DNA of 64,000 bases from Chitinophagaceae bacterium (GTDB taxonomy: Bacteria; Bacteroidota; Bacteroidia; Chitinophagales; Chitinophagaceae). The DNA is taken from the NCBI GenBank assembly GCA_024508725.1, contig JANINS010000003.1:186001-250000 (forward strand), in the 5' to 3' direction. Shown one piece after another: positions 1 to 64,000 of this stretch. Positions within the stretch are counted from its first letter, which is position 1, and each line of letters starts with the position of its first letter. The position numbers and the translations under genes were made by a program. The notes beneath the pieces were generated by a model, which worked only from the letters and a program-made list of their open reading frames with translations, was not told where the DNA came from and made no database searches.

Positions 1-3000
1 ATCACAAAGTTGAATGGTAAGATCAAAGATCTTGCATTCGTCGGTGATACGATCTTAGGTAAACTTGATCTCTCAGCAAAAGAAAGAAGCGGTTTTGAAC
101 TAAAAAAACTCAAAGCAGATTTTAAATTCACCACCAGTGAAATGGAATTTGCGAATCTTGATCTGCAAACACCAAGAAGCCGCATCAGGGATTATTTCAG
201 GATGAGGTACACCGAGTTTGAAGATGATATGAGTGACTTCGTTGAGAAAGTAATCATCAATGCAAAATTCAAACAAGCCGATATCAACTCTGACGATATT
301 GCCTACTTTGCTCCTGAATTAAAAGACTGGAACAAAAAGATCGCTGGCAGCGGATCTTTCAATGGTACAGTTAACAATTTTACGGGTAATGATGTTTTTG
401 TAAGAACAGGTAATTCATCTGTTTCAGGAAATATTGCGGTTACCGGAGTAACTGATATCAATACAGCCGTTTTCCGCTTATCAAATGGAACGGTAAACAC
501 TAATTACAACGACATTGCCACTTACGTTCCCGATATTAAAAATGTAACCACTCCTGATCTCAGAAGTCTTGGTTCTATCCGTTTTGCGGGAAATTTTAAT
601 GGAACGATCCGCAGGTTCAGCACCACAGGAAATCTTAATACAAGCCTCGGTAATGCATACACTGATCTTAGCATGAATATTCCTTCGAAAGGTCAGCCTA
701 CTTACAACGGAGCCATCAACACACAACGATTTAATCTTGGAAAGTTTCTCGACATCAAAGATCTGGGCTATGTAAGCATGAATGGCAGGATCAACGGAGC
801 TGGCTTTGATAAGAACACACTCAAAACAAGTTTTGATGGAACGATCGGTGAGCTTCACTATGGTACTTATACTTACCGAAACATCTCTACCAACGGAACG
901 TTTCAAAAAGGGGCTTTCGCAGGTGAAGTAAGAATGAACGATCCCAACCTGAACTTCACAAGTAATATCAACATCGACTTCAATGGAGATCAGCCAAGGT
1001 TTTTGGTTTTGGGCGATGTGGCAAAAGCCAATCTCCAGGCTTTACAACTTACCCAGGATAAATATGAGCTTGCAGGTTTATTCGATCTTGATTTTACCGG
1101 AACCAACATCGACAATTTTATCGGCTATGCGAAATTGCTGAACGCTTCTTTGTTACACGATAGTACAAGACTTGCTTTCGACTCACTTTCACTTTCTACT
1201 GAACTGGTTGATGGCAGAAAGCTGCTCACTTTAAAGAGTAATGAGATCGATGCAACAGTAAGAGGTCAGTATAATATTCTTGACCTTCCAAACACCATAC
1301 AAAGTTACCTGCACAATTACTATCCATCTTATATCGCTGCGCCTTCAAAAATTCCGCAGGACCAGCGGTTCGGAATTCGCATCACTACAAGAAATATCTC
1401 TGATTACATTAGCATATTCGATCCAAGGCTTTCCGGATTCGACAATTCAACCATCTCTGGTAGAGTGAATACAACAAGACCTGATTCAGGCTTTGCCATC
1501 ACTACCAACATACCTTATTTCCGTTATGACAAAGCTCAGTTTACCGGAGTACAGTTCAGAGGCGTTGGAGACAGGAATACACTTAACTTAAATGGAGATG
1601 TTGATATTGTAACCTATGGCGATAGTTTGTATTTCCCAAATACCAAGATCAATATTCAAAGCAGCAACGACATATCATCAGTAAGTATTAAAACCAAAGC
1701 AAATAATACACTGAATGAAGCTGATCTTAACGCAACCGTTACAACATTTGAAGATGGTGTTCAGATCGATTTTAAACCATCATCATTTGTTTTGAACGAT
1801 GCTAAATGGAGTTTGGAAAAAGAAGGTCAGTTGGTCTTGAGAAAACATTATATCAGTGCGAAAGATGTAAAGTTCACACAAGGTTTCCAGGAGATCACGG
1901 TTTCAACAAGGCCGATCGAAGGCGGAAACGTATTAGCAGATGAATTAGTAGTGAATCTGAAGTCAATTCACCTGGGCGATTTCATTCACTTTGCCACCAA
2001 AGATCCGCAGATGGAAGGTCTTGTTTCCGGTGAAGTAGTGATCACTGATATTTTTGATCAGCTTATCGCTACAGCAAAGCTGGATGTTGAAGATTTTCAT
2101 CTGAATAACGATTCTATTGGTAAGGCAATGATCAATGCCTGGTACAGTAAACGAACCGGTGAAGTGAACTACGATCTTGTTTTCCCCGACAAACCTTACA
2201 ACTTCCAGGTCAAAGGGAAATACAGTATAAAAGATTCAACGGGGTTACCGCTTTCAACCAAAATCCGTTTGGATAATTCACGTATTCCAAAATATGTTAG
2301 CGGTTTTTTAAGTTCTATTTTCTCTGATGTAGATGGATATGCAACAGGCGAAATTGAATTAAAGGGAGATATCAAACGTCCACACCTGCTGGGCAAGGTA
2401 AAACTTACCAACGCAGGTTTCAAAGTTAACTACACACAAGTGTATTACAAGATCGATGAAGCCGATCTCGATTTCCAGGAAGATCGAATTGATCTTGGAC
2501 AGTTTGTTTTAAGAGATAAGTACAATAATACAGGGACAGCAAGAGGGATATTGTACCAACGTTCTTTCCAGAACATGCGTTTCGACTTTGAACTGTCAAC
2601 ACCAAAAATGTTGTTGCTCGATACCCGTGAAAGTGACAACGAAAACTTTTACGGTAAAGCAGTAGGTAGAGCCAGTGTAAGCATCAGGGGACCTGAAGAT
2701 GATATTCAAATGAACATCACCGGTGAAGTGAATGACACTTCGCACATCTTTATTCCAACAAGCGATGCACGGGAAAGTGGAGAAGCTGATTACATCGTTT
2801 TTAAACAACCCGGAAGAGAAGTTAAGCCGGTAAAAGATGAAGGAACCAATGTAACCGTTGATCTTGATGTTACTGCTACCAATAAAGCAGACATTGACCT
2901 GATCTTAGATCCTTTAGCAGGAGATGTGTTGAAAGCAAAAGGAAATGGACGTTTAAGAATTCATGCCGGCACAAGAGATAAGGTTACCATGAACGGCAGG

Positions 3001-3924
3001 TACAATATCGAAGAAGGAAGTTATGATTTCAACTTTCAGCAGTTGTTGAGAAAACCTTTCGTAATTGATCCGAGAGCAAACAATTACCTCGAATGGACAG
3101 GTGATCCGTATGCAGCACAGATACATGTTGATGTAAAATACACTGCAGAAAAGATCAGTCTTAACGATCTTCTCGGAAAGATCAACCTGGGTTCAACTGC
3201 AAAATATTACCGTGGTAATGTAAATGTGATCGCTTCGCTGAGAAACAAACTCACAGAGCCAAAAACAACATTCCGTCTTGATTTCCCAACTTCCGATTTC
3301 AGCAATGATGAGATCTTTAATGCTTTCCTCAACAAGTTGCAGAATGATGAGAACGAAATGAACAAACAGGTTACTTACCTGCTACTCTTCAACTCGTTTG
3401 CACCTTACGGAGAAGGCAGAAACGTTACGCAGAATATTTATAGTTACGCTTACAAAGGTTTGTCGGATATCTTCAATCGCCAGGTGAATAATATTGTAAA
3501 TGATCTTTTGTACAAGATCACCGGCAACCGTGGATTTAAGATCGATATCAGCACTTCATTTTACAGCAGTTCGTCTTTGTTGGGAAGCGGCAATCCTGTT
3601 GACAGAACCATTGGTGATCTTTCGAGACTGGATCGTTCAACAGTTGATCTCAGGGTTCCTTTCAAATTACTCAACGGTAAGATCATCATCAACGTTGGCG
3701 GGAATCTGGACTTTTCTCTTGGCAACAACTCTGCTTTTCAAAACAACAGCTTCCAGTGGTTGCCCGATTGGAATATTGAATTTGTTTTGGGAAAGAGTGG
3801 TGCTTTACGGATGATCGTGTTCCAGCGAAACAGTTTAGACATTAATACTGTTGGAACAAGCAGCAGTTTAGGTCGTCGTAACCGTTATGGAATAAGTCTC
3901 AGCTACAGTAAAGATTTAGATTAG
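1..3924 (+). CDS. tamB: TamB-like translocation/assembly module (5' truncated by window edge)
   Basis: The frame is open from the first base, so this is the C-terminal 1307 residues of a longer protein; the TTG at position 10 is not a convincing start. The sequence is a very long run of beta-rich, low-charge repeats such as 'FNGTIRRF' and 'GRINGAGF', typical of the AsmA/TamB family. The last 400 or so residues resemble the TamB C-terminal domain (DUF490), including 'GRYNIEEGSYDFNFQ'. TamB is an inner-membrane-anchored periplasmic bridge, linked in Proteobacteria to TamA and outer-membrane protein assembly and more broadly to lipid transport to the outer membrane. No TamA/BamA-like partner is visible because the upstream side is cut off. 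Family assignment is strong; the exact cargo is unknown. Confidence 0.85.
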   Translation: MTKLNGKIKDLAFVGDTILGKLDLSAKERSGFELKKLKADFKFTTSEMEFANLDLQTPRSRIRDYFRMRYTEFEDDMSDFVEKVIINAKFKQADINSDDIAYFAPELKDWNKKIAGSGSFNGTVNNFTGNDVFVRTGNSSVSGNIAVTGVTDINTAVFRLSNGTVNTNYNDIATYVPDIKNVTTPDLRSLGSIRFAGNFNGTIRRFSTTGNLNTSLGNAYTDLSMNIPSKGQPTYNGAINTQRFNLGKFLDIKDLGYVSMNGRINGAGFDKNTLKTSFDGTIGELHYGTYTYRNISTNGTFQKGAFAGEVRMNDPNLNFTSNINIDFNGDQPRFLVLGDVAKANLQALQLTQDKYELAGLFDLDFTGTNIDNFIGYAKLLNASLLHDSTRLAFDSLSLSTELVDGRKLLTLKSNEIDATVRGQYNILDLPNTIQSYLHNYYPSYIAAPSKIPQDQRFGIRITTRNISDYISIFDPRLSGFDNSTISGRVNTTRPDSGFAITTNIPYFRYDKAQFTGVQFRGVGDRNTLNLNGDVDIVTYGDSLYFPNTKINIQSSNDISSVSIKTKANNTLNEADLNATVTTFEDGVQIDFKPSSFVLNDAKWSLEKEGQLVLRKHYISAKDVKFTQGFQEITVSTRPIEGGNVLADELVVNLKSIHLGDFIHFATKDPQMEGLVSGEVVITDIFDQLIATAKLDVEDFHLNNDSIGKAMINAWYSKRTGEVNYDLVFPDKPYNFQVKGKYSIKDSTGLPLSTKIRLDNSRIPKYVSGFLSSIFSDVDGYATGEIELKGDIKRPHLLGKVKLTNAGFKVNYTQVYYKIDEADLDFQEDRIDLGQFVLRDKYNNTGTARGILYQRSFQNMRFDFELSTPKMLLLDTRESDNENFYGKAVGRASVSIRGPEDDIQMNITGEVNDTSHIFIPTSDARESGEADYIVFKQPGREVKPVKDEGTNVTVDLDVTATNKADIDLILDPLAGDVLKAKGNGRLRIHAGTRDKVTMNGRYNIEEGSYDFNFQQLLRKPFVIDPRANNYLEWTGDPYAAQIHVDVKYTAEKISLNDLLGKINLGSTAKYYRGNVNVIASLRNKLTEPKTTFRLDFPTSDFSNDEIFNAFLNKLQNDENEMNKQVTYLLLFNSFAPYGEGRNVTQNIYSYAYKGLSDIFNRQVNNIVNDLLYKITGNRGFKIDISTSFYSSSSLLGSGNPVDRTIGDLSRLDRSTVDLRVPFKLLNGKIIINVGGNLDFSLGNNSAFQNNSFQWLPDWNIEFVLGKSGALRMIVFQRNSLDINTVGTSSSLGRRNRYGISLSYSKDLD

Positions 3925-3957
3925 GAAGTAAGGGTTCAGTTCTTCCTTCCCCGTTCC

Positions 3958-3972
3958 TTGTGTCACTCACTT
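3958..3972 (+). repeat. Intergenic repeat core, subfamily A, copy 1
   Basis: Exact TTGTGTCACTCACTT in the 78-bp gap between the convergent stops of tamB and ribBA. It is followed by GTAC, as in other copies. One of six identical 15-mers in the window. Confidence 0.8.
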
Positions 3973-4002
3973 GTACTGCAACAATTCTATTCAGCAGTTC
4001 AG

Positions 4003-5217
4003 CTACAGTCCTTCTTTCTCGATCAATATTTCATGACCCAGCTTATCTCTTTTCGTTTTCAGATAATTCTCATTATGCGGATTGGGAGCAATTTCAATCG
4101 GAACAATATCTACGATCTCTATTCCATATCCTTTTAATCCGGCTCTTTTTCTTGGGTTGTTGCTCATTAGCTTTAAACGAGTAGCACCAAGACTTCTCAG
4201 TATTTGTGCACCTACGCCATAATCTCTTTCATCCATTCCAAAACCCAGTTTCAGGTTGGCTTCAACGGTATCCATTCCTTCCTCCTGAAGTTTGTAGGCT
4301 TTCAGTTTGTTCATCAAACCAATTCCTCTTCCTTCCTGGTTCATGTAAAGGATCACACCTTTACCTTCCTTTTCTACCATTTGCATGGCATGGTGCAACT
4401 GGTCACCACAATCGCAGCGAAAACTTCCCAATATATCACCTGTAAAACAGCTGGAGTGTACCCTTGTGAGTATCGGTTCATCTTTTTCCCAGCTTCCTTT
4501 TATCAATGCAAGATGTTCGGCTCCGCTTAGTTTTTCTTTGTATGCTGCCAAAGTAAAATTGCCATATTTGGTAGGCATGTTCACCCTCACTTCTTCTTCA
4601 ACCAGGCATTCAAACTTCAGGCGATATTCGATCAGGTCTTTAATAGATATCACCTTCAAGTCAAACTTCTTCGCAATCTCCAATAGCTGAGGTAATCTTG
4701 CCATCGTACCATCTTCGTTCATGATCTCCACCAACACTCCGGCAGGTTCCAATCCTGCTAAACGGGCAAGATCGATGGTGGCTTCTGTGTGACCAGCACG
4801 TCTTAAAACACCACCGGATTTCGCTCTCAGCGGAAAAATGTGGCCTGGCCTTCCAAAATCATGCGGTTTCATCTCCGGATTTATCAAAGCCAATATCGTT
4901 TTTGACCGGTCCTGTGCAGAAATCCCGGTACTTGTTCCATAACCCAACAGATCCACCGAAACAGTAAAAGCAGTTTCATGCAAAGAAGTATTCGAAACCA
5001 CCATCGGCTCCAATTGCAACTCCTGGCAACGTTCTTCAGTAATGGCAGCACAGATCAATCCCCGGCCCTCTTTGCTCATAAAGTTGATCACTTCAGGCGT
5101 GGCAAAACGGGCTGCGATGATGAAATCACCTTCATTTTCACGGCTTTCGTCATCTACCACGATAAGCAACTTACCCTGCTTTATATCTTCTATCGCACTT
5201 TCAATCGAATTCAGCAT
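4003..5217 (-). CDS. ribBA: Bifunctional 3,4-dihydroxy-2-butanone-4-phosphate synthase / GTP cyclohydrolase II
   Basis: Makes both precursors of riboflavin: DHBP from ribulose-5-phosphate and the pyrimidine from GTP. The N-terminal RibB half (about residues 1-200) has the acidic motif '[11 protein letters not shown]'. The C-terminal RibA half (about 205-405) has the zinc-binding cysteine cluster in '[19 protein letters not shown]' and 'NQEGRGIGL'. Length 404 aa fits bacterial RibBA fusions. The ATG at 5217 ([11 protein letters not shown]) is chosen over an upstream ATG at 5262 because a good -7 box lies between them and the homologous region starts here. The gene stands alone with a short leader; I see no FMN riboswitch. 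Confidence 0.95.
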
Positions 5218-5233
5218 ACATAAACTTGAGCGG

Positions 5234-5262
5234 CAAAGGTAATGAAGAGAAGTGCCGTACAA
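5234..5262 (-). promoter_or_regulatory. Bacteroidota-type promoter of ribBA
   Basis: Minus-strand TTG (5262-5260), 18-nt spacer, then TACCTTTG (5241-5234), matching the Bacteroidota sigma-A pattern TTG-N19-TAnnTTTG. It ends 16 bases before the ribBA ATG, so the leader is very short. Confidence 0.65.
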
Positions 5263-5511
5263 CTTTCGATTAGAGAAAAAGGATATATGATGCTTTTATT
5301 AATTCTTTTGTTGAACCAGGAGGAAAAACAAAATCTGAAAACTCGGCAAAGCAGCATAAACATTGGAAAATTTGCCTGTTAGCTTGTCACTTCTGAACCT
5401 CTTTTGCACATAAGAATTGCACCGGTTGCAGTGATGGGGTAAGATTGTTAATATTATGTTGCGATTGTAAGCTTTTAATTATTTACTTGCACCCCGAAAA
5501 CTAACTAAATT

Positions 5512-8500
5512 ATGCTCAGGAAAATTCTACAAATCCTTTTGATTGTGGCGCTTCCGGCTTTGGCCCTGGCACAAACCACAACAAGTAGCATGAGTGGAGT
5601 TATCAAAACGGCAACTGGTGAAGCACTGGTTGGCGCTACGGTAACAGCAACTCATGAGCCCACAGGAACAGTGTACAAAACCCAAACCCGTACAGGCGGA
5701 AGGTTTGACATCAACAACATGAATCCTGGTGGTCCGTACACAGTGCAGATCTCATTTGTGAACTTTGCTACAGAAAAAAGATCTGACGTTTATCTAAGTC
5801 TTGGTGAAACCTACAAGCTCGACGCAAGTCTTAAAGACAAGGCAAATGAGCTTACAGCAGTTGAAGTAACTGCAGCTGCAAGAAACTCTGCTTCTGCAAG
5901 AGGTGGTACACAAACTACCATCAGCAGTGAGAGACTGGCAACTTTACCAACCGTAGGTAGAAACATCACAGACTATTTAAGAGCTGTACCACAGGCAAGA
6001 ATTATGTCTGGAACTGAGGGTACGATCTCTATCGCTGGTCAAAACAACCGTTACAATGCATTTTACATTGACGGGGCTTTGAACAACGACGTGTTTGGTT
6101 TGGCTGCATCGGGAACGAATGGTGGACAAGCGAACATTCCTCCGATCTCTCTGGATGCGATCGACCAGATCCAGGTTGCAATTTCTCCGTATGATGCTTC
6201 TTTAAGCGGTTTTACCGGTGGTGGAATCAATGCAATCACCAAATCTGGTACTAACCAGATCCGTGGTACTGCATATTTTCTTTACAGGAACCAGTCTTTA
6301 TCTGGTAAAACACCAACAGGAGCAAAATCAGCAGCTACCAAGTTGCCTGATTTCCAGGACAGAACTTTTGGTTTGAGCATCGGTGGACCGATCGTAAAAA
6401 ACAAATTGTTCTACTTCCTGAATGCTGAGATGGTTCGTTTTGAACGTCCGCAAACATTTGATACGTCAAGATATACTGGTAATACAAGAGGTGCTGCGAT
6501 CGAAGCAATAAGAACTTACCTGATCAACACTTATAAATATGATCCGGGAGGGTATATTGATAACCCTGAAAAAGTGAATGCTGATCGTATCAACTTCAAA
6601 CTTGACTGGAACATCAATACCAACAACAAACTGAGCTTCACTTACAGGTTCAACAAAGGTGAAAGGTACAATACCACTTCAAGCAGTTCAAGCACCATTA
6701 ACTTCTACAATAACGGTTACATCTTCCCAACGAATACAAACACTTTTATTGCTGAATTAAGAAGTGTGTTGAGCAGAAATGTTTCTAATAAATTGTTGGT
6801 GACTTATGCTGATGTAAAAGATGACAGAGGACCTTTAGGTAATCCTTTCCCACGTGTAACGATCACTGATGGATCAGGAAGAATTGTATTCGGACCAGAT
6901 AACAGTTCTACCATTAACCTGCTTACCCAAAAGAACTTCAACTTGTTCGATGCGGTACGTTGGAATCTTGGTAAACATGTGCTGACGGTTGGTACAGACA
7001 ATGAACTGAATAACGATTACAATGCGTTCATTCAGAACACCTGGGGTAACTACTCTTATAACAGCTTAGCTGATTTCTATAACAATGCTAAACCAACTGC
7101 TTATTCGGTGGGTTATTCTTTGATCGATAATAAGAATGACGAAACAACTGCAGCAGCTGCTAAGTTCAAGATCGCAAGAGTGGCTTTGTTTATTAATGAT
7201 GAATACAAACCGAGTGAGAACCTTACGTTGAACCTTGCTTTAAGAGCAGACAAATATTGGTTCATCACTAACCCTGCTACGGATGATTTTACGAATAATA
7301 TAGCTATCCCTAAGTTCTCTCAGTATTATGATCTACAAGGTGCCCGTTCTGGTTTGAAACCAAAAATGCCGGTGTCTTTATCACCAAGAGTTGGCTTCAC
7401 TTACAGAATACCTGAAGAGAACATCACCATCAGAGGTGGTATCGGATACTTTACAGGTCGTGTACCTTTGGTATGGCCTGCTGGTATCTACAACAACAAC
7501 GGTATTTACCAGGGTAGTTTTACAGCTAATAGTTCTCAGAATCCTTTTGCACTTGATTCTATCAAAAATCAGGGTGGATTTAAAGCTGATCCTTTTGGAC
7601 AATACCGTGCATCCAATGTAGGTATTAGCTTAAGCAAAGGTGGTTTAAACCTTATCTCTGCTGAGTTCAAATTGCCTAAGGTTATTAGAACTACTATGGC
7701 TATTGATAAGCGTTTTGGCAAAGGTTGGACTGCAACTGTTGAGGGTATCTTCACAAAGAATGTTAACGAAATATACTACACTAATATTAACATCCTGCCG
7801 CCAACTGGAGTTTCAAAAGGGCCTGGTGGAAGATCTGTTTATCCTTCAAGTGTTGTTATTCCAATTCAAGGTACTAGCAACCCGTATGACAATGCAATAT
7901 TGTTGAGCAATAATAAAGGCGATAAAGGATTCTCTTACCAGTTCACATTTAGCTTAGACAAACGTTTCCAGCGTGGTTTTGGGTTTAACTTCAACTATAG
8001 TTTCGGAGAGTCAATTGTTGTGCATGAGCAAACAAGTTCTGTTAACTTGTCTCAGTGGAGATTCATAGAAACAGTTAATGGTAGAAATAACATCGGCAGA
8101 TCATTCTCCGATTTCTCTCCTGGTCATAGATTGTTTGGTACAGTGAGCAAGAAGTTCACTTATGCAAAAGGTTTATTGGCTACCACTTTATCACTTGTTT
8201 ACACAGGACAGTCAGGACAACCTTTCAGCTATGTGTACACTCAAGTTAGTGGTAATAATCCAGGTCCTGTTCGTGATGATCCAAGTGGTGGTAACGACCT
8301 GATCTATGTTCCAACTTCTGCTGACATTCAAACTTACCTGAACAATAACCAGTTTGTAAACAACACTGTTGCAGGTGTTACTTACACTCCGGCTCAACAG
8401 GCTGCAGCTCTGGAAACTTACATCCAGAACAACGCTTACTTACGCAAAAACCGTGGTGAGTTTGCAGAAAGAAATGGTGACAGATTACCTTTCACACATA

Positions 8501-8817
8501 TTCTTGATTTAAGAATCGCTCAGGATTTCAATGTGAAATTTGGTGGTAAGAGAATCCAGTTCCAGGTTACTTACGACATCTTCAACTTCACAAACTTCCT
8601 GAACAGGGATTGGGGTAGAACATACTTCATGACCAACGATAACATCCAGTTGATCAGGTTCAACGGTTATAAAAATGCAAACACTGATCTTACACCAACT
8701 TACAGTTTCAACCCAACATTGGCACAGCCACAAACTGTAGCTAACGTTAGTACGACCAGCATTCCAAGTGTTAGTCCACGTTGGAGCAGCCAGTTAGGTT
8801 TAAGAATCAACTTCTAA
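5512..8817 (+). CDS. TonB-dependent receptor, Oar-like, with carboxypeptidase-regulatory-like N-terminal domain
   Basis: Outer-membrane TonB-gated transporter of 1101 aa. A signal peptide (residues 1-20, ending 'LALAQ') is followed by a carboxypeptidase-regulatory-like beta-sandwich (about 22-115, 'GVIKTATGEALVGATVTATH'). A plug region (about 125-245) contains 'TLPTVGRNITDYLRAVP' and 'IDGALNNDVFG'. A long beta-barrel ends in '...SQLGLRINF' with a C-terminal aromatic residue. The first domain plus Oar-type plug fits the OmpA-related/Oar receptors of Bacteroidota. No SusD lipoprotein lies beside it, so a polysaccharide-utilisation role is not indicated. It is monocistronic, with a long upstream region and a strong terminator. 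Energising would come from a TonB-ExbBD complex such as the one at 50.9-54 kb. Substrate unknown. Confidence 0.93.
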   Translation: MLRKILQILLIVALPALALAQTTTSSMSGVIKTATGEALVGATVTATHEPTGTVYKTQTRTGGRFDINNMNPGGPYTVQISFVNFATEKRSDVYLSLGETYKLDASLKDKANELTAVEVTAAARNSASARGGTQTTISSERLATLPTVGRNITDYLRAVPQARIMSGTEGTISIAGQNNRYNAFYIDGALNNDVFGLAASGTNGGQANIPPISLDAIDQIQVAISPYDASLSGFTGGGINAITKSGTNQIRGTAYFLYRNQSLSGKTPTGAKSAATKLPDFQDRTFGLSIGGPIVKNKLFYFLNAEMVRFERPQTFDTSRYTGNTRGAAIEAIRTYLINTYKYDPGGYIDNPEKVNADRINFKLDWNINTNNKLSFTYRFNKGERYNTTSSSSSTINFYNNGYIFPTNTNTFIAELRSVLSRNVSNKLLVTYADVKDDRGPLGNPFPRVTITDGSGRIVFGPDNSSTINLLTQKNFNLFDAVRWNLGKHVLTVGTDNELNNDYNAFIQNTWGNYSYNSLADFYNNAKPTAYSVGYSLIDNKNDETTAAAAKFKIARVALFINDEYKPSENLTLNLALRADKYWFITNPATDDFTNNIAIPKFSQYYDLQGARSGLKPKMPVSLSPRVGFTYRIPEENITIRGGIGYFTGRVPLVWPAGIYNNNGIYQGSFTANSSQNPFALDSIKNQGGFKADPFGQYRASNVGISLSKGGLNLISAEFKLPKVIRTTMAIDKRFGKGWTATVEGIFTKNVNEIYYTNINILPPTGVSKGPGGRSVYPSSVVIPIQGTSNPYDNAILLSNNKGDKGFSYQFTFSLDKRFQRGFGFNFNYSFGESIVVHEQTSSVNLSQWRFIETVNGRNNIGRSFSDFSPGHRLFGTVSKKFTYAKGLLATTLSLVYTGQSGQPFSYVYTQVSGNNPGPVRDDPSGGNDLIYVPTSADIQTYLNNNQFVNNTVAGVTYTPAQQAAALETYIQNNAYLRKNRGEFAERNGDRLPFTHILDLRIAQDFNVKFGGKRIQFQVTYDIFNFTNFLNRDWGRTYFMTNDNIQLIRFNGYKNANTDLTPTYSFNPTLAQPQTVANVSTTSIPSVSPRWSSQLGLRINF

Positions 8818-8836
8818 TCATAACTGATAGAACAAT

Positions 8837-8867
8837 AAAAAACCGTCTCAAATGAGACGGTTTTTTT
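8837..8867 (+). terminator. Rho-independent terminator of the TonB-dependent receptor gene
   Basis: Perfect stem ACCGTCTC / GAGACGGT with a short AAAT-type loop, preceded by A-rich sequence and followed by seven T residues, 20 bases after the receptor stop codon. Confidence 0.9.
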
Positions 8868-8920
8868 ATTGCAGCAATTCAATCCCTATTTTACCATTAT
8901 ATACTCTATTCTCCTTTTAT

Positions 8921-8974
8921 ACTTTATCTACTCTACATACTTTATCTACTCTACATACTTTATCTACTCTACAT
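8921..8974. repeat. 18-bp tandem repeat, three perfect copies
   Basis: Unit ACTTTATCTACTCTACAT repeated three times without mismatch (8921-8938, 8939-8956, 8957-8974), with a degenerate partial copy before it and the first bases of a fourth after it. It sits between the receptor terminator and the 3' end of the esterase gene. There are no spacers, so it is not a CRISPR array. Confidence 0.9.
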
Positions 8975-8980
8975 ACTTAT

Positions 8981-9802
8981 TTACCTCTTCACTCCCCATC
9001 CCCATTTTAAAAACTCAGGAAAAGCCTCACCCCAGGTTTTTACATCATGTTTACCGCCTTCTACTTCATAATAAGTGATGTGCTCATCGGTATAACCTTT
9101 TGCTTTCAGTTCATGAATAAGATCCAACGTATCGTCTATCGAATCGATCACACCATTATTGTTCCTGTCTTCTTTCTCATCATTTGTTCCGCATTCAAAA
9201 AAGAACTGTAGCCACGGATGCATTGTTCCTTTTCTTACCTGTAAATGCATAATTCGATCCATCTCATCATTATAACCTTCATCATACGCTTTTCTTCTCC
9301 ACCACAACGATCCGCTGAACACACCAACTTTAGTAAATTCATTGGCATGATTCCAAACAATATCCAAAGCACTTAATGCACCAAGTGAAAATCCTGCGAA
9401 AGCTTTCTCTTTAAAGTTGGGAACATTGTACTGTTTCCTGATGAAAGGCAACAACTCATCAAACAAAAACTTATTGTACAAACCAGCTTTCGAACCACGG
9501 GTTTTAAAATCCTGCATGTAAGCTGTACCATATTCTAATTTTCTTTCTTCGCCACAATGTATAGCGATCACCATTAGTGGATCAATTGCATTGTTCGAAA
9601 ACTGCTCATCCAGTATTTCATCAAACCCCATTTTAAGCAGATCCTGGCCATCATTTACCAGCAGTAAACTCATTTGGTCAGGTAATAAAATATTGCGAGG
9701 CAGGTAAGCATCAACAATTACATCTCTTTCAAGATAGTCTGACTTGATGGTGATCTGTTCTACTAACACAGCTTCCAGTACAGGCAATTTCTCTTTAGCC
9801 AT
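8981..9802 (-). CDS. Esterase D / enterochelin-esterase-like alpha/beta hydrolase
   Basis: A 273-aa alpha/beta-hydrolase of the putative-esterase (PF00756-like) family. The nucleophile elbow is 'AGFSLGALSA' with Ser at about residue 139, and the probable catalytic His is in 'GGKHDVKTW' near the C-terminus. There is no signal peptide, so it is probably cytoplasmic. It hydrolyses an ester or amide of unknown identity. It is divergent from the ATP-grasp/carboxylate-amine ligase pair, with 112 bases between start codons. A TATTTTCG -7-like box lies 7-14 bases upstream of its ATG. This arrangement suggests a shared pathway in which the hydrolase processes the ligase product; that is inference. Confidence 0.85.
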   Translation of the reverse strand: MAKEKLPVLEAVLVEQITIKSDYLERDVIVDAYLPRNILLPDQMSLLLVNDGQDLLKMGFDEILDEQFSNNAIDPLMVIAIHCGEERKLEYGTAYMQDFKTRGSKAGLYNKFLFDELLPFIRKQYNVPNFKEKAFAGFSLGALSALDIVWNHANEFTKVGVFSGSLWWRRKAYDEGYNDEMDRIMHLQVRKGTMHPWLQFFFECGTNDEKEDRNNNGVIDSIDDTLDLIHELKAKGYTDEHITYYEVEGGKHDVKTWGEAFPEFLKWGWGVKR

Positions 9803-9914
9803 ATCAGGCGAAAATAAGGGAAACCGTCTCTCAAAATCAATAGAAAAACAGGTGAATTCAGCAGAACTTGATTATATTGAAACCGAAACAGACTTAAATA
9901 TCAAACTTCTGCAT

Positions 9915-10868
9915 ATGAAGAAAATAGGCATTTTATTCGGACAGGAACGCAGCTTTCCTATGGCTTTTATCGAACGCATAAACAGCAAAGGCATCGATGG
10001 CATTACTGCCGAACCTGTAAGAATAGATAAAGTAATGCAAGGTGAAGCCAGTGAATATTCAGTTATCGTTGATCGTATCAGCCAGGATGTTCCTTTCTAC
10101 AGAGCTTACCTGAAAAATGCTGCATTGTGTGGCACTGCAGTGATCAATAATCCTTTCTGGTGGAGTGCCGATGAAAAGTTCTTCAATAACTGTCTTGCTA
10201 CTAAGATCGGATGCCCTGTTCCTAAAACAGTGATCCTTCCTTCAAGAGATCTTCCTACAGATACTTCAGATCAATCATTCTCTAACCTTGCATATCCATT
10301 AGATTGGGAAGGCATCTTCAATTATGTTGGTTTTCCTGCATATATGAAACCATTCGCCGGTGGTGGATGGAAGAACGTTTACAAACTCCACAACATCGAA
10401 GACTTCTTCGAGAAACATGCAGAAACAGGTCAGCTTGTAATGTTGCTGCAGGAAGAGATCATCTTCGAAGAATATTATCGCATTTATTGCGTAGGCGGAA
10501 AACATGTTCGCATCATGAATTATGAGCCACGCAATCCGCATCATTTGCGTTACCAGGCAGATTTCAATCCTTCGCAGGAACGATTAAAGCAAATGGAAGA
10601 TATTGTTCTTCGTCTCAATCAATATCTCGGTTACGATCTTAATACAGTTGAACTTGCAGTGAAAGATGGTGTGCCTTATGCAATTGATTTCTGCAATCCT
10701 GCCCCTGATGCCGACCGAAACAGTGTTGGTGACGACAACTTTGAGTGGGTAGTAGAAACCATGGCAAACTATGCAATCGAAAGAGCACAAAGCCAGGAGT
10801 TTGGTAAAGACAATCTTACCTGGGGTGAGTTTGTAAAACGTGGTAGTGCAAAGAAGAAATTGATTTAA
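9915..10868 (+). CDS. ATP-grasp domain protein
   Basis: 317-aa ATP-dependent carboxylate-amine ligase-like enzyme. The N-terminus 'KKIGILFGQERSFP' starts the pre-ATP-grasp fold. The ATP-grasp core includes 'PAYMKPFAGGGWKNVY' (nucleotide-binding lysine and glycine-rich loop) and a late 'AIDFCNPAPD' that supplies metal-binding Asp/Asn. The ATG at 9915 is preferred because the upstream in-frame extension overlaps the esterase gene and looks non-homologous. It is followed 109 bases later by the carboxylate-amine ligase gene on the same strand. The family forms amide or peptide bonds from acylphosphate intermediates; the substrates here cannot be read from sequence. Confidence 0.85.
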   Translation: MKKIGILFGQERSFPMAFIERINSKGIDGITAEPVRIDKVMQGEASEYSVIVDRISQDVPFYRAYLKNAALCGTAVINNPFWWSADEKFFNNCLATKIGCPVPKTVILPSRDLPTDTSDQSFSNLAYPLDWEGIFNYVGFPAYMKPFAGGGWKNVYKLHNIEDFFEKHAETGQLVMLLQEEIIFEEYYRIYCVGGKHVRIMNYEPRNPHHLRYQADFNPSQERLKQMEDIVLRLNQYLGYDLNTVELAVKDGVPYAIDFCNPAPDADRNSVGDDNFEWVVETMANYAIERAQSQEFGKDNLTWGEFVKRGSAKKKLI

Positions 10869-10897
10869 CCAACTAACGTATTTCATGGCATCGCCGG

Positions 10898-10912
10898 TTG
10901 TGTCACTCACTT
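10898..10912 (+). repeat. Intergenic repeat core, subfamily A, copy 2
   Basis: Exact TTGTGTCACTCACTT between the ATP-grasp and carboxylate-amine ligase genes. It is preceded by GGCATCGCCGG and followed by CATCGTTCCGAA. Confidence 0.8.
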
Positions 10913-10977
10913 CATCGTTCCGAAATTAACGCAACAGTTCAACGCTAAACTGCAAACCAAAAAACAAGCAACGCTAC

Positions 10978-12090
10978 ATGAGCCATCATCTATCTTATCG
11001 TCATTTTACCCTGGGTATAGAAGAAGAATACATGGTGATCGATCCACAAAGCCGTGAACTCACCAGCCATGAACAAAAGATCGTATTCGAAGGACAGAAA
11101 CTGCTTCGTGATAAAGTAAAAGCAGAAATGCACCAGGCTGTTGTAGAAGTAGGAACAGACATTTGCGAAAACATAGAAGAGGCTTATAAAGATGTTTACA
11201 CATTACGTGAGAGCATCTCTAAGATCGCTGGTGATCTTGGTTTTTGGGTAGGTGCTTCCGGTACACATCCATTCAGCCATTGGCAAAGCCAGCTGATCAC
11301 TGATCATGTTCGTTATAACGAGATCGTAAACGAATTACAGGAAGCAGCTCGCAGTAATCTCATTTTTGGTTTGCATGTACACGTTGGTATGGAAGATCGA
11401 CGGATGGCCATTCATATTGCTAACTCAGCCCGTTATTTTCTTCCGCATATTTATGCACTCACCTGTAACTCTCCTTTTTGGGAAGGCAGGGTAACAGGTT
11501 ATAAATCTTTTAGAACAAAGGTCTTTGATAAGTTTCCACGAACCGGCATCCCGGATTGTTTTGATAGCATAGAAGATTACGATAACTATGTAAACCTGCT
11601 CATCAAAACAAATTGCATTGATAATGCAAAAAAGATCTGGTGGGATCTTAGGGTTCATCCATTTTTCAACACAGTAGAATTCAGGATATGCGATGTACCA
11701 ATGACCGTTAATGAAACCATCGCTGTTGCTGCATTATTCCAGGCTGTTTGCGCCAAAATATACAAGTTAAGAACACAAAATCTCAACTTCATCAGTTATC
11801 ATAGAGCACTCATCAACGAAAACAAATGGAGAGCAAGTCGTTATGGTATCGACGGAAGCCTGATTGATTTTGGTAAAGAACAGGAAGTGAACACTCGTCT
11901 CCTGATCTATGAACTGCTCGATTTCGTTGATGATGTTGTTGATCCGCTTGGCAGCAGACCAGCTCTGAACTATATCCAGAAAATATTAGAAAGCGGAACA
12001 GGAGCCGATCGTCAGTTAGCAGTATATAATCAAACCAACGATTTTAAAAAGGTGGTTGATTATATTCATGAACAGTTCCTGGTACAATGA
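10978..12090 (+). CDS. Carboxylate-amine ligase, GCS2/YbdK type
   Basis: 370-aa member of the glutamate-cysteine ligase family 2 (YbdK/COG2170-like). The signature N-terminus 'TLGIEEEYMVID' provides acidic metal ligands; 'HVHVGMEDRR' and 'RICDVPMTVNETIAV' are further conserved blocks. Family members join an amino group to a carboxylate using ATP; E. coli YbdK has weak glutamate-cysteine ligase activity. It is the second gene of a pair with the ATP-grasp enzyme. Two different amide-forming ligases plus a hydrolase is a pattern seen in predicted small-peptide pathways. No thiol-specific partner (such as a glutathione synthetase) is evident, so a glutathione role is not claimed. Confidence 0.9.
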   Translation: MSHHLSYRHFTLGIEEEYMVIDPQSRELTSHEQKIVFEGQKLLRDKVKAEMHQAVVEVGTDICENIEEAYKDVYTLRESISKIAGDLGFWVGASGTHPFSHWQSQLITDHVRYNEIVNELQEAARSNLIFGLHVHVGMEDRRMAIHIANSARYFLPHIYALTCNSPFWEGRVTGYKSFRTKVFDKFPRTGIPDCFDSIEDYDNYVNLLIKTNCIDNAKKIWWDLRVHPFFNTVEFRICDVPMTVNETIAVAALFQAVCAKIYKLRTQNLNFISYHRALINENKWRASRYGIDGSLIDFGKEQEVNTRLLIYELLDFVDDVVDPLGSRPALNYIQKILESGTGADRQLAVYNQTNDFKKVVDYIHEQFLVQ

Positions 12091-12315
12091 TTCATCCAAC
12101 ATCGTTTAATATAACCCACGGAATAGTTTTTGAACTTTATACATGTTAATTATCACCCATCAAGTGCTTATAAACTGATAACAAGGTCATAAGTCACTGC
12201 ATGGGCAGCAATTTCGTAGATAGTACCCTTTCAGTTATATTTTTTTGAGGAATATCTTCTACAGAATTGACTAACTGTAATAGTGGAAATGGAAAACGAA
12301 TACTAATCCGGCGTA

Positions 12316-14694
12316 ATGGAAATCTTAACAGCAACAAAAAATTCTGAGCTATCAGAATTTCAATATACCAGTCTTTTAAACTCGATTCCTGCATTGGTTT
12401 CATGCGTTAGCAAGGAGTTATACTTCACTTTCGTTAACCAGGCTTTTGCAGATTTTGTAAAAATGGACAAGGCATCCATCATTGGTCAGCCTATACAAAC
12501 AATCATCGGGGAAGAAGCGTATAAAAGCATCGAAAAATATATTTTAAAAGCCCTGCATGGCGAAAAGGTATCTTATCAAACTACATTAGAAATACTCGAC
12601 GGCCATCATTATTTCGAAGCAACCTACATTCCTTCTTATGATTCCAATAATAAGGTTATTGGTTATACCTCATTTGCAGTAAAGATGCCTACGAAAGCAG
12701 AAGAACTGTTGCAAAAAAATGAAGAGCTGAAGAAGAGTGAAGAACGTTATCATAAGATGGTGGAAGAAGTAGAAGATTATGCCATCATTTTACTGGATGT
12801 TCAGGGAAATGTGCTCGATTGGAACAAAGGCGCTGAAAAAATAAAAGGCTACAAACCATCAGAGATCATCGGTCAAAACTTTCGCATATTCTATTTACCC
12901 GAAGACAGGAACAAGAATTTGCCTGAGAAACTCATCAATACCGCTGTTCAATTTGGTAAAGCAGAACACGAAGGTTGGAGAGTAAAGAAAGATGGAACCA
13001 AGTTCTGGGGTTTGATCGTTATCACCGCTTTGCATGATGCAGAAGGCAAGGTCATAGGTTTTACAAAGGTTACACGTGACCTTTCTGAACGTAAGATCGC
13101 TGAAGAAGAGCAGGAAAAAATGTACAAAGAGCTTCAGCAAAAAACAGAAGAACTAAAACGAAGCGAAGAACTGCACCATAAGATGATCGCTGAAGTACAG
13201 GATTATGCCATCATCTTGTTAGATAAAAGCGGCAACATATTAAACTGGAATAAAGGCGCTGAAAACATTAAGGGTTATAAATCCAGTGAAATCGTAGGCC
13301 GCAATTTTAGGCTGTTTTATACAAATGAAGACAGGGAAAGTAAACTACCTGAAAGACTTTTAAAAGAAGCATGTGATAATGGTAAAGCCACCCATGAAGG
13401 CTGGAGAGTAAGAAAAGATGGAACTCGTTTTTGGGGTTCGATAGTAATTACAGCATTGCACAACGATGAAGGCAATATTATCGGTTTTTCAAAAGTTACA
13501 CGTGATCTTACAGCTCGTAAAGCAGCAGAAGAAAAGCAGCAACGTTTTGCTGCAGAACTTCAGTTGAAAAATGAAGAGCTGAGAAGAAGTGAAGAGCGTT
13601 ACCATAAAATGATCGCTGAGGTAGAAGACTACGCCATCATTTTATTAGACACTGAAGGAAAAATTCAGAACTGGAATAAAGGTGTTGAAAATATCAAAGG
13701 CTATAAAGCGGAAGAAGTACTTGGAAAAAGCTTCAGCATTTTCTATCTGCCAGAAGACAAGGCAACCTTACCCACCAAGCTTTTAAATATTGCGAAAACT
13801 ACCGGAAGTGCCCATCACGAAGGCTGGAGAGTAAAAAAAGATGGAACCAAATTCTGGGGTTCTGTAGTGCTAACAGCATTACACGACAGCAATGGAGATA
13901 TCATCGGTTTTTCAAAAGTTACACGTGATCTTACTGAACGCAAAATTGCTGAAGACAAACAAAAACAAAATGCTGAGCAATTAGAAGCACAGAATAAAGA
14001 ACTGGAACAGTTTGCTTATGTAGCTTCTCATGATCTGCAGGAACCTTTGAGAAAGATCAGAACTTTTAATGCGATGATCATTGAACATGAAGGCGACAAG
14101 CTTTCCGAGAAATCAAAAGACTACTTCGAACGTTCTATTTCTGCTGCCGACAGGATGAATCGCCTGATCGAAGATCTCCTCACCTATTCACGGGCAACCC
14201 GTGATGCCAACAATGTAGAGCCGGTTGATCTGAATGTTGTAGCTGCCAGGATCAGGAATAATTATAAAGACAGTGAGAAGAAGATCACGATAGATATCGA
14301 TCCTTTACCAACAATGGTAGGAATGCGTTTCCAGTTCGAACAGTTATTCGATAACCTTGTAAACAACGGCATCAAATATCAAACAGAAGACAATCAACCT
14401 TACATCCAGATCCGTTACAGGATGGTTGCAGGAGACGAGATCCACGGCAAAGGATTGGGACCTTCATCTAAATTTCACGAGATATCTTTTATCGATAATG
14501 GAATTGGGTTCGATCCGCAATATGCTGATAAGATATTCGAAATGTTCCAGCGTTTACATGGCAGAAGCGAATACAGCGGTAGCGGTATTGGATTGGCGAT
14601 CGTAAAAAAGATCGTTCAGAACTATAACGGATTTATTACTGCAGAAAGCGAACCGGGACATGGAGCAACGTTCCATGTATATTTCCCTGTGTAA
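12316..14694 (+). CDS. Multi-PAS sensor histidine kinase
   Basis: 792-aa kinase with no signal peptide or membrane helix, so probably a cytoplasmic sensor. Order: a divergent PAS (about residues 14-125), three near-identical PAS/PAC units (about 136-560), then a HisKA domain. The phospho-accepting His572 lies in 'YVASHDLQEPLRKI'. The HATPase domain has the N box 'FDNLVNNGIKY', the G1 box 'DNGIGFDP' and the G2 box 'GSGIGLAIVKKI'. The three PAS units repeat with an exact 426-nt period. No response regulator is adjacent, so its partner is elsewhere. The PAS ligand is not predictable from sequence. Confidence 0.93.
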   Translation: MEILTATKNSELSEFQYTSLLNSIPALVSCVSKELYFTFVNQAFADFVKMDKASIIGQPIQTIIGEEAYKSIEKYILKALHGEKVSYQTTLEILDGHHYFEATYIPSYDSNNKVIGYTSFAVKMPTKAEELLQKNEELKKSEERYHKMVEEVEDYAIILLDVQGNVLDWNKGAEKIKGYKPSEIIGQNFRIFYLPEDRNKNLPEKLINTAVQFGKAEHEGWRVKKDGTKFWGLIVITALHDAEGKVIGFTKVTRDLSERKIAEEEQEKMYKELQQKTEELKRSEELHHKMIAEVQDYAIILLDKSGNILNWNKGAENIKGYKSSEIVGRNFRLFYTNEDRESKLPERLLKEACDNGKATHEGWRVRKDGTRFWGSIVITALHNDEGNIIGFSKVTRDLTARKAAEEKQQRFAAELQLKNEELRRSEERYHKMIAEVEDYAIILLDTEGKIQNWNKGVENIKGYKAEEVLGKSFSIFYLPEDKATLPTKLLNIAKTTGSAHHEGWRVKKDGTKFWGSVVLTALHDSNGDIIGFSKVTRDLTERKIAEDKQKQNAEQLEAQNKELEQFAYVASHDLQEPLRKIRTFNAMIIEHEGDKLSEKSKDYFERSISAADRMNRLIEDLLTYSRATRDANNVEPVDLNVVAARIRNNYKDSEKKITIDIDPLPTMVGMRFQFEQLFDNLVNNGIKYQTEDNQPYIQIRYRMVAGDEIHGKGLGPSSKFHEISFIDNGIGFDPQYADKIFEMFQRLHGRSEYSGSGIGLAIVKKIVQNYNGFITAESEPGHGATFHVYFPV
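12721..13998 (+). repeat. Three tandem 426-bp PAS-encoding units within the sensor kinase
   Basis: Units 12721-13146, 13147-13572 and 13573-13998. Each begins with a 'EELKKSEE'-like coiled linker, then 'DYAIILLD', 'NWNKG', 'IKGYK' and 'HEGWRV+KDGT+FWG', and ends with 'KVTRDL'. The matching points fall exactly 426 bases apart, with no indels between copies. Confidence 0.88.
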
Positions 14695-14733
14695 ACTTAT
14701 TTAGCCAGCTTTAGTTCTTCGTAGCATCGTTTG

Positions 14734-14748
14734 TTGTGTCACTCACTT
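14734..14748 (+). repeat. Intergenic repeat core, subfamily A, copy 3
   Basis: Exact TTGTGTCACTCACTT between the sensor kinase and the pentapeptide gene. It is preceded by GTAGCATCG and followed by GTACGTTCGGAA. Confidence 0.8.
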
Positions 14749-14801
14749 GTACGTTCGGAATTTTGTGCAGCAACTTAAATTCAAGCTGCTAACTTCGGTA
14801 G

Positions 14802-15374
14802 ATGCAGAATAAGTATTTTGAAGATCAGACCTATGAGAAGCAAGATTACACCGTTGCTTCTCTTTCAGTAGCAGATTATGATAACTGCAACTTCATCAAC
14901 TGCAATTTTACAGGCACAGATCTTTCAGCGATCACTTTTTCGGAATGCAGTTTCGAGAACTGTGATCTCAGCAATGTAAAGCTCAGCAAAACAGGATTAA
15001 AAGATGTGCGATTCAAAGGTTGTAAACTCCTTGGTTTGCATTTCCAGGATTGTGAGCCGTTTCTTTTACAGGTGAGTTTTACTGATTGTACGTTGAACTT
15101 TTCTTCTTTCTATAAACTGAAACTTGCAAAAACAAAGTTCATCAATTGCAGTATGAAAGAAGCTGATCTTGCAGAAGCGGATCTTTCAAATTCTATCTTC
15201 AGCAATTGTGATCTTGCTGCAGCGATCTTCGATAATACCAATCTCGAAAAAGCAGATTTGAGAACAGCTTATAACTATTCCATCGATCCGGAAAGAAACA
15301 AGATCAAAAAAGCAAAGTTTTCTATTAATGGATTGGGAGGTTTACTGGAGAAGTATGGAATTGAGGTGAGTTAA
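14802..15374 (+). CDS. Pentapeptide-repeat protein
   Basis: 190 aa dominated by A(D/N)LXX-type five-residue repeats ('NCNFTGTDLS', 'ECSFENCDLSNVKLS', 'EADLAEADLSNSIFSNCDL'), which fold into a right-handed quadrilateral beta-helix. The MfpA/Qnr subgroup mimics DNA and protects gyrase, but most family members have no known role. There is no signal peptide. It is monocistronic, behind intergenic repeat copy 3; a TAACTTCG -7-like box lies a few bases before the ATG. Family assignment is firm; any gyrase link is speculative. Confidence 0.88.
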   Translation: MQNKYFEDQTYEKQDYTVASLSVADYDNCNFINCNFTGTDLSAITFSECSFENCDLSNVKLSKTGLKDVRFKGCKLLGLHFQDCEPFLLQVSFTDCTLNFSSFYKLKLAKTKFINCSMKEADLAEADLSNSIFSNCDLAAAIFDNTNLEKADLRTAYNYSIDPERNKIKKAKFSINGLGGLLEKYGIEVS

Positions 15375-15378
15375 TAGG

Positions 15379-15416
15379 CTTTGCGATCTTTGCGTAAAAC
15401 TTAGCGGCCTTTGCGA
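15379..15416. repeat. CTTTGCG-rich intergenic repeat
   Basis: Three spaced copies of CTTTGCG in 38 bases directly after the pentapeptide gene. A similar CTTTGCG/CGCAAAG block sits at 36765-36839. No coding potential. Confidence 0.6.
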
Positions 15417-15450
15417 TACCAACTCCTGCTCCTCAAGGATCTGAATGTAC

Positions 15451-15465
15451 AAGAGTGCGACGCAA
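15451..15465 (-). repeat. Intergenic repeat core, subfamily B, copy 1
   Basis: Minus-strand TTGCGTCGCACTCTT followed by GTAC, in the 255-bp gap between the pentapeptide gene and the sigma factor. A GTTCCGAAC element lies 16 bases to its right. Confidence 0.72.
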
Positions 15466-15629
15466 GAGAAGCTACACCGGAGTTCCGAACCTATGCCCCA
15501 AAAATTAGCGCCCTTATAAGCTTTCTGCTGAAAATTCAATAATAATCAGTCTAAAAACACCGTTCTCAGGCAACGAAATCGACAGTTAAGGCATCTACAT
15601 ACTTACATCTAACCTAAATTGGTCCCCTT

Positions 15630-16166
15630 TTGACCGAATACGAACTGATACGAGGTTGTATTAAACAGGATCCTGCCTGCCAGCGTAAGCTTTTCGAGCA
15701 ATTCGCCGGCAAAATGATGACTGTTTGTCTGCGTTATGCCCATGATGCCATGGAGGCAGAGGATATGATGCAGGAAGCTTTTATCAGGGTATTCAACTAC
15801 ATAGACCAGTTCAAGTTCGAGGGTTCATTTGAAGGCTGGATCAGAAGGATCGTTGTGAATACAGCCTTAAAGCAACTTCAGAAAAAGAGGCTGAGCTTTT
15901 CTGAGATCAAGGAAGATAATAGCCAAACTCCTCGCCTCGATCCCTATGCGTATTCCAATTTAGGTGAAGAAGACCTGTTGAAGCTGATCAGCCAGCTTCC
16001 GGATGGCTACAGAACCATCTTTAACCTGAACGTTATTGAAGGTTACAGCCACGAAGAAATAGCGAAGCTACTTGATATACAACCGAGCACCAGCAGAAGC
16101 CAGCTTGTAAAAGCCAGGAAGATGCTGCAAAACCAAATATTAAACCTGCAGAAAATTGCTGTATAG
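15630..16166 (+). CDS. ECF RNA polymerase sigma factor (sigma-70 region 2/4)
   Basis: 178-aa extracytoplasmic-function sigma factor. Region 2 spans about residues 8-85, with 'AEDMMQEAFIRVFNYI' (region 2.2-like) and 'FEGWIRRIVVNTAL'. Region 4 spans about 115-170, with the helix-turn-helix 'GYSHEEIAKLLDIQPSTS'. It uses a TTG start at 15630; the next in-frame ATG (about 15714) would remove conserved region 2 sequence. The stop lies one base before the next gene's ATG, so the two are probably translated together. The ECF plus membrane-protein pair suggests envelope-state regulation. Confidence 0.92.
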   Translation: MTEYELIRGCIKQDPACQRKLFEQFAGKMMTVCLRYAHDAMEAEDMMQEAFIRVFNYIDQFKFEGSFEGWIRRIVVNTALKQLQKKRLSFSEIKEDNSQTPRLDPYAYSNLGEEDLLKLISQLPDGYRTIFNLNVIEGYSHEEIAKLLDIQPSTSRSQLVKARKMLQNQILNLQKIAV

Positions 16167-16167
16167 T

Positions 16168-17619
16168 ATGACAGATAATATGTTTGACAAATTTGTCAGC
16201 GACAAGCTCAGGGATCACCAAAGTTCTGTGCCGCCAGGCCTTTGGGAAAAGATCGAGCGAAAAAAAGACAAAGAGCCAAGAGGCGGTTTTTGGTGGTTCA
16301 GAGGTATTGTTATCTGGGCTGCTCTTTTTGTGTTACTAGCCGGAATTGGAACAGGTTATTACCTGCTGAATGAAGGTGCATCTAACAAACAGGTTAGTGA
16401 AACTACTCCGTCAAAGAATGATGGCAGTGAAAACGGAAACAACGGCGGCAACGAAGTTTCTGCAACAGATAAAATAAAAGATCAAGAAAAAGAAGAATCA
16501 AACGCAACTAACAATAATACAACTGTTGGAGTTAAAGTAAATACCAGTAATGAACCAGCTATCATATCCAATAAAAATAAAACAATAGCTAAATCAATTT
16601 CAAAGCAAGGAAAAGAAAGAAGTGCATCGGGTGATGATTTTGCTTCAACAACAAACAGCAAACTTAATTTCAACAGAAAATCAAACTCATTTAATAGTAA
16701 AAAAGATAATGCTGGATTAAGTATTGCTTCAGCTAACGGAAATACCAATACGATAATAACCAATGATCAACTACAACTACTCTCCAAAGGTTCATTGGCA
16801 TTGATGGATAAAAAGAAACCATTTGGCAGTAGCCTTAACCTTGATGCATCTAAACTTAAAGTTTGGGGCATTGATTGTCCTACTGCAGGTAAAGTGAGAC
16901 GCAATGATCTGTATGTTGAACTATATGCATCTCCAGACTTTGCAATGAAATCCGTTACGGGAAGTAATACTGCAATACTGCAGAAAAAAGACAGTGTTGA
17001 AAGTACCCAGATCGGTTACAGTGCAGGTATAAGATTTTCAAAAGCGATCAACGATAGAATATTACTGAAAGCAGGATTGCAATATTCACAGATCAATGAA
17101 AGGTTTGACCTGAGAACAGAGAATGAAAGAAGGATCACTACTGTTATAACCATCAGAACTGTTACCACTCCAAGTGGTACCGACACAATGATCAGGGATA
17201 CAACTACATTAGAGCAGATAGGATACAGTTTAAGAAGAACATACAATCGTTACAGGAGTTTCGATGTTCCATTGCTCGTATCGTATGAATTTGGTAACGA
17301 GCATCTGAAGTTTGCTGTTAATGGTGGAGTGATCCTTAACCTGAGATCATGGTACAGTGGTGAAACGATCAATGATTCACTGGCGGTAGTGTCACTCAAC
17401 TCTAAAACAGCTCCTACCTATAAGCATAATATCGGTGTCGGGTTGTACGCAGGATTCAGTATCATCAAACCGGTCAGTAACAAATTTGATTTTTTCCTTG
17501 AGCCTTATTTCCGCTATAATCTTGGAAACATGACCAGCGGATCAGCATACACACAGAAGTTTAATGCAGCAGGATTATCGTTCGGGATAAGATATAAACT
17601 TAATGGGCAGCGTCGTTAA
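16168..17619 (+). CDS. Inner-membrane-anchored protein with C-terminal outer-membrane beta-barrel-like domain
   Basis: 483 aa. Residues 1-43 are a charged, probably cytoplasmic segment ('FDKFVSDKLRDHQSS'), placed like an anti-sigma domain. A transmembrane helix follows at about 44-67 ('IVIWAALFVLLAGIGTGYY'). Residues 70-240 are Asn/Ser/Lys-rich and look disordered. From about 245 to the end the sequence alternates like an outer-membrane beta-barrel of the PorT/OMP_b-brl type ('LYVELYASPDFAMKS', '...GLSFGIRYKL'). The ATG at 16168 is chosen; it starts one base after the sigma-factor stop. The likely role is to control that sigma factor in response to envelope state; this is inferred from context. 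Confidence 0.8.
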   Translation: MTDNMFDKFVSDKLRDHQSSVPPGLWEKIERKKDKEPRGGFWWFRGIVIWAALFVLLAGIGTGYYLLNEGASNKQVSETTPSKNDGSENGNNGGNEVSATDKIKDQEKEESNATNNNTTVGVKVNTSNEPAIISNKNKTIAKSISKQGKERSASGDDFASTTNSKLNFNRKSNSFNSKKDNAGLSIASANGNTNTIITNDQLQLLSKGSLALMDKKKPFGSSLNLDASKLKVWGIDCPTAGKVRRNDLYVELYASPDFAMKSVTGSNTAILQKKDSVESTQIGYSAGIRFSKAINDRILLKAGLQYSQINERFDLRTENERRITTVITIRTVTTPSGTDTMIRDTTTLEQIGYSLRRTYNRYRSFDVPLLVSYEFGNEHLKFAVNGGVILNLRSWYSGETINDSLAVVSLNSKTAPTYKHNIGVGLYAGFSIIKPVSNKFDFFLEPYFRYNLGNMTSGSAYTQKFNAAGLSFGIRYKLNGQRR

Positions 17620-17655
17620 CAATCATTGTATCTACAGAAAGAAATCAGCAATGAA

Positions 17656-18636
17656 ATGAAGCGAATTTTAGGAATACTGATATTGGGGCTGCTGGTCATC
17701 AGCTGCACTAAAGAAAACTCGAATGAGTTCTTCCCCTATAAGAATAGTGAGCTAAATGATACGCTCTGGTATAATCCTGTACCGATGGCAGCAAGAGTCA
17801 GGCAACTGGATTCGATCTTCACTCCTCCTTTTAAAGTAGATTCTGTTGATTGTATCAATGGTGGCATTTTAAATTTTGGTGACAGTGTTCAACTGGTATT
17901 TCCTACATCTTTCTGTACTGGTGGGCCGGCTTCAGGAAAAGTAAAAGTGGAAGTATTGCACCTGAAACAAAAAGGTGATATGGTAAAAGCTGATCGTCCG
18001 ACAATGAGTTATGGCAGTCTTTTAGTTACCGGAGGATCGTTAAATATTCGTGTTTCTTACAATGGTCAATATCTTCAGTTAGCACCAGGTAAGCAAGTGA
18101 TGGTTAGAATATTTAATAAGATGAGCAACACCTCTTTGTCGTATGACATGAAAGTGTTTTATGGTACAGACAATGCATTTCCTGCTAATGCAGTGCAACA
18201 ATTTACATGGCTCCCAAGCCAGGATACAGTATCGTTGGCTTTTTCGCAAACACCGGGTACCAATTTAAGTGGATACCAGTTTCCAATAAATCGGTTTGGC
18301 TGGGTGAACTGCGATTACTTCTCTGACTCATCACAACCAAGAACAAAAGCTGTTGTGGTATTACCGCCAAATTTTACGAATGCGAATACAAATGTGTACG
18401 CTGTTGTAAAGTCACCGGATATAGTTGCACAGCTTTATGCCGATCCTGCAACAAAAACGTTTGTTATTCCCAATATCTATGTAGGAAAAGTAGTGACGTT
18501 TGTCTCACTCACTTATATAGCGGGCAATTTATATTTCGGATATAAAGAAGTAACGATAACGCCCAACATGAATATCAATCTTACACCAACACAATCTAAT
18601 AAGCAGAGTATAGAATCGTTTTTAGACAGTCTTTAG
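17656..18636 (+). CDS. Predicted lipoprotein, unknown function
   Basis: 326 aa starting MKRILGILILGLLVISC, a clear lipobox (LVISC) with Cys at residue 17, so it is probably anchored in a membrane and faces the periplasm or the surface. I recognise no catalytic motif. The body is beta-rich and Thr/Asn-rich. It follows the barrel protein by 36 bases on the same strand, so it is likely the third gene of the sigma-factor operon. An upstream non-ATG start would add residues before the signal sequence and is rejected. A terminator follows. Confidence 0.8.
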   Translation: MKRILGILILGLLVISCTKENSNEFFPYKNSELNDTLWYNPVPMAARVRQLDSIFTPPFKVDSVDCINGGILNFGDSVQLVFPTSFCTGGPASGKVKVEVLHLKQKGDMVKADRPTMSYGSLLVTGGSLNIRVSYNGQYLQLAPGKQVMVRIFNKMSNTSLSYDMKVFYGTDNAFPANAVQQFTWLPSQDTVSLAFSQTPGTNLSGYQFPINRFGWVNCDYFSDSSQPRTKAVVVLPPNFTNANTNVYAVVKSPDIVAQLYADPATKTFVIPNIYVGKVVTFVSLTYIAGNLYFGYKEVTITPNMNINLTPTQSNKQSIESFLDSL

Positions 18637-18661
18637 TTTAGGTAGATGGATAAGTACGAAG

Positions 18662-18688
18662 TCCCGCTTCTGCGGGATTTCATTTTTT
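18662..18688 (+). terminator. Terminator after the sigma-factor/lipoprotein operon
   Basis: Stem TCCCGC / GCGGGA with a TTCT-type loop, followed by T-rich TTTCATTTTTT. It lies between the lipoprotein stop and the stop of the convergent Ldh gene. Confidence 0.8.
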
Positions 18689-19769
18689 ATAGAAGCTTAA
18701 CTCCTAATTTATCTTCCAGTGTTTTAAGATCAGCAACAACAGCATCAATAACAGGTATTCCGTTGTTCATTCTTTCAGTTTCCATTTCTCTTTCGGGATC
18801 ACCAGGAATCAACACTTTATTTTGACCTGAAGCTGGTTTTGCATCTCTGAAACGTGATATCCAGTTGTCCATATGCTGTTTAAATTCTTCAGCCGGACGA
18901 AATGCATCCACTCTCATCGCTCCAAAGAAATGTCCAAGACCTTTACCCGGCATATTCTCAGGCATTGCGATATAAGCAGGAAACGGTGGTGCCCATGGTC
19001 CGTAGCTTCCACCACTTAATACTGCTGAGAAGATATCGACGATACTTCCTAATGCATAACCTTTATGACTTCCGTGATCTCTGTCACCACCCAAAGGCAA
19101 CATAGCACCTTGTTGTTTTAATGCGCTGGCATTGGTTGTTGCATTGCCATCTTTGTCCTGCACCCAACCTAGAGGAGCTTCTGCATTTTTTCTTTGAAGA
19201 ATCTCCAGTTTACCATTAGATGCTGTGGTAGTGGCAAAGTCTGCAACAAATGCAGGTTGTTCTTTCGCCGGAATAGCAACAGCGATGGGATTTGTTCCCA
19301 GCATTTTCTCAATCGAAAAAGTTGGAGCAACCAAAGCACTGGCATTGGTCATTGCAATACCGATCATATCATGATCTAAAGCCATCATTGCATGATAGCC
19401 GGCAATCCCAAAATGGTTACTATTTCCTACAGACACCCAACCTGTTCCAACGTTCTTCGCTTTATCAATGGCAATTTGCATTGCTTTTGGCGCAACGACT
19501 AAACCCAGGCCGACATCGCCATCAAGAGTAGCAGTCGAAGGTGTTTCATGAATGATTTGAATGTTTGGAATAGCATTAACTCTCTTAGCCTCCCACAGTC
19601 TTACATAACCTGTTAACCTTGCCACACCATGACTGTCTATACCACGAATATCAGCAGATACCAAAACTTTTGCTGCAGTATCTGCATCAGCTTCGCTGCA
19701 ACCTATCTTGAGAAATACTTGCTTGGAGAATTGGTATAACTGATCGTAAGAAAACAATTGCTGACTCAT
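18687..19769 (-). CDS. Ldh family NAD(P)-dependent oxidoreductase (malate/L-lactate dehydrogenase type)
   Basis: 360-aa member of the Ldh_2 family, which includes malate, L-lactate, ureidoglycolate and delta-1-piperideine-2-carboxylate reductases and is unrelated to classical LDH. Conserved blocks are 'ADIRGIDSHGVARL' near the N-terminus, 'VGNSNHFGIAGYHAM' (catalytic His region) and 'GDRDHGSHKGYAL' near the nucleotide site. Length fits the family. A minus-strand TACTTTTG -7-like box sits just before the ATG. It is single-gene; the neighbouring transposase is unrelated. Substrate cannot be chosen between family members. Confidence 0.9.
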   Translation of the reverse strand: MSQQLFSYDQLYQFSKQVFLKIGCSEADADTAAKVLVSADIRGIDSHGVARLTGYVRLWEAKRVNAIPNIQIIHETPSTATLDGDVGLGLVVAPKAMQIAIDKAKNVGTGWVSVGNSNHFGIAGYHAMMALDHDMIGIAMTNASALVAPTFSIEKMLGTNPIAVAIPAKEQPAFVADFATTTASNGKLEILQRKNAEAPLGWVQDKDGNATTNASALKQQGAMLPLGGDRDHGSHKGYALGSIVDIFSAVLSGGSYGPWAPPFPAYIAMPENMPGKGLGHFFGAMRVDAFRPAEEFKQHMDNWISRFRDAKPASGQNKVLIPGDPEREMETERMNNGIPVIDAVVADLKTLEDKLGVKLL

Positions 19770-19800
19770 GGTTGCAAAAGTAAGTGCTAAGCTGTTTCAG

Positions 19801-19821
19801 TCGCCAGCGTCTCGCTGGCGA
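19801..19821. repeat. REP-like palindrome, left outer
   Basis: Perfect 8-bp arms TCGCCAGC / GCTGGCGA with a 5-base loop (GTCTC). The same arms recur at 20455-20475 on the far side of the transposase. Confidence 0.82.
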
Positions 19822-19831
19822 CAATTATTTC

Positions 19832-19846
19832 GCAGCATCTTGCTGC
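19832..19846. repeat. REP-like palindrome, left inner
   Basis: Arms GCAGCA / TGCTGC around TCT, 10 bases inside the left outer palindrome. Confidence 0.65.
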
Positions 19847-19864
19847 ATAAATGCCCTTCAAAGT

Positions 19865-20371
19865 TTATAAAGACAGTACTTTAATAGGTGAGTTAGGATT
19901 AGCACTACTATACCTCCAATAATGTGGTTCTTCTACATATCCTGCTCTTACCGGATTCAAATGAATATATTCTAACTTTTGAAAAGCAACTTCGGTAGAA
20001 AAGCACTCAGTAGGATGATTATCCTGCTGCCAAAAATGATATTGGTCATAGCTTTTATTATATCGGGCGTGAAATCTAAACATGTGCAACAACCAGTCTT
20101 TCCTACTCTCAGTAGGGTTTTCTTCTATGACTTTAATGATCTGCTTGGCAGTATAACTCTTCAAATGCTGCATCACCTTTTGCAGGTTTCCATCAGATTG
20201 AGTAGCTAAAAGGTGAAAGTGATTGGTCATGATCACATAGCCATAAATCTCGAGCCCTTTTTCCTGTTGACAGAATTGTAAACTATCAACTAAGATATGA
20301 GTGTACTCTTCACGACTGAACACATCTATCCAACCTACCACTGCAGTTGACAGGAAGAATAAAGGCATCAT
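19865..20371 (-). CDS. REP-associated tyrosine transposase (RAYT), apparently 5'-frameshifted
   Basis: 168 aa, IS200/Y1-like HUH single-strand transposase of the RAYT type. The HUH motif is in 'YVIMTNHFHLLAT', and the typical C-terminal block is 'EYIHLNPVRAGYVEEPHYW'. The family cuts and rejoins single strands at REP palindromes and is usually not a free-moving insertion sequence. The readable frame starts at an internal ATGATG, but the other frame from the ATG at 20396 encodes MSELRKANYDAF. That joins well to FFLSTAVVGWIDVF if one base near 20360 is removed. The gene may therefore be a recent pseudogene, use the internal start, or carry an assembly error. Palindromes flank both sides. Confidence 0.87.
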   Translation of the reverse strand: MMPLFFLSTAVVGWIDVFSREEYTHILVDSLQFCQQEKGLEIYGYVIMTNHFHLLATQSDGNLQKVMQHLKSYTAKQIIKVIEENPTESRKDWLLHMFRFHARYNKSYDQYHFWQQDNHPTECFSTEVAFQKLEYIHLNPVRAGYVEEPHYWRYSSANPNSPIKVLSL

Positions 20372-20430
20372 AATTCGCCTTTCTTAGTTCACTCATAGAA
20401 CATTAAAATACAATCTTTATAAACTTTAAA

Positions 20431-20445
20431 CAAGCCAGAGGCTTG
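20431..20445. repeat. REP-like palindrome, right inner
   Basis: Arms CAAGCC / GGCTTG around AGA, mirroring the left inner palindrome in position. Confidence 0.62.
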
Positions 20446-20454
20446 AAAATACAA

Positions 20455-20475
20455 TCGCCAGCCGGAGGCTGGCGA
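20455..20475. repeat. REP-like palindrome, right outer
   Basis: Arms TCGCCAGC / GCTGGCGA around CGGAG; arms identical to those of the left outer palindrome, loop different. Confidence 0.82.
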
Positions 20476-20496
20476 TTGAAACATTTCATTCCATTA

Positions 20497-20952
20497 TTAA
20501 AACGGCAAATCATCCAAAGGCTCTGTAATATCAGCAGCAGCCGGAGTAGCTACCTGCTGATTATTATAAGAAGGTTGCTGATTGTATGATTGCTGTCCAC
20601 CATTGTTGTAAGAACCACCGTTATTTCCGCTGTCACTTCTTCCACCAACCAGTTGAACACTCAACACACGAAGACTTAAAGAAGCACCTTGTTTCCCATC
20701 CTGTGTTTGATATGTTCTTACATCAGGTGTGCCCTCAACATACACAGTTTGTCCTTTTTTCAGGTAAGGAGCAATACCTGTTCTTTCTGTCCAGTAAGCA
20801 CATTCCACCCAGGTAGTTTTATCTTTCTGTTGCCCTTGCGAGTCTTTATATCTTTCAGTGTGAGCAACACTGAAGTTGATCACATTTTTTCCGTTAACGT
20901 TGTTTACTACGCAATCCTTTCCCAGATTGCCAATCACCTGTAACTTGATCAT
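20497..20952 (-). CDS. ssb: Single-stranded DNA-binding protein
   Basis: 151 aa. The N-terminal OB fold (about residues 1-107) opens 'MIKLQVIGNLGKDC' and includes 'TTWVECAYW' and 'GQTVYVEGTPDVRTY'. A Gly/Asn/Gln-rich flexible linker follows. The acidic C-terminal tip 'PLDDLPF' is the docking site for repair and replication partners. The ATG at 20952 matches normal Ssb N-termini; the longer in-frame extension is unlikely. It is adjacent to the RAYT, which processes single-stranded DNA, but the proximity may be chance. Housekeeping or paralogous Ssb cannot be told apart from one window. Confidence 0.95.
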   Translation of the reverse strand: MIKLQVIGNLGKDCVVNNVNGKNVINFSVAHTERYKDSQGQQKDKTTWVECAYWTERTGIAPYLKKGQTVYVEGTPDVRTYQTQDGKQGASLSLRVLSVQLVGGRSDSGNNGGSYNNGGQQSYNQQPSYNNQQVATPAAADITEPLDDLPF

Positions 20953-21067
20953 AGCTGTTAATTTAAATAGTGTAATAATGTAAGTCAGGCAATTTAGCAA
21001 AATTGATGTATTGCACAGCATTAGTTGTGCACATAAATAGAACTGTATGAGGCAGAAGCCATTGCTA

Positions 21068-21910
21068 CTATTGAGCTGTAGTTGCGTCGCACTCTTCTAC
21101 TTCTGGTAACACTACTGGGCTGAGCTGCTCAGCGTTAGTTTTTTCCTGGAACAGTTTTGGGTACAACGGACTTTCGGTTCGCTTCCATTTGTCCCAAAAG
21201 GTGAAGTATAAACCGTAGTTGTATTTGAATTGTTTATGATGAAGCGAATGATGCGTAGCTCCGATCAACCACCGACCAACAAAATGCTTGTAGAAATTCC
21301 TGGGATAGATCTCAATGTCTAAATGATTGATCACACTGCTTATCGTCATAATAGTTAGCTGAATCACCAACACATACAAATGCATGGGCAGCACCATCAG
21401 CAACGCCGGAAGAAACAAAGCCTGTATAACACCTTCTAAAGGATGAAAAGAAAAAGCGGTCCATGGAGAAGTGATGTTGCTGTCGTGGTGCACCTTATGA
21501 ACGATCTTAAATACTTTAGGATGATGCATCCAACGGTGTAGCCAATAGTAATAAGTCTCATGAAGTACCAAAGCAATTGCAAGACTTACCGGCAACCACC
21601 AAACAGGATAATCTGCAACTTCGGTGTAAAGCTTTGTATAACCTTTCTGCCAGAGAATGGCAGTAAGTGTTCCTGAAACTGCAAAGATCAAAGCAGTGAT
21701 GCAACTCCACTTAACTTCTTTCCTGAATTGATGTTTGTTATAATTCCTGCTGTTGATCTTACGTTGTTTCCATTTTTGAGGATACCATACATAGAACACA
21801 GCATAAAACAAACCGGCAGCAAGAAAGTATCTTCCTGCTACTACCATAAAAACGATAACGGTAGCTGCAAAAAACCAAACTGGCTGAGTAAGATCCGGCA
21901 GTTGATACAT
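21068..21910 (-). CDS. Sterol desaturase / fatty acid hydroxylase family membrane protein
   Basis: 280 aa, with hydrophobic membrane segments near residues 10-35, 60-80 and 95-115. The di-iron histidine clusters are 'HETYYYWLHRWMHH', 'HKVHHDS' and 'HHSLHH', characteristic of membrane-bound sterol desaturases, carotenoid hydroxylases and lipid hydroxylases. It uses O2 and an electron donor to hydroxylate or desaturate a lipid. The substrate is unknown; no carotenoid genes lie nearby. The gene is alone on the minus strand, downstream of the peptidase and behind intergenic repeat B copy 2. Confidence 0.9.
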   Translation of the reverse strand: MYQLPDLTQPVWFFAATVIVFMVVAGRYFLAAGLFYAVFYVWYPQKWKQRKINSRNYNKHQFRKEVKWSCITALIFAVSGTLTAILWQKGYTKLYTEVADYPVWWLPVSLAIALVLHETYYYWLHRWMHHPKVFKIVHKVHHDSNITSPWTAFSFHPLEGVIQALFLPALLMVLPMHLYVLVIQLTIMTISSVINHLDIEIYPRNFYKHFVGRWLIGATHHSLHHKQFKYNYGLYFTFWDKWKRTESPLYPKLFQEKTNAEQLSPVVLPEVEECDATTAQ

Positions 21911-21972
21911 AGGCTATATTGCACAATAATCATGCAGCGGTTGATGTTTGATGATCAAAGTACAAATTGTAC

Positions 21973-21987
21973 AAGAGTGCGACGCAA
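21973..21987 (-). repeat. Intergenic repeat core, subfamily B, copy 2
   Basis: Minus-strand TTGCGTCGCACTCTT followed by GTAC, between the DPP IV-like gene and the hydroxylase gene. Confidence 0.72.
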
Positions 21988-22025
21988 CCGAAGCTTCATG
22001 CTTGTACAGAACGCTGGCTCAACAA

Positions 22026-24170
22026 TTATCTTCCACCAGGAGGACAATGCTGCCTGAGAAAATTTGTATACGTCAAAGCCAGATGCTGAAACGTTCCTGC
22101 ACCTTCTGAAATGCTGTGTGTTCTGTTCGGATATGCCATCAGAGAAAACAACTTTGCATTTTTCACTAAAGCGTTAATGAGCAACTCAGTGTTTTGATAG
22201 TGAACATTATCGTCCCCTGTACCATGAACAACAAGCAGATTTCCCTTCAAGCCTTTTACATGCGTAATTGCAGAAGCATCAATGTAAGCTTGCATATTTT
22301 CCTGCGGTAAACCCATGTAGCGTTCTTCGTAAATATTATCGTAACTGAGGCGGTATGCTACTGGTGCAATGGCAATTCCTGTTTTGTATATCTCGGGATA
22401 ACGGAACAACAAGTTGAGTGTTGTTGAACCACCACCACTCCATCCCCAAACTGCAACACGACTGGTGTCAACAAAATTCCATTTCAAAATTTGCTTTGCA
22501 GCTTTCGCCTGGTCATCTACATTTAAGATCCCGATCTTTTGATAGATCGATTTTCTCCATGCAGCTCCTTTTGGTGCTGGCGTACCACGATTGTCGATGC
22601 TGATATAGATGTAACCATCTTTTGCCATATCACCGGCATATAAGAAGTTATTCTGTGAGCCGTAAGAATCTTTCACTGTTTGTGTGGCAGGTTCTGCATA
22701 CACGTAGAATACAACCGGATATTTTTTAGTGGAGTCGAAGTTGGTTGGTTTGATCATCCATGCATCCATTGTAACACCGTCTTCTGTTGTAACCTGGAAC
22801 ATTTCTACATTATTTCTTGCCGGACGATTGGATGATTGTCCTTTTAACACCGTTTGATGATCTGGAAGCGACACCCATTCTACCGAAGGTGCCGTGCTTG
22901 CATTGGAGAAACGATGCTCAGCATACTTCGCAGTTGGTGAAACCTGGTAACTGTGTGTTCCTTTTTGTGTTAATGGTGATACCGCTTCTAAGTCTCCGGT
23001 TCCATCCAGTTTTGTACGATATAAATATTGTTGTGTTGCATTTGTTGGAGAAGCCATGAAGTAGACATAGCCATTCTTTTCGTCAATAGTTTTTAGTGTA
23101 AGGATGTCGTAATTCCCCTTTGTTACAAGCGTTTCTTTTTTTCCGTCTTTACTAATAAGATAAATATGTCTCCATCCATCTTTTTCACTCACCCAAAGAA
23201 AATCTTTACCACCATTGATCCAGAACCAACCTTTGGGATCATCGTACCAACGGCTTTTAATATCGATCCATGCTTTATCGCTTTCTGAGTAAAATGTATT
23301 GGCAGCACTAGTTAATGTATTTACATACATCAGTTTACTTTCGTTTTGTTTTCTATTCAATTGTTGAATCACCAATTCTTTTGCATCTACCCACTCCATT
23401 GCTGTGAGGTAATGCTGCACCGGATCGCCAGGAATCTTCATCCACTTGGTTGTACCCGTTGTAATATTTACCACACCAATTTTTGCAGATGAAGGATCCT
23501 GACCAACTTTAGGATACTCAACAGGAATCACTTTGCTGTAAATAGAATCTGTATTATTAATCAGGTAAAAATTCCTGATCTTTCTTGCATCGATCTGCCA
23601 GTAAGCAATGCTTTTACTGTCGGGGCTCCAGCGAAATCCATCTCTCAGGTCAAACTCTTCTTCATAAGCCCAGTCAAATGTTCCGTTAATGATACGATCT
23701 GTGCCATCTTTCGTAAGCTGCTTTACAATATTGGTCTTAATATCTTCTACATAAATATTGTGCTTACTTACATAAGCTACTTTATTTCCATCTGGTGAAA
23801 ATTTGGCAAACATGAGAGATGACTCAGGAAGTTTTGCTCCAAGCTTTTTCAATTGATAAGTATTCAGATCCAGCACCCAATAATCACCTCTTGTTTCATA
23901 ACGCCAAACTTTTTTCGAGTTGGTGTAGATGAGCACTTTCTTACCATCTTCTGAAAATTCAAAATCTTTTACATCAAGCGGAGCAGAACTTCCCTTTGGT
24001 GTGAGTTGAGAAGCATCAGCAATATCAATTTTACCCATAGAAGGCAAAATGTATTTTACAATACCGCTCTCTTCCGTTTCGTAATAACCACTACCGTCTT
24101 TGGTCCATTTATATTGTGCATTTGCAACAGACAGGATGCAGGCAAATACTGCCACTAATAAAATTCTCAT
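22026..24170 (-). CDS. Dipeptidyl peptidase IV-like prolyl oligopeptidase (S9)
   Basis: 714 aa exported serine peptidase. The signal peptide is 1-18 (ends 'SVANAQ'). An N-terminal beta-propeller (about 40-480) is followed by the alpha/beta-hydrolase peptidase domain. Catalytic residues visible: Ser about 578 in 'GWSGGGST', Asp about 653-654 in 'GTGDDNVH', His about 685 in 'NRTHSISEG'. DPP IV enzymes remove X-Pro or X-Ala dipeptides from peptide N-termini in the periplasm. The ATG at 24170 gives a clean signal peptide; an upstream in-frame ATG at 24215 does not. Single-gene unit. Confidence 0.93.
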   Translation of the reverse strand: MRILLVAVFACILSVANAQYKWTKDGSGYYETEESGIVKYILPSMGKIDIADASQLTPKGSSAPLDVKDFEFSEDGKKVLIYTNSKKVWRYETRGDYWVLDLNTYQLKKLGAKLPESSLMFAKFSPDGNKVAYVSKHNIYVEDIKTNIVKQLTKDGTDRIINGTFDWAYEEEFDLRDGFRWSPDSKSIAYWQIDARKIRNFYLINNTDSIYSKVIPVEYPKVGQDPSSAKIGVVNITTGTTKWMKIPGDPVQHYLTAMEWVDAKELVIQQLNRKQNESKLMYVNTLTSAANTFYSESDKAWIDIKSRWYDDPKGWFWINGGKDFLWVSEKDGWRHIYLISKDGKKETLVTKGNYDILTLKTIDEKNGYVYFMASPTNATQQYLYRTKLDGTGDLEAVSPLTQKGTHSYQVSPTAKYAEHRFSNASTAPSVEWVSLPDHQTVLKGQSSNRPARNNVEMFQVTTEDGVTMDAWMIKPTNFDSTKKYPVVFYVYAEPATQTVKDSYGSQNNFLYAGDMAKDGYIYISIDNRGTPAPKGAAWRKSIYQKIGILNVDDQAKAAKQILKWNFVDTSRVAVWGWSGGGSTTLNLLFRYPEIYKTGIAIAPVAYRLSYDNIYEERYMGLPQENMQAYIDASAITHVKGLKGNLLVVHGTGDDNVHYQNTELLINALVKNAKLFSLMAYPNRTHSISEGAGTFQHLALTYTNFLRQHCPPGGR

Positions 24171-24227
24171 GTAGCAAGATTTAATTCGTGAAAATAGCCA
24201 TTCGGGCAAATTCAACTTCAGGATTTT

Positions 24228-24262
24228 GATAAAAGGAAAAGTCCTGCATCGCTACAGGACTT
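24228..24262 (-). terminator. Terminator downstream of pyrG
   Basis: Arms AAGTCCTG / CAGGACTT around an 8-base loop. Read on the minus strand it is followed by TTTTCCTTTTATC. It lies about 20 bases after the pyrG stop. Confidence 0.75.
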
Positions 24263-24281
24263 CATATATATTACAATCAAC

Positions 24282-26253
<1,972 letters not shown>

Positions 26254-27138
26254 ATGAAAAAACTGGTATTCCTGGCAGTAGCAGCATTCCTGACTGCCGG
26301 ACTTTTAAGCTACACCTTCAGACAACCTGCCGCTCCGCTTTCACCGGATTGTTACATCAGCTGTTTTGAGAGCAATATGTTTGCTGAGTTTCAGAAAGAA
26401 GCCGGGACAAAAGAGTTTACAAGCTGGCATATCACTCCTCTGCCATTTGTTTATGCCGATCCGAAAGGACAAATGATCAGCTTTGCAACGCCAGATGGAA
26501 AAAATGGCTTTGGATATTTCATCCCGGCAAAAAAGAAAAGCAACAAGTATTTATTCGTAATACAGGAATGGTGGGGATTGAATGATTACATCAAAAGTGA
26601 ATCTGACTGGTATTGGGATGAACTGGATAAAGAAGCAAACGTAATTGCTTTAGATATGTACGATGGAAAAGTAGCAAGCACTCCGGATAGTGCTTCTAAA
26701 TTGGTTCGTTCGGTAAATAATGATCGGCTTTTCAATATTATTAAAGGTGCTATTGCTTATGCTGGTTCAGATGCCGAGATATCAACGATCGGTTGGTGCT
26801 TTGGCGGTGCATGGAGTTTACAGGCTGCCATCACAGCAGGTAAACAGGGAAAAGCCTGTGTAATGTTTTACGGAAGACCAGAAAACAATGTTGAGCGATT
26901 GAAATTATTGAATGCTGATGTTATCGGTTTCTTTGGTAACAAAGACAAAAGTCCATCCCCTGAAATGGTAGATGCTTTTGAAAAGAACATGAAAGAAGCA
27001 GGCAAAAATTTGACGGTTAACCGTTATGAAGCAGGTCACGGTTTTGCCAATCCCAGCAATCCAAACTTTGATAAAGAAGCAACTGCAGATGCAAAGAAGA
27101 AAGCTGTGGAGTTTTTACAGAAAAGGATAGATGATTAA
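26254..27138 (+). CDS. Exported dienelactone hydrolase family protein
   Basis: 294 aa with a hydrophobic signal segment at residues 4-22. The alpha/beta-hydrolase core has the dienelactone-hydrolase type nucleophile Cys182 in 'GWCFGGAW', a probable Asp in 'FFGNKDKSPSP', and a probable His in 'EAGHGFANPSN'. 'QEWWGLNDYIKSE' is another family block. It hydrolyses lactones or esters in the periplasm; the true substrate is unknown and chlorocatechol catabolism is not implied. Followed by a hairpin and the next gene within 51 bases. Confidence 0.9.
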   Translation: MKKLVFLAVAAFLTAGLLSYTFRQPAAPLSPDCYISCFESNMFAEFQKEAGTKEFTSWHITPLPFVYADPKGQMISFATPDGKNGFGYFIPAKKKSNKYLFVIQEWWGLNDYIKSESDWYWDELDKEANVIALDMYDGKVASTPDSASKLVRSVNNDRLFNIIKGAIAYAGSDAEISTIGWCFGGAWSLQAAITAGKQGKACVMFYGRPENNVERLKLLNADVIGFFGNKDKSPSPEMVDAFEKNMKEAGKNLTVNRYEAGHGFANPSNPNFDKEATADAKKKAVEFLQKRIDD

Positions 27139-27145
27139 AAAAACA

Positions 27146-27180
27146 GATAAAACAGGTTACTAAGAGTAATCTGTTTTATC
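27146..27180 (+). terminator. Hairpin between the dienelactone hydrolase and the next secreted-protein gene
   Basis: 14-base arms (GATAAAACAGGTTA and TAATCTGTTTTATC) with one G-U type mismatch and a 7-base loop. The downstream arm ends 9 bases before the next ATG and lacks a long T tract, so it may be an attenuator as well as a terminator. Confidence 0.6.
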
Positions 27181-27189
27181 TTGTACTTT

Positions 27190-28269
27190 ATGAAACCCTG
27201 GTTATTCATTGCTTTCCAATTATTTTCTTTCGTATGCTTCTCCCAAAATGAACATTATCGTACGGACAGCATTAGAATAACATCCACTTCTACAACTGTT
27301 TGGGATCTTAACGATCTAGCTGCTCCACAAGTTTCTACGAAGTTGCCTTTCTCAGACCTGCATTTTCATGAAAGCCGGCTTGATACTTCTTGCATCGGTG
27401 TTATAGGTAAGCCGCTAAAAAGAGTTAATGTAAAGGGCGGACTTAGTGCAGGTTTAGAAAAATACCTGAAATCAGCTTTGCAGTCCAATTTCGATTCATC
27501 TTCTTATACGCTTCAATGTTTTGTAAAGAAGTTAAGGATATCGATGTATGATTCGATAGCGAAAGTTGCCAGGGAGAATAATAATATGTATTTGGTGGTA
27601 ACTGAACTGGAATGTTATTACGAAATAAACAATCATTATTACCCAGCCTTTCGCCTCGATAGTTCTTATGTAGTTCCTGCAATTGATGTGGATAAGAAAG
27701 TAGAAATACTAGATGTGCTGCTACAAGCAATTACTTCAAAATTGTTAAGGCTGAATAGCGAGAGAATACTTAAAAGGAACAGCTATTCACTGCCTGATAT
27801 CGTCGACCGGTATTCTGAAAGATTTAAAACCGGATTCTCCAATTCAATTCCACAAAAAGGACTTTATCGGAGCTTCTATTCATTCAAGAACAATAAACCG
27901 GAAATAAATGATTTTAAGGTGACCTACAAAAAAGGAGATTTCATTTTTAAGAATAATAGTGACTCAGTTATCAAGCCAACTGAAATATTGATTTATTCAG
28001 ATGGATATAGGTTATGGATCAATAATTACGGAAATTTTTATCCGCTTATACGAAAGGGGAATCGCTTTGAATATTTAGGAGTAATCAATACCAATTCACG
28101 ATCGAATCGCTTCGATGCAACAAGTTTGCCTCTTTATTATCCATTAAACAGTCCAATGAATATTCCAACAATTGCTACAGGATTATTAATGGCAGAGGCT
28201 CAAAGTGGTGGACCTGCACCTACGACTACTATTCACTATCTTGACATGGAAACAGGAGAAATCTATTAA
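27190..28269 (+). CDS. Secreted protein of unknown function
   Basis: 359 aa. Residues 1-19 form a signal peptide ending 'VCFSQ'. I do not recognise a domain. The middle is mixed alpha/beta ('KKVEILDVLLQAITSKLLRL'). The C-terminal third carries short beta-like stretches ('IYSDGYRLWINNYGNFYPLI') and ends in a Gly/Pro-rich tail. The ATG at 27190 is preferred over TTG at 27181. Its last codons overlap by 3 bases with the stop of the convergent hldD gene. Probably periplasmic or outer-membrane associated. Confidence 0.75.
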   Translation: MKPWLFIAFQLFSFVCFSQNEHYRTDSIRITSTSTTVWDLNDLAAPQVSTKLPFSDLHFHESRLDTSCIGVIGKPLKRVNVKGGLSAGLEKYLKSALQSNFDSSSYTLQCFVKKLRISMYDSIAKVARENNNMYLVVTELECYYEINNHYYPAFRLDSSYVVPAIDVDKKVEILDVLLQAITSKLLRLNSERILKRNSYSLPDIVDRYSERFKTGFSNSIPQKGLYRSFYSFKNNKPEINDFKVTYKKGDFIFKNNSDSVIKPTEILIYSDGYRLWINNYGNFYPLIRKGNRFEYLGVINTNSRSNRFDATSLPLYYPLNSPMNIPTIATGLLMAEAQSGGPAPTTTIHYLDMETGEIY

Positions 28270-29267
28270 TAAATTTTAAGTGTTGCTAAATAGTTGGCAA
28301 CATAGTCATTAACACCTTCTTCCAAAGAATAGAAATCATCTTTATAACCAGCATTTCTCAACTTCTGCATATTCGCTTCAGTGAAATACTGGTACTTATC
28401 GCTGATATCTTCAGGCATATCAATGAATTGAATATTTGGTTGCATATCCAATCCTGCGAAAGTTGCTTTCACCAGGTCTTCAAACGTTCTTGCCTTGCCG
28501 GTACCGAGATTGTAAATGCCGTTCTTGTCAATAACCCATTCTCCATCGACCATAGACTGAAACATCCAGAAGATCACCTTCACAACATCTTTCACATAGA
28601 TGAAATCCCTGAGTTGTCTTCCATCTTCAAAATCTGGTCTATGGCTTTTGAAGAGTTTTACTACACCATCTTTTTTGATCTGGTTGAAAGAATGCCAGAT
28701 CACACTTGCCATTCTGCCTTTGTGGTATTCATTCGGACCGTACACGTTGAAAAACTTCAACCCTGTCCAGAATGGAGGTTGTTCAGTTTGTTGCAGCGCC
28801 CATTTATCAAATTCATTTTTGCTGATGCCATAAGGATTTAATGGCTGCAATTTTTCAATCACATCGTGATTATCATCATAGCCCAATTCTCCTGCACCAT
28901 AAGTTGCAGCAGAAGAAGCATAGATCAATGGAACATTTTTAAGTACACAGTAATACCATACATCTTTCGAGTATTGAACGTTGAGTTCTTCATGAATGGA
29001 ATAATCGAATTCTGTTGTATCTGTTCTTGCCCCGAGATGAATAAAGCAATCAACTTTGATATCATTCTCCTTCAGCCAATCGATCAAATTATAACGCTCA
29101 ACAACATGAGCAAAGCCTTTATTCTCCCAATTCTTTCTTTTCTCTTCGGCACCAAAAGCATCTGAAATAATAATATTTCTATACCCTTGTTCATTCAGGT
29201 AGCCAACCATACAGCTTCCGATAAAACCTGCTGCACCAGTAACAACTATGTAAGATTGCTCTGCCAT
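28266..29267 (-). CDS. hldD: ADP-L-glycero-D-manno-heptose-6-epimerase
   Basis: 333-aa extended short-chain dehydrogenase. The NAD(P) motif is 'VTGAAGFIGSCM' at residues 9-20. The epimerase has the YxxxK motif in 'PYGISKNEFD', and 'FFNVYGPNEYHKGRMAS' is characteristic of HldD. It converts the ADP-D-heptose epimer to the L-form for LPS inner core. Its ATG overlaps the purL stop (TAATG), so it is translationally coupled to purL although the pathways differ. No other heptose genes are nearby. Confidence 0.92.
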   Translation of the reverse strand: MAEQSYIVVTGAAGFIGSCMVGYLNEQGYRNIIISDAFGAEEKRKNWENKGFAHVVERYNLIDWLKENDIKVDCFIHLGARTDTTEFDYSIHEELNVQYSKDVWYYCVLKNVPLIYASSAATYGAGELGYDDNHDVIEKLQPLNPYGISKNEFDKWALQQTEQPPFWTGLKFFNVYGPNEYHKGRMASVIWHSFNQIKKDGVVKLFKSHRPDFEDGRQLRDFIYVKDVVKVIFWMFQSMVDGEWVIDKNGIYNLGTGKARTFEDLVKATFAGLDMQPNIQFIDMPEDISDKYQYFTEANMQKLRNAGYKDDFYSLEEGVNDYVANYLATLKIY

Positions 29268-31459
29268 TAATTCAAATACTTTTCGATTGCTGTATCGTAC
29301 TTATTCTTCCAATCTGAAATGCTACCCCAGCTTTCTCCATTTACTTTTATCGCACCATTCGTTACAGTTCCGAGTTGAGTAACACCTACACCGGTGGCTT
29401 TGATCTTTTCAACATGGTCTTTACCACATGTTACTACTACCCTGCTTTGGGCTTCACCAAACCAGAAAGCATCTGACCTCAAATCTGTTTTAGCATTTAC
29501 TTCAAAACCTAATTTCCTGTTGAATCCTTTTTCTAACAGCGTAATTGCTAACCCTCCTTCGCTTATATCATGTGCAGATTTGATCAGCTTGTGCGAGATT
29601 AAAGAAGCAACTGATTGTTGCAAATTGTATTCTTCCTCCAGGTCAAACATTGGAGCAGGAGACAACTCCACTCCTTTCACTTTATGCAAATATTCTGATG
29701 ATCCTATACAATTCTTCTGTTCACCGATCAACAAGATCACATCCCCGGCTTCTTTAAAATCCATCGTCATCCTGTTATTGAGATTCTCGATCACCCCTAC
29801 CATCCCAATCGTTGGTGTTGGGTAAACCGGACCTTCCGGATTTTGATTGTAAAAGCTCACATTACCACCAGTTACCGGTGTATTGAATTTACGACAAGCA
29901 TCACCCATACCAGTAACAGCTTTTACAAACTGGTAATACACTTCAGGATCGTAAGGGTTACCAAAGTTGAGACAGTTGGTAACACCTAAAGGTTCACCAC
30001 CTGTGCAAACAATATTTCTTGCTGCTTCTGCAACAGCGATCATTCCACCTTTATAAGGATCAGCATGAACATAACGACTGTTGCAATCTACTGTTACTGC
30101 CAAAGCTTTTCCTGTTCCTTTCGCCAACACCACAGCAGCATCACTTGGATTATTCGTAGATGCATTGGCAGCACCCACCATGCTATCATATTGAGTATAC
30201 ACCCAACGTTTAGAGGCAATATTTGGAATTTGAATAAGCTGTTCCGCTACAGACTTTAAATCAGTAACATCATCTACATCCGAGATCTTAAAATCAGCAA
30301 TCCGAGATAGATACTTCGGCTCTTTGTATTCTCTTTCATAAACAGGAGCACCTCCTCCCAACACTAACTCATATGCAGGAATCTCTGCTTCCAGTTCCCC
30401 ATGCATATAGAACTTCAGCAGTCCATCACCTGTTACTTCACCAATATTACTTGCAGAAAGATCCCACTTCTCAAACACTTTCAATACCGCTTCTTCTTTT
30501 CCTTTCTCTACCACGATCAGCATTCTTTCCTGGCTTTCACTCAACAGTAATTCCCAGGCTTTCATATTGTGCTGACGGGTTGGAACTTTATCCAGGTCAA
30601 TCCTCATTCCTACACCACCCTTTGCACTCATTTCTGCAGTAGAACATATAATTCCCGCAGCACCCATATCCTGCATACCAACAACAGCTCCTGTTTCAAT
30701 CACTTCAAGGCAAGCTTCCAGTAATTTCTTTTCCTGGAAAGGATCACCCACCTGTACAGCAGGTAATTCTTCCGCACTTTCTGCAGTAATATCTGCCGAA
30801 GCGAAAGAAGCACCACCAATTCCATCTTTACCGGTAGCACTTCCTACAAAGAATACGGGGTTTCCAACACCTTCTGCAGTTGCAGAGATGGTTTTACCCA
30901 CCTTTACAATGCCCACACTCATAGCATTCACCAAAGGATTGGTGTGATAGCAGTCTTCAAAATACACTTCCCCACCAACAGTAGGAACGCCAAAACAGTT
31001 TCCATAATGACCGATACCATTCACTACACCGGCAAGGAGTCTTTGTGTTTTCTTATCGTTGAGATTACCAAAACGAAGGCTGTTCAGCGATGCAATAGGA
31101 CGAGCACCCATCGTAAAAATATCTCTCTGGATACCACCGACACCTGTAGCAGCACCCTGGAAAGGTTCAATGGCAGAGGGGTGGTTATGACTTTCGATCT
31201 TGAACACTACGCCAAAACCGTTACCCATGTCCATCAAACCGGCATTTTCTTCTCCGGCAGCCACCAGCATCTTGCCACCGCTCCGGGGCAATGTTTTGAG
31301 CCATTTAATGGAGTTCTTATAACTGCAGTGCTCACTCCACATGCCGCTGAAGGCACAGAGCTCAGTAAAATTGGGAGTGCGACCGAGTTTTTGCTTGATA
31401 AGTTCGAATTCTTCTTCTGTAAGGCGAAGTTGTTTGGCAGTTTTTGCGGTTATTTCCAT
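29267..31459 (-). CDS. purL: Phosphoribosylformylglycinamidine synthase subunit PurL
   Basis: 730 aa, the small-PurL form that needs separate PurS and PurQ, which are not in this window. Catalyses the ATP-dependent FGAR to FGAM step of purine synthesis. Family blocks: '[14 protein letters not shown]' near the start, '[20 protein letters not shown]' and '[12 protein letters not shown]' of the first half, and '[10 protein letters not shown]' of the second half. The ATG at 31459 is chosen over the in-frame upstream ATG at 31489 because the promoter -7 box lies between them. Stop overlaps the hldD start by one base. Confidence 0.96.
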
Positions 31460-31466
31460 AACGCTG

Positions 31467-31497
31467 CGAAGGTAAGGAAGCACCCTCAACCCCTCAA
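31467..31497 (-). promoter_or_regulatory. Bacteroidota-type promoter of purL
   Basis: Minus-strand TTG (31497-31495), 20-nt spacer, TACCTTCG (31474-31467). The -7 box ends 7 bases before the purL ATG, implying a leaderless or nearly leaderless message. Confidence 0.6.
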
Positions 31498-31702
31498 GGA
31501 GAGTTTCGATTTAAGTTTTTCCTGTTCAAATGTTCTGGATTTTCCTGAACCGAACGTTACTAAGGTTGAATAACATTCTGTTAGGATGCTGAACGATGTT
31601 GAACAAGTGCCGGAACCGACTAAACTTCTGGGAAGGACATTTTTCAGTCCAAAACCATTATCGTTTAACTTTAGATACATTGAAACTTTCAAAATAGCAG
31701 AA

Positions 31703-32101
31703 ATGATCCTATCTCATTCCAAGCCATTTTTTGCTCCGGAGCTTTTCATCAACAATGGTGTAAAAGACATTTCATTTTATGAGAAAGCTTTCGGTGCGAC
31801 AGAACTCAGACGTTTCTCCAATGATGACGGTAGCATTCATGTTGCAGAACTTTCTATTGAAGGAGCTATATTTCATCTACATGAAATAACGGCAAAAAAT
31901 TACTGGATCTCACCCAACATACATAACGCCACTACTGTTTGTGTTGGATTGTTTGTTCCGGATGCGGACAATGCATTTAATAAGGCGATCCAGGCAGGAG
32001 CCACTGTAATTGATGCTCCGCAGGACTATGAATATGGCTACCGACAAGGAACCATCAAAGATCCTTTTGGGCATTATTGGCAGATACAACAAAAAATATA
32101 G
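31703..32101 (+). CDS. VOC family protein (glyoxalase/PhnB-like)
   Basis: 132 aa with the repeated beta-alpha-beta-beta-beta module of the vicinal-oxygen-chelate fold. Blocks: 'PELFINNGVKDISFYEKAFG' at the start, a middle 'FHLHE' metal-side strand, and 'TIKDPFGHYWQI' at the end, close to PhnB/3-demethylubiquinone-like VOC proteins. The ATG at 31703 is chosen; the in-frame extension to 31586 is not family-like. No substrate can be assigned. Its stop is only 12 bases from the convergent DUF2807 lipoprotein. Confidence 0.85.
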   Translation: MILSHSKPFFAPELFINNGVKDISFYEKAFGATELRRFSNDDGSIHVAELSIEGAIFHLHEITAKNYWISPNIHNATTVCVGLFVPDADNAFNKAIQAGATVIDAPQDYEYGYRQGTIKDPFGHYWQIQQKI

Positions 32102-32113
32102 AGCAGAGAAACA

Positions 32114-32827
32114 TCACATCGGCTTAACCCTTCCACTTCCTGCAGAATTGGTGTGTACACTGGCTTTACCACGATAATATACTGATCCACTGCCAAGTAT
32201 TTTTGCATCGATCTTACTATCTGCGTGGACCTTTGCATCACCACTACCTTTTATATCAATGTCAGTATTTTCTGTTAGCAGATCCTGTGCAAGGTAATCT
32301 CCTGATCCTGCAATATCAATACTGGCATTACGGGTTTCTCCTGCTAACGTTACAGTACCACTTCCCCGAATATCAACATTCACATTGGGTGTATTTACGG
32401 TAAGTTGAACATCCCCCGAACCTGCTACATCAATATTCAGCCTGTCGGCACCACTGAATTTTCCATCACCTTTTACATAACCGCTGCCTGCAATATTGAT
32501 ATCCCTGATCTGGTCAGTAGAAATATACACCCTGATGGGATGATTGGATTTTAGATTGGTATTGTTTTTCGTTTTGATAATGATCCAGCCATTCTCCTCT
32601 TTTGTTTCAATGTATCGCATCAGGTTTTCATCAGCCTCTACTTTCAGCGAAGCAGCTCCGGGTTCTACCTGAACATTGATACCGCCACGGATCTTGATCC
32701 GGGAAAGATCAGTAAAAGGCCTGTCTTCGGTAGACATATTGCCATTCCCTTTGACGGTTTTATTGTAATTCACCCTGCAAGAGGCTGCAACACAAATTAT
32801 GAACAGGGCAAAAAGAAACTTTTTCAT
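32114..32827 (-). CDS. Head-GIN (DUF2807) lipoprotein
   Basis: 237 aa. The N-terminal signal peptide has lipobox 'VAASC' with Cys at about residue 17, so it is membrane-anchored. The rest is a right-handed beta-helix of DUF2807 type, with recurring 'GSG' steps ('IAGSGYVKGDG', 'VAGSGDVQL', 'IRGSGTVTL', 'IKGSGDAKV', 'LGSGSVYYRG'). The family is abundant in Bacteroidota and thought to be envelope-associated; no enzymatic role is known. It is divergent from guaA, with 81 bases between starts. Confidence 0.88.
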   Translation of the reverse strand: MKKFLFALFIICVAASCRVNYNKTVKGNGNMSTEDRPFTDLSRIKIRGGINVQVEPGAASLKVEADENLMRYIETKEENGWIIIKTKNNTNLKSNHPIRVYISTDQIRDINIAGSGYVKGDGKFSGADRLNIDVAGSGDVQLTVNTPNVNVDIRGSGTVTLAGETRNASIDIAGSGDYLAQDLLTENTDIDIKGSGDAKVHADSKIDAKILGSGSVYYRGKASVHTNSAGSGRVKPM

Positions 32828-32896
32828 TAATCAGGTGTTTTGGTAGCAGAAAGATACAAAACCAAAGGGATTTTTAGCTGCCAAAAGCTGATTTGT

Positions 32897-32904
32897 TACC
32901 TTCG
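32897..32904 (+). promoter_or_regulatory. -7 box of guaA
   Basis: TACCTTCG five bases before the guaA ATG. A clear TTG at the expected -33 distance is not present (TTTTAG there), so only the -7 is called. Confidence 0.45.
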
Positions 32905-32908
32905 CCGC

Positions 32909-34438
32909 ATGTCTGAAAAGATTCTCATCCTCGATTTTGGAAGCCAGTACACCCAGTTGATCGCAAGAGCCGTTAGAGAAGCAAATGTTTATTGCGAGAT
33001 CATCCCTTTCAATAAGCCGTTTTCTTATGAAGGACTCAAAGGTATCATATTAAGTGGTTCGCCTTTTAGTGTGAACGATGAACAAGCACCTGTAGTGGAT
33101 ATCAAAACGTTTAACAGCAACTTACCTGTATTGGGTGTTTGTTATGGTGCACAATTAACGGCAAAAGAATTTGGCGGAAGAGTTGACAAAAGCAACAAGC
33201 GGGAATACGGAAGAGCAATACTCGACCACAAAGAAGATCCGCTGTTTGCAGGTGTTACAGCACATTCGCAGGTATGGATGAGCCATAGTGATTCGATCGC
33301 TGTTGTGCCTGAAGGATTCGAAGTGCTGGCAAATACCAACAGCATCCCGGTGGCAGCATTCAGAAAAACCGATACAACATCGAATGCATTATATGGTTTG
33401 CAGTTTCATCCTGAGGTATATCATTCCATCGAAGGAAAAAAGATACTTCACAATTTCCTTGTAAATATTTGCAGATGCAAACAGGATTGGACACCCTCTT
33501 CTTTTGTACATGAAACAGTAGAACAATTAAAGAAACAGATCGGCGACGGACATGTGATCATGGCTTTGAGTGGTGGTGTGGACAGTACTGTTGCAGCAAC
33601 ACTCATCAGTAAAGCAATCGGCGACAGGCTTCACGGAATTTTCGTTGATAATGGCGTATTGAGAAAAGATGAATTTGAACAGGTGCTGGAAACGTACAAA
33701 CAACTCAACCTGAATGTACGTGGCATTGATGCGAAGCAAATGTTCTATGGTGAGTTGGCAGGGAAGACCGATCCGGAAGCGAAAAGAAAAGTGATTGGCA
33801 AACTGTTCATCGATGTGTTTCAGCAGGAAGCGGCAAAGTTCAAAGAAGCACAATTTTTAGGGCAGGGAACGATCTATCCTGATGTGATCGAAAGTGTGAG
33901 TGTTCATGGTCCATCTGTAACCATTAAATCGCATCACAATGTTGGGGGTTTACCAGAGAAGATGCATTTGCAACTCGTAGAACCGCTTCGTTTTCTTTTC
34001 AAAGATGAAGTGAGAAAGGTTGGATTGGAGTTAGGCATTCCTGCAGATATGATCAACCGTCATCCATTTCCCGGCCCAGGCTTAGCCATCAGAATTCTTG
34101 GCGAGATCACTGAAGAAAAAGTTAAGCTTTTACAGGCTGCCGATGATATTTACATCAAAGCGCTGAAAGAACACAATCTTTATTCAACCGTTTGGCAGGC
34201 AGGAACCATTTTATTACCTGTTAAAAGTGTAGGCGTAATGGGTGATGAAAGAACGTATGAGTTCACAGTTGCCCTTAGAGCTGTAACTTCAATAGACGGA
34301 ATGACGGCAGATTGGGCTCATCTTCCTTATGATTTCCTTGCTCATGTTAGTAACGAGATCATCAATTCGGTAAGAGGCATCAATCGTGTTGTGTACGACA
34401 TCAGCAGTAAGCCACCCGCAACAATTGAGTGGGAATAG
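32909..34438 (+). CDS. guaA: GMP synthase (glutamine-hydrolysing)
   Basis: 509 aa, complete. The N-terminal class I amidotransferase (about 1-190) opens '[17 protein letters not shown]' and has the nucleophile Cys in 'GVCYGAQ'. The ATP-pyrophosphatase domain (about 205-390) has the P-loop '[11 protein letters not shown]'. The C-terminal dimerisation domain ends 'KPPATIEWE'. It converts XMP to GMP. The ATG at 32909 matches normal N-termini; the in-frame upstream extension overlaps promoter sequence. The downstream gene starts 19 bases later and may be co-transcribed. Confidence 0.98.
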
Positions 34439-34457
34439 GGTACGAAATTTGCAAACT

Positions 34458-35657
34458 ATGAGAAACTTTTACATGCACCTGGGAAAGATATTGATCATTG
34501 CATTTCTTTTTGTTTTCTCATTTCATGCTTTTGCACAAACACCAGAAACAAAACCGGTGAAAGTGGCTGTGCTTGTTCCCTTATATCTTGATTCTGCTTT
34601 TAATGGAACAACCTATAAGTTGGGCAACAACAATCTTCCGAAATATATTTTACCAGGATTAGAATTTTATAATGGTGTGATGCTGGCTGTTGATTCTTTA
34701 CAAAAAGAAAAACAACAGTTAGAAGTGATGATCCACGATACAAAATCAAAAGACAAGTCGCTTAACCTGCTTTTAGTTGAGCCGGAGATCGCAGAAGCTT
34801 CATTCATCATTGGATCGTTCACCACCAAAGAAGAACTGAAAAAGGTTGCAGATTTTGCAGCATTGAAAAATATTCCACTGATATCTGCAACTTATCCTAA
34901 TGATGGTGGTGTAACTGCTACACCAAACCTGGTGATCATTAATCCAACATTACCAACACATGTAGAAGGAGTGTATAAATATGTTCAGCGGAATTACAGC
35001 CTGGACAATGTGATATTGGTGCGACGTAAAAGTGATCCGATGGATAAATACATCACTGACATGATCAGGGATGCTGCAAAAAAATATTCTTCTTTATCAC
35101 TTAAGATGAAATACGTGGAGCTGAGTGATGCTTTCAATCAGCACGAATTAATATCTCAACTTGACAGCACCAAAAAGAACATCATCATTGGCGCTACTTT
35201 AAACGAGACTTTTGCAGGTAATATTGTAAGAACGCTAAGCAGCATTAAAACAAGTTATGAAAGCACTGCTGTTGGTATGCCTACCTGGGATAATATGAGA
35301 GAGCTTGCAAGACCTGACACAAAAGGTATAGAAGTGATCTATTCTACTCCTTACGGTTATCAGCGTAGCGATAAATTTCTTGCACGGCTTGCTGCAACTT
35401 ATCGCAGTAAGTACAACGGAAGAGCAAGCGACATGGTTTTTAAAGGCTATGAAACGATGTTTCATTTCACCAAACTTTACCTGAAACATGGAGCATCGTT
35501 CATCACGAACCTGTCTGACAAAGATTTCAAGATCGTCAACGAATACGATGTTCAACCAACCAGGACAAGCAAGCAAAGTACTGCTACAGATTACCTGGAG
35601 AATAAGAAGCTTTATTTTGTTAAGAAAATGGATGGCGTGATTAAGTCCATAAACTAG
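34458..35657 (+). CDS. Periplasmic binding protein-like protein (type 1, leucine-binding fold)
   Basis: 399 aa. The signal peptide (about residues 1-26, ending 'HAFAQ') is followed by a two-lobe type 1 periplasmic binding fold. Visible blocks are 'VAVLVPLYLDSAF', 'FYNGVMLAVDSLQKEK' and 'IIGSFTTKEELKKVADFA'. Family members bind amino acids or small ligands, or act as receptor-like sensors. No transport permease is beside it, so a sensor or peptidoglycan-associated role is as likely as transport. It lies 19 bases after guaA on the same strand. Ligand unknown. Confidence 0.82.
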   Translation: MRNFYMHLGKILIIAFLFVFSFHAFAQTPETKPVKVAVLVPLYLDSAFNGTTYKLGNNNLPKYILPGLEFYNGVMLAVDSLQKEKQQLEVMIHDTKSKDKSLNLLLVEPEIAEASFIIGSFTTKEELKKVADFAALKNIPLISATYPNDGGVTATPNLVIINPTLPTHVEGVYKYVQRNYSLDNVILVRRKSDPMDKYITDMIRDAAKKYSSLSLKMKYVELSDAFNQHELISQLDSTKKNIIIGATLNETFAGNIVRTLSSIKTSYESTAVGMPTWDNMRELARPDTKGIEVIYSTPYGYQRSDKFLARLAATYRSKYNGRASDMVFKGYETMFHFTKLYLKHGASFITNLSDKDFKIVNEYDVQPTRTSKQSTATDYLENKKLYFVKKMDGVIKSIN

Positions 35658-35680
35658 TTCAACAGTTTACGAGTTCACAG

Positions 35681-35721
35681 GTTCACAAGTTGAATTCTGC
35701 ATAACTCATGAACTTGTGAAC
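35681..35721. repeat. Inverted repeat with 11-bp perfect arms
   Basis: GTTCACAAGTT (35681-35691) and AACTTGTGAAC (35711-35721) around a 19-base loop, in the gap before the nuclease gene. No T tract follows, so it is not a standard terminator. Confidence 0.7.
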
Positions 35722-35741
35722 TTTGAAACCAGCCAACTCAT

Positions 35742-36764
35742 ATGCCGTTGATCGAATTCTCATCTAAAGGTCTTTGCTGTCCACAAGGTGGCTTTTATCT
35801 TGATCCGTGGAAGCCAGTAGACAAAGCCCTGATCACACATGCACATGGAGATCATGCAAGGTTTGGCAGTAAGTCTTATCTCTGCCATCATTATACAAAA
35901 CCATTGTTACAAGCCAGGCTTGGAGAAGGCAATTATGAATCAGTTGAATGGGGTGAATCACTCAACATCAACGGCGTGAAAGTTTCATTTCATCCTGCTG
36001 GTCACATGATCGGCTCTTCGCAAATCCGTTTAGAATACAATGGAGAAGTATGGGTGTTCAGTGGTGATTATAAAGTAGAAAACGATGGTTTAAGTGGTGC
36101 ATTCGAACCGGTAAAGTGCAATACTTTCATTACAGAATCTACTTTCGGTTTACCCATCTACAACTGGAAGCCTCAGCCTGTGATCTTCGATAACATCAAA
36201 AACTGGATACTAAAGAATAAAGAACAGGGAAAAGCCAGCATCTTCCTGGCTTACAGCCTTGGCAAAGCCCAAAGAATACTTCAACCATTAAGTGAAGTAA
36301 CCGATGTGATCTATGCTCATGGCGCTGTGTACAACATGCACATGGCTTTGGTAAATGCAGGTTGGAAATTGCCAATACTCGAACGCATCACCTATGAAAC
36401 ACCAAAAGAGAAATTGAAGAATGCAGTGATCATTGCACCGCCAAGTGCCGAGAACTCTACCTGGATGAAACGCTTCTCACCTTATGCTATTGGTTATTGT
36501 AGTGGATGGATGCAGGTTCGTGGAAATGTTCGTCGCAAAAATGTAGATGGCGGTTTCACCATCAGTGATCATTCAGATTGGAATGGCTTGCTTCAGGCCG
36601 TGAAAGCTACTGAAGCCAGTAAAGTGTTCGTCACCCATGGTTATCAGGCTGCATTTAGTCGTTACCTGAATGAAATTGGAATTGAGTCCGCAGAAGTAAA
36701 AACTGAGTATGGTGAAGAGGATGAGGGAGAAAAAGAGATCCAGGACGATAACACGGTTCAATAA
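35742..36764 (+). CDS. Ligase-associated DNA exonuclease (metallo-beta-lactamase fold)
   Basis: 340 aa. The metallo-beta-lactamase motif 'THAHGDHARFG' is near residue 33; later metal ligands appear in 'HPAGHMIGSSQI' and 'FSGDYKVE', with 'SDHSDW' near the C-terminus (beta-CASP-like). It matches the family usually encoded beside an ATP-dependent DNA ligase and a DEXH helicase, and presumed to repair DNA ends. Here neither partner is adjacent: lysA follows. The acidic tail 'EEDEGEKEI' is unusual but fits natural variation. Confidence 0.87.
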   Translation: MPLIEFSSKGLCCPQGGFYLDPWKPVDKALITHAHGDHARFGSKSYLCHHYTKPLLQARLGEGNYESVEWGESLNINGVKVSFHPAGHMIGSSQIRLEYNGEVWVFSGDYKVENDGLSGAFEPVKCNTFITESTFGLPIYNWKPQPVIFDNIKNWILKNKEQGKASIFLAYSLGKAQRILQPLSEVTDVIYAHGAVYNMHMALVNAGWKLPILERITYETPKEKLKNAVIIAPPSAENSTWMKRFSPYAIGYCSGWMQVRGNVRRKNVDGGFTISDHSDWNGLLQAVKATEASKVFVTHGYQAAFSRYLNEIGIESAEVKTEYGEEDEGEKEIQDDNTVQ

Positions 36765-36839
36765 TTTCACGCAAAGCAACAAAGTAAGCAAAGACGCAAA
36801 GCTTTATTCCTTTGCTATCTTGGCGTTCTTTGCGTGAAA
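36765..36839. repeat. CTTTGCG-type inverted repeat before lysA
   Basis: TTTCACGCAAAG (36765-36776) and CTTTGCGTGAAA (36828-36839) are perfect 12-bp arms about 51 bases apart, with further CGCAAAG-like pieces inside. Related to the block at 15379-15416. Confidence 0.7.
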
Positions 36840-36846
36840 GAGATAT

Positions 36847-36854
36847 TATCTTCG
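36847..36854 (+). promoter_or_regulatory. -7 box of lysA
   Basis: TATCTTCG, six bases before the lysA ATG, directly after the inverted repeat. No TTG at a standard -33 distance. Confidence 0.4.
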
Positions 36855-36860
36855 CATCTT

Positions 36861-38072
36861 ATGTCGCAAGCTTTAACCCATCAACAACTTACAGAAATAG
36901 CAAAGGAGTTTGGTACACCAACTTATGTGTATCATGCAGAGAAGATCAAAGAACAATACGGGAAACTCACTTCAGGATTTTCTGAGATAGATGCGAAATT
37001 CTTTTTCGCCTGTAAGGCACTAACCAATATCAATATTCTCAAATACATTCATTCATTGGGATGTGGAATCGATTGCAGCAGCATCAACGAAGTGAAACTC
37101 GCTATCCATGCCGGCATTCCTGCAGAGAAGATTCTATATACATCGAATGGAATTTCGTTTGAAGAGATTGAAGAAGCCGCCAGCCATGGAGTGCACATCA
37201 ACATCGACAGCTTATCGAATCTTGAAAAGTTTGGGAAGAAGTTCGGCAGCTCATATCCCGTTGGTGTTCGTTTAAGACCCAATATACTTGCCGGAGGTAA
37301 TCTTAAGATCTCAACCGGGCATGAAAAAAGTAAGTTCGGAATTCCTATCGAACAACTTAATGCGTTGCTCAGCATAGTATCTGAAAATAATATCAGGATC
37401 AAAGCACTTCACATTCATACCGGCAGCGACATAAAAGACGCCGATATTTTTGTTCACGGAATAAAAGTATTGAGTGAACTGGTGCCGCATTTTCCTGATC
37501 TTGAAGTGATAGATTTGGGTGGTGGTTTTAAAGTGCCTTACGAAATATCTGATGAAGAAACAGATATTCCATGGATCGCAGGTAAACTGAAAAAATTTCT
37601 CGACTCAAATGTTTTCAACGGAAGAAAGTTCCAGTTATGGTTTGAGCCGGGAAAATACATGGTGAGTGAATGTGGTTATCTTGTTACGCAGGTAAATGTG
37701 ATAAAAGACAACGGAGCCCAGACTTTTGCAGGCGTGAACAGTGGTTTGAACCACCTGATCCGGCCAATGTTTTACGATGCTTACCATCATGTCGTAAACA
37801 TTTCAAACCAGGAAACCGAAGAAAAAGTATATACGATCACAGGTTACATCTGCGAGACAGATAATTTAGCCAACGATCGTTTACTGCGAAAAGTTCGTGA
37901 AGGAGATCTGTTGGTTTTTCATAATGCCGGGGCTTATGGTTTCGAGATGGCATCAAATTATAATTCACGTTACAGGCCTGCCGAAGTGATTGTGAAAGAT
38001 GGAAAAGCACAATTGATCAGGAAAAGAGAAAACTTTGAAGACCTGTTGAGCAACCTGGTGGAGGTTTTGTAG
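36861..38072 (+). CDS. lysA: Diaminopimelate decarboxylase
   Basis: 403 aa, fold-type III PLP enzyme. The PLP lysine is in 'FFACKALTN', the substrate/PLP blocks are 'LRPNILAGGNLKIS', 'HIHTGSD' and 'DLGGGFKVPY', and the partner-subunit Cys is in 'GYICETDN'. It converts meso-diaminopimelate to lysine, the last step of the pathway. The ATG at 36861 is preferred over 36834 because a -7 box lies between. No other lysine-pathway genes are adjacent. Confidence 0.94.
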   Translation: MSQALTHQQLTEIAKEFGTPTYVYHAEKIKEQYGKLTSGFSEIDAKFFFACKALTNINILKYIHSLGCGIDCSSINEVKLAIHAGIPAEKILYTSNGISFEEIEEAASHGVHINIDSLSNLEKFGKKFGSSYPVGVRLRPNILAGGNLKISTGHEKSKFGIPIEQLNALLSIVSENNIRIKALHIHTGSDIKDADIFVHGIKVLSELVPHFPDLEVIDLGGGFKVPYEISDEETDIPWIAGKLKKFLDSNVFNGRKFQLWFEPGKYMVSECGYLVTQVNVIKDNGAQTFAGVNSGLNHLIRPMFYDAYHHVVNISNQETEEKVYTITGYICETDNLANDRLLRKVREGDLLVFHNAGAYGFEMASNYNSRYRPAEVIVKDGKAQLIRKRENFEDLLSNLVEVL

Positions 38073-38101
38073 GTCAGGTTCCGGTTTTCATGGCATCATC
38101 G

Positions 38102-38116
38102 TTGCGTCGCACACTT
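38102..38116 (+). repeat. Intergenic repeat core, subfamily B variant, copy 4
   Basis: TTGCGTCGCACACTT followed by GTAC, preceded by CATGGCATCATCG as in subfamily A copy 2. It is intermediate between the two subfamilies. Confidence 0.65.
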
Positions 38117-38319
38117 GTACTTTGAGTTCATTGGTCGTCAGTTGTCAGCATTGAGTTCACCATTTATCATTCATGCCTCAATTGAGCTGAACGATTGTTT
38201 CGGTGAATCCTCCTTCGTCGGACTTGCTACGTAAACAGGCGATAAACCGGAGTTGAAAAGCTGGTATCTAAAGAATATCTATATTGAGCATCTAAATTAC
38301 CCTTTGTGGGTGAGCGCAT

Positions 38320-39102
38320 ATGATCGAAGTTAAAAACGTAAAGAAGGGTTTCGGAGATAAAGTGATCCTGCACGACATCAGTTGTGTGATGGAGCCGGGT
38401 AAGTGCAATCTTATCATTGGTGCAAGTGGTAGCGGAAAAACCGTTCTTACTAAATGTATGGTGGGTTTGTTTAAACCCGATCGTGGAGATATTCTTTACG
38501 AAGGAAGAAATATGCTGGAGATGAACGAAGACGACAAGAAAGAACTTCGCCAGCAAATCGGGATGCTGTTCCAGGGCTCTGCTCTTTTCGATTCTATGAC
38601 AGTAGAAAAGAATATTCTTTTCCCGCTCGACATGTTCACAAAGTTGTCTTATAAAGAGAAAAAAAATAAGGTGAACGAGGTACTGGAAAGAGTGAATCTC
38701 ACCGGCTCGAATAAAAAATTCCCTGCCGAACTAAGTGGCGGAATGAAAAAAAGGGTAGCGATTGCACGAGCTATTGTTTTAACGCCCAAATATCTTTTTT
38801 GTGATGAGCCAAATTCAGGACTTGACCCACAAACATCTTTGCTTATCGACAAACTGATCGCAGAACTTACAGCAGAATATAACACCACTACGATCGTAGT
38901 AACCCATGATATGAATAGTGTAATGGAGATCGGCGATCATATTGTTTACCTTCACCAAGGCTATAAACAATGGGAAGGAACCAATAAAGACATCATCTTC
39001 AGCAAAGACGAAAAGCTGAACGAATTCATTTTTGCCTCCGAATTTTTGCAGGGAGCCAAGAATCAGCGTATGCTTGAAGAAAGCGGTAATTCGGGGAAAT
39101 AA
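38320..39102 (+). CDS. ABC transporter ATP-binding protein, MlaF-like
   Basis: 260-aa ABC ATPase. Walker A is 'GASGSGKT', the signature is 'LSGGMKKRVAIARA', Walker B is 'YLFCDEPNSGLDP', and the switch His is in 'VVTHDMNS'. 'SGGMKKR' is typical of MlaF/Ttg2A ATPases of phospholipid transport in the envelope. In related genomes the MlaE permease usually lies directly upstream, but here the 247 bases before the gene contain only an intergenic repeat. The permease and MlaD must be elsewhere if it is a true MlaF. Confidence 0.85.
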   Translation: MIEVKNVKKGFGDKVILHDISCVMEPGKCNLIIGASGSGKTVLTKCMVGLFKPDRGDILYEGRNMLEMNEDDKKELRQQIGMLFQGSALFDSMTVEKNILFPLDMFTKLSYKEKKNKVNEVLERVNLTGSNKKFPAELSGGMKKRVAIARAIVLTPKYLFCDEPNSGLDPQTSLLIDKLIAELTAEYNTTTIVVTHDMNSVMEIGDHIVYLHQGYKQWEGTNKDIIFSKDEKLNEFIFASEFLQGAKNQRMLEESGNSGK

Positions 39103-39207
39103 TTTTTAACTTACAGGCAACATTAGCTAAAAGGCTGGCATCTACCCTTTTAATGCCAGTAACAGCTATGGGATAAACCTTCCTGCTGCAGGCTAAAAAC
39201 TTTGCAA

Positions 39208-42201
39208 ATGAAAAAATTATACTTCACCCTGCTAACGGTTTTAATGTTTTGCCTGCCTTCTCTTGCAAATGATGTTATTGTAAAAGGTTATGTAACCTAT
39301 AGTAATGGCACTGCTGCGGCAAACCAATGGGTGTATATTCAAACTGACTCGTTAAGCACTCCTAATGGATGTCATCAGTACAGCCAGGTTTACACCAATG
39401 CCAACGGTTATTATATTGATACGCTTAGTTGCTCTTCGGGAAACATTGTAAAAGTGCAGATCCGCGTTTCTAATTGCAATGGAACACTCCTTATTGAAAA
39501 TCCGCAAGTAAATACAACTACCAATATCGTAGAACGCAACTTTGTGCTGGGTTGTAATCTTCAGCAAACCTGCGTTGCAGATTTTAATTACAATGTACAG
39601 GGAAGCTATGTAGCTTATACTTCAATGTCTTATACAACAAACAATAACCAGATCACGTCTTTGTATTGGGAATTAGGCGATGGGGCTACCGTGAATGGTA
39701 TGCCACAAGGGTTTGTTCATAATTATGCGAATCCCGGAACATTCACTGTAAAACTCAGGATTGAAACAGCAAATGGCTGCAAAGATTCAATAACAAAAGT
39801 GATCACTTTAACCAACACAAGTGGTACTTGCCAGGCTCAGTTCAAAGACAGTTTAATTGCTCCTAATAAATTTATCTTCCTTAGTGGTTCTTCAACTTCA
39901 GCTCCCGGAACAAGCATCACCAACCGGTTATGGAGTTTCGGAGATGGATCTTATAACAGCGGAAATAATATTAATGTAGATCATATTTATCAGCAGCCAG
40001 GCACTTATACTGTTTGCCTTAGAATTTATGCTTCTACCGGATGTATTGACAGTATTTGCAAAACTATTACAGTTACATCTGTTCCAACACCAACTTGTAA
40101 CGCCGACTTTAGTTACCAGGTTGCAACAAACGGAACGGTTTATTTCAACAATACTTCAACAACCAGTGCAGGGCCAAATGTGCAGTATTACTGGCATTTT
40201 GGTGATGGAATGGCTGGTTCTGCTCAGAATGCAGTATATACGTACACCACTCCTGGAACGTATAATGTGTGTTTGGCAATGTTTGCCAACGGATGTATGG
40301 ATTCAATTTGCAAAACAGTGGTTGTAAACTTTACGCCACCTCCACCATGTAATGCAAATTTCAACTACCAGCTAGGTGCTAACGGAAATGTAACATTTAC
40401 CAATACATCTTCCACCCTTGGTACGAACACACAATACCATTGGGATTTTGGAAACGGCATCTTCAGTACTACAACCAATGCTTCTTACCAGTTTCAGCCG
40501 GGTACTTACAATGTATGTTTGACGATCTGGAACAGCAACTGTGCAGATACGATCTGTAAAACGATCACCATTCCACCACTAACCACAACATGTAATGCAA
40601 ACTTCAATTTCCAGGTGGGCAGTAATGGTACGGTATCGTTTACCAATGCGTCAACAGGCAGCAATTCACCAAATGCTCAATACTACTGGCGTTTTGGTAT
40701 TCCGGGATTTACTGCATCGCAAAAGGATGTTACTATCACATATCCTACTCCGGGAATCTATAATGTTTGTCTTATAATGATAGACAATGGTTGCACTGAT
40801 ACGATATGCAAAACTGTTACAGTGAATTTCACACCTCCACCACCTTGTATCGCTAATTTCAGCTACCAGGTTGGTGCAAATGGAGTAGTGAATTTTACCA
40901 ACACCTCTTCAACCCTAGGCACCAATACTCAATATTATTGGATGGTTGGAAACAATACAATAAGTAATACTACCAATGCTTCCTATCAATTTCAGCCAGG
41001 AACGTACAATGTTTGTTTATCATTCTGGGGTGCTTGCCATGATTCGATATGCAAAACCATTGTTGTTCCTCCTTATCAAAATCAAACACCTTGTGAAGCC
41101 GTATTCGCTTTCACAGGACAACAATCTACACCAGGAACAAATGGGTATACACTTCAATTCAACAGTGCTAATTCACATGCAACATCAGCTGCAGGCGACA
41201 GCATCAGGGAGAGAATCTGGATATGGGGAGATGGTTCAACCACAACTGGTAAACTGGTGAACACATCTCACACTTACACTTCAGCCGGAACATACAATGT
41301 TTGCCTTGTGATCCGCTCACAAAGTAATTGCAGCGATACAACTTGCAAAACGGTAACTGTTCCAATGCCAAATCAACTGCTGTGTAATGCGCAATTCAGC
41401 TATGAGAATTTGCCTTATACCACACCTCCAAACAGACCAGTGAAGTTCAATGCAACAGCATCGGGCACTGTAAATGGAGATAGCATTATTAGTTACAAAT
41501 GGCAATTTGGAAACGGAACCACACTTACTACAACCAATAAGATCGTTACTACCAATTATACTCAGCCAGGCACTTATACAGTTTGTTTAACCATTACTAC
41601 AGCTCTTGGTTGTACCAGAACAGAATGCAAGGTGATCGTTGTTACACAAAGCACCAGTGCATGTGTACCACATTTCACCTGGACTAAGACAGGCACAAAA
41701 CAGATCAGTTTTAATAGTTCGATGAGTTGGGTTCCGGTAAACGATACTGTTATCAGCCGCACATGGAATTTTGGTAACGCAACGCCATTGCTTACAGGTA
41801 ATGTGATCAGTCCGGTACACAATTACCAGTATAACGGTGTGTACACAGTTTCACTTAAGATAAAAACGATTAAGAATTGTGAGCAGACAGTTTATATACC
41901 GGTGAATGTTCAGGATAGCATGGTTAATCCACCGAATGTTGAACCGGTTAAGATCATCAGCATATATCCTACACCGGCCCAATCGCAAACACAGGCTGTG
42001 GTTTGGAGCCAGCACAACAATGTACAGGCAGAACTGGCGATATTCGATGTATATGGTCAAAAGAAATGGAGCCTTACCAAGTACCTGATGCAGGGCAATA
42101 ACATAACGGTGTTACCAACAGCATTCTTGTTACCGGGCCCATACTACTTTAGGGTGACCACTGTGTACGGAATCAAAAGCAAGGCTTTCTTTAAGAACTA
42201 G
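39208..42201 (+). CDS. Secreted nine-PKD-repeat protein with T9SS sorting domain
   Basis: 997 aa. The signal peptide (1-21) is followed by a carboxypeptidase-regulatory-like domain (about 23-110, 'VKGYVTYSNGTAAANQWVY'). Nine PKD-type beta-sandwiches follow, each starting with C-x-x-x-F ('CVADFNY', 'CNADFSYQV', 'CNANFNYQL', 'CEAVFAFT' and so on), with turn motifs such as 'FGDG' and 'PGTYNVCL'. The end (about 905-997) is a T9SS type A sorting domain: 'SIYPTPAQ', 'DVYGQKKW', 'GPYYFRV', 'KAFFKN'. It should be exported by T9SS and anchored at the surface, perhaps as an adhesin. No enzyme domain. Confidence 0.92.
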   Translation: MKKLYFTLLTVLMFCLPSLANDVIVKGYVTYSNGTAAANQWVYIQTDSLSTPNGCHQYSQVYTNANGYYIDTLSCSSGNIVKVQIRVSNCNGTLLIENPQVNTTTNIVERNFVLGCNLQQTCVADFNYNVQGSYVAYTSMSYTTNNNQITSLYWELGDGATVNGMPQGFVHNYANPGTFTVKLRIETANGCKDSITKVITLTNTSGTCQAQFKDSLIAPNKFIFLSGSSTSAPGTSITNRLWSFGDGSYNSGNNINVDHIYQQPGTYTVCLRIYASTGCIDSICKTITVTSVPTPTCNADFSYQVATNGTVYFNNTSTTSAGPNVQYYWHFGDGMAGSAQNAVYTYTTPGTYNVCLAMFANGCMDSICKTVVVNFTPPPPCNANFNYQLGANGNVTFTNTSSTLGTNTQYHWDFGNGIFSTTTNASYQFQPGTYNVCLTIWNSNCADTICKTITIPPLTTTCNANFNFQVGSNGTVSFTNASTGSNSPNAQYYWRFGIPGFTASQKDVTITYPTPGIYNVCLIMIDNGCTDTICKTVTVNFTPPPPCIANFSYQVGANGVVNFTNTSSTLGTNTQYYWMVGNNTISNTTNASYQFQPGTYNVCLSFWGACHDSICKTIVVPPYQNQTPCEAVFAFTGQQSTPGTNGYTLQFNSANSHATSAAGDSIRERIWIWGDGSTTTGKLVNTSHTYTSAGTYNVCLVIRSQSNCSDTTCKTVTVPMPNQLLCNAQFSYENLPYTTPPNRPVKFNATASGTVNGDSIISYKWQFGNGTTLTTTNKIVTTNYTQPGTYTVCLTITTALGCTRTECKVIVVTQSTSACVPHFTWTKTGTKQISFNSSMSWVPVNDTVISRTWNFGNATPLLTGNVISPVHNYQYNGVYTVSLKIKTIKNCEQTVYIPVNVQDSMVNPPNVEPVKIISIYPTPAQSQTQAVVWSQHNNVQAELAIFDVYGQKKWSLTKYLMQGNNITVLPTAFLLPGPYYFRVTTVYGIKSKAFFKN

Positions 42202-42224
42202 GTAGATTTATAGTCAATCGATCG

Positions 42225-42251
42225 TCCCCGATTTTTATCGGGGATTTTTTT
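42225..42251 (+). terminator. Terminator of the PKD/T9SS gene
   Basis: Perfect stem TCCCCGAT / ATCGGGGA with a four-base T loop and a following T7 tract, 23 bases after the stop. Confidence 0.9.
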
Positions 42252-42330
42252 GTAAGAAAAACCAAGTTGAATTGGATTAGAGATAATTAAAGAGCAAAAA
42301 GTACAAGCGTCATGCTAAAGACGTAATAAA

Positions 42331-42340
42331 TGCGACGCAA
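42331..42340 (-). repeat. Intergenic repeat core, subfamily B, degenerate copy 5
   Basis: Minus-strand TTGCGTCGCA, with GTACAAGCG about 22 bases to its left. This looks like a copy with an insertion or decay. Weak. Confidence 0.45.
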
Positions 42341-42378
42341 CAAAAGCTGAATAAATATCTAAAGTCGGCGCAATAAAA

Positions 42379-42780
42379 TTACATTGTTTCAACTGCTCCT
42401 TTATTCCTCGGTTTCCAGATGATGTAATAATAAGCAAGGATAAGAATACCAATACCGAATGGAACGATGGATAATTCTTTAAAGTCTATATTGGCAAACA
42501 CGATCTTTTCGTCGAAATGAAAGAACTCAGCGATCATCCAGTACGAGTTAGCCGATATCCAGAAAACAATTGCCAGGTTATGGTAAAGCTCCGATACCAT
42601 ATGTCTTGTTCTGATAGAAATAACGATCGCAATAATGAGTGTTGGGAAGATCATTGCAAAACCCAACGGCTTCCATACAAGGCACCAACTGATATCTTTC
42701 AATAGCCAGAAAACAATGTGCAGGTTTTCCATTCGGCGATAACTAAGCGGTATGCTGTAGTTGGGTTCAGTTTGTGGCAT
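42379..42780 (-). CDS. Small multi-pass membrane protein of unknown function
   Basis: 133 aa with about four hydrophobic segments ('FWLLKDISWCLVWKPLGFAM', 'IIAIVISI', 'LAIVFWISANSYWM', 'IGILILAYYYII'), a charged end 'KPRNKGAVETM', and no recognised domain. The ATG at 42780 gives the whole ORF. It sits 32 bases downstream of the FAD oxidoreductase on the same strand, so it may be the last gene of that run. Function cannot be assigned. Confidence 0.7.
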   Translation of the reverse strand: MPQTEPNYSIPLSYRRMENLHIVFWLLKDISWCLVWKPLGFAMIFPTLIIAIVISIRTRHMVSELYHNLAIVFWISANSYWMIAEFFHFDEKIVFANIDFKELSIVPFGIGILILAYYYIIWKPRNKGAVETM

Positions 42781-42812
42781 GGGAGTATTTTACAAGCCGC
42801 AATGATAAATTT

Positions 42813-43874
42813 TTACTGGGGAAGCTGGCTTAAAATACGCCTGAATCTTTGCACATCCACTTCAGGTGTGAGTGATTTTCCATTTACAAGATGATCAGCA
42901 AACTCATGCGCAAAATATGGAGCAAGTGAACAGCCTTTCGTTCCCATTCCATTAAATATTCCAACCGAATTTTGTTGTGGGTGCAACCCAACAAAAGGTC
43001 TTCTTTCTATCGTTGCCGGGCGAACTGCAGCCAGGTGATCAACCACTTTATAAGGCAGCCTTAACCAGAAACGTAATGATTGCTCTGTTTTGATGCGAAA
43101 GCCTTCAGAAGGTTTGTCATCGTTGAAAGCCCATTGAAAAGATGAGCCCACCCAAAACAGATCATCCTGCCAGGGCACAATGCTGATTCCCTGCTTGAGA
43201 ATATTTGTTCTTGGTAGGCCAGGAATATCAACAATCAATGCTTCGCCTTTATTGGGTGCAAAAGGAAGTAAACTGAAGTAAGGATTGTTATAACTATTCA
43301 CTCCATCACAGAAAATGATCTTAGAAGCTGTAATATGTTGGTAAGTCACATGATCCGGAAAAACATGTAGCACTGAATTATCGAACTGTTCATCTAACAG
43401 GCAATTTTGTTCACACAATTTTTTCCGCCATTTACTTAACAGAATATTGAGATCGATGAGTAATGTTGGATCTACCTCTCCTACTCCATATATGAAGTTT
43501 AGATACGGTTTCCAATTGCTTTCATCATGATGTTTAAGATAAGTCTCTCCTTCAGCAATTCTTTCTTCAAATGCATCACGCATTTGCAATGTTGAATGGA
43601 AATCCACAACATTGCAATGACGAATCAAAGAGGTATTCAACTCTGTTTCTAATTGCTGATAAGCAGATTCGGCAAACGGAAGAATATCTTCAATCTTCCA
43701 TGTTCTTACGATCCTTCTGCCTGTAACCGGATTGATCACACCACTGGCAATCTTAGAAGAAGTAAAAGGTTTAGATTCATCGATCACCAAAACGGTTTTG
43801 CCCTGCTTAAGTAAATTCCAGCTGAGAAAAGTGCCGCAAATTCCTTGTCCTACCACTACATAATCAACAGTCAT
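42813..43874 (-). CDS. FAD-dependent oxidoreductase (DAO family)
   Basis: 353 aa. The N-terminal Rossmann dinucleotide motif is 'VVGQGICGTFLSWNLLKQG' with 'VLVIDE' after it. The DAO-type substrate domain has 'GVINPVTGRRI' and, near the C-terminus, 'NGMGTKGCSLAPYFA', which contacts FAD. Family members oxidise amino acids or amines such as glycine, D-amino acids and sarcosine. No transporter or pathway partner nearby identifies the substrate. Neighbours are a TonB-box-like protein and an unknown membrane protein. Confidence 0.85.
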   Translation of the reverse strand: MTVDYVVVGQGICGTFLSWNLLKQGKTVLVIDESKPFTSSKIASGVINPVTGRRIVRTWKIEDILPFAESAYQQLETELNTSLIRHCNVVDFHSTLQMRDAFEERIAEGETYLKHHDESNWKPYLNFIYGVGEVDPTLLIDLNILLSKWRKKLCEQNCLLDEQFDNSVLHVFPDHVTYQHITASKIIFCDGVNSYNNPYFSLLPFAPNKGEALIVDIPGLPRTNILKQGISIVPWQDDLFWVGSSFQWAFNDDKPSEGFRIKTEQSLRFWLRLPYKVVDHLAAVRPATIERRPFVGLHPQQNSVGIFNGMGTKGCSLAPYFAHEFADHLVNGKSLTPEVDVQRFRRILSQLPQ

Positions 43875-43886
43875 ATAGCAAAACTA

Positions 43887-44372
43887 CTATTGTGGAGCAG
43901 ACAAGCCAACCCAAAACTGCAGGTAATCTGAATAGTGGGTGGTGACGATCCTTCCATCCTGCAAACCCGGACGCCATTGCGGCATTTTATTGATCATTTG
44001 CGTAATGGCTTTCTGCAGTATGCTTTTCATATCATAGAAATACTTGATGGTTTTTGCATTCTCAGTTGCAGCAGAACGGGTAGATGCTACACGGTCAAAC
44101 TCGGCTTCATAAGGATAGCCTTGTTCATCTATATAAAAAGAGAAATAAATGCGAATGTATTTTGCTGTATCACCTTTTTCTACAGCTTTTGTAAGAACTG
44201 TGTCGAAGGCAGGAAAATGAGCGAAGTAAAATCGTTTGAGTGAATCTGCTCCTGCAACAAACACAGGTGGCTTTTGCATATACTTTGCTTCATAAGCTCT
44301 GTTGTATTGAGCACTTTGGCTGTTTGCAGTGATGGCGAAGAATGTAATGGCAAGGGTGAAGAGTGTTTTCAT
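43887..44372 (-). CDS. Exported protein with TonB-C-like domain
   Basis: 161 aa. The signal peptide is 1-18 ('ITANSQ'). The C-terminal half, including 'KMPQWRPGLQDGRIVTTHYS', resembles the TonB C-terminal beta-alpha-beta fold (typical 'W.PG..NGK.V'). It lacks an N-terminal membrane helix that would keep it in the inner membrane, so it is not a standard energy transducer. It lies 2 bases from the LD-carboxypeptidase stop, so the two are likely co-transcribed. Confidence 0.7.
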   Translation of the reverse strand: MKTLFTLAITFFAITANSQSAQYNRAYEAKYMQKPPVFVAGADSLKRFYFAHFPAFDTVLTKAVEKGDTAKYIRIYFSFYIDEQGYPYEAEFDRVASTRSAATENAKTIKYFYDMKSILQKAITQMINKMPQWRPGLQDGRIVTTHYSDYLQFWVGLSAPQ

Positions 44373-44374
44373 GA

Positions 44375-45283
44375 TTATTCAATTTGGATTAGTTGCACTG
44401 AATCTGCCGAGATACTAAGCCGATGCTTCACACCTATCTTCAACGCATAATTCTCTTTCTCATGACTAACCGGAAAATCATAGCAAACCGGGTAGTCATA
44501 ATCTTTCACATGATGTTGCAGTATCTCATGAATTGTTGAACCAAATGGAATGACGGTGTCTTTCAGTTCTGTAAAACCACCGAAGATCAAACCGGCTAGT
44601 TTATCCAGCATTCCCGAACGTTTCAGCTGGATCATCATACGATCAATGTTATACAGGTATTCTCCAACATCTTCGAGAAACAAAATCTTGTTCTTTGTAT
44701 TGTATGATGAAGAAGAGCCAACCAGATGAGCGATCAAAGCAAGATTGCCACCCGCCAATCTTCCTTCGCATTCACCAACTGAATTTAATGCAGTTGACGC
44801 AGCAGCATATCTTGATGGCCGTCCTGATAATGCATTTCTCAATGACTGTACAAATTCATTATTGCTCTCTCCATCATTAAAAGCTCCGGCCATTGGTGCA
44901 TGCAACGTAGCGATCTTGTAATGCTCGAAAATATGTGCATGCAAAACAGTGATATCGCTAAAGCCGATGATCCACTTAGGATGCTTAGCAAATTTCTTAA
45001 AGTTAAGATCGTCGATCATTCGGCTTAACCCGTAACCACCTCTTGCACATAAGATGGCTTTTACTGAATCATCATCCAACATCTGCTGCAGATCATTCAA
45101 TCGGTCTTCATCAGTACCGGAGAAATAATGAAACTGGCTACCCAGTGTTCTACCTTCTTTTACATTGAAACCCCATTGATGCAATACTTCTATGCAGGTT
45201 TGATATTTTTCCTGCGGCATAAATCCAGCCGGACAAACAACGCCAATCGTATCACCTTGTTGCAGGTAGGGAGGAATAATCAT
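44375..45283 (-). CDS. LD-carboxypeptidase (S66 family)
   Basis: 302 aa, with the N-terminal 'GDTIGVVCPAGF' and 'LCARGGYGLSRMIDDL' of the family. The nucleophile Ser is probably in 'IGFSDITVLHAH', and Glu/His are in the C-terminal half. It cleaves the L-D bond of murein tetrapeptides during peptidoglycan recycling, or microcin-type peptides. The ATG at 45283 is chosen over the upstream 45313. It lies downstream of the GNAT/AraC genes and upstream of the TonB-C-like protein on the same strand. Confidence 0.9.
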   Translation of the reverse strand: MIIPPYLQQGDTIGVVCPAGFMPQEKYQTCIEVLHQWGFNVKEGRTLGSQFHYFSGTDEDRLNDLQQMLDDDSVKAILCARGGYGLSRMIDDLNFKKFAKHPKWIIGFSDITVLHAHIFEHYKIATLHAPMAGAFNDGESNNEFVQSLRNALSGRPSRYAAASTALNSVGECEGRLAGGNLALIAHLVGSSSSYNTKNKILFLEDVGEYLYNIDRMMIQLKRSGMLDKLAGLIFGGFTELKDTVIPFGSTIHEILQHHVKDYDYPVCYDFPVSHEKENYALKIGVKHRLSISADSVQLIQIE

Positions 45284-45329
45284 GTAATAAAAATAATGAA
45301 ACAAGCTGTACAATATGTGGCATCACCTG

Positions 45330-45344
45330 TTGTGTCACTCACTT
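45330..45344 (+). repeat. Intergenic repeat core, subfamily A, copy 4
   Basis: Exact TTGTGTCACTCACTT between the LD-carboxypeptidase start and the GNAT stop. It is followed by CATCGTTCAGAAC and lies opposite in orientation to both flanking genes. Confidence 0.8.
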
Positions 45345-45362
45345 CATCGTTCAGAACTATGT

Positions 45363-45803
45363 TCAACTGTTACGCTGCCAGTCTTCAGCACTCATTTCGA
45401 ACTTCACTTCTCCTGATCTTGTGATGCCTGTTTGTTTCCAGCCGGCAACTTTATAAAAACCTTCGGCTCTTGAACCAGGAGCAGTGCTTAACCATACTTT
45501 TTCCTTTTCTTGATCAAAATACCAATCCATCATTATTTGATGAAGTTTTTTACCAATGCCTTTCTTTTCATGATCGGGATGAATGAACAATGCCCAGATA
45601 TTATCATCTTCCAGATCAGCGATCGCAAAGCCAAGAATATTTCCATGCATTTCACAAACCCATCCTTTGCCACGAACAAACATGTATTCTTCACAATCCT
45701 TATCACTCACCAATGCAGGATCGGAGAGCATATTCTCTTTAACGGAATTTCTCACCACCTGTATTGCCGGAATATCTTCTAAAACTGCTTCTCTGAATAT
45801 CAT
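45363..45803 (-). CDS. GNAT family N-acetyltransferase
   Basis: 146 aa. The acetyl-CoA binding block is 'HPDHEKKGIGKKLHQIMMDW' and 'WVCEMHGNILGFAIADL' is the central strand; 'PGSRAEGFYKVAGWKQTG' follows. It acetylates an amine of unknown identity. Its ATG overlaps the AraC-family regulator stop (TAATG), so it is translationally coupled to it. The pair probably forms one unit in which the regulator controls itself and the transferase; this is inference. Confidence 0.88.
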   Translation of the reverse strand: MIFREAVLEDIPAIQVVRNSVKENMLSDPALVSDKDCEEYMFVRGKGWVCEMHGNILGFAIADLEDDNIWALFIHPDHEKKGIGKKLHQIMMDWYFDQEKEKVWLSTAPGSRAEGFYKVAGWKQTGITRSGEVKFEMSAEDWQRNS

Positions 45804-46780
45804 TAAACAGCAATGGCTTCTTTATTGTATTTGGTTCGGTATTCCATTGGTGAAATACCCGTGATCTTTTTAAAAGTTGCACGAAAAGCTTTGTTATCGT
45901 TGTAGCCAACCTTGTACATCACTTCATTCACATTCTCACGTGACGATTCCAGGCTTTTCTTAGCTGCCTCTATTTTTACCCGCTGAATATATTCGACCAC
46001 TGTATTTGCGGTTGCTTTCTTAAATCTGCGTTCGAAATTTCTTCTTCCTACAGCAAGCATATTAGCAAGTTGATCAACGGTGATCTTCTCCTGGTAATTC
46101 TTTTCAATGAAATCCTGTGCCTGCTTTATTGCATCATCTTCGTGAGCTTTTTGTCCTTCGAAAATGATGAAAGGCGATTGACTATGCCTGTCGATATCGA
46201 TCATGAAAGCTTTCGATATCAGAATCGCTACATCTCTTCCGGCATATTTCTCTACTAAGTAAACCACAAGATTCGTATAAGAATAAGCACCGCCACTAGT
46301 GTAAATTCCTGAGTCGGCAGTTATGATCTTGTCATCTACCAAATTTGCATTGGGAAATTTAGCCCTGAACTCGTTGGCATATCGCCAGTGGGTTGCACAT
46401 TGCTTTCCATCGAGCAAACCTGCTGAAGCCAGAAAGAAAGAACCAAGACAAAAGCTTGCGATCTCTGTTCCATTCTTGTATTGATCGATCATCCATGGAA
46501 CAAAAGCTTTGTTTCTGTCGAAAGCATCATCACCAAATATTGCAGGAACAATGATCAGGTCTGTTTTTTTAATGTCTTTGATCAATGCATCAGGCCTGAT
46601 GGTAAACAAACCATTTCGCTGCTCTACTTCATTGGAAATACTCACTAACTGAACCTTAAACAAAGGATCTTTCCCCATTGAACGGCAGATACCGTTTACT
46701 TCATTGAACACCTGGTGCGTTCCCTCAATGTTCGTCACACTGGAATGACCTATCGGAACGAGAATAGAAATGTGTTTCAT
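45803..46780 (-). CDS. GlxA family transcriptional regulator (DJ-1/PfpI plus AraC HTH)
   Basis: 325 aa. The N-terminal DJ-1/PfpI-like domain (about 1-175) contains 'LIIVPAIFGD' and 'IASFCLGSFFLASAGLLDG', with the nucleophile-elbow Cys in 'FCLGS'. The C-terminal AraC/XylS HTH (about 220-320) has 'ITVDQLANMLAVGRRNFERR' and 'YNDNKAFRATFKKITGISP'. Such regulators often control amino-acid or aldehyde metabolism. It is coupled to the GNAT gene and divergent from the small 46916 gene; the 135-base gap may hold the operator. Confidence 0.92.
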   Translation of the reverse strand: MKHISILVPIGHSSVTNIEGTHQVFNEVNGICRSMGKDPLFKVQLVSISNEVEQRNGLFTIRPDALIKDIKKTDLIIVPAIFGDDAFDRNKAFVPWMIDQYKNGTEIASFCLGSFFLASAGLLDGKQCATHWRYANEFRAKFPNANLVDDKIITADSGIYTSGGAYSYTNLVVYLVEKYAGRDVAILISKAFMIDIDRHSQSPFIIFEGQKAHEDDAIKQAQDFIEKNYQEKITVDQLANMLAVGRRNFERRFKKATANTVVEYIQRVKIEAAKKSLESSRENVNEVMYKVGYNDNKAFRATFKKITGISPMEYRTKYNKEAIAV

Positions 46781-46915
46781 CTGGCTTTATTTGAATTGTT
46801 CGCTCCACTAAATTAGGCATTACTGGTGTCGCAATCAACACCTGAAAAAGGCGTTTTAACACCCTTCCCATTAAAATCCGGAGATGGAGATTTGTATTCT
46901 CATTACAATGCAGTT

Positions 46916-47128
46916 ATGACCATCGAAATATTCAAAACGAATGTTGAAGGTGAAGCACAAGCCAACGAGGTGAGGCTGTTACTGTTACAGCATTTCCCAT
47001 ACAGCAGGATCAACTTTGATCTGCATGACTGTGATAAAGTATTGAGAGTTGCCGGAGCCGATATTGCACCGGAAAAGATCATACAGTTGGTTACTTCAAA
47101 AGGAGTAGCTTGTAATATTATTCACTAA
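46916..47128 (+). CDS. Small protein of unknown function (70 aa)
   Basis: 70 aa, MTIEIFKTNVEGEAQAN..., with predicted beta-alpha-beta-beta-alpha-beta-like alternation similar in size to a ferredoxin-like/HMA domain, but without a CxxC metal site. The ATG at 46916 is chosen; the in-frame extension to 46826 starts at a poor site. It is followed by the SRPBCC gene 25 bases later. Could be a small chaperone or regulatory subunit; unknown. Confidence 0.65.
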   Translation: MTIEIFKTNVEGEAQANEVRLLLLQHFPYSRINFDLHDCDKVLRVAGADIAPEKIIQLVTSKGVACNIIH

Positions 47129-47152
47129 CGCTTATAACTAAAATGCACAATT

Positions 47153-47686
47153 ATGAAAATCCTGAAAAAAATTTTGCTGGGAATAGCTGCTTTGGTTGTT
47201 ATTGTTCTGATCACAGCATTGTTTGTGAAAAAGAGTTACAACGTTGAGAGAGAGATCACCATCAACAAACCAGTACCGGAAGTATTTGCTTACATCAAAC
47301 AAATAAAAAACCAGGACCATTACAATAAGTGGGTGATGACAGATCCCAGTATGAAAAAAGAGTTTAAAGGAACGGATGCAACAGTAGGTTTTATTTATGC
47401 CTGGGATGGAAATAAAGATGCAGGTAAAGGTGAACAGGAGATCAAAAAGATTGATGAAAATAAAAGAATTGATATGGAGATAAGATTTGAAAAACCTATG
47501 GAAGGAATATCTCAATCATACATGACCACCGAAGCTGTTGCCGAAAACCAGACAAAAGTAAAAATGGCTTTTAGCAGTAAAGTTCCTTATCCTATGAACA
47601 TTATGTGCCTGTTCATAGACAACATGCTTGGCAAAGACATGGAAACAACCCTCGGTAATTTGAAAACAATTCTCGAAAAGAAATAA
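47153..47686 (+). CDS. SRPBCC (START-like) domain protein, membrane anchored
   Basis: 177 aa. The N-terminal membrane helix is at 4-24 ('KILLGIAALVVIVLITALF'). The SRPBCC/polyketide-cyclase-like fold then begins 'EREITINKPVPEVFAYI', typical of the family, with a hydrophobic ligand cavity. It starts 25 bases after the 70-aa gene and ends one base before the VOC gene, so it is likely in that operon. Ligand unknown. Confidence 0.85.
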   Translation: MKILKKILLGIAALVVIVLITALFVKKSYNVEREITINKPVPEVFAYIKQIKNQDHYNKWVMTDPSMKKEFKGTDATVGFIYAWDGNKDAGKGEQEIKKIDENKRIDMEIRFEKPMEGISQSYMTTEAVAENQTKVKMAFSSKVPYPMNIMCLFIDNMLGKDMETTLGNLKTILEKK

Positions 47687-47687
47687 C

Positions 47688-48107
47688 ATGGCAACCATAC
47701 ATCCGTACATCATCTTCCCGGGAAATACAGAAGCTGCCTTTGAATTTTATCGATCGATTTTCGGGGGAGAATTCAATGGAATGATGCGTTTTAAAGATTC
47801 ACCAGAGAAAGACAAAGTATCGCCTGAATATGCTGATAAGGTGATCCATGTTTCATATCCCATTGGAGATTCTTTGCTCATGGCTTCTGATCCACCGGAT
47901 AAGTGGAATGGAACAGTTCAGCAGGGAAACAATTTTCATTTATCCTACAATGCCAATAACGAAGCAGATGCAGATGCAAAATTCAATGCATTATCTGCCG
48001 GAGGAACGGTGTATATGCCTATGGGAAAAACATTTTGGGGAGCATACTTTGGAATGTTGAAAGATAAGTTCGGTATTCAATGGATGGTGAACTATGATCA
48101 ACGATAA
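47688..48107 (+). CDS. VOC family protein (PhnB-like)
   Basis: 139 aa, starting 'ATIHPYIIFPGNTEAAFEFY' and with 'SIFGGEFNGMMRFKDSPE' and the C-terminal 'FGIQWMVNYD' of PhnB/YjdN-type vicinal-oxygen-chelate proteins. Family members bind metal or aromatic substrates; most have no known activity. It begins one base after the SRPBCC stop, so it is likely translated from the same message. It is convergent with the AlkB gene, one base apart. Confidence 0.9.
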   Translation: MATIHPYIIFPGNTEAAFEFYRSIFGGEFNGMMRFKDSPEKDKVSPEYADKVIHVSYPIGDSLLMASDPPDKWNGTVQQGNNFHLSYNANNEADADAKFNALSAGGTVYMPMGKTFWGAYFGMLKDKFGIQWMVNYDQR

Positions 48108-48108
48108 T

Positions 48109-48690
48109 CTATTTCAAAATCGTTCGTAATGTAACCGAGTAACGGGTGTTTTTTACAGGAGCAATGCTATGTTGCCAATCTGTTCTCGCTTCACCCTGCA
48201 TTATATAAAGTGATCTTCTTTTCACCGGGAAGGAGATCACATTTTTTCTTGTCTGCTTTATTTTCTCCTGGGGACGTAAGCGAAAAATGCAGTCATTCAT
48301 AAGGGAAATTCCAACGATAATATCAAAAGGTGGAGCATCTCTATGCCAGTTGATCACAGATCCCGGAAGATATTCTGTTACCAATAGCTCAGCAAAATCA
48401 GTAGCATTCATCGAGATTTTAGCAGCAACCTTCTCTATAACAAAACCAAATTCTACAGGAATTTCCTTGCCTTTAGCCAGTTTTCTATTGGTAAAATTGT
48501 AATCAAAACCAAAGCTGGCGACTTTTCTATTAGCGATATATCCCTGGAAAATGAACGGATGTACTGCTGTAGCTGTAACGATCTCCAGTAATTTTTGTTC
48601 CTCTTCTATAGAGAGAAAATCTTCAAAATAGCTAAATCCCTCAGGGAAAACAGGTGCTAAAGGGAACAAAGTATCCATGCTAAAAGCCAT
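48109..48690 (-). CDS. AlkB-like 2-oxoglutarate-dependent dioxygenase
   Basis: 193 aa. Iron ligands are in 'WHRDAP' (H-x-D) and 'WQHSI'; the 2-oxoglutarate-binding arginines are in 'RYSVTLRTI'. AlkB enzymes remove alkyl groups from DNA or RNA bases oxidatively. It is not adjacent to ada or to adaptive-response genes. Either ATG (48690 or 48678) could be used; the longer one is listed. The catalytic set looks complete. A role in alkylation repair or RNA demethylation is probable, with the substrate uncertain. Confidence 0.9.
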   Translation of the reverse strand: MAFSMDTLFPLAPVFPEGFSYFEDFLSIEEEQKLLEIVTATAVHPFIFQGYIANRKVASFGFDYNFTNRKLAKGKEIPVEFGFVIEKVAAKISMNATDFAELLVTEYLPGSVINWHRDAPPFDIIVGISLMNDCIFRLRPQEKIKQTRKNVISFPVKRRSLYIMQGEARTDWQHSIAPVKNTRYSVTLRTILK

Positions 48691-48859
48691 AAATCACCAT
48701 GCCAGAAAACGAGGTTATCCACCAGCTATCCAGTAGTATGAATAACTTGTTTATCATTTTTGCTGCTGATATGTTTTCTCTCTGTATCTTGATGCCTGTT
48801 AACGCCTGTGAAAGGGCAATTTTAAAGTTCATTTATTAATCAATTAAATTCTAAACGTT

Positions 48860-49264
48860 ATGGCAACAGCAAAAAAAGCTGCCAAGAAAGCTGCACCAAA
48901 AAAAGCTGCTCCAAAAAAGGCAGCTAAAAAAGCTGCTCCAAAAAAAGCCGCACCTAAAAAAGCAGCTCCAAAAAAAGCCGCTGCTAAGAAGGCTGCACCT
49001 AAGAAGAAATCTGCAAGAAAACCTAATGCAGCATTCATGGCTCCTCTTACACCAAGTGCAACTTTAGCTGAGGTTATTGGTAGCAAGCCAGTACCTAGAA
49101 CTGAAGTAGTGAAGAAGATCTGGGATTACATTAAGAAGAACAATCTGCAAGACAAGAAGAACAGAAGAAACATCAATGCTGATGGTAAATTAAAACCATT
49201 GTTCGGCAAAGATCAGATCTCTATGTTCGATCTTGCTAAGATCGTAAACAAGCACGTGAAATAA
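48860..49264 (+). CDS. SWIB/MDM2 domain protein with histone-H1-like lysine/alanine-rich tail
   Basis: 134 aa. Residues 2-55 are almost entirely K/A/P (repeats of 'KKAAPKKAAPKK'), like histone H1 tails or bacterial Hc1-type proteins. Residues about 60-134 form a SWIB/MDM2 fold ('LAEVIGSKPVPRTEVVKKIW', 'LFGKDQISMFDLAKIVNKHV'). Such a combination is known in some Bacteroidota and Chlamydiae and may bind DNA or RNA; the function is unknown. It is single-gene with its own terminator. Confidence 0.93.
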   Translation: MATAKKAAKKAAPKKAAPKKAAKKAAPKKAAPKKAAPKKAAAKKAAPKKKSARKPNAAFMAPLTPSATLAEVIGSKPVPRTEVVKKIWDYIKKNNLQDKKNRRNINADGKLKPLFGKDQISMFDLAKIVNKHVK

Positions 49265-49286
49265 TACTTCACACCACAATAGAAAA

Positions 49287-49312
49287 TCCCGCAGCAAGTG
49301 CGGGATTTTTTT
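49287..49312 (+). terminator. Terminator of the SWIB gene
   Basis: Stem TCCCGC / GCGGGA with a 7-base loop and a following T7 tract, 23 bases after the stop. Confidence 0.9.
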
Positions 49313-49351
49313 ATTTATGAACTTAGCTGTTGTGCTACTATTTAACGGATG

Positions 49352-49366
49352 TTGTGTCACTCACTT
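49352..49366 (+). repeat. Intergenic repeat core, subfamily A, copy 5
   Basis: Exact TTGTGTCACTCACTT followed by CAACGTTCTGAAC, between the SWIB terminator and the mnmE stop. Confidence 0.8.
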
Positions 49367-49392
49367 CAACGTTCTGAACTTTATTGAACAAA

Positions 49393-50781
49393 TTACTTTC
49401 CGATACAGAATTTACTGAAGATATAATCCAGCTGGTCTTCGTTGGTGATCTCACCAGTAATCTCACCTAAGTAATGCAGGCATCTTCTAATGTCGATTGC
49501 AAGCAGATCTCCGGGTATCATCTGCTCAATTCCATCGGCAACATCAACCAATGTAGTCTGTAATTTTTGCAAGGCTTCAACATGACGGGCATTGGTCACG
49601 ATAGTATCTTCTGCATTGATATCTCCACTCAACGTTTTCTTTACCAGTTGATCTTTCAATTCATCAATACCAAGATTATTTTTCGCAGAAATAAAAATGA
49701 TGTCGTGCTGAGCATAACGATGCTGCAATGTTTCTTGTGATACGCCATCTGCTTTGTTACCGATCAAGAGAAATTCAACTGATGCAGAATTTAGTTCATC
49801 TGCCGTTTGCTGCAACTGTTCATCAGAAGTTTCATTTACATCGAACATGTATAACACTACATCTGCCGCATGCATCTTCTCCAAACTCTTCTCTACGCCA
49901 ATTGTTTCGATAATATCTGTTGTATGTTGCCTGATACCTGCTGTATCGATCAAACGAAATAACACTCCTTTGATGTTCAATATTTCTTCAATCGTATCCC
50001 GGGTTGTTCCGGCGATATCACTTACTATTGCTCTGTTCTCATTTAACAGAGCATTCAATAAAGTAGATTTTCCTGCATTGGGTTTTCCAATGATGGCTAC
50101 CTGTACACCATTCTTTATCACATTTCCCAGCTTGAAAGAATGCAGCAAACGATCAATAACCGTTTGCAGGTGTTTGATCAATTGTTTGAGCTGCGTTCGA
50201 TCTGCGAATTCAACATCTTCCTGTGAGAAATCAAGTTCTAGCTCAATCAAAGCGGAGAATTTGATCAGCTGTTCTCTTAGTTCATAAAGTTCCTGAGAAA
50301 ATCCGCCCCTGATATTCTGCAAAGCAGTTTTACGACTTGCTTCAGTATTGCTGGCAATAAGATCGGCCACAGCTTCTGCCTGTGTAAGATCCATTTTGCC
50401 GTTGAGAAAAGCTCTTAAAGTAAACTCACCAGGTTTTGCAAGCCTGGCTCCTTTTTCAATAAAGGCTTGGATGATCTTTTCCTGGATAAAAGGAGAACCA
50501 TGGCAACTTACTTCCACAACATCTTCTCCGGTATATGATTTAGGAGCCTTATATAGCGATATCACCACTTCATCTAATGCTTCCTTATCATTTTTGAGCA
50601 AACCAACGTGTAGCGTATGAGAAGCTTGTTTTTGAAGGTCTTTGGAAGGGAATAGATCATTTGCGATAATTACAGCATTCTTTCCGCTCAACCTGATCAC
50701 TGCAATAGCAGCTATTCCCGGAGCTGTAGCTAATGCTACGATCGTATCATCCCAGCCTGGCAGTTTCCCGTTCATTGTCAA
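49393..50781 (-). CDS. mnmE: tRNA uridine-5-carboxymethylaminomethyl modification GTPase
   Basis: 462 aa. The N-terminal folate-binding domain begins 'DDTIVALATAPGIAAIAVIR'. The helical domain is interrupted by a G domain with 'GKPNAGKSTLLNAL' (G1) and 'DIAGTTRDTIEE' (G2/G3 region). The C-terminus ends in the conserved 'FCIGK' Cys motif. With MnmG it installs the 5-carboxymethylaminomethyl group on wobble uridines. Length and motifs are normal. Single-gene, downstream of the TonB operon terminator. Confidence 0.97.
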   Translation of the reverse strand: MTMNGKLPGWDDTIVALATAPGIAAIAVIRLSGKNAVIIANDLFPSKDLQKQASHTLHVGLLKNDKEALDEVVISLYKAPKSYTGEDVVEVSCHGSPFIQEKIIQAFIEKGARLAKPGEFTLRAFLNGKMDLTQAEAVADLIASNTEASRKTALQNIRGGFSQELYELREQLIKFSALIELELDFSQEDVEFADRTQLKQLIKHLQTVIDRLLHSFKLGNVIKNGVQVAIIGKPNAGKSTLLNALLNENRAIVSDIAGTTRDTIEEILNIKGVLFRLIDTAGIRQHTTDIIETIGVEKSLEKMHAADVVLYMFDVNETSDEQLQQTADELNSASVEFLLIGNKADGVSQETLQHRYAQHDIIFISAKNNLGIDELKDQLVKKTLSGDINAEDTIVTNARHVEALQKLQTTLVDVADGIEQMIPGDLLAIDIRRCLHYLGEITGEITNEDQLDYIFSKFCIGK

Positions 50782-50815
50782 CTTTCAACAAAAATAAGGC
50801 TTGTGGTAAGGGCAT

Positions 50816-50842
50816 AAAAAAATCCCTCCATAATGGAGGGAT
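50816..50842 (-). terminator. Terminator of the ExbB-ExbD-ExbD-TonB operon
   Basis: Perfect stem ATCCCTCCA / TGGAGGGAT around TAA. On the minus strand the A tract at 50816-50822 becomes the T tract, 22 bases after the tonB stop. Confidence 0.88.
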
Positions 50843-50863
50843 CTTACTGTATTTACTTTTAAA

Positions 50864-51697
50864 TTATTCTTCGGTATAAACGAAAGTGACGCTTTGTCTC
50901 TGACGGTAGATTACACTACGTCCGTTTTGCTGAGCAGGAGTCCATTTAGGCCCTTTTTTGATCACTCTCACTGCTTCATCAGCAGTTCCGTAACCAGGAT
51001 TATTCTCAGCTTTTACTTCTGTAATAGAACCATCTTTATCTACCCTGAAAGAAACGATCACAGTATATTTACCTGGAGGACCTCCGTTCTCTTCAACCAC
51101 ACGGTCGTTGAGGTTTCTCTCAAGAAAACGTCTCCAAGCAGGCATACCACCAGGGAAAGAAGCTTCGATCTGTACTGAAGTGAACTCTTTGTCGTAGTCT
51201 TCTACTTCTTGTTTTGGAGCAGCAACTTCGCCGGTACCTTTTACTTCAGGCATTTCGATCTTGCCTTCGTCTTTGATACCTTCCTGGTTGATTGTACCGA
51301 TCTTGGTATCTTCCAATACTTCCTGCTCTTTCATCTCGTTCTTCTCTTCCACTTTCGCATCTTCTACGATCTTAGGAGGAGTGAATTTGGTGATCTCCAC
51401 TTTTGGTGGTTCTTCCTTTGGAGGTGGAGGAGGAGGTAAAGGCTCTTGTTTTTCTTCCTGTTGCTTAACATCTTCCAGGTTAACATCCTGAACAATGATC
51501 TCAGAATTGTCATCCTTTTGCATGTTGGCAATAAATGAAGCGATCAAGAAAGCAAAGCACACAAGCAAAGTAGCTACAATAGCTATGATAAGCCTGTTCT
51601 TATAGGTCTTACGAAGCTCATAAGCCCCATATTCTTTGTTCTTTCCCTCGAAGATGATATCTAAGATATCAGCGGATAAGATTTTGTTAGTTTCCAT
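50864..51697 (-). CDS. tonB: Energy transducer TonB
   Basis: 277 aa. A short cytoplasmic N-terminus is followed by a transmembrane helix at about 36-58. A Pro/Lys/Glu-rich rigid spacer ('PLPPPPPPKEEPPKVEI') and an acidic region spanning the periplasm come next. The C-terminal TonB domain (about 185-277) contains 'FPGGMPAWRRFLERNL' and 'WTPAQQNGRSVIYRQ'. It passes proton-motive force to receptors such as the one at 5512. It is the last gene of exbB-exbD-exbD-tonB on the minus strand. Confidence 0.95.
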   Translation of the reverse strand: METNKILSADILDIIFEGKNKEYGAYELRKTYKNRLIIAIVATLLVCFAFLIASFIANMQKDDNSEIIVQDVNLEDVKQQEEKQEPLPPPPPPKEEPPKVEITKFTPPKIVEDAKVEEKNEMKEQEVLEDTKIGTINQEGIKDEGKIEMPEVKGTGEVAAPKQEVEDYDKEFTSVQIEASFPGGMPAWRRFLERNLNDRVVEENGGPPGKYTVIVSFRVDKDGSITEVKAENNPGYGTADEAVRVIKKGPKWTPAQQNGRSVIYRQRQSVTFVYTEE

Positions 51698-51754
51698 ACT
51701 ACTAAGCTTTTATATAAGATTCAGAAAGTGATCTAATTCCACACGATAGCAGAA

Positions 51755-52378
51755 TTATTTTTGAGGTGCACTCTGGTCAGAAATCTTAACCAGTTGTGCT
51801 TCACCTTCTGAAATATCCACCAATGCGTAACGCTTTACAACATTGATCGCCATTTCATCTAAAATATCAAGTGCGTTCTTGTAAGTTGATTCATCACTTG
51901 GTTTGATCACCACTACAAAGTCTTTATCTCTACACGAAGTCTGGTCTCCATTATTCTTAGCCCAGATTTCACCACAGCTATTTGTATGCTGGTGACGAGA
52001 CATTACATCTTTCTTTTTGTTGATGATCACATCCCTGATGTTATTTTCACCTGAAAAAGATGCAGACTTAAAGTTTGAGCCATCAGGAGAGAGTTTCCCT
52101 TCATAATAGAAAACGTGGTTGTCCTTTCCTAAAAGGATAGTCAATGCTCCTGATTCTTTTGCTTCGTTCTGTTCTTTCTCGTCATTAGTATCCTTAGGCA
52201 GGTTCAGCTTCATAGCTGTGGGCTGGCTCATCGTCGTTGTAAAAATGAAGAACGTGATGAGCAGAAATCCCAGATCCACCATAGGTGTAAGATCTACACG
52301 GGTAGAGAGCTTCTTACTCTTCTTGACTCCCGGGCCTTTCTTATGACCACCTCCCGACGAGGTATCCATTTCTGCCAT
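51755..52378 (-). CDS. exbD: Biopolymer transport protein ExbD (second)
   Basis: 207 aa. The N-terminal tail is charged; one membrane helix is in 'VDLGFLLITFFIFTTTMS', whose Asp is the conserved proton-path residue. A periplasmic ExbD/TolR domain follows. An internal stretch (about 115-145) contains two Cys ('NSCGEIW', 'TSCRDKD') and His residues absent from the first ExbD; a disulfide or ligand site is possible. It lies between the other exbD and tonB in the operon. Confidence 0.93.
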   Translation of the reverse strand: MAEMDTSSGGGHKKGPGVKKSKKLSTRVDLTPMVDLGFLLITFFIFTTTMSQPTAMKLNLPKDTNDEKEQNEAKESGALTILLGKDNHVFYYEGKLSPDGSNFKSASFSGENNIRDVIINKKKDVMSRHQHTNSCGEIWAKNNGDQTSCRDKDFVVVIKPSDESTYKNALDILDEMAINVVKRYALVDISEGEAQLVKISDQSAPQK

Positions 52379-52404
52379 ATCAGTAGATTTTTTTCGTTAA
52401 TAAA

Positions 52405-53052
52405 TTATTGACCCGTTTTTTGTCCTACTCTAAAGAGCTCAGAATCTTCCGGTACACCTTCAGGATTTGTGATCATCTGGAATTTCAAAAGATCAGTACG
52501 CTTGAAAGCAGCGATCACATTTTTGAAAGTAGGGAACTTCGAATTCATATCGCCCTTCAACATTAAGTTCATTTTCTCTCCCTTATATACTGTAACTACA
52601 GCATTCATCCAGTCGTACAACTCGTTGTTGGTAGAGTCTTTAGCTGGAATACCTGGTAAGGTTATACCGGTGTATTTTTCTTTAGGGATCGCTAATGAGC
52701 TTTTTAATTGAGAAAACGGTGTTCCGAAAAACGGAGTACTTGCAGCTAACTGCACCTCAGTTGCAGATAATCCAAGACTGCGACGGGTATTCAGTTCGTT
52801 TACAAGTGCTTCTCTCCTTTCCTGTTCACTCACACTAAGAAAAACCTTTCCATCAGCAGCAATTGACACCAATACAACATCTTTCTCAGGCACTTTCACC
52901 TTTTGAACAGACGTAGGCGTTTGAATAGGAACTGCTTCTGCAGGTTTAAACTTAGTGGCAAGAATAAAAAAGGAAAGCAGCAGGAAGGCGACATCGCACA
53001 TGGCTGTCATGTCGATATTCGTGCTTTTCCTTGGTAACTTAGGCCTTGCCAT
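52405..53052 (-). CDS. exbD: Biopolymer transport protein ExbD (first)
   Basis: 215 aa. The N-terminus 'ARPKLPRKSTNIDMTAMCD' is followed by the membrane helix 'VAFLLLSFFILATKF', with the conserved Asp at its start. The periplasmic domain has TolR/ExbD-type strands. Two ExbD paralogues in one operon are common in Bacteroidota. It is immediately downstream of exbB, separated by 71 bases. Confidence 0.94.
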   Translation of the reverse strand: MARPKLPRKSTNIDMTAMCDVAFLLLSFFILATKFKPAEAVPIQTPTSVQKVKVPEKDVVLVSIAADGKVFLSVSEQERREALVNELNTRRSLGLSATEVQLAASTPFFGTPFSQLKSSLAIPKEKYTGITLPGIPAKDSTNNELYDWMNAVVTVYKGEKMNLMLKGDMNSKFPTFKNVIAAFKRTDLLKFQMITNPEGVPEDSELFRVGQKTGQ

Positions 53053-53123
53053 TCATTAATATTTTTAGATTCGGTAATGAGATTCTATGTCTCAGGAATT
53101 CCACAACAGAAACCTGCTTTTAA

Positions 53124-53987
53124 CTATTTGTAGTTAGCAGCAAAGCTTTGTGTAAGTGTGAAACCAGATTCATCAATACCATAAGTAATACCATCGATCC
53201 TGGTAGTGAAGATGTTATACATGATGATCGCTACCGCTGATGTACCAATACCTAATGCCGTATTATACAATGCCTCAGAGATACCTTGTGAAAGTTGCTC
53301 TGCAGCACCACCACCACCTCCTCCAGCACCAAGTGCAGAGAATGAAGTGATCATACCTAATACCGTTCCCAAGAGACCTAACAGGGTTGCTACAGATGCG
53401 ATCGTAGAAAGGAATACGAGGTTTTTCTCCAGCATAGGCAACTCCAGTGCTGTAGCTTCTTCTACTTCTTTCTGAATGTTTAATACTTTCTGATCTGTTG
53501 CCAGCTCAGTATTAGTGATCATTTCTTTGTATTTGCGAAGACCCGCTTTCATTACGTTACCAACAGAACCTTTTTGTCTGTCGCACTCAGCAATAGCTTT
53601 GTCAACATCTTTATTCGCAAGGTTGAATTGTACTTTACGAATAAATTCAGCAATGTTGCCACGTCCAGCAGCTTTAGAGATAGTCAACAATCTTTCGATA
53701 ACGAATGTTAACACAATAAGGAAATTGGCAATAAGAATAGGTACAACGATACCACCTTCGTACATCTTCACTAAACCACCTTTTGGTCCTTTATGATGTG
53801 GCCAAAAACCACCGTTTGGATCTGGATTGGTGAAGTTGCTTGGATTTCCCAGAATAAAACGCCAGATCACAAAGCCCAAAACAAGACAAAGAATTGGAGC
53901 AATCCAGGCTATGGCATTACTGGATTTTTTCGGTTGTACGGATGTAGTACTTCTTGCGGCAGTAGCAGTAGGTCGTGTTTCAGCCAT
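53124..53987 (-). CDS. exbB: MotA/TolQ/ExbB proton channel family protein
   Basis: 287 aa. Membrane helices at about 25-47 ('AWIAPILCLVLGFVIW'), 80-102, 200-222 ('ATLLGLLGTVLGMITSF') and 245-270. The central cytoplasmic region has the ExbB/TolQ pattern. It forms the proton channel with ExbD to power TonB. It is first in the operon exbB-exbD-exbD-tonB. The Gly-rich stretch 'GAGGGGGGAAEQL' is a local low-complexity insertion between the helices. Confidence 0.95.
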   Translation of the reverse strand: MAETRPTATAARSTTSVQPKKSSNAIAWIAPILCLVLGFVIWRFILGNPSNFTNPDPNGGFWPHHKGPKGGLVKMYEGGIVVPILIANFLIVLTFVIERLLTISKAAGRGNIAEFIRKVQFNLANKDVDKAIAECDRQKGSVGNVMKAGLRKYKEMITNTELATDQKVLNIQKEVEEATALELPMLEKNLVFLSTIASVATLLGLLGTVLGMITSFSALGAGGGGGGAAEQLSQGISEALYNTALGIGTSAVAIIMYNIFTTRIDGITYGIDESGFTLTQSFAANYK

Positions 53988-54277
53988 GACTCGTTTGATT
54001 TTTTTGTTTAGAAATCAGTTAGATCTTTTTAAAAATTCGTCGCAATTGTACACCAAAAATTTGATGAACAAACTGCTTTCGGTTATAAACGGCACACAAA
54101 TTATGTATTTTCCTATTTCGACAATCATTATTATAAATTTTCCCCTGCAATAGATCGTTCATCCCTGTGAAATCCTCGTTCAGAAATCAAAAGACTTTAT
54201 ACAACCGCTAATCATTTTTGAAGAGCGTTAACCAAATGCTTTAGTACTTTCACCACTTACTAAAATTTAGACGCTAC

Positions 54278-56833
54278 ATGAAAAAAACTTTGCTAGTACT
54301 GGTGATGGGAGCAAGCCTTAGCACTTATGCACAAAGGCCAACCACTCCTACCCCAACAACACCAGGTACAACCCCAACTACAACTACTCCGGGAACCGGT
54401 GGACCAACAACCGGTCGTTCTGCTACCGGCCCAAAGCCTTATCGTGAAGTGATCACAGACAAAGCGGTAAGTAAAAAAGGATTATTCACCGTTCACAAAG
54501 TAGAAGACAAATACTACTTCGAAATTCCTGACTCTGTAATGTTCAGGGAGATCATGGCGGTAACACGCTTTGTAAGAGTTCCTGCGAACAGCGGTGTTGG
54601 CCGTGCTACTTATGGTGGCGAACAAACCAACAGGCAAACACTTGCTTTTGAAAGAGGACCTAGCAATAATGTCTTCATGAGAGTTATCACGTTGATAAGT
54701 GTTGCAGACTCTACTCACCAAATATCAAAAGCGGTTTCGAATTCTAATCTGAATCCCATTGCTGCTGCATTTCCTATTGCTGCACTTGGAAAAGATTCAA
54801 CAAGTGTAGTGATCGATGTAACTGATTTCTTCAAAGGCGATAACCAGGTTGTAGGTCTTAGCCCGAACGGAAAAAGATCTTTTAACTTAGGACCTCTTGC
54901 TTCTGACAGATCTTATATTCAAAGCATCAATACATTTCCGATCAATACAGAGATCAGGACAGTAAAAACATACACTGCAATGCCTTCTTCGGGCCCTTCA
55001 CTGTTTCCAACTTCAAGTGTACCTGCTGCCAACGCTGCAGGTGCGGTAACATTTGAGTTGAATACTTCTATGATCATCCTGCCAAGAACTCCGATGGCAA
55101 GAAGATACTGGGACAGAAGAGTAGGTTTCTTCCCTGATCAATTCATTAAGTATAGCGATGCTCAGCAAAAGGTTGATGAGGAAACATTTGCTGTACGTTG
55201 GAGACTTGAACCAAAAGATGAAGATGTTGAAAGATGGAAGCGTGGTGAGTTGGTTGAGCCTAAAAAGCAGATCATTTACTACATCGATCCTGCTACACCA
55301 AAGCAGTGGGTTCCGTATCTGATAAAAGGTATCAACGACTGGCAAAAAGCTTTTGAAGCTGCAGGTTTCAAGAATGCGATCGTTGGTAAAGAATGGCCGA
55401 ATGATCCTGATATGAGCATGGAAGATGCACGTTTCTCTGTGTTGAGATATTTTGCATCGGATGTTGAAAATGCTTACGGTCCAAATGTTCACGATCCAAG
55501 AAGTGGTGAGATCCTTGAAAGCCATATCGGATGGTATCATAATGTGATGAAGTTGTTGCATGACTGGTATCTGATCCAGACTGCTGCAGTAAATCCGAGA
55601 GCAAGAAAAATGAAATACGATGATGACCTTATGGGTGAGTTGATTCGTTTTGTTTCTTCTCACGAAGTCGGCCACACACTGGGTTTATTACATAACATGG
55701 GTAGCAGTAGCAGAACTCCTGTTGATAGCCTGAGAAATAAAAAATGGGTTGAAGCAAACGGTCATACAGCTTCTATCATGGACTATGCTCGTTTTAATTA
55801 TGTAGCTCAGCCAGAAGATAATATTACGGAGATCGGACTATTCCCAAGAATCGGAGATTATGATGTTTGGGCGATCAAATGGGGTTATGGATATATTCCA
55901 GGTAATACTGAAGATGAGTTAAAGAAGAACAGCGATCAGCTGATCAGAACTTCTATTGCTCAAAATCCAAGAAGATGGTTTGGTACTTATGAGTTGGGTA
56001 ACGACAATGACCCTCGCAGCCAACGTGAAGACCTCAGTGATAACTCAGTTAAAGCAAGTGAGTATGGTATCAAGAACCTGAAATATATACTTAACAATCT
56101 TCAGGCATGGACAAAAGAACCAAACGAGATCAATGAAAGCCTGAACGAAATGTATGGTCAGCTTGTTGGACAATACCGTCGTTATGTTGGTCATGTAACC
56201 ACTAACGTTGGTGGTGTTTATGAGACTTTCAGAACTGCCGAAGAAGGTGGAGCGATATATGAGCCGGTTCCAAAATCAACTCAGAAGAATGCAGTTAATT
56301 TCTTACAATCACAGGTATTCGAAACACCAAAATGGTTGATCAATAAAGACATCTGGAATCGTGTAAGTAACCCAGGTGAAACTGCTGATCCTGTTAGTGG
56401 AGCTATGGAAGCTGGCTTGAACAGTTTGTTGAGTAACGACAGATTGGCTCGCATGCAAACAAATGTTGAGCGTTTTGGTGCTGACAAAGCTTATAGCGCC
56501 ATCGAATTGTTGAACGATGTTCAATCTGGTATTTTCAGCGAATTAACATCGAAGAAAGCGATTGACATGTATCGTCGTGGTGTACAGAAAGCTTATGTTG
56601 ACAGATTGAACACTATCCTCAATCCTCCAACACCAACAGGAACCACTATCACTTTCGGTTCTTCTACTAACGTTAACCGTACAGATCTTCCAGCGATTGC
56701 AAGAGCACAGTTAACAAAGTTGAGAGCACAAGTTGCCGCAGCGATTCCAACAACTACTGATTCTATGAGCAAGATCCACTTACAGGATCTGCAGGAAAGA
56801 ATCAAGAGAGCTTTGGATCCTAATGCAAAATAA
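54278..56833 (+). CDS. Zinc-dependent metalloprotease (DUF5117/DUF4953)
   Basis: 851 aa. Signal peptide at about 1-18, then a Thr/Pro-rich linker (20-50), then the DUF5117 and DUF4953 domains. The zinc motif HEVGHTLGLLHN has His462, Glu463, His466 and His472, with the Met-turn in 'SIMDYARF'. This is an exported zincin-like peptidase common in Bacteroidota, of unknown substrate. It ends in a bidirectional terminator shared with the convergent permease gene. No T9SS sorting domain is evident, so it is probably periplasmic or membrane-bound. Confidence 0.92.
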   Translation: MKKTLLVLVMGASLSTYAQRPTTPTPTTPGTTPTTTTPGTGGPTTGRSATGPKPYREVITDKAVSKKGLFTVHKVEDKYYFEIPDSVMFREIMAVTRFVRVPANSGVGRATYGGEQTNRQTLAFERGPSNNVFMRVITLISVADSTHQISKAVSNSNLNPIAAAFPIAALGKDSTSVVIDVTDFFKGDNQVVGLSPNGKRSFNLGPLASDRSYIQSINTFPINTEIRTVKTYTAMPSSGPSLFPTSSVPAANAAGAVTFELNTSMIILPRTPMARRYWDRRVGFFPDQFIKYSDAQQKVDEETFAVRWRLEPKDEDVERWKRGELVEPKKQIIYYIDPATPKQWVPYLIKGINDWQKAFEAAGFKNAIVGKEWPNDPDMSMEDARFSVLRYFASDVENAYGPNVHDPRSGEILESHIGWYHNVMKLLHDWYLIQTAAVNPRARKMKYDDDLMGELIRFVSSHEVGHTLGLLHNMGSSSRTPVDSLRNKKWVEANGHTASIMDYARFNYVAQPEDNITEIGLFPRIGDYDVWAIKWGYGYIPGNTEDELKKNSDQLIRTSIAQNPRRWFGTYELGNDNDPRSQREDLSDNSVKASEYGIKNLKYILNNLQAWTKEPNEINESLNEMYGQLVGQYRRYVGHVTTNVGGVYETFRTAEEGGAIYEPVPKSTQKNAVNFLQSQVFETPKWLINKDIWNRVSNPGETADPVSGAMEAGLNSLLSNDRLARMQTNVERFGADKAYSAIELLNDVQSGIFSELTSKKAIDMYRRGVQKAYVDRLNTILNPPTPTGTTITFGSSTNVNRTDLPAIARAQLTKLRAQVAAAIPTTTDSMSKIHLQDLQERIKRALDPNAK

Positions 56834-56858
56834 TCTCTGGGTTTTCTACTCAATAAAT

Positions 56859-56888
56859 AAAAAGTCCCGCTCATTTGAACGGGACTTT
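56859..56888. terminator. Bidirectional terminator between the metalloprotease and ABC permease genes
   Basis: Stem AAAAGTCCCG / CGGGACTTTT around CTCATTTGAA, with T-rich sequence on both strands. The two genes are convergent here. Confidence 0.85.
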
Positions 56889-56909
56889 TTATTTATCTCA
56901 ACAATGATA

Positions 56910-58181
56910 TTATTCGTACCGCAAAGCAACGATCGGGTTCAGTTTTGAAGCTTTATAAGCAGGATAAATTCCAGCAAGTAATCCAACAACAGAGCAGATC
57001 ACAATACCTAATGTTATCCATAACCAGGGAACTACAAAACCGGTTTTCATCACCATCGTAAACAGGTTTCCTACCAATACACCCAGGATAATTCCAAACA
57101 CTGCACCGAGTACACTAATGATCATACTTTCCAGTAAAAACTGAAGCCTTACATTACCTTTCTTTCCACCCAACGCTTTGATCAAACCAACTTCACGTGT
57201 TCTTTCACTCACTGCTACCAGCATAATGTTCATCAACCCTATTGCAGCACCGATCAATGTGATCAATCCAATAGCTCCTGCAGATCCCTGGATGCTACCC
57301 AACATGCTGATGAAAGTTTCAGCGAACTTGTCGCTCTTTTCTATCACAAAATTATCATCATCAATTGGCGTAAGTTTTCTTGCCGAACGAAATACAGCAG
57401 TCGCTTCTCCTACTGCAGGTTCAAGTTGTGATACATTATCTACTTTCACACCAATAAGGTATGAACTTGATGCATTGGGCATTCGCCTGGCATTGTTATA
57501 AGAGGTAATGATCACATCATCCTGACGAAGGAATGCACTGGAACCTTTGCTTTTAAGCAAACCAATCACCCTGTAAGGAATACTTCCTACACGTATGATT
57601 TTATCAACGCTTTTCTCAGCATTTCTGCCAAACAGTTTTGAAGCTACATTACTGCCTATAATGCAAACATTTCTTCCACTCTGAATATCAAGATTACTCA
57701 GGTTTCTGCCATTAAGCAAAGTGTAACCATTCACATTTATGTAATTCTCGTCTCCACCCCAAACGGTGATCTCAGGATTTGTTTCTGTACTTTGATATTT
57801 GCACACCATATTACCGCCACCTCTCAGGTAAATACTTACAGCAGCAGGATAAGAGAAATTAGCTTTGAAAAGTTCAGCCTGGTCTTTTGTAATATTCTTA
57901 TCCAGATTCGCTTTTTTTTCCTTTCTTCCTTTAATTGATTTCGACACATTACTTCTTCTTCCAAACTGTACATTTCTTGATTCACGAAAACGAATGCTGA
58001 ATGCATTTGCTCCCATCGTAGAAAAGTTCTCAGAAAGACTTTGATTCATTGCCTGGATGGCTGTAATAATACCGATCAAAGCCATGATACCAAAAGCGAT
58101 AATGGCAACAGTAATGCCTGTACGAAGTTTATTACTTCTTACAGTTCTGAAAGCAAGGGAGAAAGTGTCTCTGGTGGTCAT
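56910..58181 (-). CDS. ABC transporter permease, MacB/FtsX type
   Basis: 423 aa. A first helix at about 20-45 ('[19 protein letters not shown]') is followed by a large MacB-like periplasmic domain (about 55-285). Three helices near the C-terminus follow: '[20 protein letters not shown]', '[18 protein letters not shown]' and '[18 protein letters not shown]'. No ATPase lies beside it, so the partner ABC protein is elsewhere. Family roles include lipoprotein release and efflux. It is downstream of mscL by 80 bases with a terminator between, so it is probably separate. Confidence 0.88.
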
Positions 58182-58222
58182 TCTGCAAATAAAGATACAG
58201 TTGAACTAGTGCTATCGCCAAC

Positions 58223-58248
58223 AAAAAAGCTGCAAAAAGCAGCTTTTT
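58223..58248 (-). terminator. Terminator downstream of mscL
   Basis: Stem AAAAAGCTGC / GCAGCTTTTT with a short A loop and T-rich end on the minus strand, 14 bases after the mscL stop. Confidence 0.8.
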
Positions 58249-58261
58249 CATATTGAAATAT

Positions 58262-58642
58262 CTATAACTCGGTAATAACCGGCCTGTTTCTTCGAAGCCT
58301 GTTCATTGCTTTTACAAGAAAGAAAATGATGAGGGCAAGAAGGAAGAAATCAATACAGATCGTTACAAAATTTCCCCAGGCCAATACGTTACCGATCTTT
58401 TTTGCTTCCTCCACCGGTAAGTTGGGATTTGCAATTTTTGCAGCATCCACTTCTTTGGATAATGAGATATAGGAGTTTTTGAAACCCTCAGGTCCTACTA
58501 CCAATCCAAGGATCGGCATCAGTATGTCGTTCACGAGTGAGTCTACAATCTTTGCAAATGCAGCACCGATGATCACACCAATGGCAAGATCCATCACATT
58601 GCCTTTGACCGCAAACTCTTTGAATTCTTTTACAAAGCCCAT
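58262..58642 (-). CDS. mscL: Large-conductance mechanosensitive channel
   Basis: 126 aa. Typical MscL: 'GFVKEFKEFAVKGNVMDLAIGVIIGAAFAKIVDSLV' split over the first membrane helix (about 16-40), and a second helix at about 90-110 ('ICIDFFLLALIIFFLV'). It opens under membrane tension and releases osmolytes on downshock. Single-gene, divergent from the MORN-repeat gene with 115 bases between starts. Length is normal; nothing is missing. Confidence 0.96.
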   Translation of the reverse strand: MGFVKEFKEFAVKGNVMDLAIGVIIGAAFAKIVDSLVNDILMPILGLVVGPEGFKNSYISLSKEVDAAKIANPNLPVEEAKKIGNVLAWGNFVTICIDFFLLALIIFFLVKAMNRLRRNRPVITEL

Positions 58643-58757
58643 ATGATAATAGTTTTGGTACAGCTAACTTACAACCTAAACACCAGCTTTGCAAGTACGA
58701 TGTCAAAGGATTTACATATCCATCAAAATACCTAACTTGAAATTATATAAATGCATT

Positions 58758-61277
58758 ATGAGACCCATCCTTTTTCTTGTTCTTCTATCTTTTCATTTTA
58801 ATGCTTTTGCAACAGATACCACATTTCAACACAGATGGGGTAAAGTGCAATACCAGGGAGATTTTAGTAACGGATCTGCAAATGGCTTTGGTAAAGGCAA
58901 ATTTGGAAATGGTTATTCCTATGAAGGGTACTGGAAGGATAATGAACCTCATGGTAAAGGAAAGATGACATACAAAAGCGGTGACAAGTATGATGGCGAT
59001 TTTGTGTTTGGTGCGAAAGATGGAAAGGGAACAATGAATTACGCTGATGGAAGATATTATACCGGAGAATGGAATAACGATCTTATTAACGGACAAGGTT
59101 TCTTCAGATGGCGATCTGGTGATACGTATGAAGGCAACTGGAAAGATGGCAACTTTCACGGATATGGTGTTGCTGTAAAACGAAATGAATGGAAATATAC
59201 CGGCTACTGGCAAATGAATAAGAAGAACGGCCGGGGAACAATGAATTATGATGATGGAAGCGAATACAACGGTGACTGGTATAACGACGAAAGAAATGGT
59301 AAAGGATTAATGCGATGGAGAAGTGGAAGCAGTTATGATGGTGAATGGAAAAACAATGCCCGTCATGGAAAAGGATTCATGAAATGGAGCAGCAACAATT
59401 GGTATGATGGAACATGGGAATACGACAAAGCCGAAGGTGATGGTGTGTATGTAGAAGATAAATTGCGATACACCGGGAGTTTTGCACAAGGTAACTACCA
59501 GGGCTTTGGTAAACTGAGATATGCAAATGGTGATTATTACGAAGGATATTTTCAACAGGGAAAACGCTCTGGCCGAGGAAAGATCAGTTATACATCCGGC
59601 GGATTTTACGAAGGCAATTACCGAAATGATGAACCTGATGGTTACGGAGAATTTTTCTATGCCAATGGAGATCGCTATAAAGGCAATTTTAAAACTGGGA
59701 AATGGGATGGACAGGGTCTGATCGAATTTCAGAATGGAGACAAATACAAAGGCGAATTCAGACAGGGAGAATTTAACGGGCAAGGACGATACGATTGGGT
59801 TAATGGCTCATACTACGAAGGCCAGTTTCGCAATCATGAATTTGATGGAACAGGCAAATACAAGATCGCAGGCAAGTATTATTATGAAGGAAATTTCAGA
59901 TCAGGAAAAAAACATGGAAAAGGAAAATTAACCTATGAGAATGGTGAGATGTATGAAGGAGATTTTATTGCAGACCTGAGAGATGGAAAAGGAACAATGA
60001 AGTATGCCTCAGGTGATGTTTATACAGGTGACTGGCAGAATGATCAGTCTGCAGGTAAAGGAAAACTGGTCTACAACAATGGAGATGTTTACGAAGGAGA
60101 TTTTACCGCCAATAATTTAAATGGTAAAGGCATATTCACTTACAAGAACGGAAATATTTATACAGGTGATTTTGTAAAAGGCATAAAACAAGGTAAAGGA
60201 AAGATGCAGTTTGCTAATGAAGATATTTATGATGGCGATTTCGCTGCTGATGTGTTCACCGGCAAAGGAACTTACACAAATAAAGGTGGTCAGTTGTATG
60301 AAGGTGAATTTCTGAATTATAAATTCAACGGAAAAGGAAAATTAATTCAGCCGAATGGTGCTGTAGTTGTTGGGAGTTTCATTAATAACAAATTGCATGG
60401 CGCAGGCAAAAGATTATCAGAACTTGGATCGTACGAAGAAGGATTTTTCGACAGCACCAATTCTCATCTTACTATCGGACATGCCTGGATGCTTAATGGT
60501 GATTACCATTACGGTTTCTACAATAAATCAAACGGACTTGCAGAAGGATATGGAAAACATGTTTCGTACGATGGAAAAATAATAGAAGGCAGGTATCTTG
60601 GCAATAAACTCCAGGAGAAACTAACGTTAGCTCAATACGAGAAAAAGTTTGGCAAACTGGACTTCACTGAAACACCTGCATGGCTTACTGAATTGAATAT
60701 AACAGACACAGCAAATAAGCCTTTACAATCATTTTTTACAAGCAAGAAAACAGCAGAGCTGTTTGATGATGGCGGTAAGAAAAGTTATAAAGTTTCAGTA
60801 AAAAGAATGCCGGCTAAAATGGCTATCGTTTATGAATTCGATGATTCAGAAGTGAAACTGTTACAGAAATACTTTGGCAAAACAGGTAAATACACAGCCA
60901 GCTTTAATGCAGATGGTATCCGGTTCGTTCGTTTAAGTTATAGCAAACCTGCACCTGCTATCAAAGGCAAACCTGCAACAACAAAACAGGTAGATACTAG
61001 TTTGAATGTAGTGTTCCTAAAACTTCCGATGGCTGATAAAGCTGCAGAGTGGTCGTTTAAATCAGGTTCAAATACGATCAATAATAAAGCTGAATTTGCA
61101 AAACTGGACATTAATAATAATACTGAAGATTGTTTGTATTTATTGCAGGAGTTGAACGGAGAAACCGTTCGTTACTGCTTTGTAAAAGATCGTGGATTAT
61201 TTTCGGTTGAGCAGAACGGAAAGATGATCTACAGGCAGAAAATAAACACGAATGGTGGAACAACAGGCACCAAATGA
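58758..61277 (+). CDS. Secreted MORN-repeat protein, about 23 repeats
   Basis: 839 aa. The signal peptide (1-18, 'FHFNAFA') leads into about 23 MORN repeats (about residues 27-550), each with a Y-x-G-x-[WFY] step such as 'YEGYW', 'YDGDF', 'YTGEW' and 'YKGEF', and a period of about 23. MORN domains are best known from eukaryotic scaffold proteins. The remaining 280 residues are non-repetitive with no recognised domain. The ATG at 58758 gives a proper signal peptide; upstream starts do not. Possibly a surface or periplasmic scaffold; the role is unknown. Confidence 0.93.
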   Translation: MRPILFLVLLSFHFNAFATDTTFQHRWGKVQYQGDFSNGSANGFGKGKFGNGYSYEGYWKDNEPHGKGKMTYKSGDKYDGDFVFGAKDGKGTMNYADGRYYTGEWNNDLINGQGFFRWRSGDTYEGNWKDGNFHGYGVAVKRNEWKYTGYWQMNKKNGRGTMNYDDGSEYNGDWYNDERNGKGLMRWRSGSSYDGEWKNNARHGKGFMKWSSNNWYDGTWEYDKAEGDGVYVEDKLRYTGSFAQGNYQGFGKLRYANGDYYEGYFQQGKRSGRGKISYTSGGFYEGNYRNDEPDGYGEFFYANGDRYKGNFKTGKWDGQGLIEFQNGDKYKGEFRQGEFNGQGRYDWVNGSYYEGQFRNHEFDGTGKYKIAGKYYYEGNFRSGKKHGKGKLTYENGEMYEGDFIADLRDGKGTMKYASGDVYTGDWQNDQSAGKGKLVYNNGDVYEGDFTANNLNGKGIFTYKNGNIYTGDFVKGIKQGKGKMQFANEDIYDGDFAADVFTGKGTYTNKGGQLYEGEFLNYKFNGKGKLIQPNGAVVVGSFINNKLHGAGKRLSELGSYEEGFFDSTNSHLTIGHAWMLNGDYHYGFYNKSNGLAEGYGKHVSYDGKIIEGRYLGNKLQEKLTLAQYEKKFGKLDFTETPAWLTELNITDTANKPLQSFFTSKKTAELFDDGGKKSYKVSVKRMPAKMAIVYEFDDSEVKLLQKYFGKTGKYTASFNADGIRFVRLSYSKPAPAIKGKPATTKQVDTSLNVVFLKLPMADKAAEWSFKSGSNTINNKAEFAKLDINNNTEDCLYLLQELNGETVRYCFVKDRGLFSVEQNGKMIYRQKINTNGGTTGTK

Positions 61278-61313
61278 TCAATGTGTTTTAGCAGAGTAGA
61301 ATTACTTCAGTAT

Positions 61314-61328
61314 AAGTGAGTGACACAA
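61314..61328 (-). repeat. Intergenic repeat core, subfamily A, copy 6
   Basis: Exact TTGTGTCACTCACTT on the minus strand, between the convergent MORN and nuoN stops. Confidence 0.8.
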
Positions 61329-61359
61329 CGATGTTGAATAACGGTATGCTGCTTGCCAA

Positions 61360-62742
61360 TTAAAAATACAACCAGTTCAACAACAGGTTAGGCATTACAC
61401 CGATCACTATAATTGCTGCAGCCAATAAGATAAGTCCGAAACGAAAGCCCGGCTTCACTTCTGTAGCAAGAGCAGCTTCGCCTTCTTTAAAATACATAGC
61501 CTGTATCACACGGAAATAATAGTACACACTCACAGCAGCAAAGATCACCGCAACAATAACAAGCCATAATGCTGATTCCATTTTAACAACAGAAGCAAGC
61601 ATATAATATTTAGCCCAGAAACCTGCTGTCAAAGGAATTCCAACCAAAGAAAGAAGGAACACTGCATTTGTTGCTGCCAGAACAGGTTGTGTTCTTGCCA
61701 GACCGTTAAATCCTTCGAACGTTACATCTTTCATTTTGATAAGAATCGCAAATATTCCAATCGTAGAAAGGCTATACGCAAGTGAATAAAGAATGATACC
61801 TTCTTTACTGGTATCATTCTGGCTGAACAATGCAAACATCATAAATCCAGCCTGTGCAATACTTGAATAAGCCAGCATTCTCTTAACGCTTTGCTGAAAG
61901 ATCGCTGTGATATTTCCGATGAATAATGTAGCAACGATCATTAAAGCAATAACAATATGCCAGCCTTGTCCCAGGTCTGGTGCTTTTGCTTCGAATAATT
62001 TTATAAACCCGATAAAGATGGCTGCTTTTACAATGGTAGCCATGAATGAAGTGAATACTGACGGAGCTCCATCATATACATCGGGTGTCCAGAAATGAAA
62101 AGGAGCTGCAGACACTTTGAAAGCCATTGCTACCAGGATAAATGCCAGTCCGATAACTTCCATAACATTTACAGGTAAAGGACCAAACATGGTTGCAGGA
62201 CGATCCAATGCAAAACCACCGGTTGCACCAAATAAAAGTGCAATACCCATAAGCATGATCCCTGTTGAGAAAGATCCCATCAGGAAATATTTCAATGCAG
62301 CTTCATTACTTTTCAAATTCTTTTTATCGCTTCCTGTAAGAATGTATAATGGAATGGAGATGATCTCGATGCCCAGGAACAACATCAGCAGGCTATTGAA
62401 AGAAGACATGATGCCGATGCCGCACATCACGAAAAAGATCAGCACAAAAAGATCGCAGGTATTTTTTCCTACCGCTTCAACATCTCTTCCCGAAAGCAAA
62501 ATATAGATCAAAGTAGCTGCAATAGCGATAGAATTAAAGAATAAACCGAACCTATCGAACCGCAGCATATCTCTTGTATTCACATGAAATAACTGGAAGC
62601 CATAAGTCTCTGCAATATTCATGATCAGCAAGAGGATCAACCCGAAAGCAGCAATGTATTTATAAGCAGAAACTCTTTTAACAGAGATGCTGCTAAACAT
62701 CATCAACACACCAAAAATTGCCGATATAATGATCGTATTCAT
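61360..62742 (-). CDS. nuoN: NADH-quinone oxidoreductase subunit N
   Basis: 460 aa, about 13-14 membrane helices, antiporter-like subunit of complex I. Visible family blocks are 'EIISIPLYILTG', 'NEAALKYFLMGSFSTGI' and 'KVSAAPFHFWTPDVYDGAP', with the proton-path lysines and glutamates in those helices. It ends the nuo operon here: nuoM lies 9 bases upstream on the same strand. It pumps protons during NADH oxidation. Confidence 0.96.
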   Translation of the reverse strand: MNTIIISAIFGVLMMFSSISVKRVSAYKYIAAFGLILLLIMNIAETYGFQLFHVNTRDMLRFDRFGLFFNSIAIAATLIYILLSGRDVEAVGKNTCDLFVLIFFVMCGIGIMSSFNSLLMLFLGIEIISIPLYILTGSDKKNLKSNEAALKYFLMGSFSTGIMLMGIALLFGATGGFALDRPATMFGPLPVNVMEVIGLAFILVAMAFKVSAAPFHFWTPDVYDGAPSVFTSFMATIVKAAIFIGFIKLFEAKAPDLGQGWHIVIALMIVATLFIGNITAIFQQSVKRMLAYSSIAQAGFMMFALFSQNDTSKEGIILYSLAYSLSTIGIFAILIKMKDVTFEGFNGLARTQPVLAATNAVFLLSLVGIPLTAGFWAKYYMLASVVKMESALWLVIVAVIFAAVSVYYYFRVIQAMYFKEGEAALATEVKPGFRFGLILLAAAIIVIGVMPNLLLNWLYF

Positions 62743-62751
62743 TCTTCTAAC

Positions 62752-64000
62752 TTATTTAACTGCTGCCAATATTGTATTTACGGTATCCTCCGTTAACCTG
62801 AGCATTGGTTGAGGATAAACTCCCAACACAATGATCACCACAGCCAATATTGCCAGCATCCATTGTACATTTGATCTTGCTTCTGTAGCCTGCTCGGTTA
62901 AAGCATTTGTTTCTCCAAAAAATATTTTCTGGATCATGTTAAGAGAGTAAACAGCAGCAAGTATGATACTGATCCCTGCCACTGCACTCATCCAGATATT
63001 GTATCTGAACAATCCATTAAACATGAGGAACTCACCAACAAATGCATTGGTAAGTGGTAAGGCAACATTCGCCAATGCCATTACTACAAATAATATTGCA
63101 AGTACAGGAGCTTTTTGTGCAAGTCCTCCCAATTGAGAGAATTTTCTTGTACCAAGTTTACTTTCTATTGCATCTGCAACGATCCACAATCCAATTACGT
63201 TGATACCGTGATTGAACATCTGTATCATCACACCTTGTAATCCTGTTTTTTCCTGTGCGAAAATCGCAGCACTCATTAAACCGATGTGTGCAATAGATGA
63301 GTAAGCGATCAATCGTTTGATATCATCCTGCCTGATGGCAATAAGCGATGCATACAACATTCCGATGATCGAGAGAATGATGATCAGCTGGCTGAACTGC
63401 TCTGTAGCAGCAGGAAATACCGGAACCAGCCAACGCAATACTGCGAAAATTCCCATCTTCACCATCACACCACTCAATACCATTGTTGCAGCAGTTGGAG
63501 CCTGCTCATAGGTATCAGGTTGCCATGTATGGAAAGGAAATATCGGCATCTTGATCGCAAAAGCGATGAAGAATAACCAGAACATGAAGGATTGTTCATT
63601 TCCTGTAAGTACAACATTGTAGAAAGCCTTTAAAGCAAAAGACTCATCCGGTGTTTTGTAGTAGAGATACAGGATCCCAATGAGCATTAATAAAGAACCT
63701 ACAAATGTGTAGATGAAAAACTTGAAAGTAACAGCAATTCTTTTTTCACCACCCCACTGAGAGCAAAGAAAGTATGCAGGAATCAATGCAAGCTCCCAGA
63801 AGAAATAAAACAGCAAGCAATCGTAAGCAAGAAAAACACCCATCATACCGGCTTGTGTAAGCAGCATGAGTGCATAAAAAGCACCGGGGTTTTGATACAT
63901 ATTCCTGTAAGTAGAAACGAAGATAATAGGCATTGCAACTGCATTGAGCAGGCAAAGAATTTGTCCCATTCCATCTAAACCTATGGTGAACCTGCTTCCC
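62752..64000 (-). CDS. nuoM: NADH-quinone oxidoreductase subunit M (5' end cut off by window)
   Basis: At least 416 residues are visible; the frame stays open to the last base ('SRFTIGLDGMGQIL' precedes the ATG at 63969), and full-length NuoM is nearer 490-500. The ATG at 63969 is therefore internal. Blocks: 'WELALIPAYFLCSQWGG', 'KMPIFPFHTWQPDTYEQAP' and 'LIAYSSIAHIGLMSAAI' are typical of NuoM. Antiporter-like proton-pumping subunit; upstream nuo genes lie outside the window. Confidence 0.95.
   Translation of the reverse strand, partial: GSRFTIGLDGMGQILCLLNAVAMPIIFVSTYRNMYQNPGAFYALMLLTQAGMMGVFLAYDCLLFYFFWELALIPAYFLCSQWGGEKRIAVTFKFFIYTFVGSLLMLIGILYLYYKTPDESFALKAFYNVVLTGNEQSFMFWLFFIAFAIKMPIFPFHTWQPDTYEQAPTAATMVLSGVMVKMGIFAVLRWLVPVFPAATEQFSQLIIILSIIGMLYASLIAIRQDDIKRLIAYSSIAHIGLMSAAIFAQEKTGLQGVMIQMFNHGINVIGLWIVADAIESKLGTRKFSQLGGLAQKAPVLAILFVVMALANVALPLTNAFVGEFLMFNGLFRYNIWMSAVAGISIILAAVYSLNMIQKIFFGETNALTEQATEARSNVQWMLAILAVVIIVLGVYPQPMLRLTEDTVNTILAAVK

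Follow-up and report, generated by a model that had tools for sequence, protein, structure and literature searches.

The TnpA-REP protein of Escherichia coli and the enzymes of IS200/IS605 elements use single-stranded DNA as their substrate, bind hairpins through irregularities of the stem and through the loop, and cut beside the foot of the stem. The E. coli REP stem carries a conserved mismatch bulge (PMC8266576). Two REPs in inverted orientation that form one long hairpin constitute a REPIN, and REP singlets have been interpreted as remnants of defunct REPINs (Bertels and Rainey, 2011, PMC3116915), a description also given in PMC8049555.

Among the matches listed in our literature search on RAYT, REP and REPIN in Bacteroidetes, TnpAREP and REPtron, only one paper treats the TnpA-REP subclass that is closest to the locus described here (Quentin et al., 2018, PMC6006769). 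This subclass, 2.6, corresponds to Bertels group 5 and occurs mostly in Bacteroidetes. Its members carry the motifs NH[LIV]H, WQ and YIH[QN]NP and an SS tail, with a median HuH-Y spacing of 82, and are flanked by GTAG-less 'atypical secondary structures' that have copies elsewhere in the genome and were found by manual inspection. Subclass 2.4 of the same study has a spacing of 88 and the motif NH[IFV]H, is described with GTAG REPs and has no tail domain. RAYT-like genes flanked by paired palindromes are also known as TIRYTs in TIRtrons (Di Nocera, 2013, PMC3733652); the genomes of Pseudomonas putida and P. fluorescens contain hundreds of copies of an arrangement in which a stem-loop without relation to the REP lies next to a degenerate GTAG-1 unit (PMC3733652).

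The locus examined here resides in the genome of a Chitinophagaceae bacterium (the source genome, 3.88 Mb), within a 64-kb window, by which we mean the whole stretch of DNA that was analysed. It is very probably a REPtron of a Bacteroidota type, in which a single-copy Y1/HuH RAYT gene lies between two outward-pointing copies of its own two-hairpin REP and the encoded RAYT would act in trans, and which is probably old and decaying in this organism.

Anatomy of the RAYT locus

The RAYT (TnpA-REP) gene occupies positions 19865..20371 of the minus strand and encodes 168 amino acids from an internal ATG, with the HuH motif NHFH and the Y motif YIHLNP located 85 aa apart. The original prediction of a RAYT accompanied by REP palindromes was right, as judged by NCBIfam, Pfam and a fold match to a REP-bound RAYT. 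Specifically, the protein scores 98.3 bits with REP_Tyr_transpos (NF047646, cut-off 80) and 27.3 with Y1_Tnp (PF01797, cut-off 23), and its AlphaFold model (mean pLDDT 95.7) has the REP-bound RAYT structure 4er8 as its rank 1 Foldseek match (TM 0.64, 16% identity). The characters expected of a RAYT are all present, namely the Y1/HuH fold, the NHFH and YIHLNP motifs, a low copy number and flanking repeats that are dispersed in the genome. The gene is the sole match to the RAYT protein found in the source genome; this single copy, together with a score of 21.3 bits with the IS200 model, below its cut-off of 55, does not agree with an identity as an IS200/IS605 transposase.

Three-frame translation in comparison with relatives places the start of the N-terminus typical of those relatives (MSELRKANYD...) at 20372..20396 of the minus strand, in another reading frame than the rest of the gene. 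Judged against relatives such as that at locus L086 (MSELRKANYDGLFF...), the reading frame of the gene is shifted by one base at about codons 11-13, unless the assembly contains an error; the internal ATG preserves most of the protein despite the frameshift. As the gene is frameshifted, present RAYT activity is doubtful. Early-ending RAYT frames are also found in relatives (94, 92, 53 and 27 aa at L090, L095, L097 and L098), and broken RAYT frames are therefore not unique to the source genome. A hairpin of the form AAAGGC...GCCTTT (20361-20382, minus strand) encloses the internal ATG-ATG at the frameshift site and might affect translation from the internal start.

Four palindromes surround the gene, at 19801-19821, 19832-19846, 20431-20445 and 20455-20475, precisely where the original prediction had located them, and the arms of the outer two (TCGCCAGC/GCTGGCGA) are identical while their loops differ, as it had also claimed. 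The outer stems are longer than these 8-base arms, with 10 bp at 19800-19822 and 12 bp at 20452-20478. The mirror-like layout is borne out and is larger than first described, because there are two additional 29-nt inverted repeats, each 86% complementary. One of them pairs 19793-19821 with 20455-20483 and spans the outer hairpins plus 7 nt beyond; these outermost 7 nt read TGTTTCA at 19793..19799 and TGAAACA at 20477..20483 on the plus strand. The other pairs 19857-19885, an arm that overlaps the 3' end of the RAYT gene, with 20402-20430 (both plus strand), and is located just inward of the inner hairpins.

The inner and outer palindromes prove to be the two halves of one repeated unit. The upstream REP unit (20428..20475, plus strand) consists of the small hairpin at 20431-20445, the conserved linker letters AATA at 20448-20451 and the large hairpin at 20455-20475. 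The downstream unit (19801..19849, minus strand) has its small hairpin at 19832-19846, AATA at 19826-19829 on the minus strand and its large hairpin at 19801-19821. Both units point outward. They score 68.6 bits (upstream) and 65.9 bits (downstream) with a covariance model, R1, that includes the two among its own 10 training sequences.

Random occurrence of the arms had been named beforehand as an observation that would speak against this arrangement, and it was not seen: with up to three mismatches the arm pattern matches twice in the window, whereas 100 dinucleotide shuffles averaged 0.07 matches and never reached two. There is no further copy of the arms within the 64 kb, as had been stated, and Rfam has no match anywhere in the window at gathering thresholds.

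Dispersed copies of the two-hairpin unit

A genome-wide search for the arms, which the original prediction had called for, gave a different picture outside the window. With up to two mismatches, the large-hairpin pattern occurs at 10 places in the source genome, two at the RAYT gene and eight elsewhere, and the reversed control at none. The earlier description of the locus as a self-contained unit thus holds within the window only, since eight more copies are dispersed through the genome. Each copy is a unit of approximately 48 nt composed of a small hairpin, an AAT[A/G] linker and a large hairpin. In all 10 units the small hairpin lies on one side of the large hairpin at an almost constant distance, and the letters AAT of the linker are invariant (AATA in nine, AATG in one). 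The apex AGC-N-NGA-N'-GCT, where N is complementary to N', is common to small and large hairpins. An A.C mismatch interrupts the large stem in seven of the eight dispersed units, whereas both gene-flanking units have G:C at this place. The sequence GT[AG]G is absent from the hairpin foot in all 10 aligned units, which are thus not canonical GTAG REPs.

In the alignment of these 10 units (A1), 96.7% of the pairs of the small hairpin are formed and three of its six pairs change on both sides. The search pattern did not include the small hairpin, whose pairing is therefore not an artefact of that pattern. For the entire structure, 93.3% of cells are paired and 16 cells are double-changed, 14 of them in the small hairpin, with a covariation score of 0.284 versus 0.058; paired fraction, total of double-changed cells and covariation score were each reached in none of 500 shuffles. 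Two of the five covariation measures are ordinary, namely four pairs changed on both sides (102 of 500 shuffles are as high) and eight further pair types (43 of 500). A search of the source genome with the covariance model, limited in scoring to the top 150 of 4384 candidates, placed the same 10 units on top, followed by a weak match at C1:220373 (30.9 bits) and several below 20 bits.

The eight dispersed units comprise six singles and one direct tandem (C4:219727-219839), and among the units found in the source genome there is no gene-less inverted pair (REPIN). In a scan of seven dispersed loci, six had no overlap with any ORF of at least 90 aa; the seventh (L003) overlaps an ORF of 141 aa, yet is situated between two long ORFs. 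The system in the source genome is probably old and decaying, since its ten units have diverged, none of them forms a gene-less inverted pair, and the gene is frameshifted close to its start. The description of singlets as REPIN remnants in PMC3116915 and PMC8049555, together with the frameshifted RAYT, gives it this appearance.

Empty sites, RAYT flanks and REPINs in related genomes

The RAYT locus is bordered by ssb (Pfam SSB; 20497..20943, minus strand) and by a gene for a Ldh_2-type malate/L-lactate dehydrogenase (18687..19769, minus strand), which form the two edges of an empty site in relatives. The dehydrogenase is present in 17 of 34 relatives, and in four of these 17 ssb adjoins it within the stretch examined. 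The gap between the genes is about 72 nt in a genome of the same genus (G001), 122 nt in G011 and 76 nt in G005, compared with 727 nt in the source genome. These short gaps leave no RAYT between the genes, and an empty site in close relatives, which the original prediction had proposed to look for, is therefore present in three genomes of the same family. In G004, 527 nt separate ssb from the dehydrogenase and no RAYT match was found on that contig. All three short gaps show a terminator-like hairpin after ssb, as recognized by eye, and in the source genome the upstream REP unit, which itself scans as a terminator, occupies that place. As the ssb-side hairpin is missing here, transcription of ssb may at present be terminated by the upstream unit, and we infer that the REP took over the role of the ssb terminator.

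For a wider comparison we used 80 named RAYT loci, the best 80 of 264 from one scan. Nearly all are labelled Bacteroidota (L159 is Bifidobacterium breve and L105 an 'uncultured bacterium'); the counts leave out 40 other RAYT loci of relatives, and L012-L040 were listed for hairpins only. Flanks that are mutually inverted beyond all 100 letter shuffles occur at 59 of 78 testable named loci (60 of 79 with the query; L100 and L159 were too short for the test), and with 100 shuffles per locus about one of the 79 may pass by chance. RAYT genes without palindromes in relatives had been named as evidence against the original prediction; the 59 loci are in its favour, and the 19 of 78 whose flanks have no significant mutual inversion stand against it.

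A layout similar to that of the query is present at many of these loci. Two-hairpin scores of at least 30 were obtained for 92 of 160 gene-adjacent flanks, including the two of the query, versus 25 of 597 stretches located 1.2-3 kb away at the same loci, a control rate at which about seven of 160 flank pairs may be spurious. The unit statistics are based on 91 units from 58 loci, one equal-sized pair having been dropped from the 92, and they count every locus as independent, with no correction for kinship, even where several belong to the same genome. Units were oriented by hairpin length alone after the rule that the outer hairpin is the large one had been abandoned, as it fails for a good share of flanks: 60 units point outward and 31 inward, with the larger hairpin not the outer, and some flanks contain more than one unit. 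The linker includes AATA or ATAG in 47 of the 91 units, compared with 14.3 in shuffled linkers (maximum 24) and 19 on the opposite strand, and lacks this motif in 44. The frequency of GT[AG]G, found in one linker against 2.6 in shuffles, is not above chance. Large stems carry an A.C mismatch in 45 units and the mirror C.A in eight, and are perfect in 29. Small and large hairpins have identical top three base pairs in 27 of 91 units, versus 6.5 on re-pairing (maximum 15). At L152, L157, L158 and L136 the GC-rich NGA apex is replaced by one of the AGTTNNNAACT type, with loops such as GCA, ACA and TTA; at the first three loci the small hairpin has it as well as the large one.

We suggest tentatively, with slightly more doubt than confidence, that the RAYTs of Bacteroidota recognize a distinct class of REP, characterized by a direct doublet of small and large hairpins, concerted lineage-wise change of the apex, an [A/T]ATA[A/G]-type linker that replaces GTAG, and a large stem interrupted by an A.C mismatch. 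If this is true, one enzyme would read both hairpins, and its recognition would be re-tuned through the concerted change of their apices. Among the 80 relatives, the HuH motif reads NH[VIL]H in 52, and 27 have no match to [ND]HxH (some are broken or have SHxH); the commonest Y motifs are YIHNNP (13) and YIHQNP (11). Residues S155-S156 of the SS tail are invariant in a structure alignment that combines the query with 45 of the 80 named loci (46 sequences).

The layout of the query locus is repeated in Pseudoflavitalea rhizosphaerae (Chitinophagaceae; locus L086, genome G003), where the RAYT gene is intact. Its RAYT is the best match to the query among 58 relatives, with 51% identity; in the named scan (best 80 of 264) Pontibacter arcticus ranks best with 56%, and P. 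rhizosphaerae has 52%. The large hairpin of P. rhizosphaerae matches at 186 forward and 208 reverse places in its genome, 394 in all, of which a few may be counted on both strands, and the control gave none. We examined 40 stretches, allowing up to four substitutions per hairpin, of which 27 had been picked as exact-match inverted pairs and 13 as apparent singles. An inverted pair is present in 36 of them (34 of 102 nt and two of 103 nt), comprising all 27 of the first class and nine of the 13 apparent singles. The order large-small-small-large is that of the four palindromes at the RAYT locus, without the gene, and as gene-less inverted REP pairs with constant spacing these elements are REPINs.

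When the model built from the source-genome units was applied to 35 genomes, it matched in three: the source genome itself, P. rhizosphaerae (at least 148 matches) and G047 (two). The other 32 gave no match among the best 150 candidates per genome; since scoring was confined to these candidates, the 148 matches are a minimum, and absence from the 32 genomes is less certain than it may seem. Of four Pontibacter genomes, three contain one Pontibacter pattern at 29, four and 22 places, and the fourth lacks it.

Approximately 10 nt on each side of the 102-bp REPIN core in P. rhizosphaerae (G059, L325-L363) vary among copies and are still partly complementary, with 7.8 of 12 outer flank positions complementary in 35 elements versus 6.5 when flanks are re-paired. 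Insertion of the REPINs into the loops of pre-existing hairpins was considered and dropped, because the flanks share semi-conserved sequence; their complementarity is for this reason better read as the element's own outer stem. No target-site duplication was apparent.

Interpretation of the locus and a second repeat

Judged by its motifs rather than by the profile of Quentin et al. (2018), the REPtron most likely belongs to subclass 2.6, or Bertels group 5. It shares with that subclass, as described in PMC6006769, the WQ motif, YIHxNP, the SS tail, a long HuH-Y spacing (85 versus a median of 82), and flanks that lack GT[AG]G and have copies elsewhere in the genome; it differs in having NHFH rather than NH[LIV]H and YIHLNP rather than YIH[QN]NP. 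Subclass 2.4 is near in two features, the spacing and NH[IFV]H, but differs by its GTAG REPs and the lack of a tail domain. The GTAG-less 'atypical' structures of this subclass have been published, while the explicit two-hairpin anatomy may be new: this anatomy, the shared apex, the linker and the mismatch are not given in the excerpts of the main text of PMC6006769. Given the Pseudomonas TIRs that combine a REP with a stem-loop in PMC3733652, we do not claim the two-hairpin anatomy as unpublished; in that precedent the second stem-loop is called unrelated to the REP, whereas here the apex is common to both hairpins. Unlike in the REPINs of PMC3116915, a single half of the present elements comprises two hairpins and lacks GTAG, and the search of the source genome yielded singlets and one direct tandem only. 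Relative to E. coli TnpA-REP bound to a GTAG REP (4er8), the fold is the same and a mismatch recurs (A.C in 45 of 91 units), but GT[AG]G is present in only one of 91 linkers and identity is 16%.

Short palindromes are frequent in any 64 kb, and the symmetry of the locus could in principle be a chance resemblance. This reading is scarcely credible and was rejected in view of the shuffles of the window (two matches versus 0.07 expected), the control search of the genome (10 versus none) and the covariation score, which none of the 500 shuffles reached. Ordinary transcription terminators around a stand-alone gene are a quite improbable explanation of the four palindromes. With their T-rich tails, the outer hairpins account for two of the four terminator-like sites in 19600-20700, where 1.1 are expected from shuffles, and the compact empty sites have a terminator-like hairpin after ssb (by eye) that is missing at the RAYT locus. 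However, the whole two-hairpin unit is dispersed in the genome with conserved linker letters and apex, and paired hairpins are concentrated next to the RAYT genes of relatives. The dispersed copies largely refute terminators as the sole explanation; a terminator role as a side-effect is possible.

It is also unlikely that the locus is a TIR transposon, TIRtron or IS-like, that moves as a unit with its gene and leaves its ends behind as solo units. Such an element would agree with the long inverted ends, the empty site in relatives and the single units elsewhere in the genome, but the source genome has one copy of the gene, gene-less pairs are abundant in P. rhizosphaerae, and the covarying stems mark the ends as hairpin units. 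Inspection of the ends by eye did not reveal the TIRYT consensus GGGGWSAS.

If the locus is a REPtron, its RAYT would bind the two-hairpin unit in single-stranded form by contacts to the apices of the hairpins and to the mismatched stem, and the small hairpin, which has the same apex, could serve as a second binding site for this protein. Cleavage would take place near the linker, at the position of GTAG in canonical REPs, a natural prediction given the conserved linker at this position and the recurring mismatch. The enzyme would then mobilize gene-less inverted pairs (REPINs) in trans. The two-hairpin unit makes it testable how a RAYT with GTAG-less repeats selects its cut site; it also provides the 'atypical' structures with a searchable anatomy and with a covariance model by which they were detected in two related genomes. 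The source genome, with a frameshifted gene and 10 diverged units, and P. rhizosphaerae, with an intact gene and 394 matches, form a natural contrast, of two genomes only, for asking whether repeats are amplified by RAYT activity.

A second dispersed repeat, with the core GTTGYGTCRCWCNCTTGTAC and a consensus of approximately 70 nt (30 copies profiled), has two main variants and is not an evident palindrome. With up to two mismatches it matches 193 + 178 places in the source genome and none in the reversed control. In the window it is located at about 14733 (plus strand), 21969 (minus) and 38101 (plus), and has no Rfam match there; a literature search found neither of two 19-letter forms. With one mismatch it is present in 12 of 35 genomes, including G005 (130), G011 (44), G008 (33) and G017 (30). 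Five of the seven dispersed REP loci (L003, L004, L005, L007 and L010) lie within about 120 nt of a copy of this repeat (up to three substitutions), compared with a background density of about one per 10 kb, and the two kinds of repeat may simply favour the same intergenic places.
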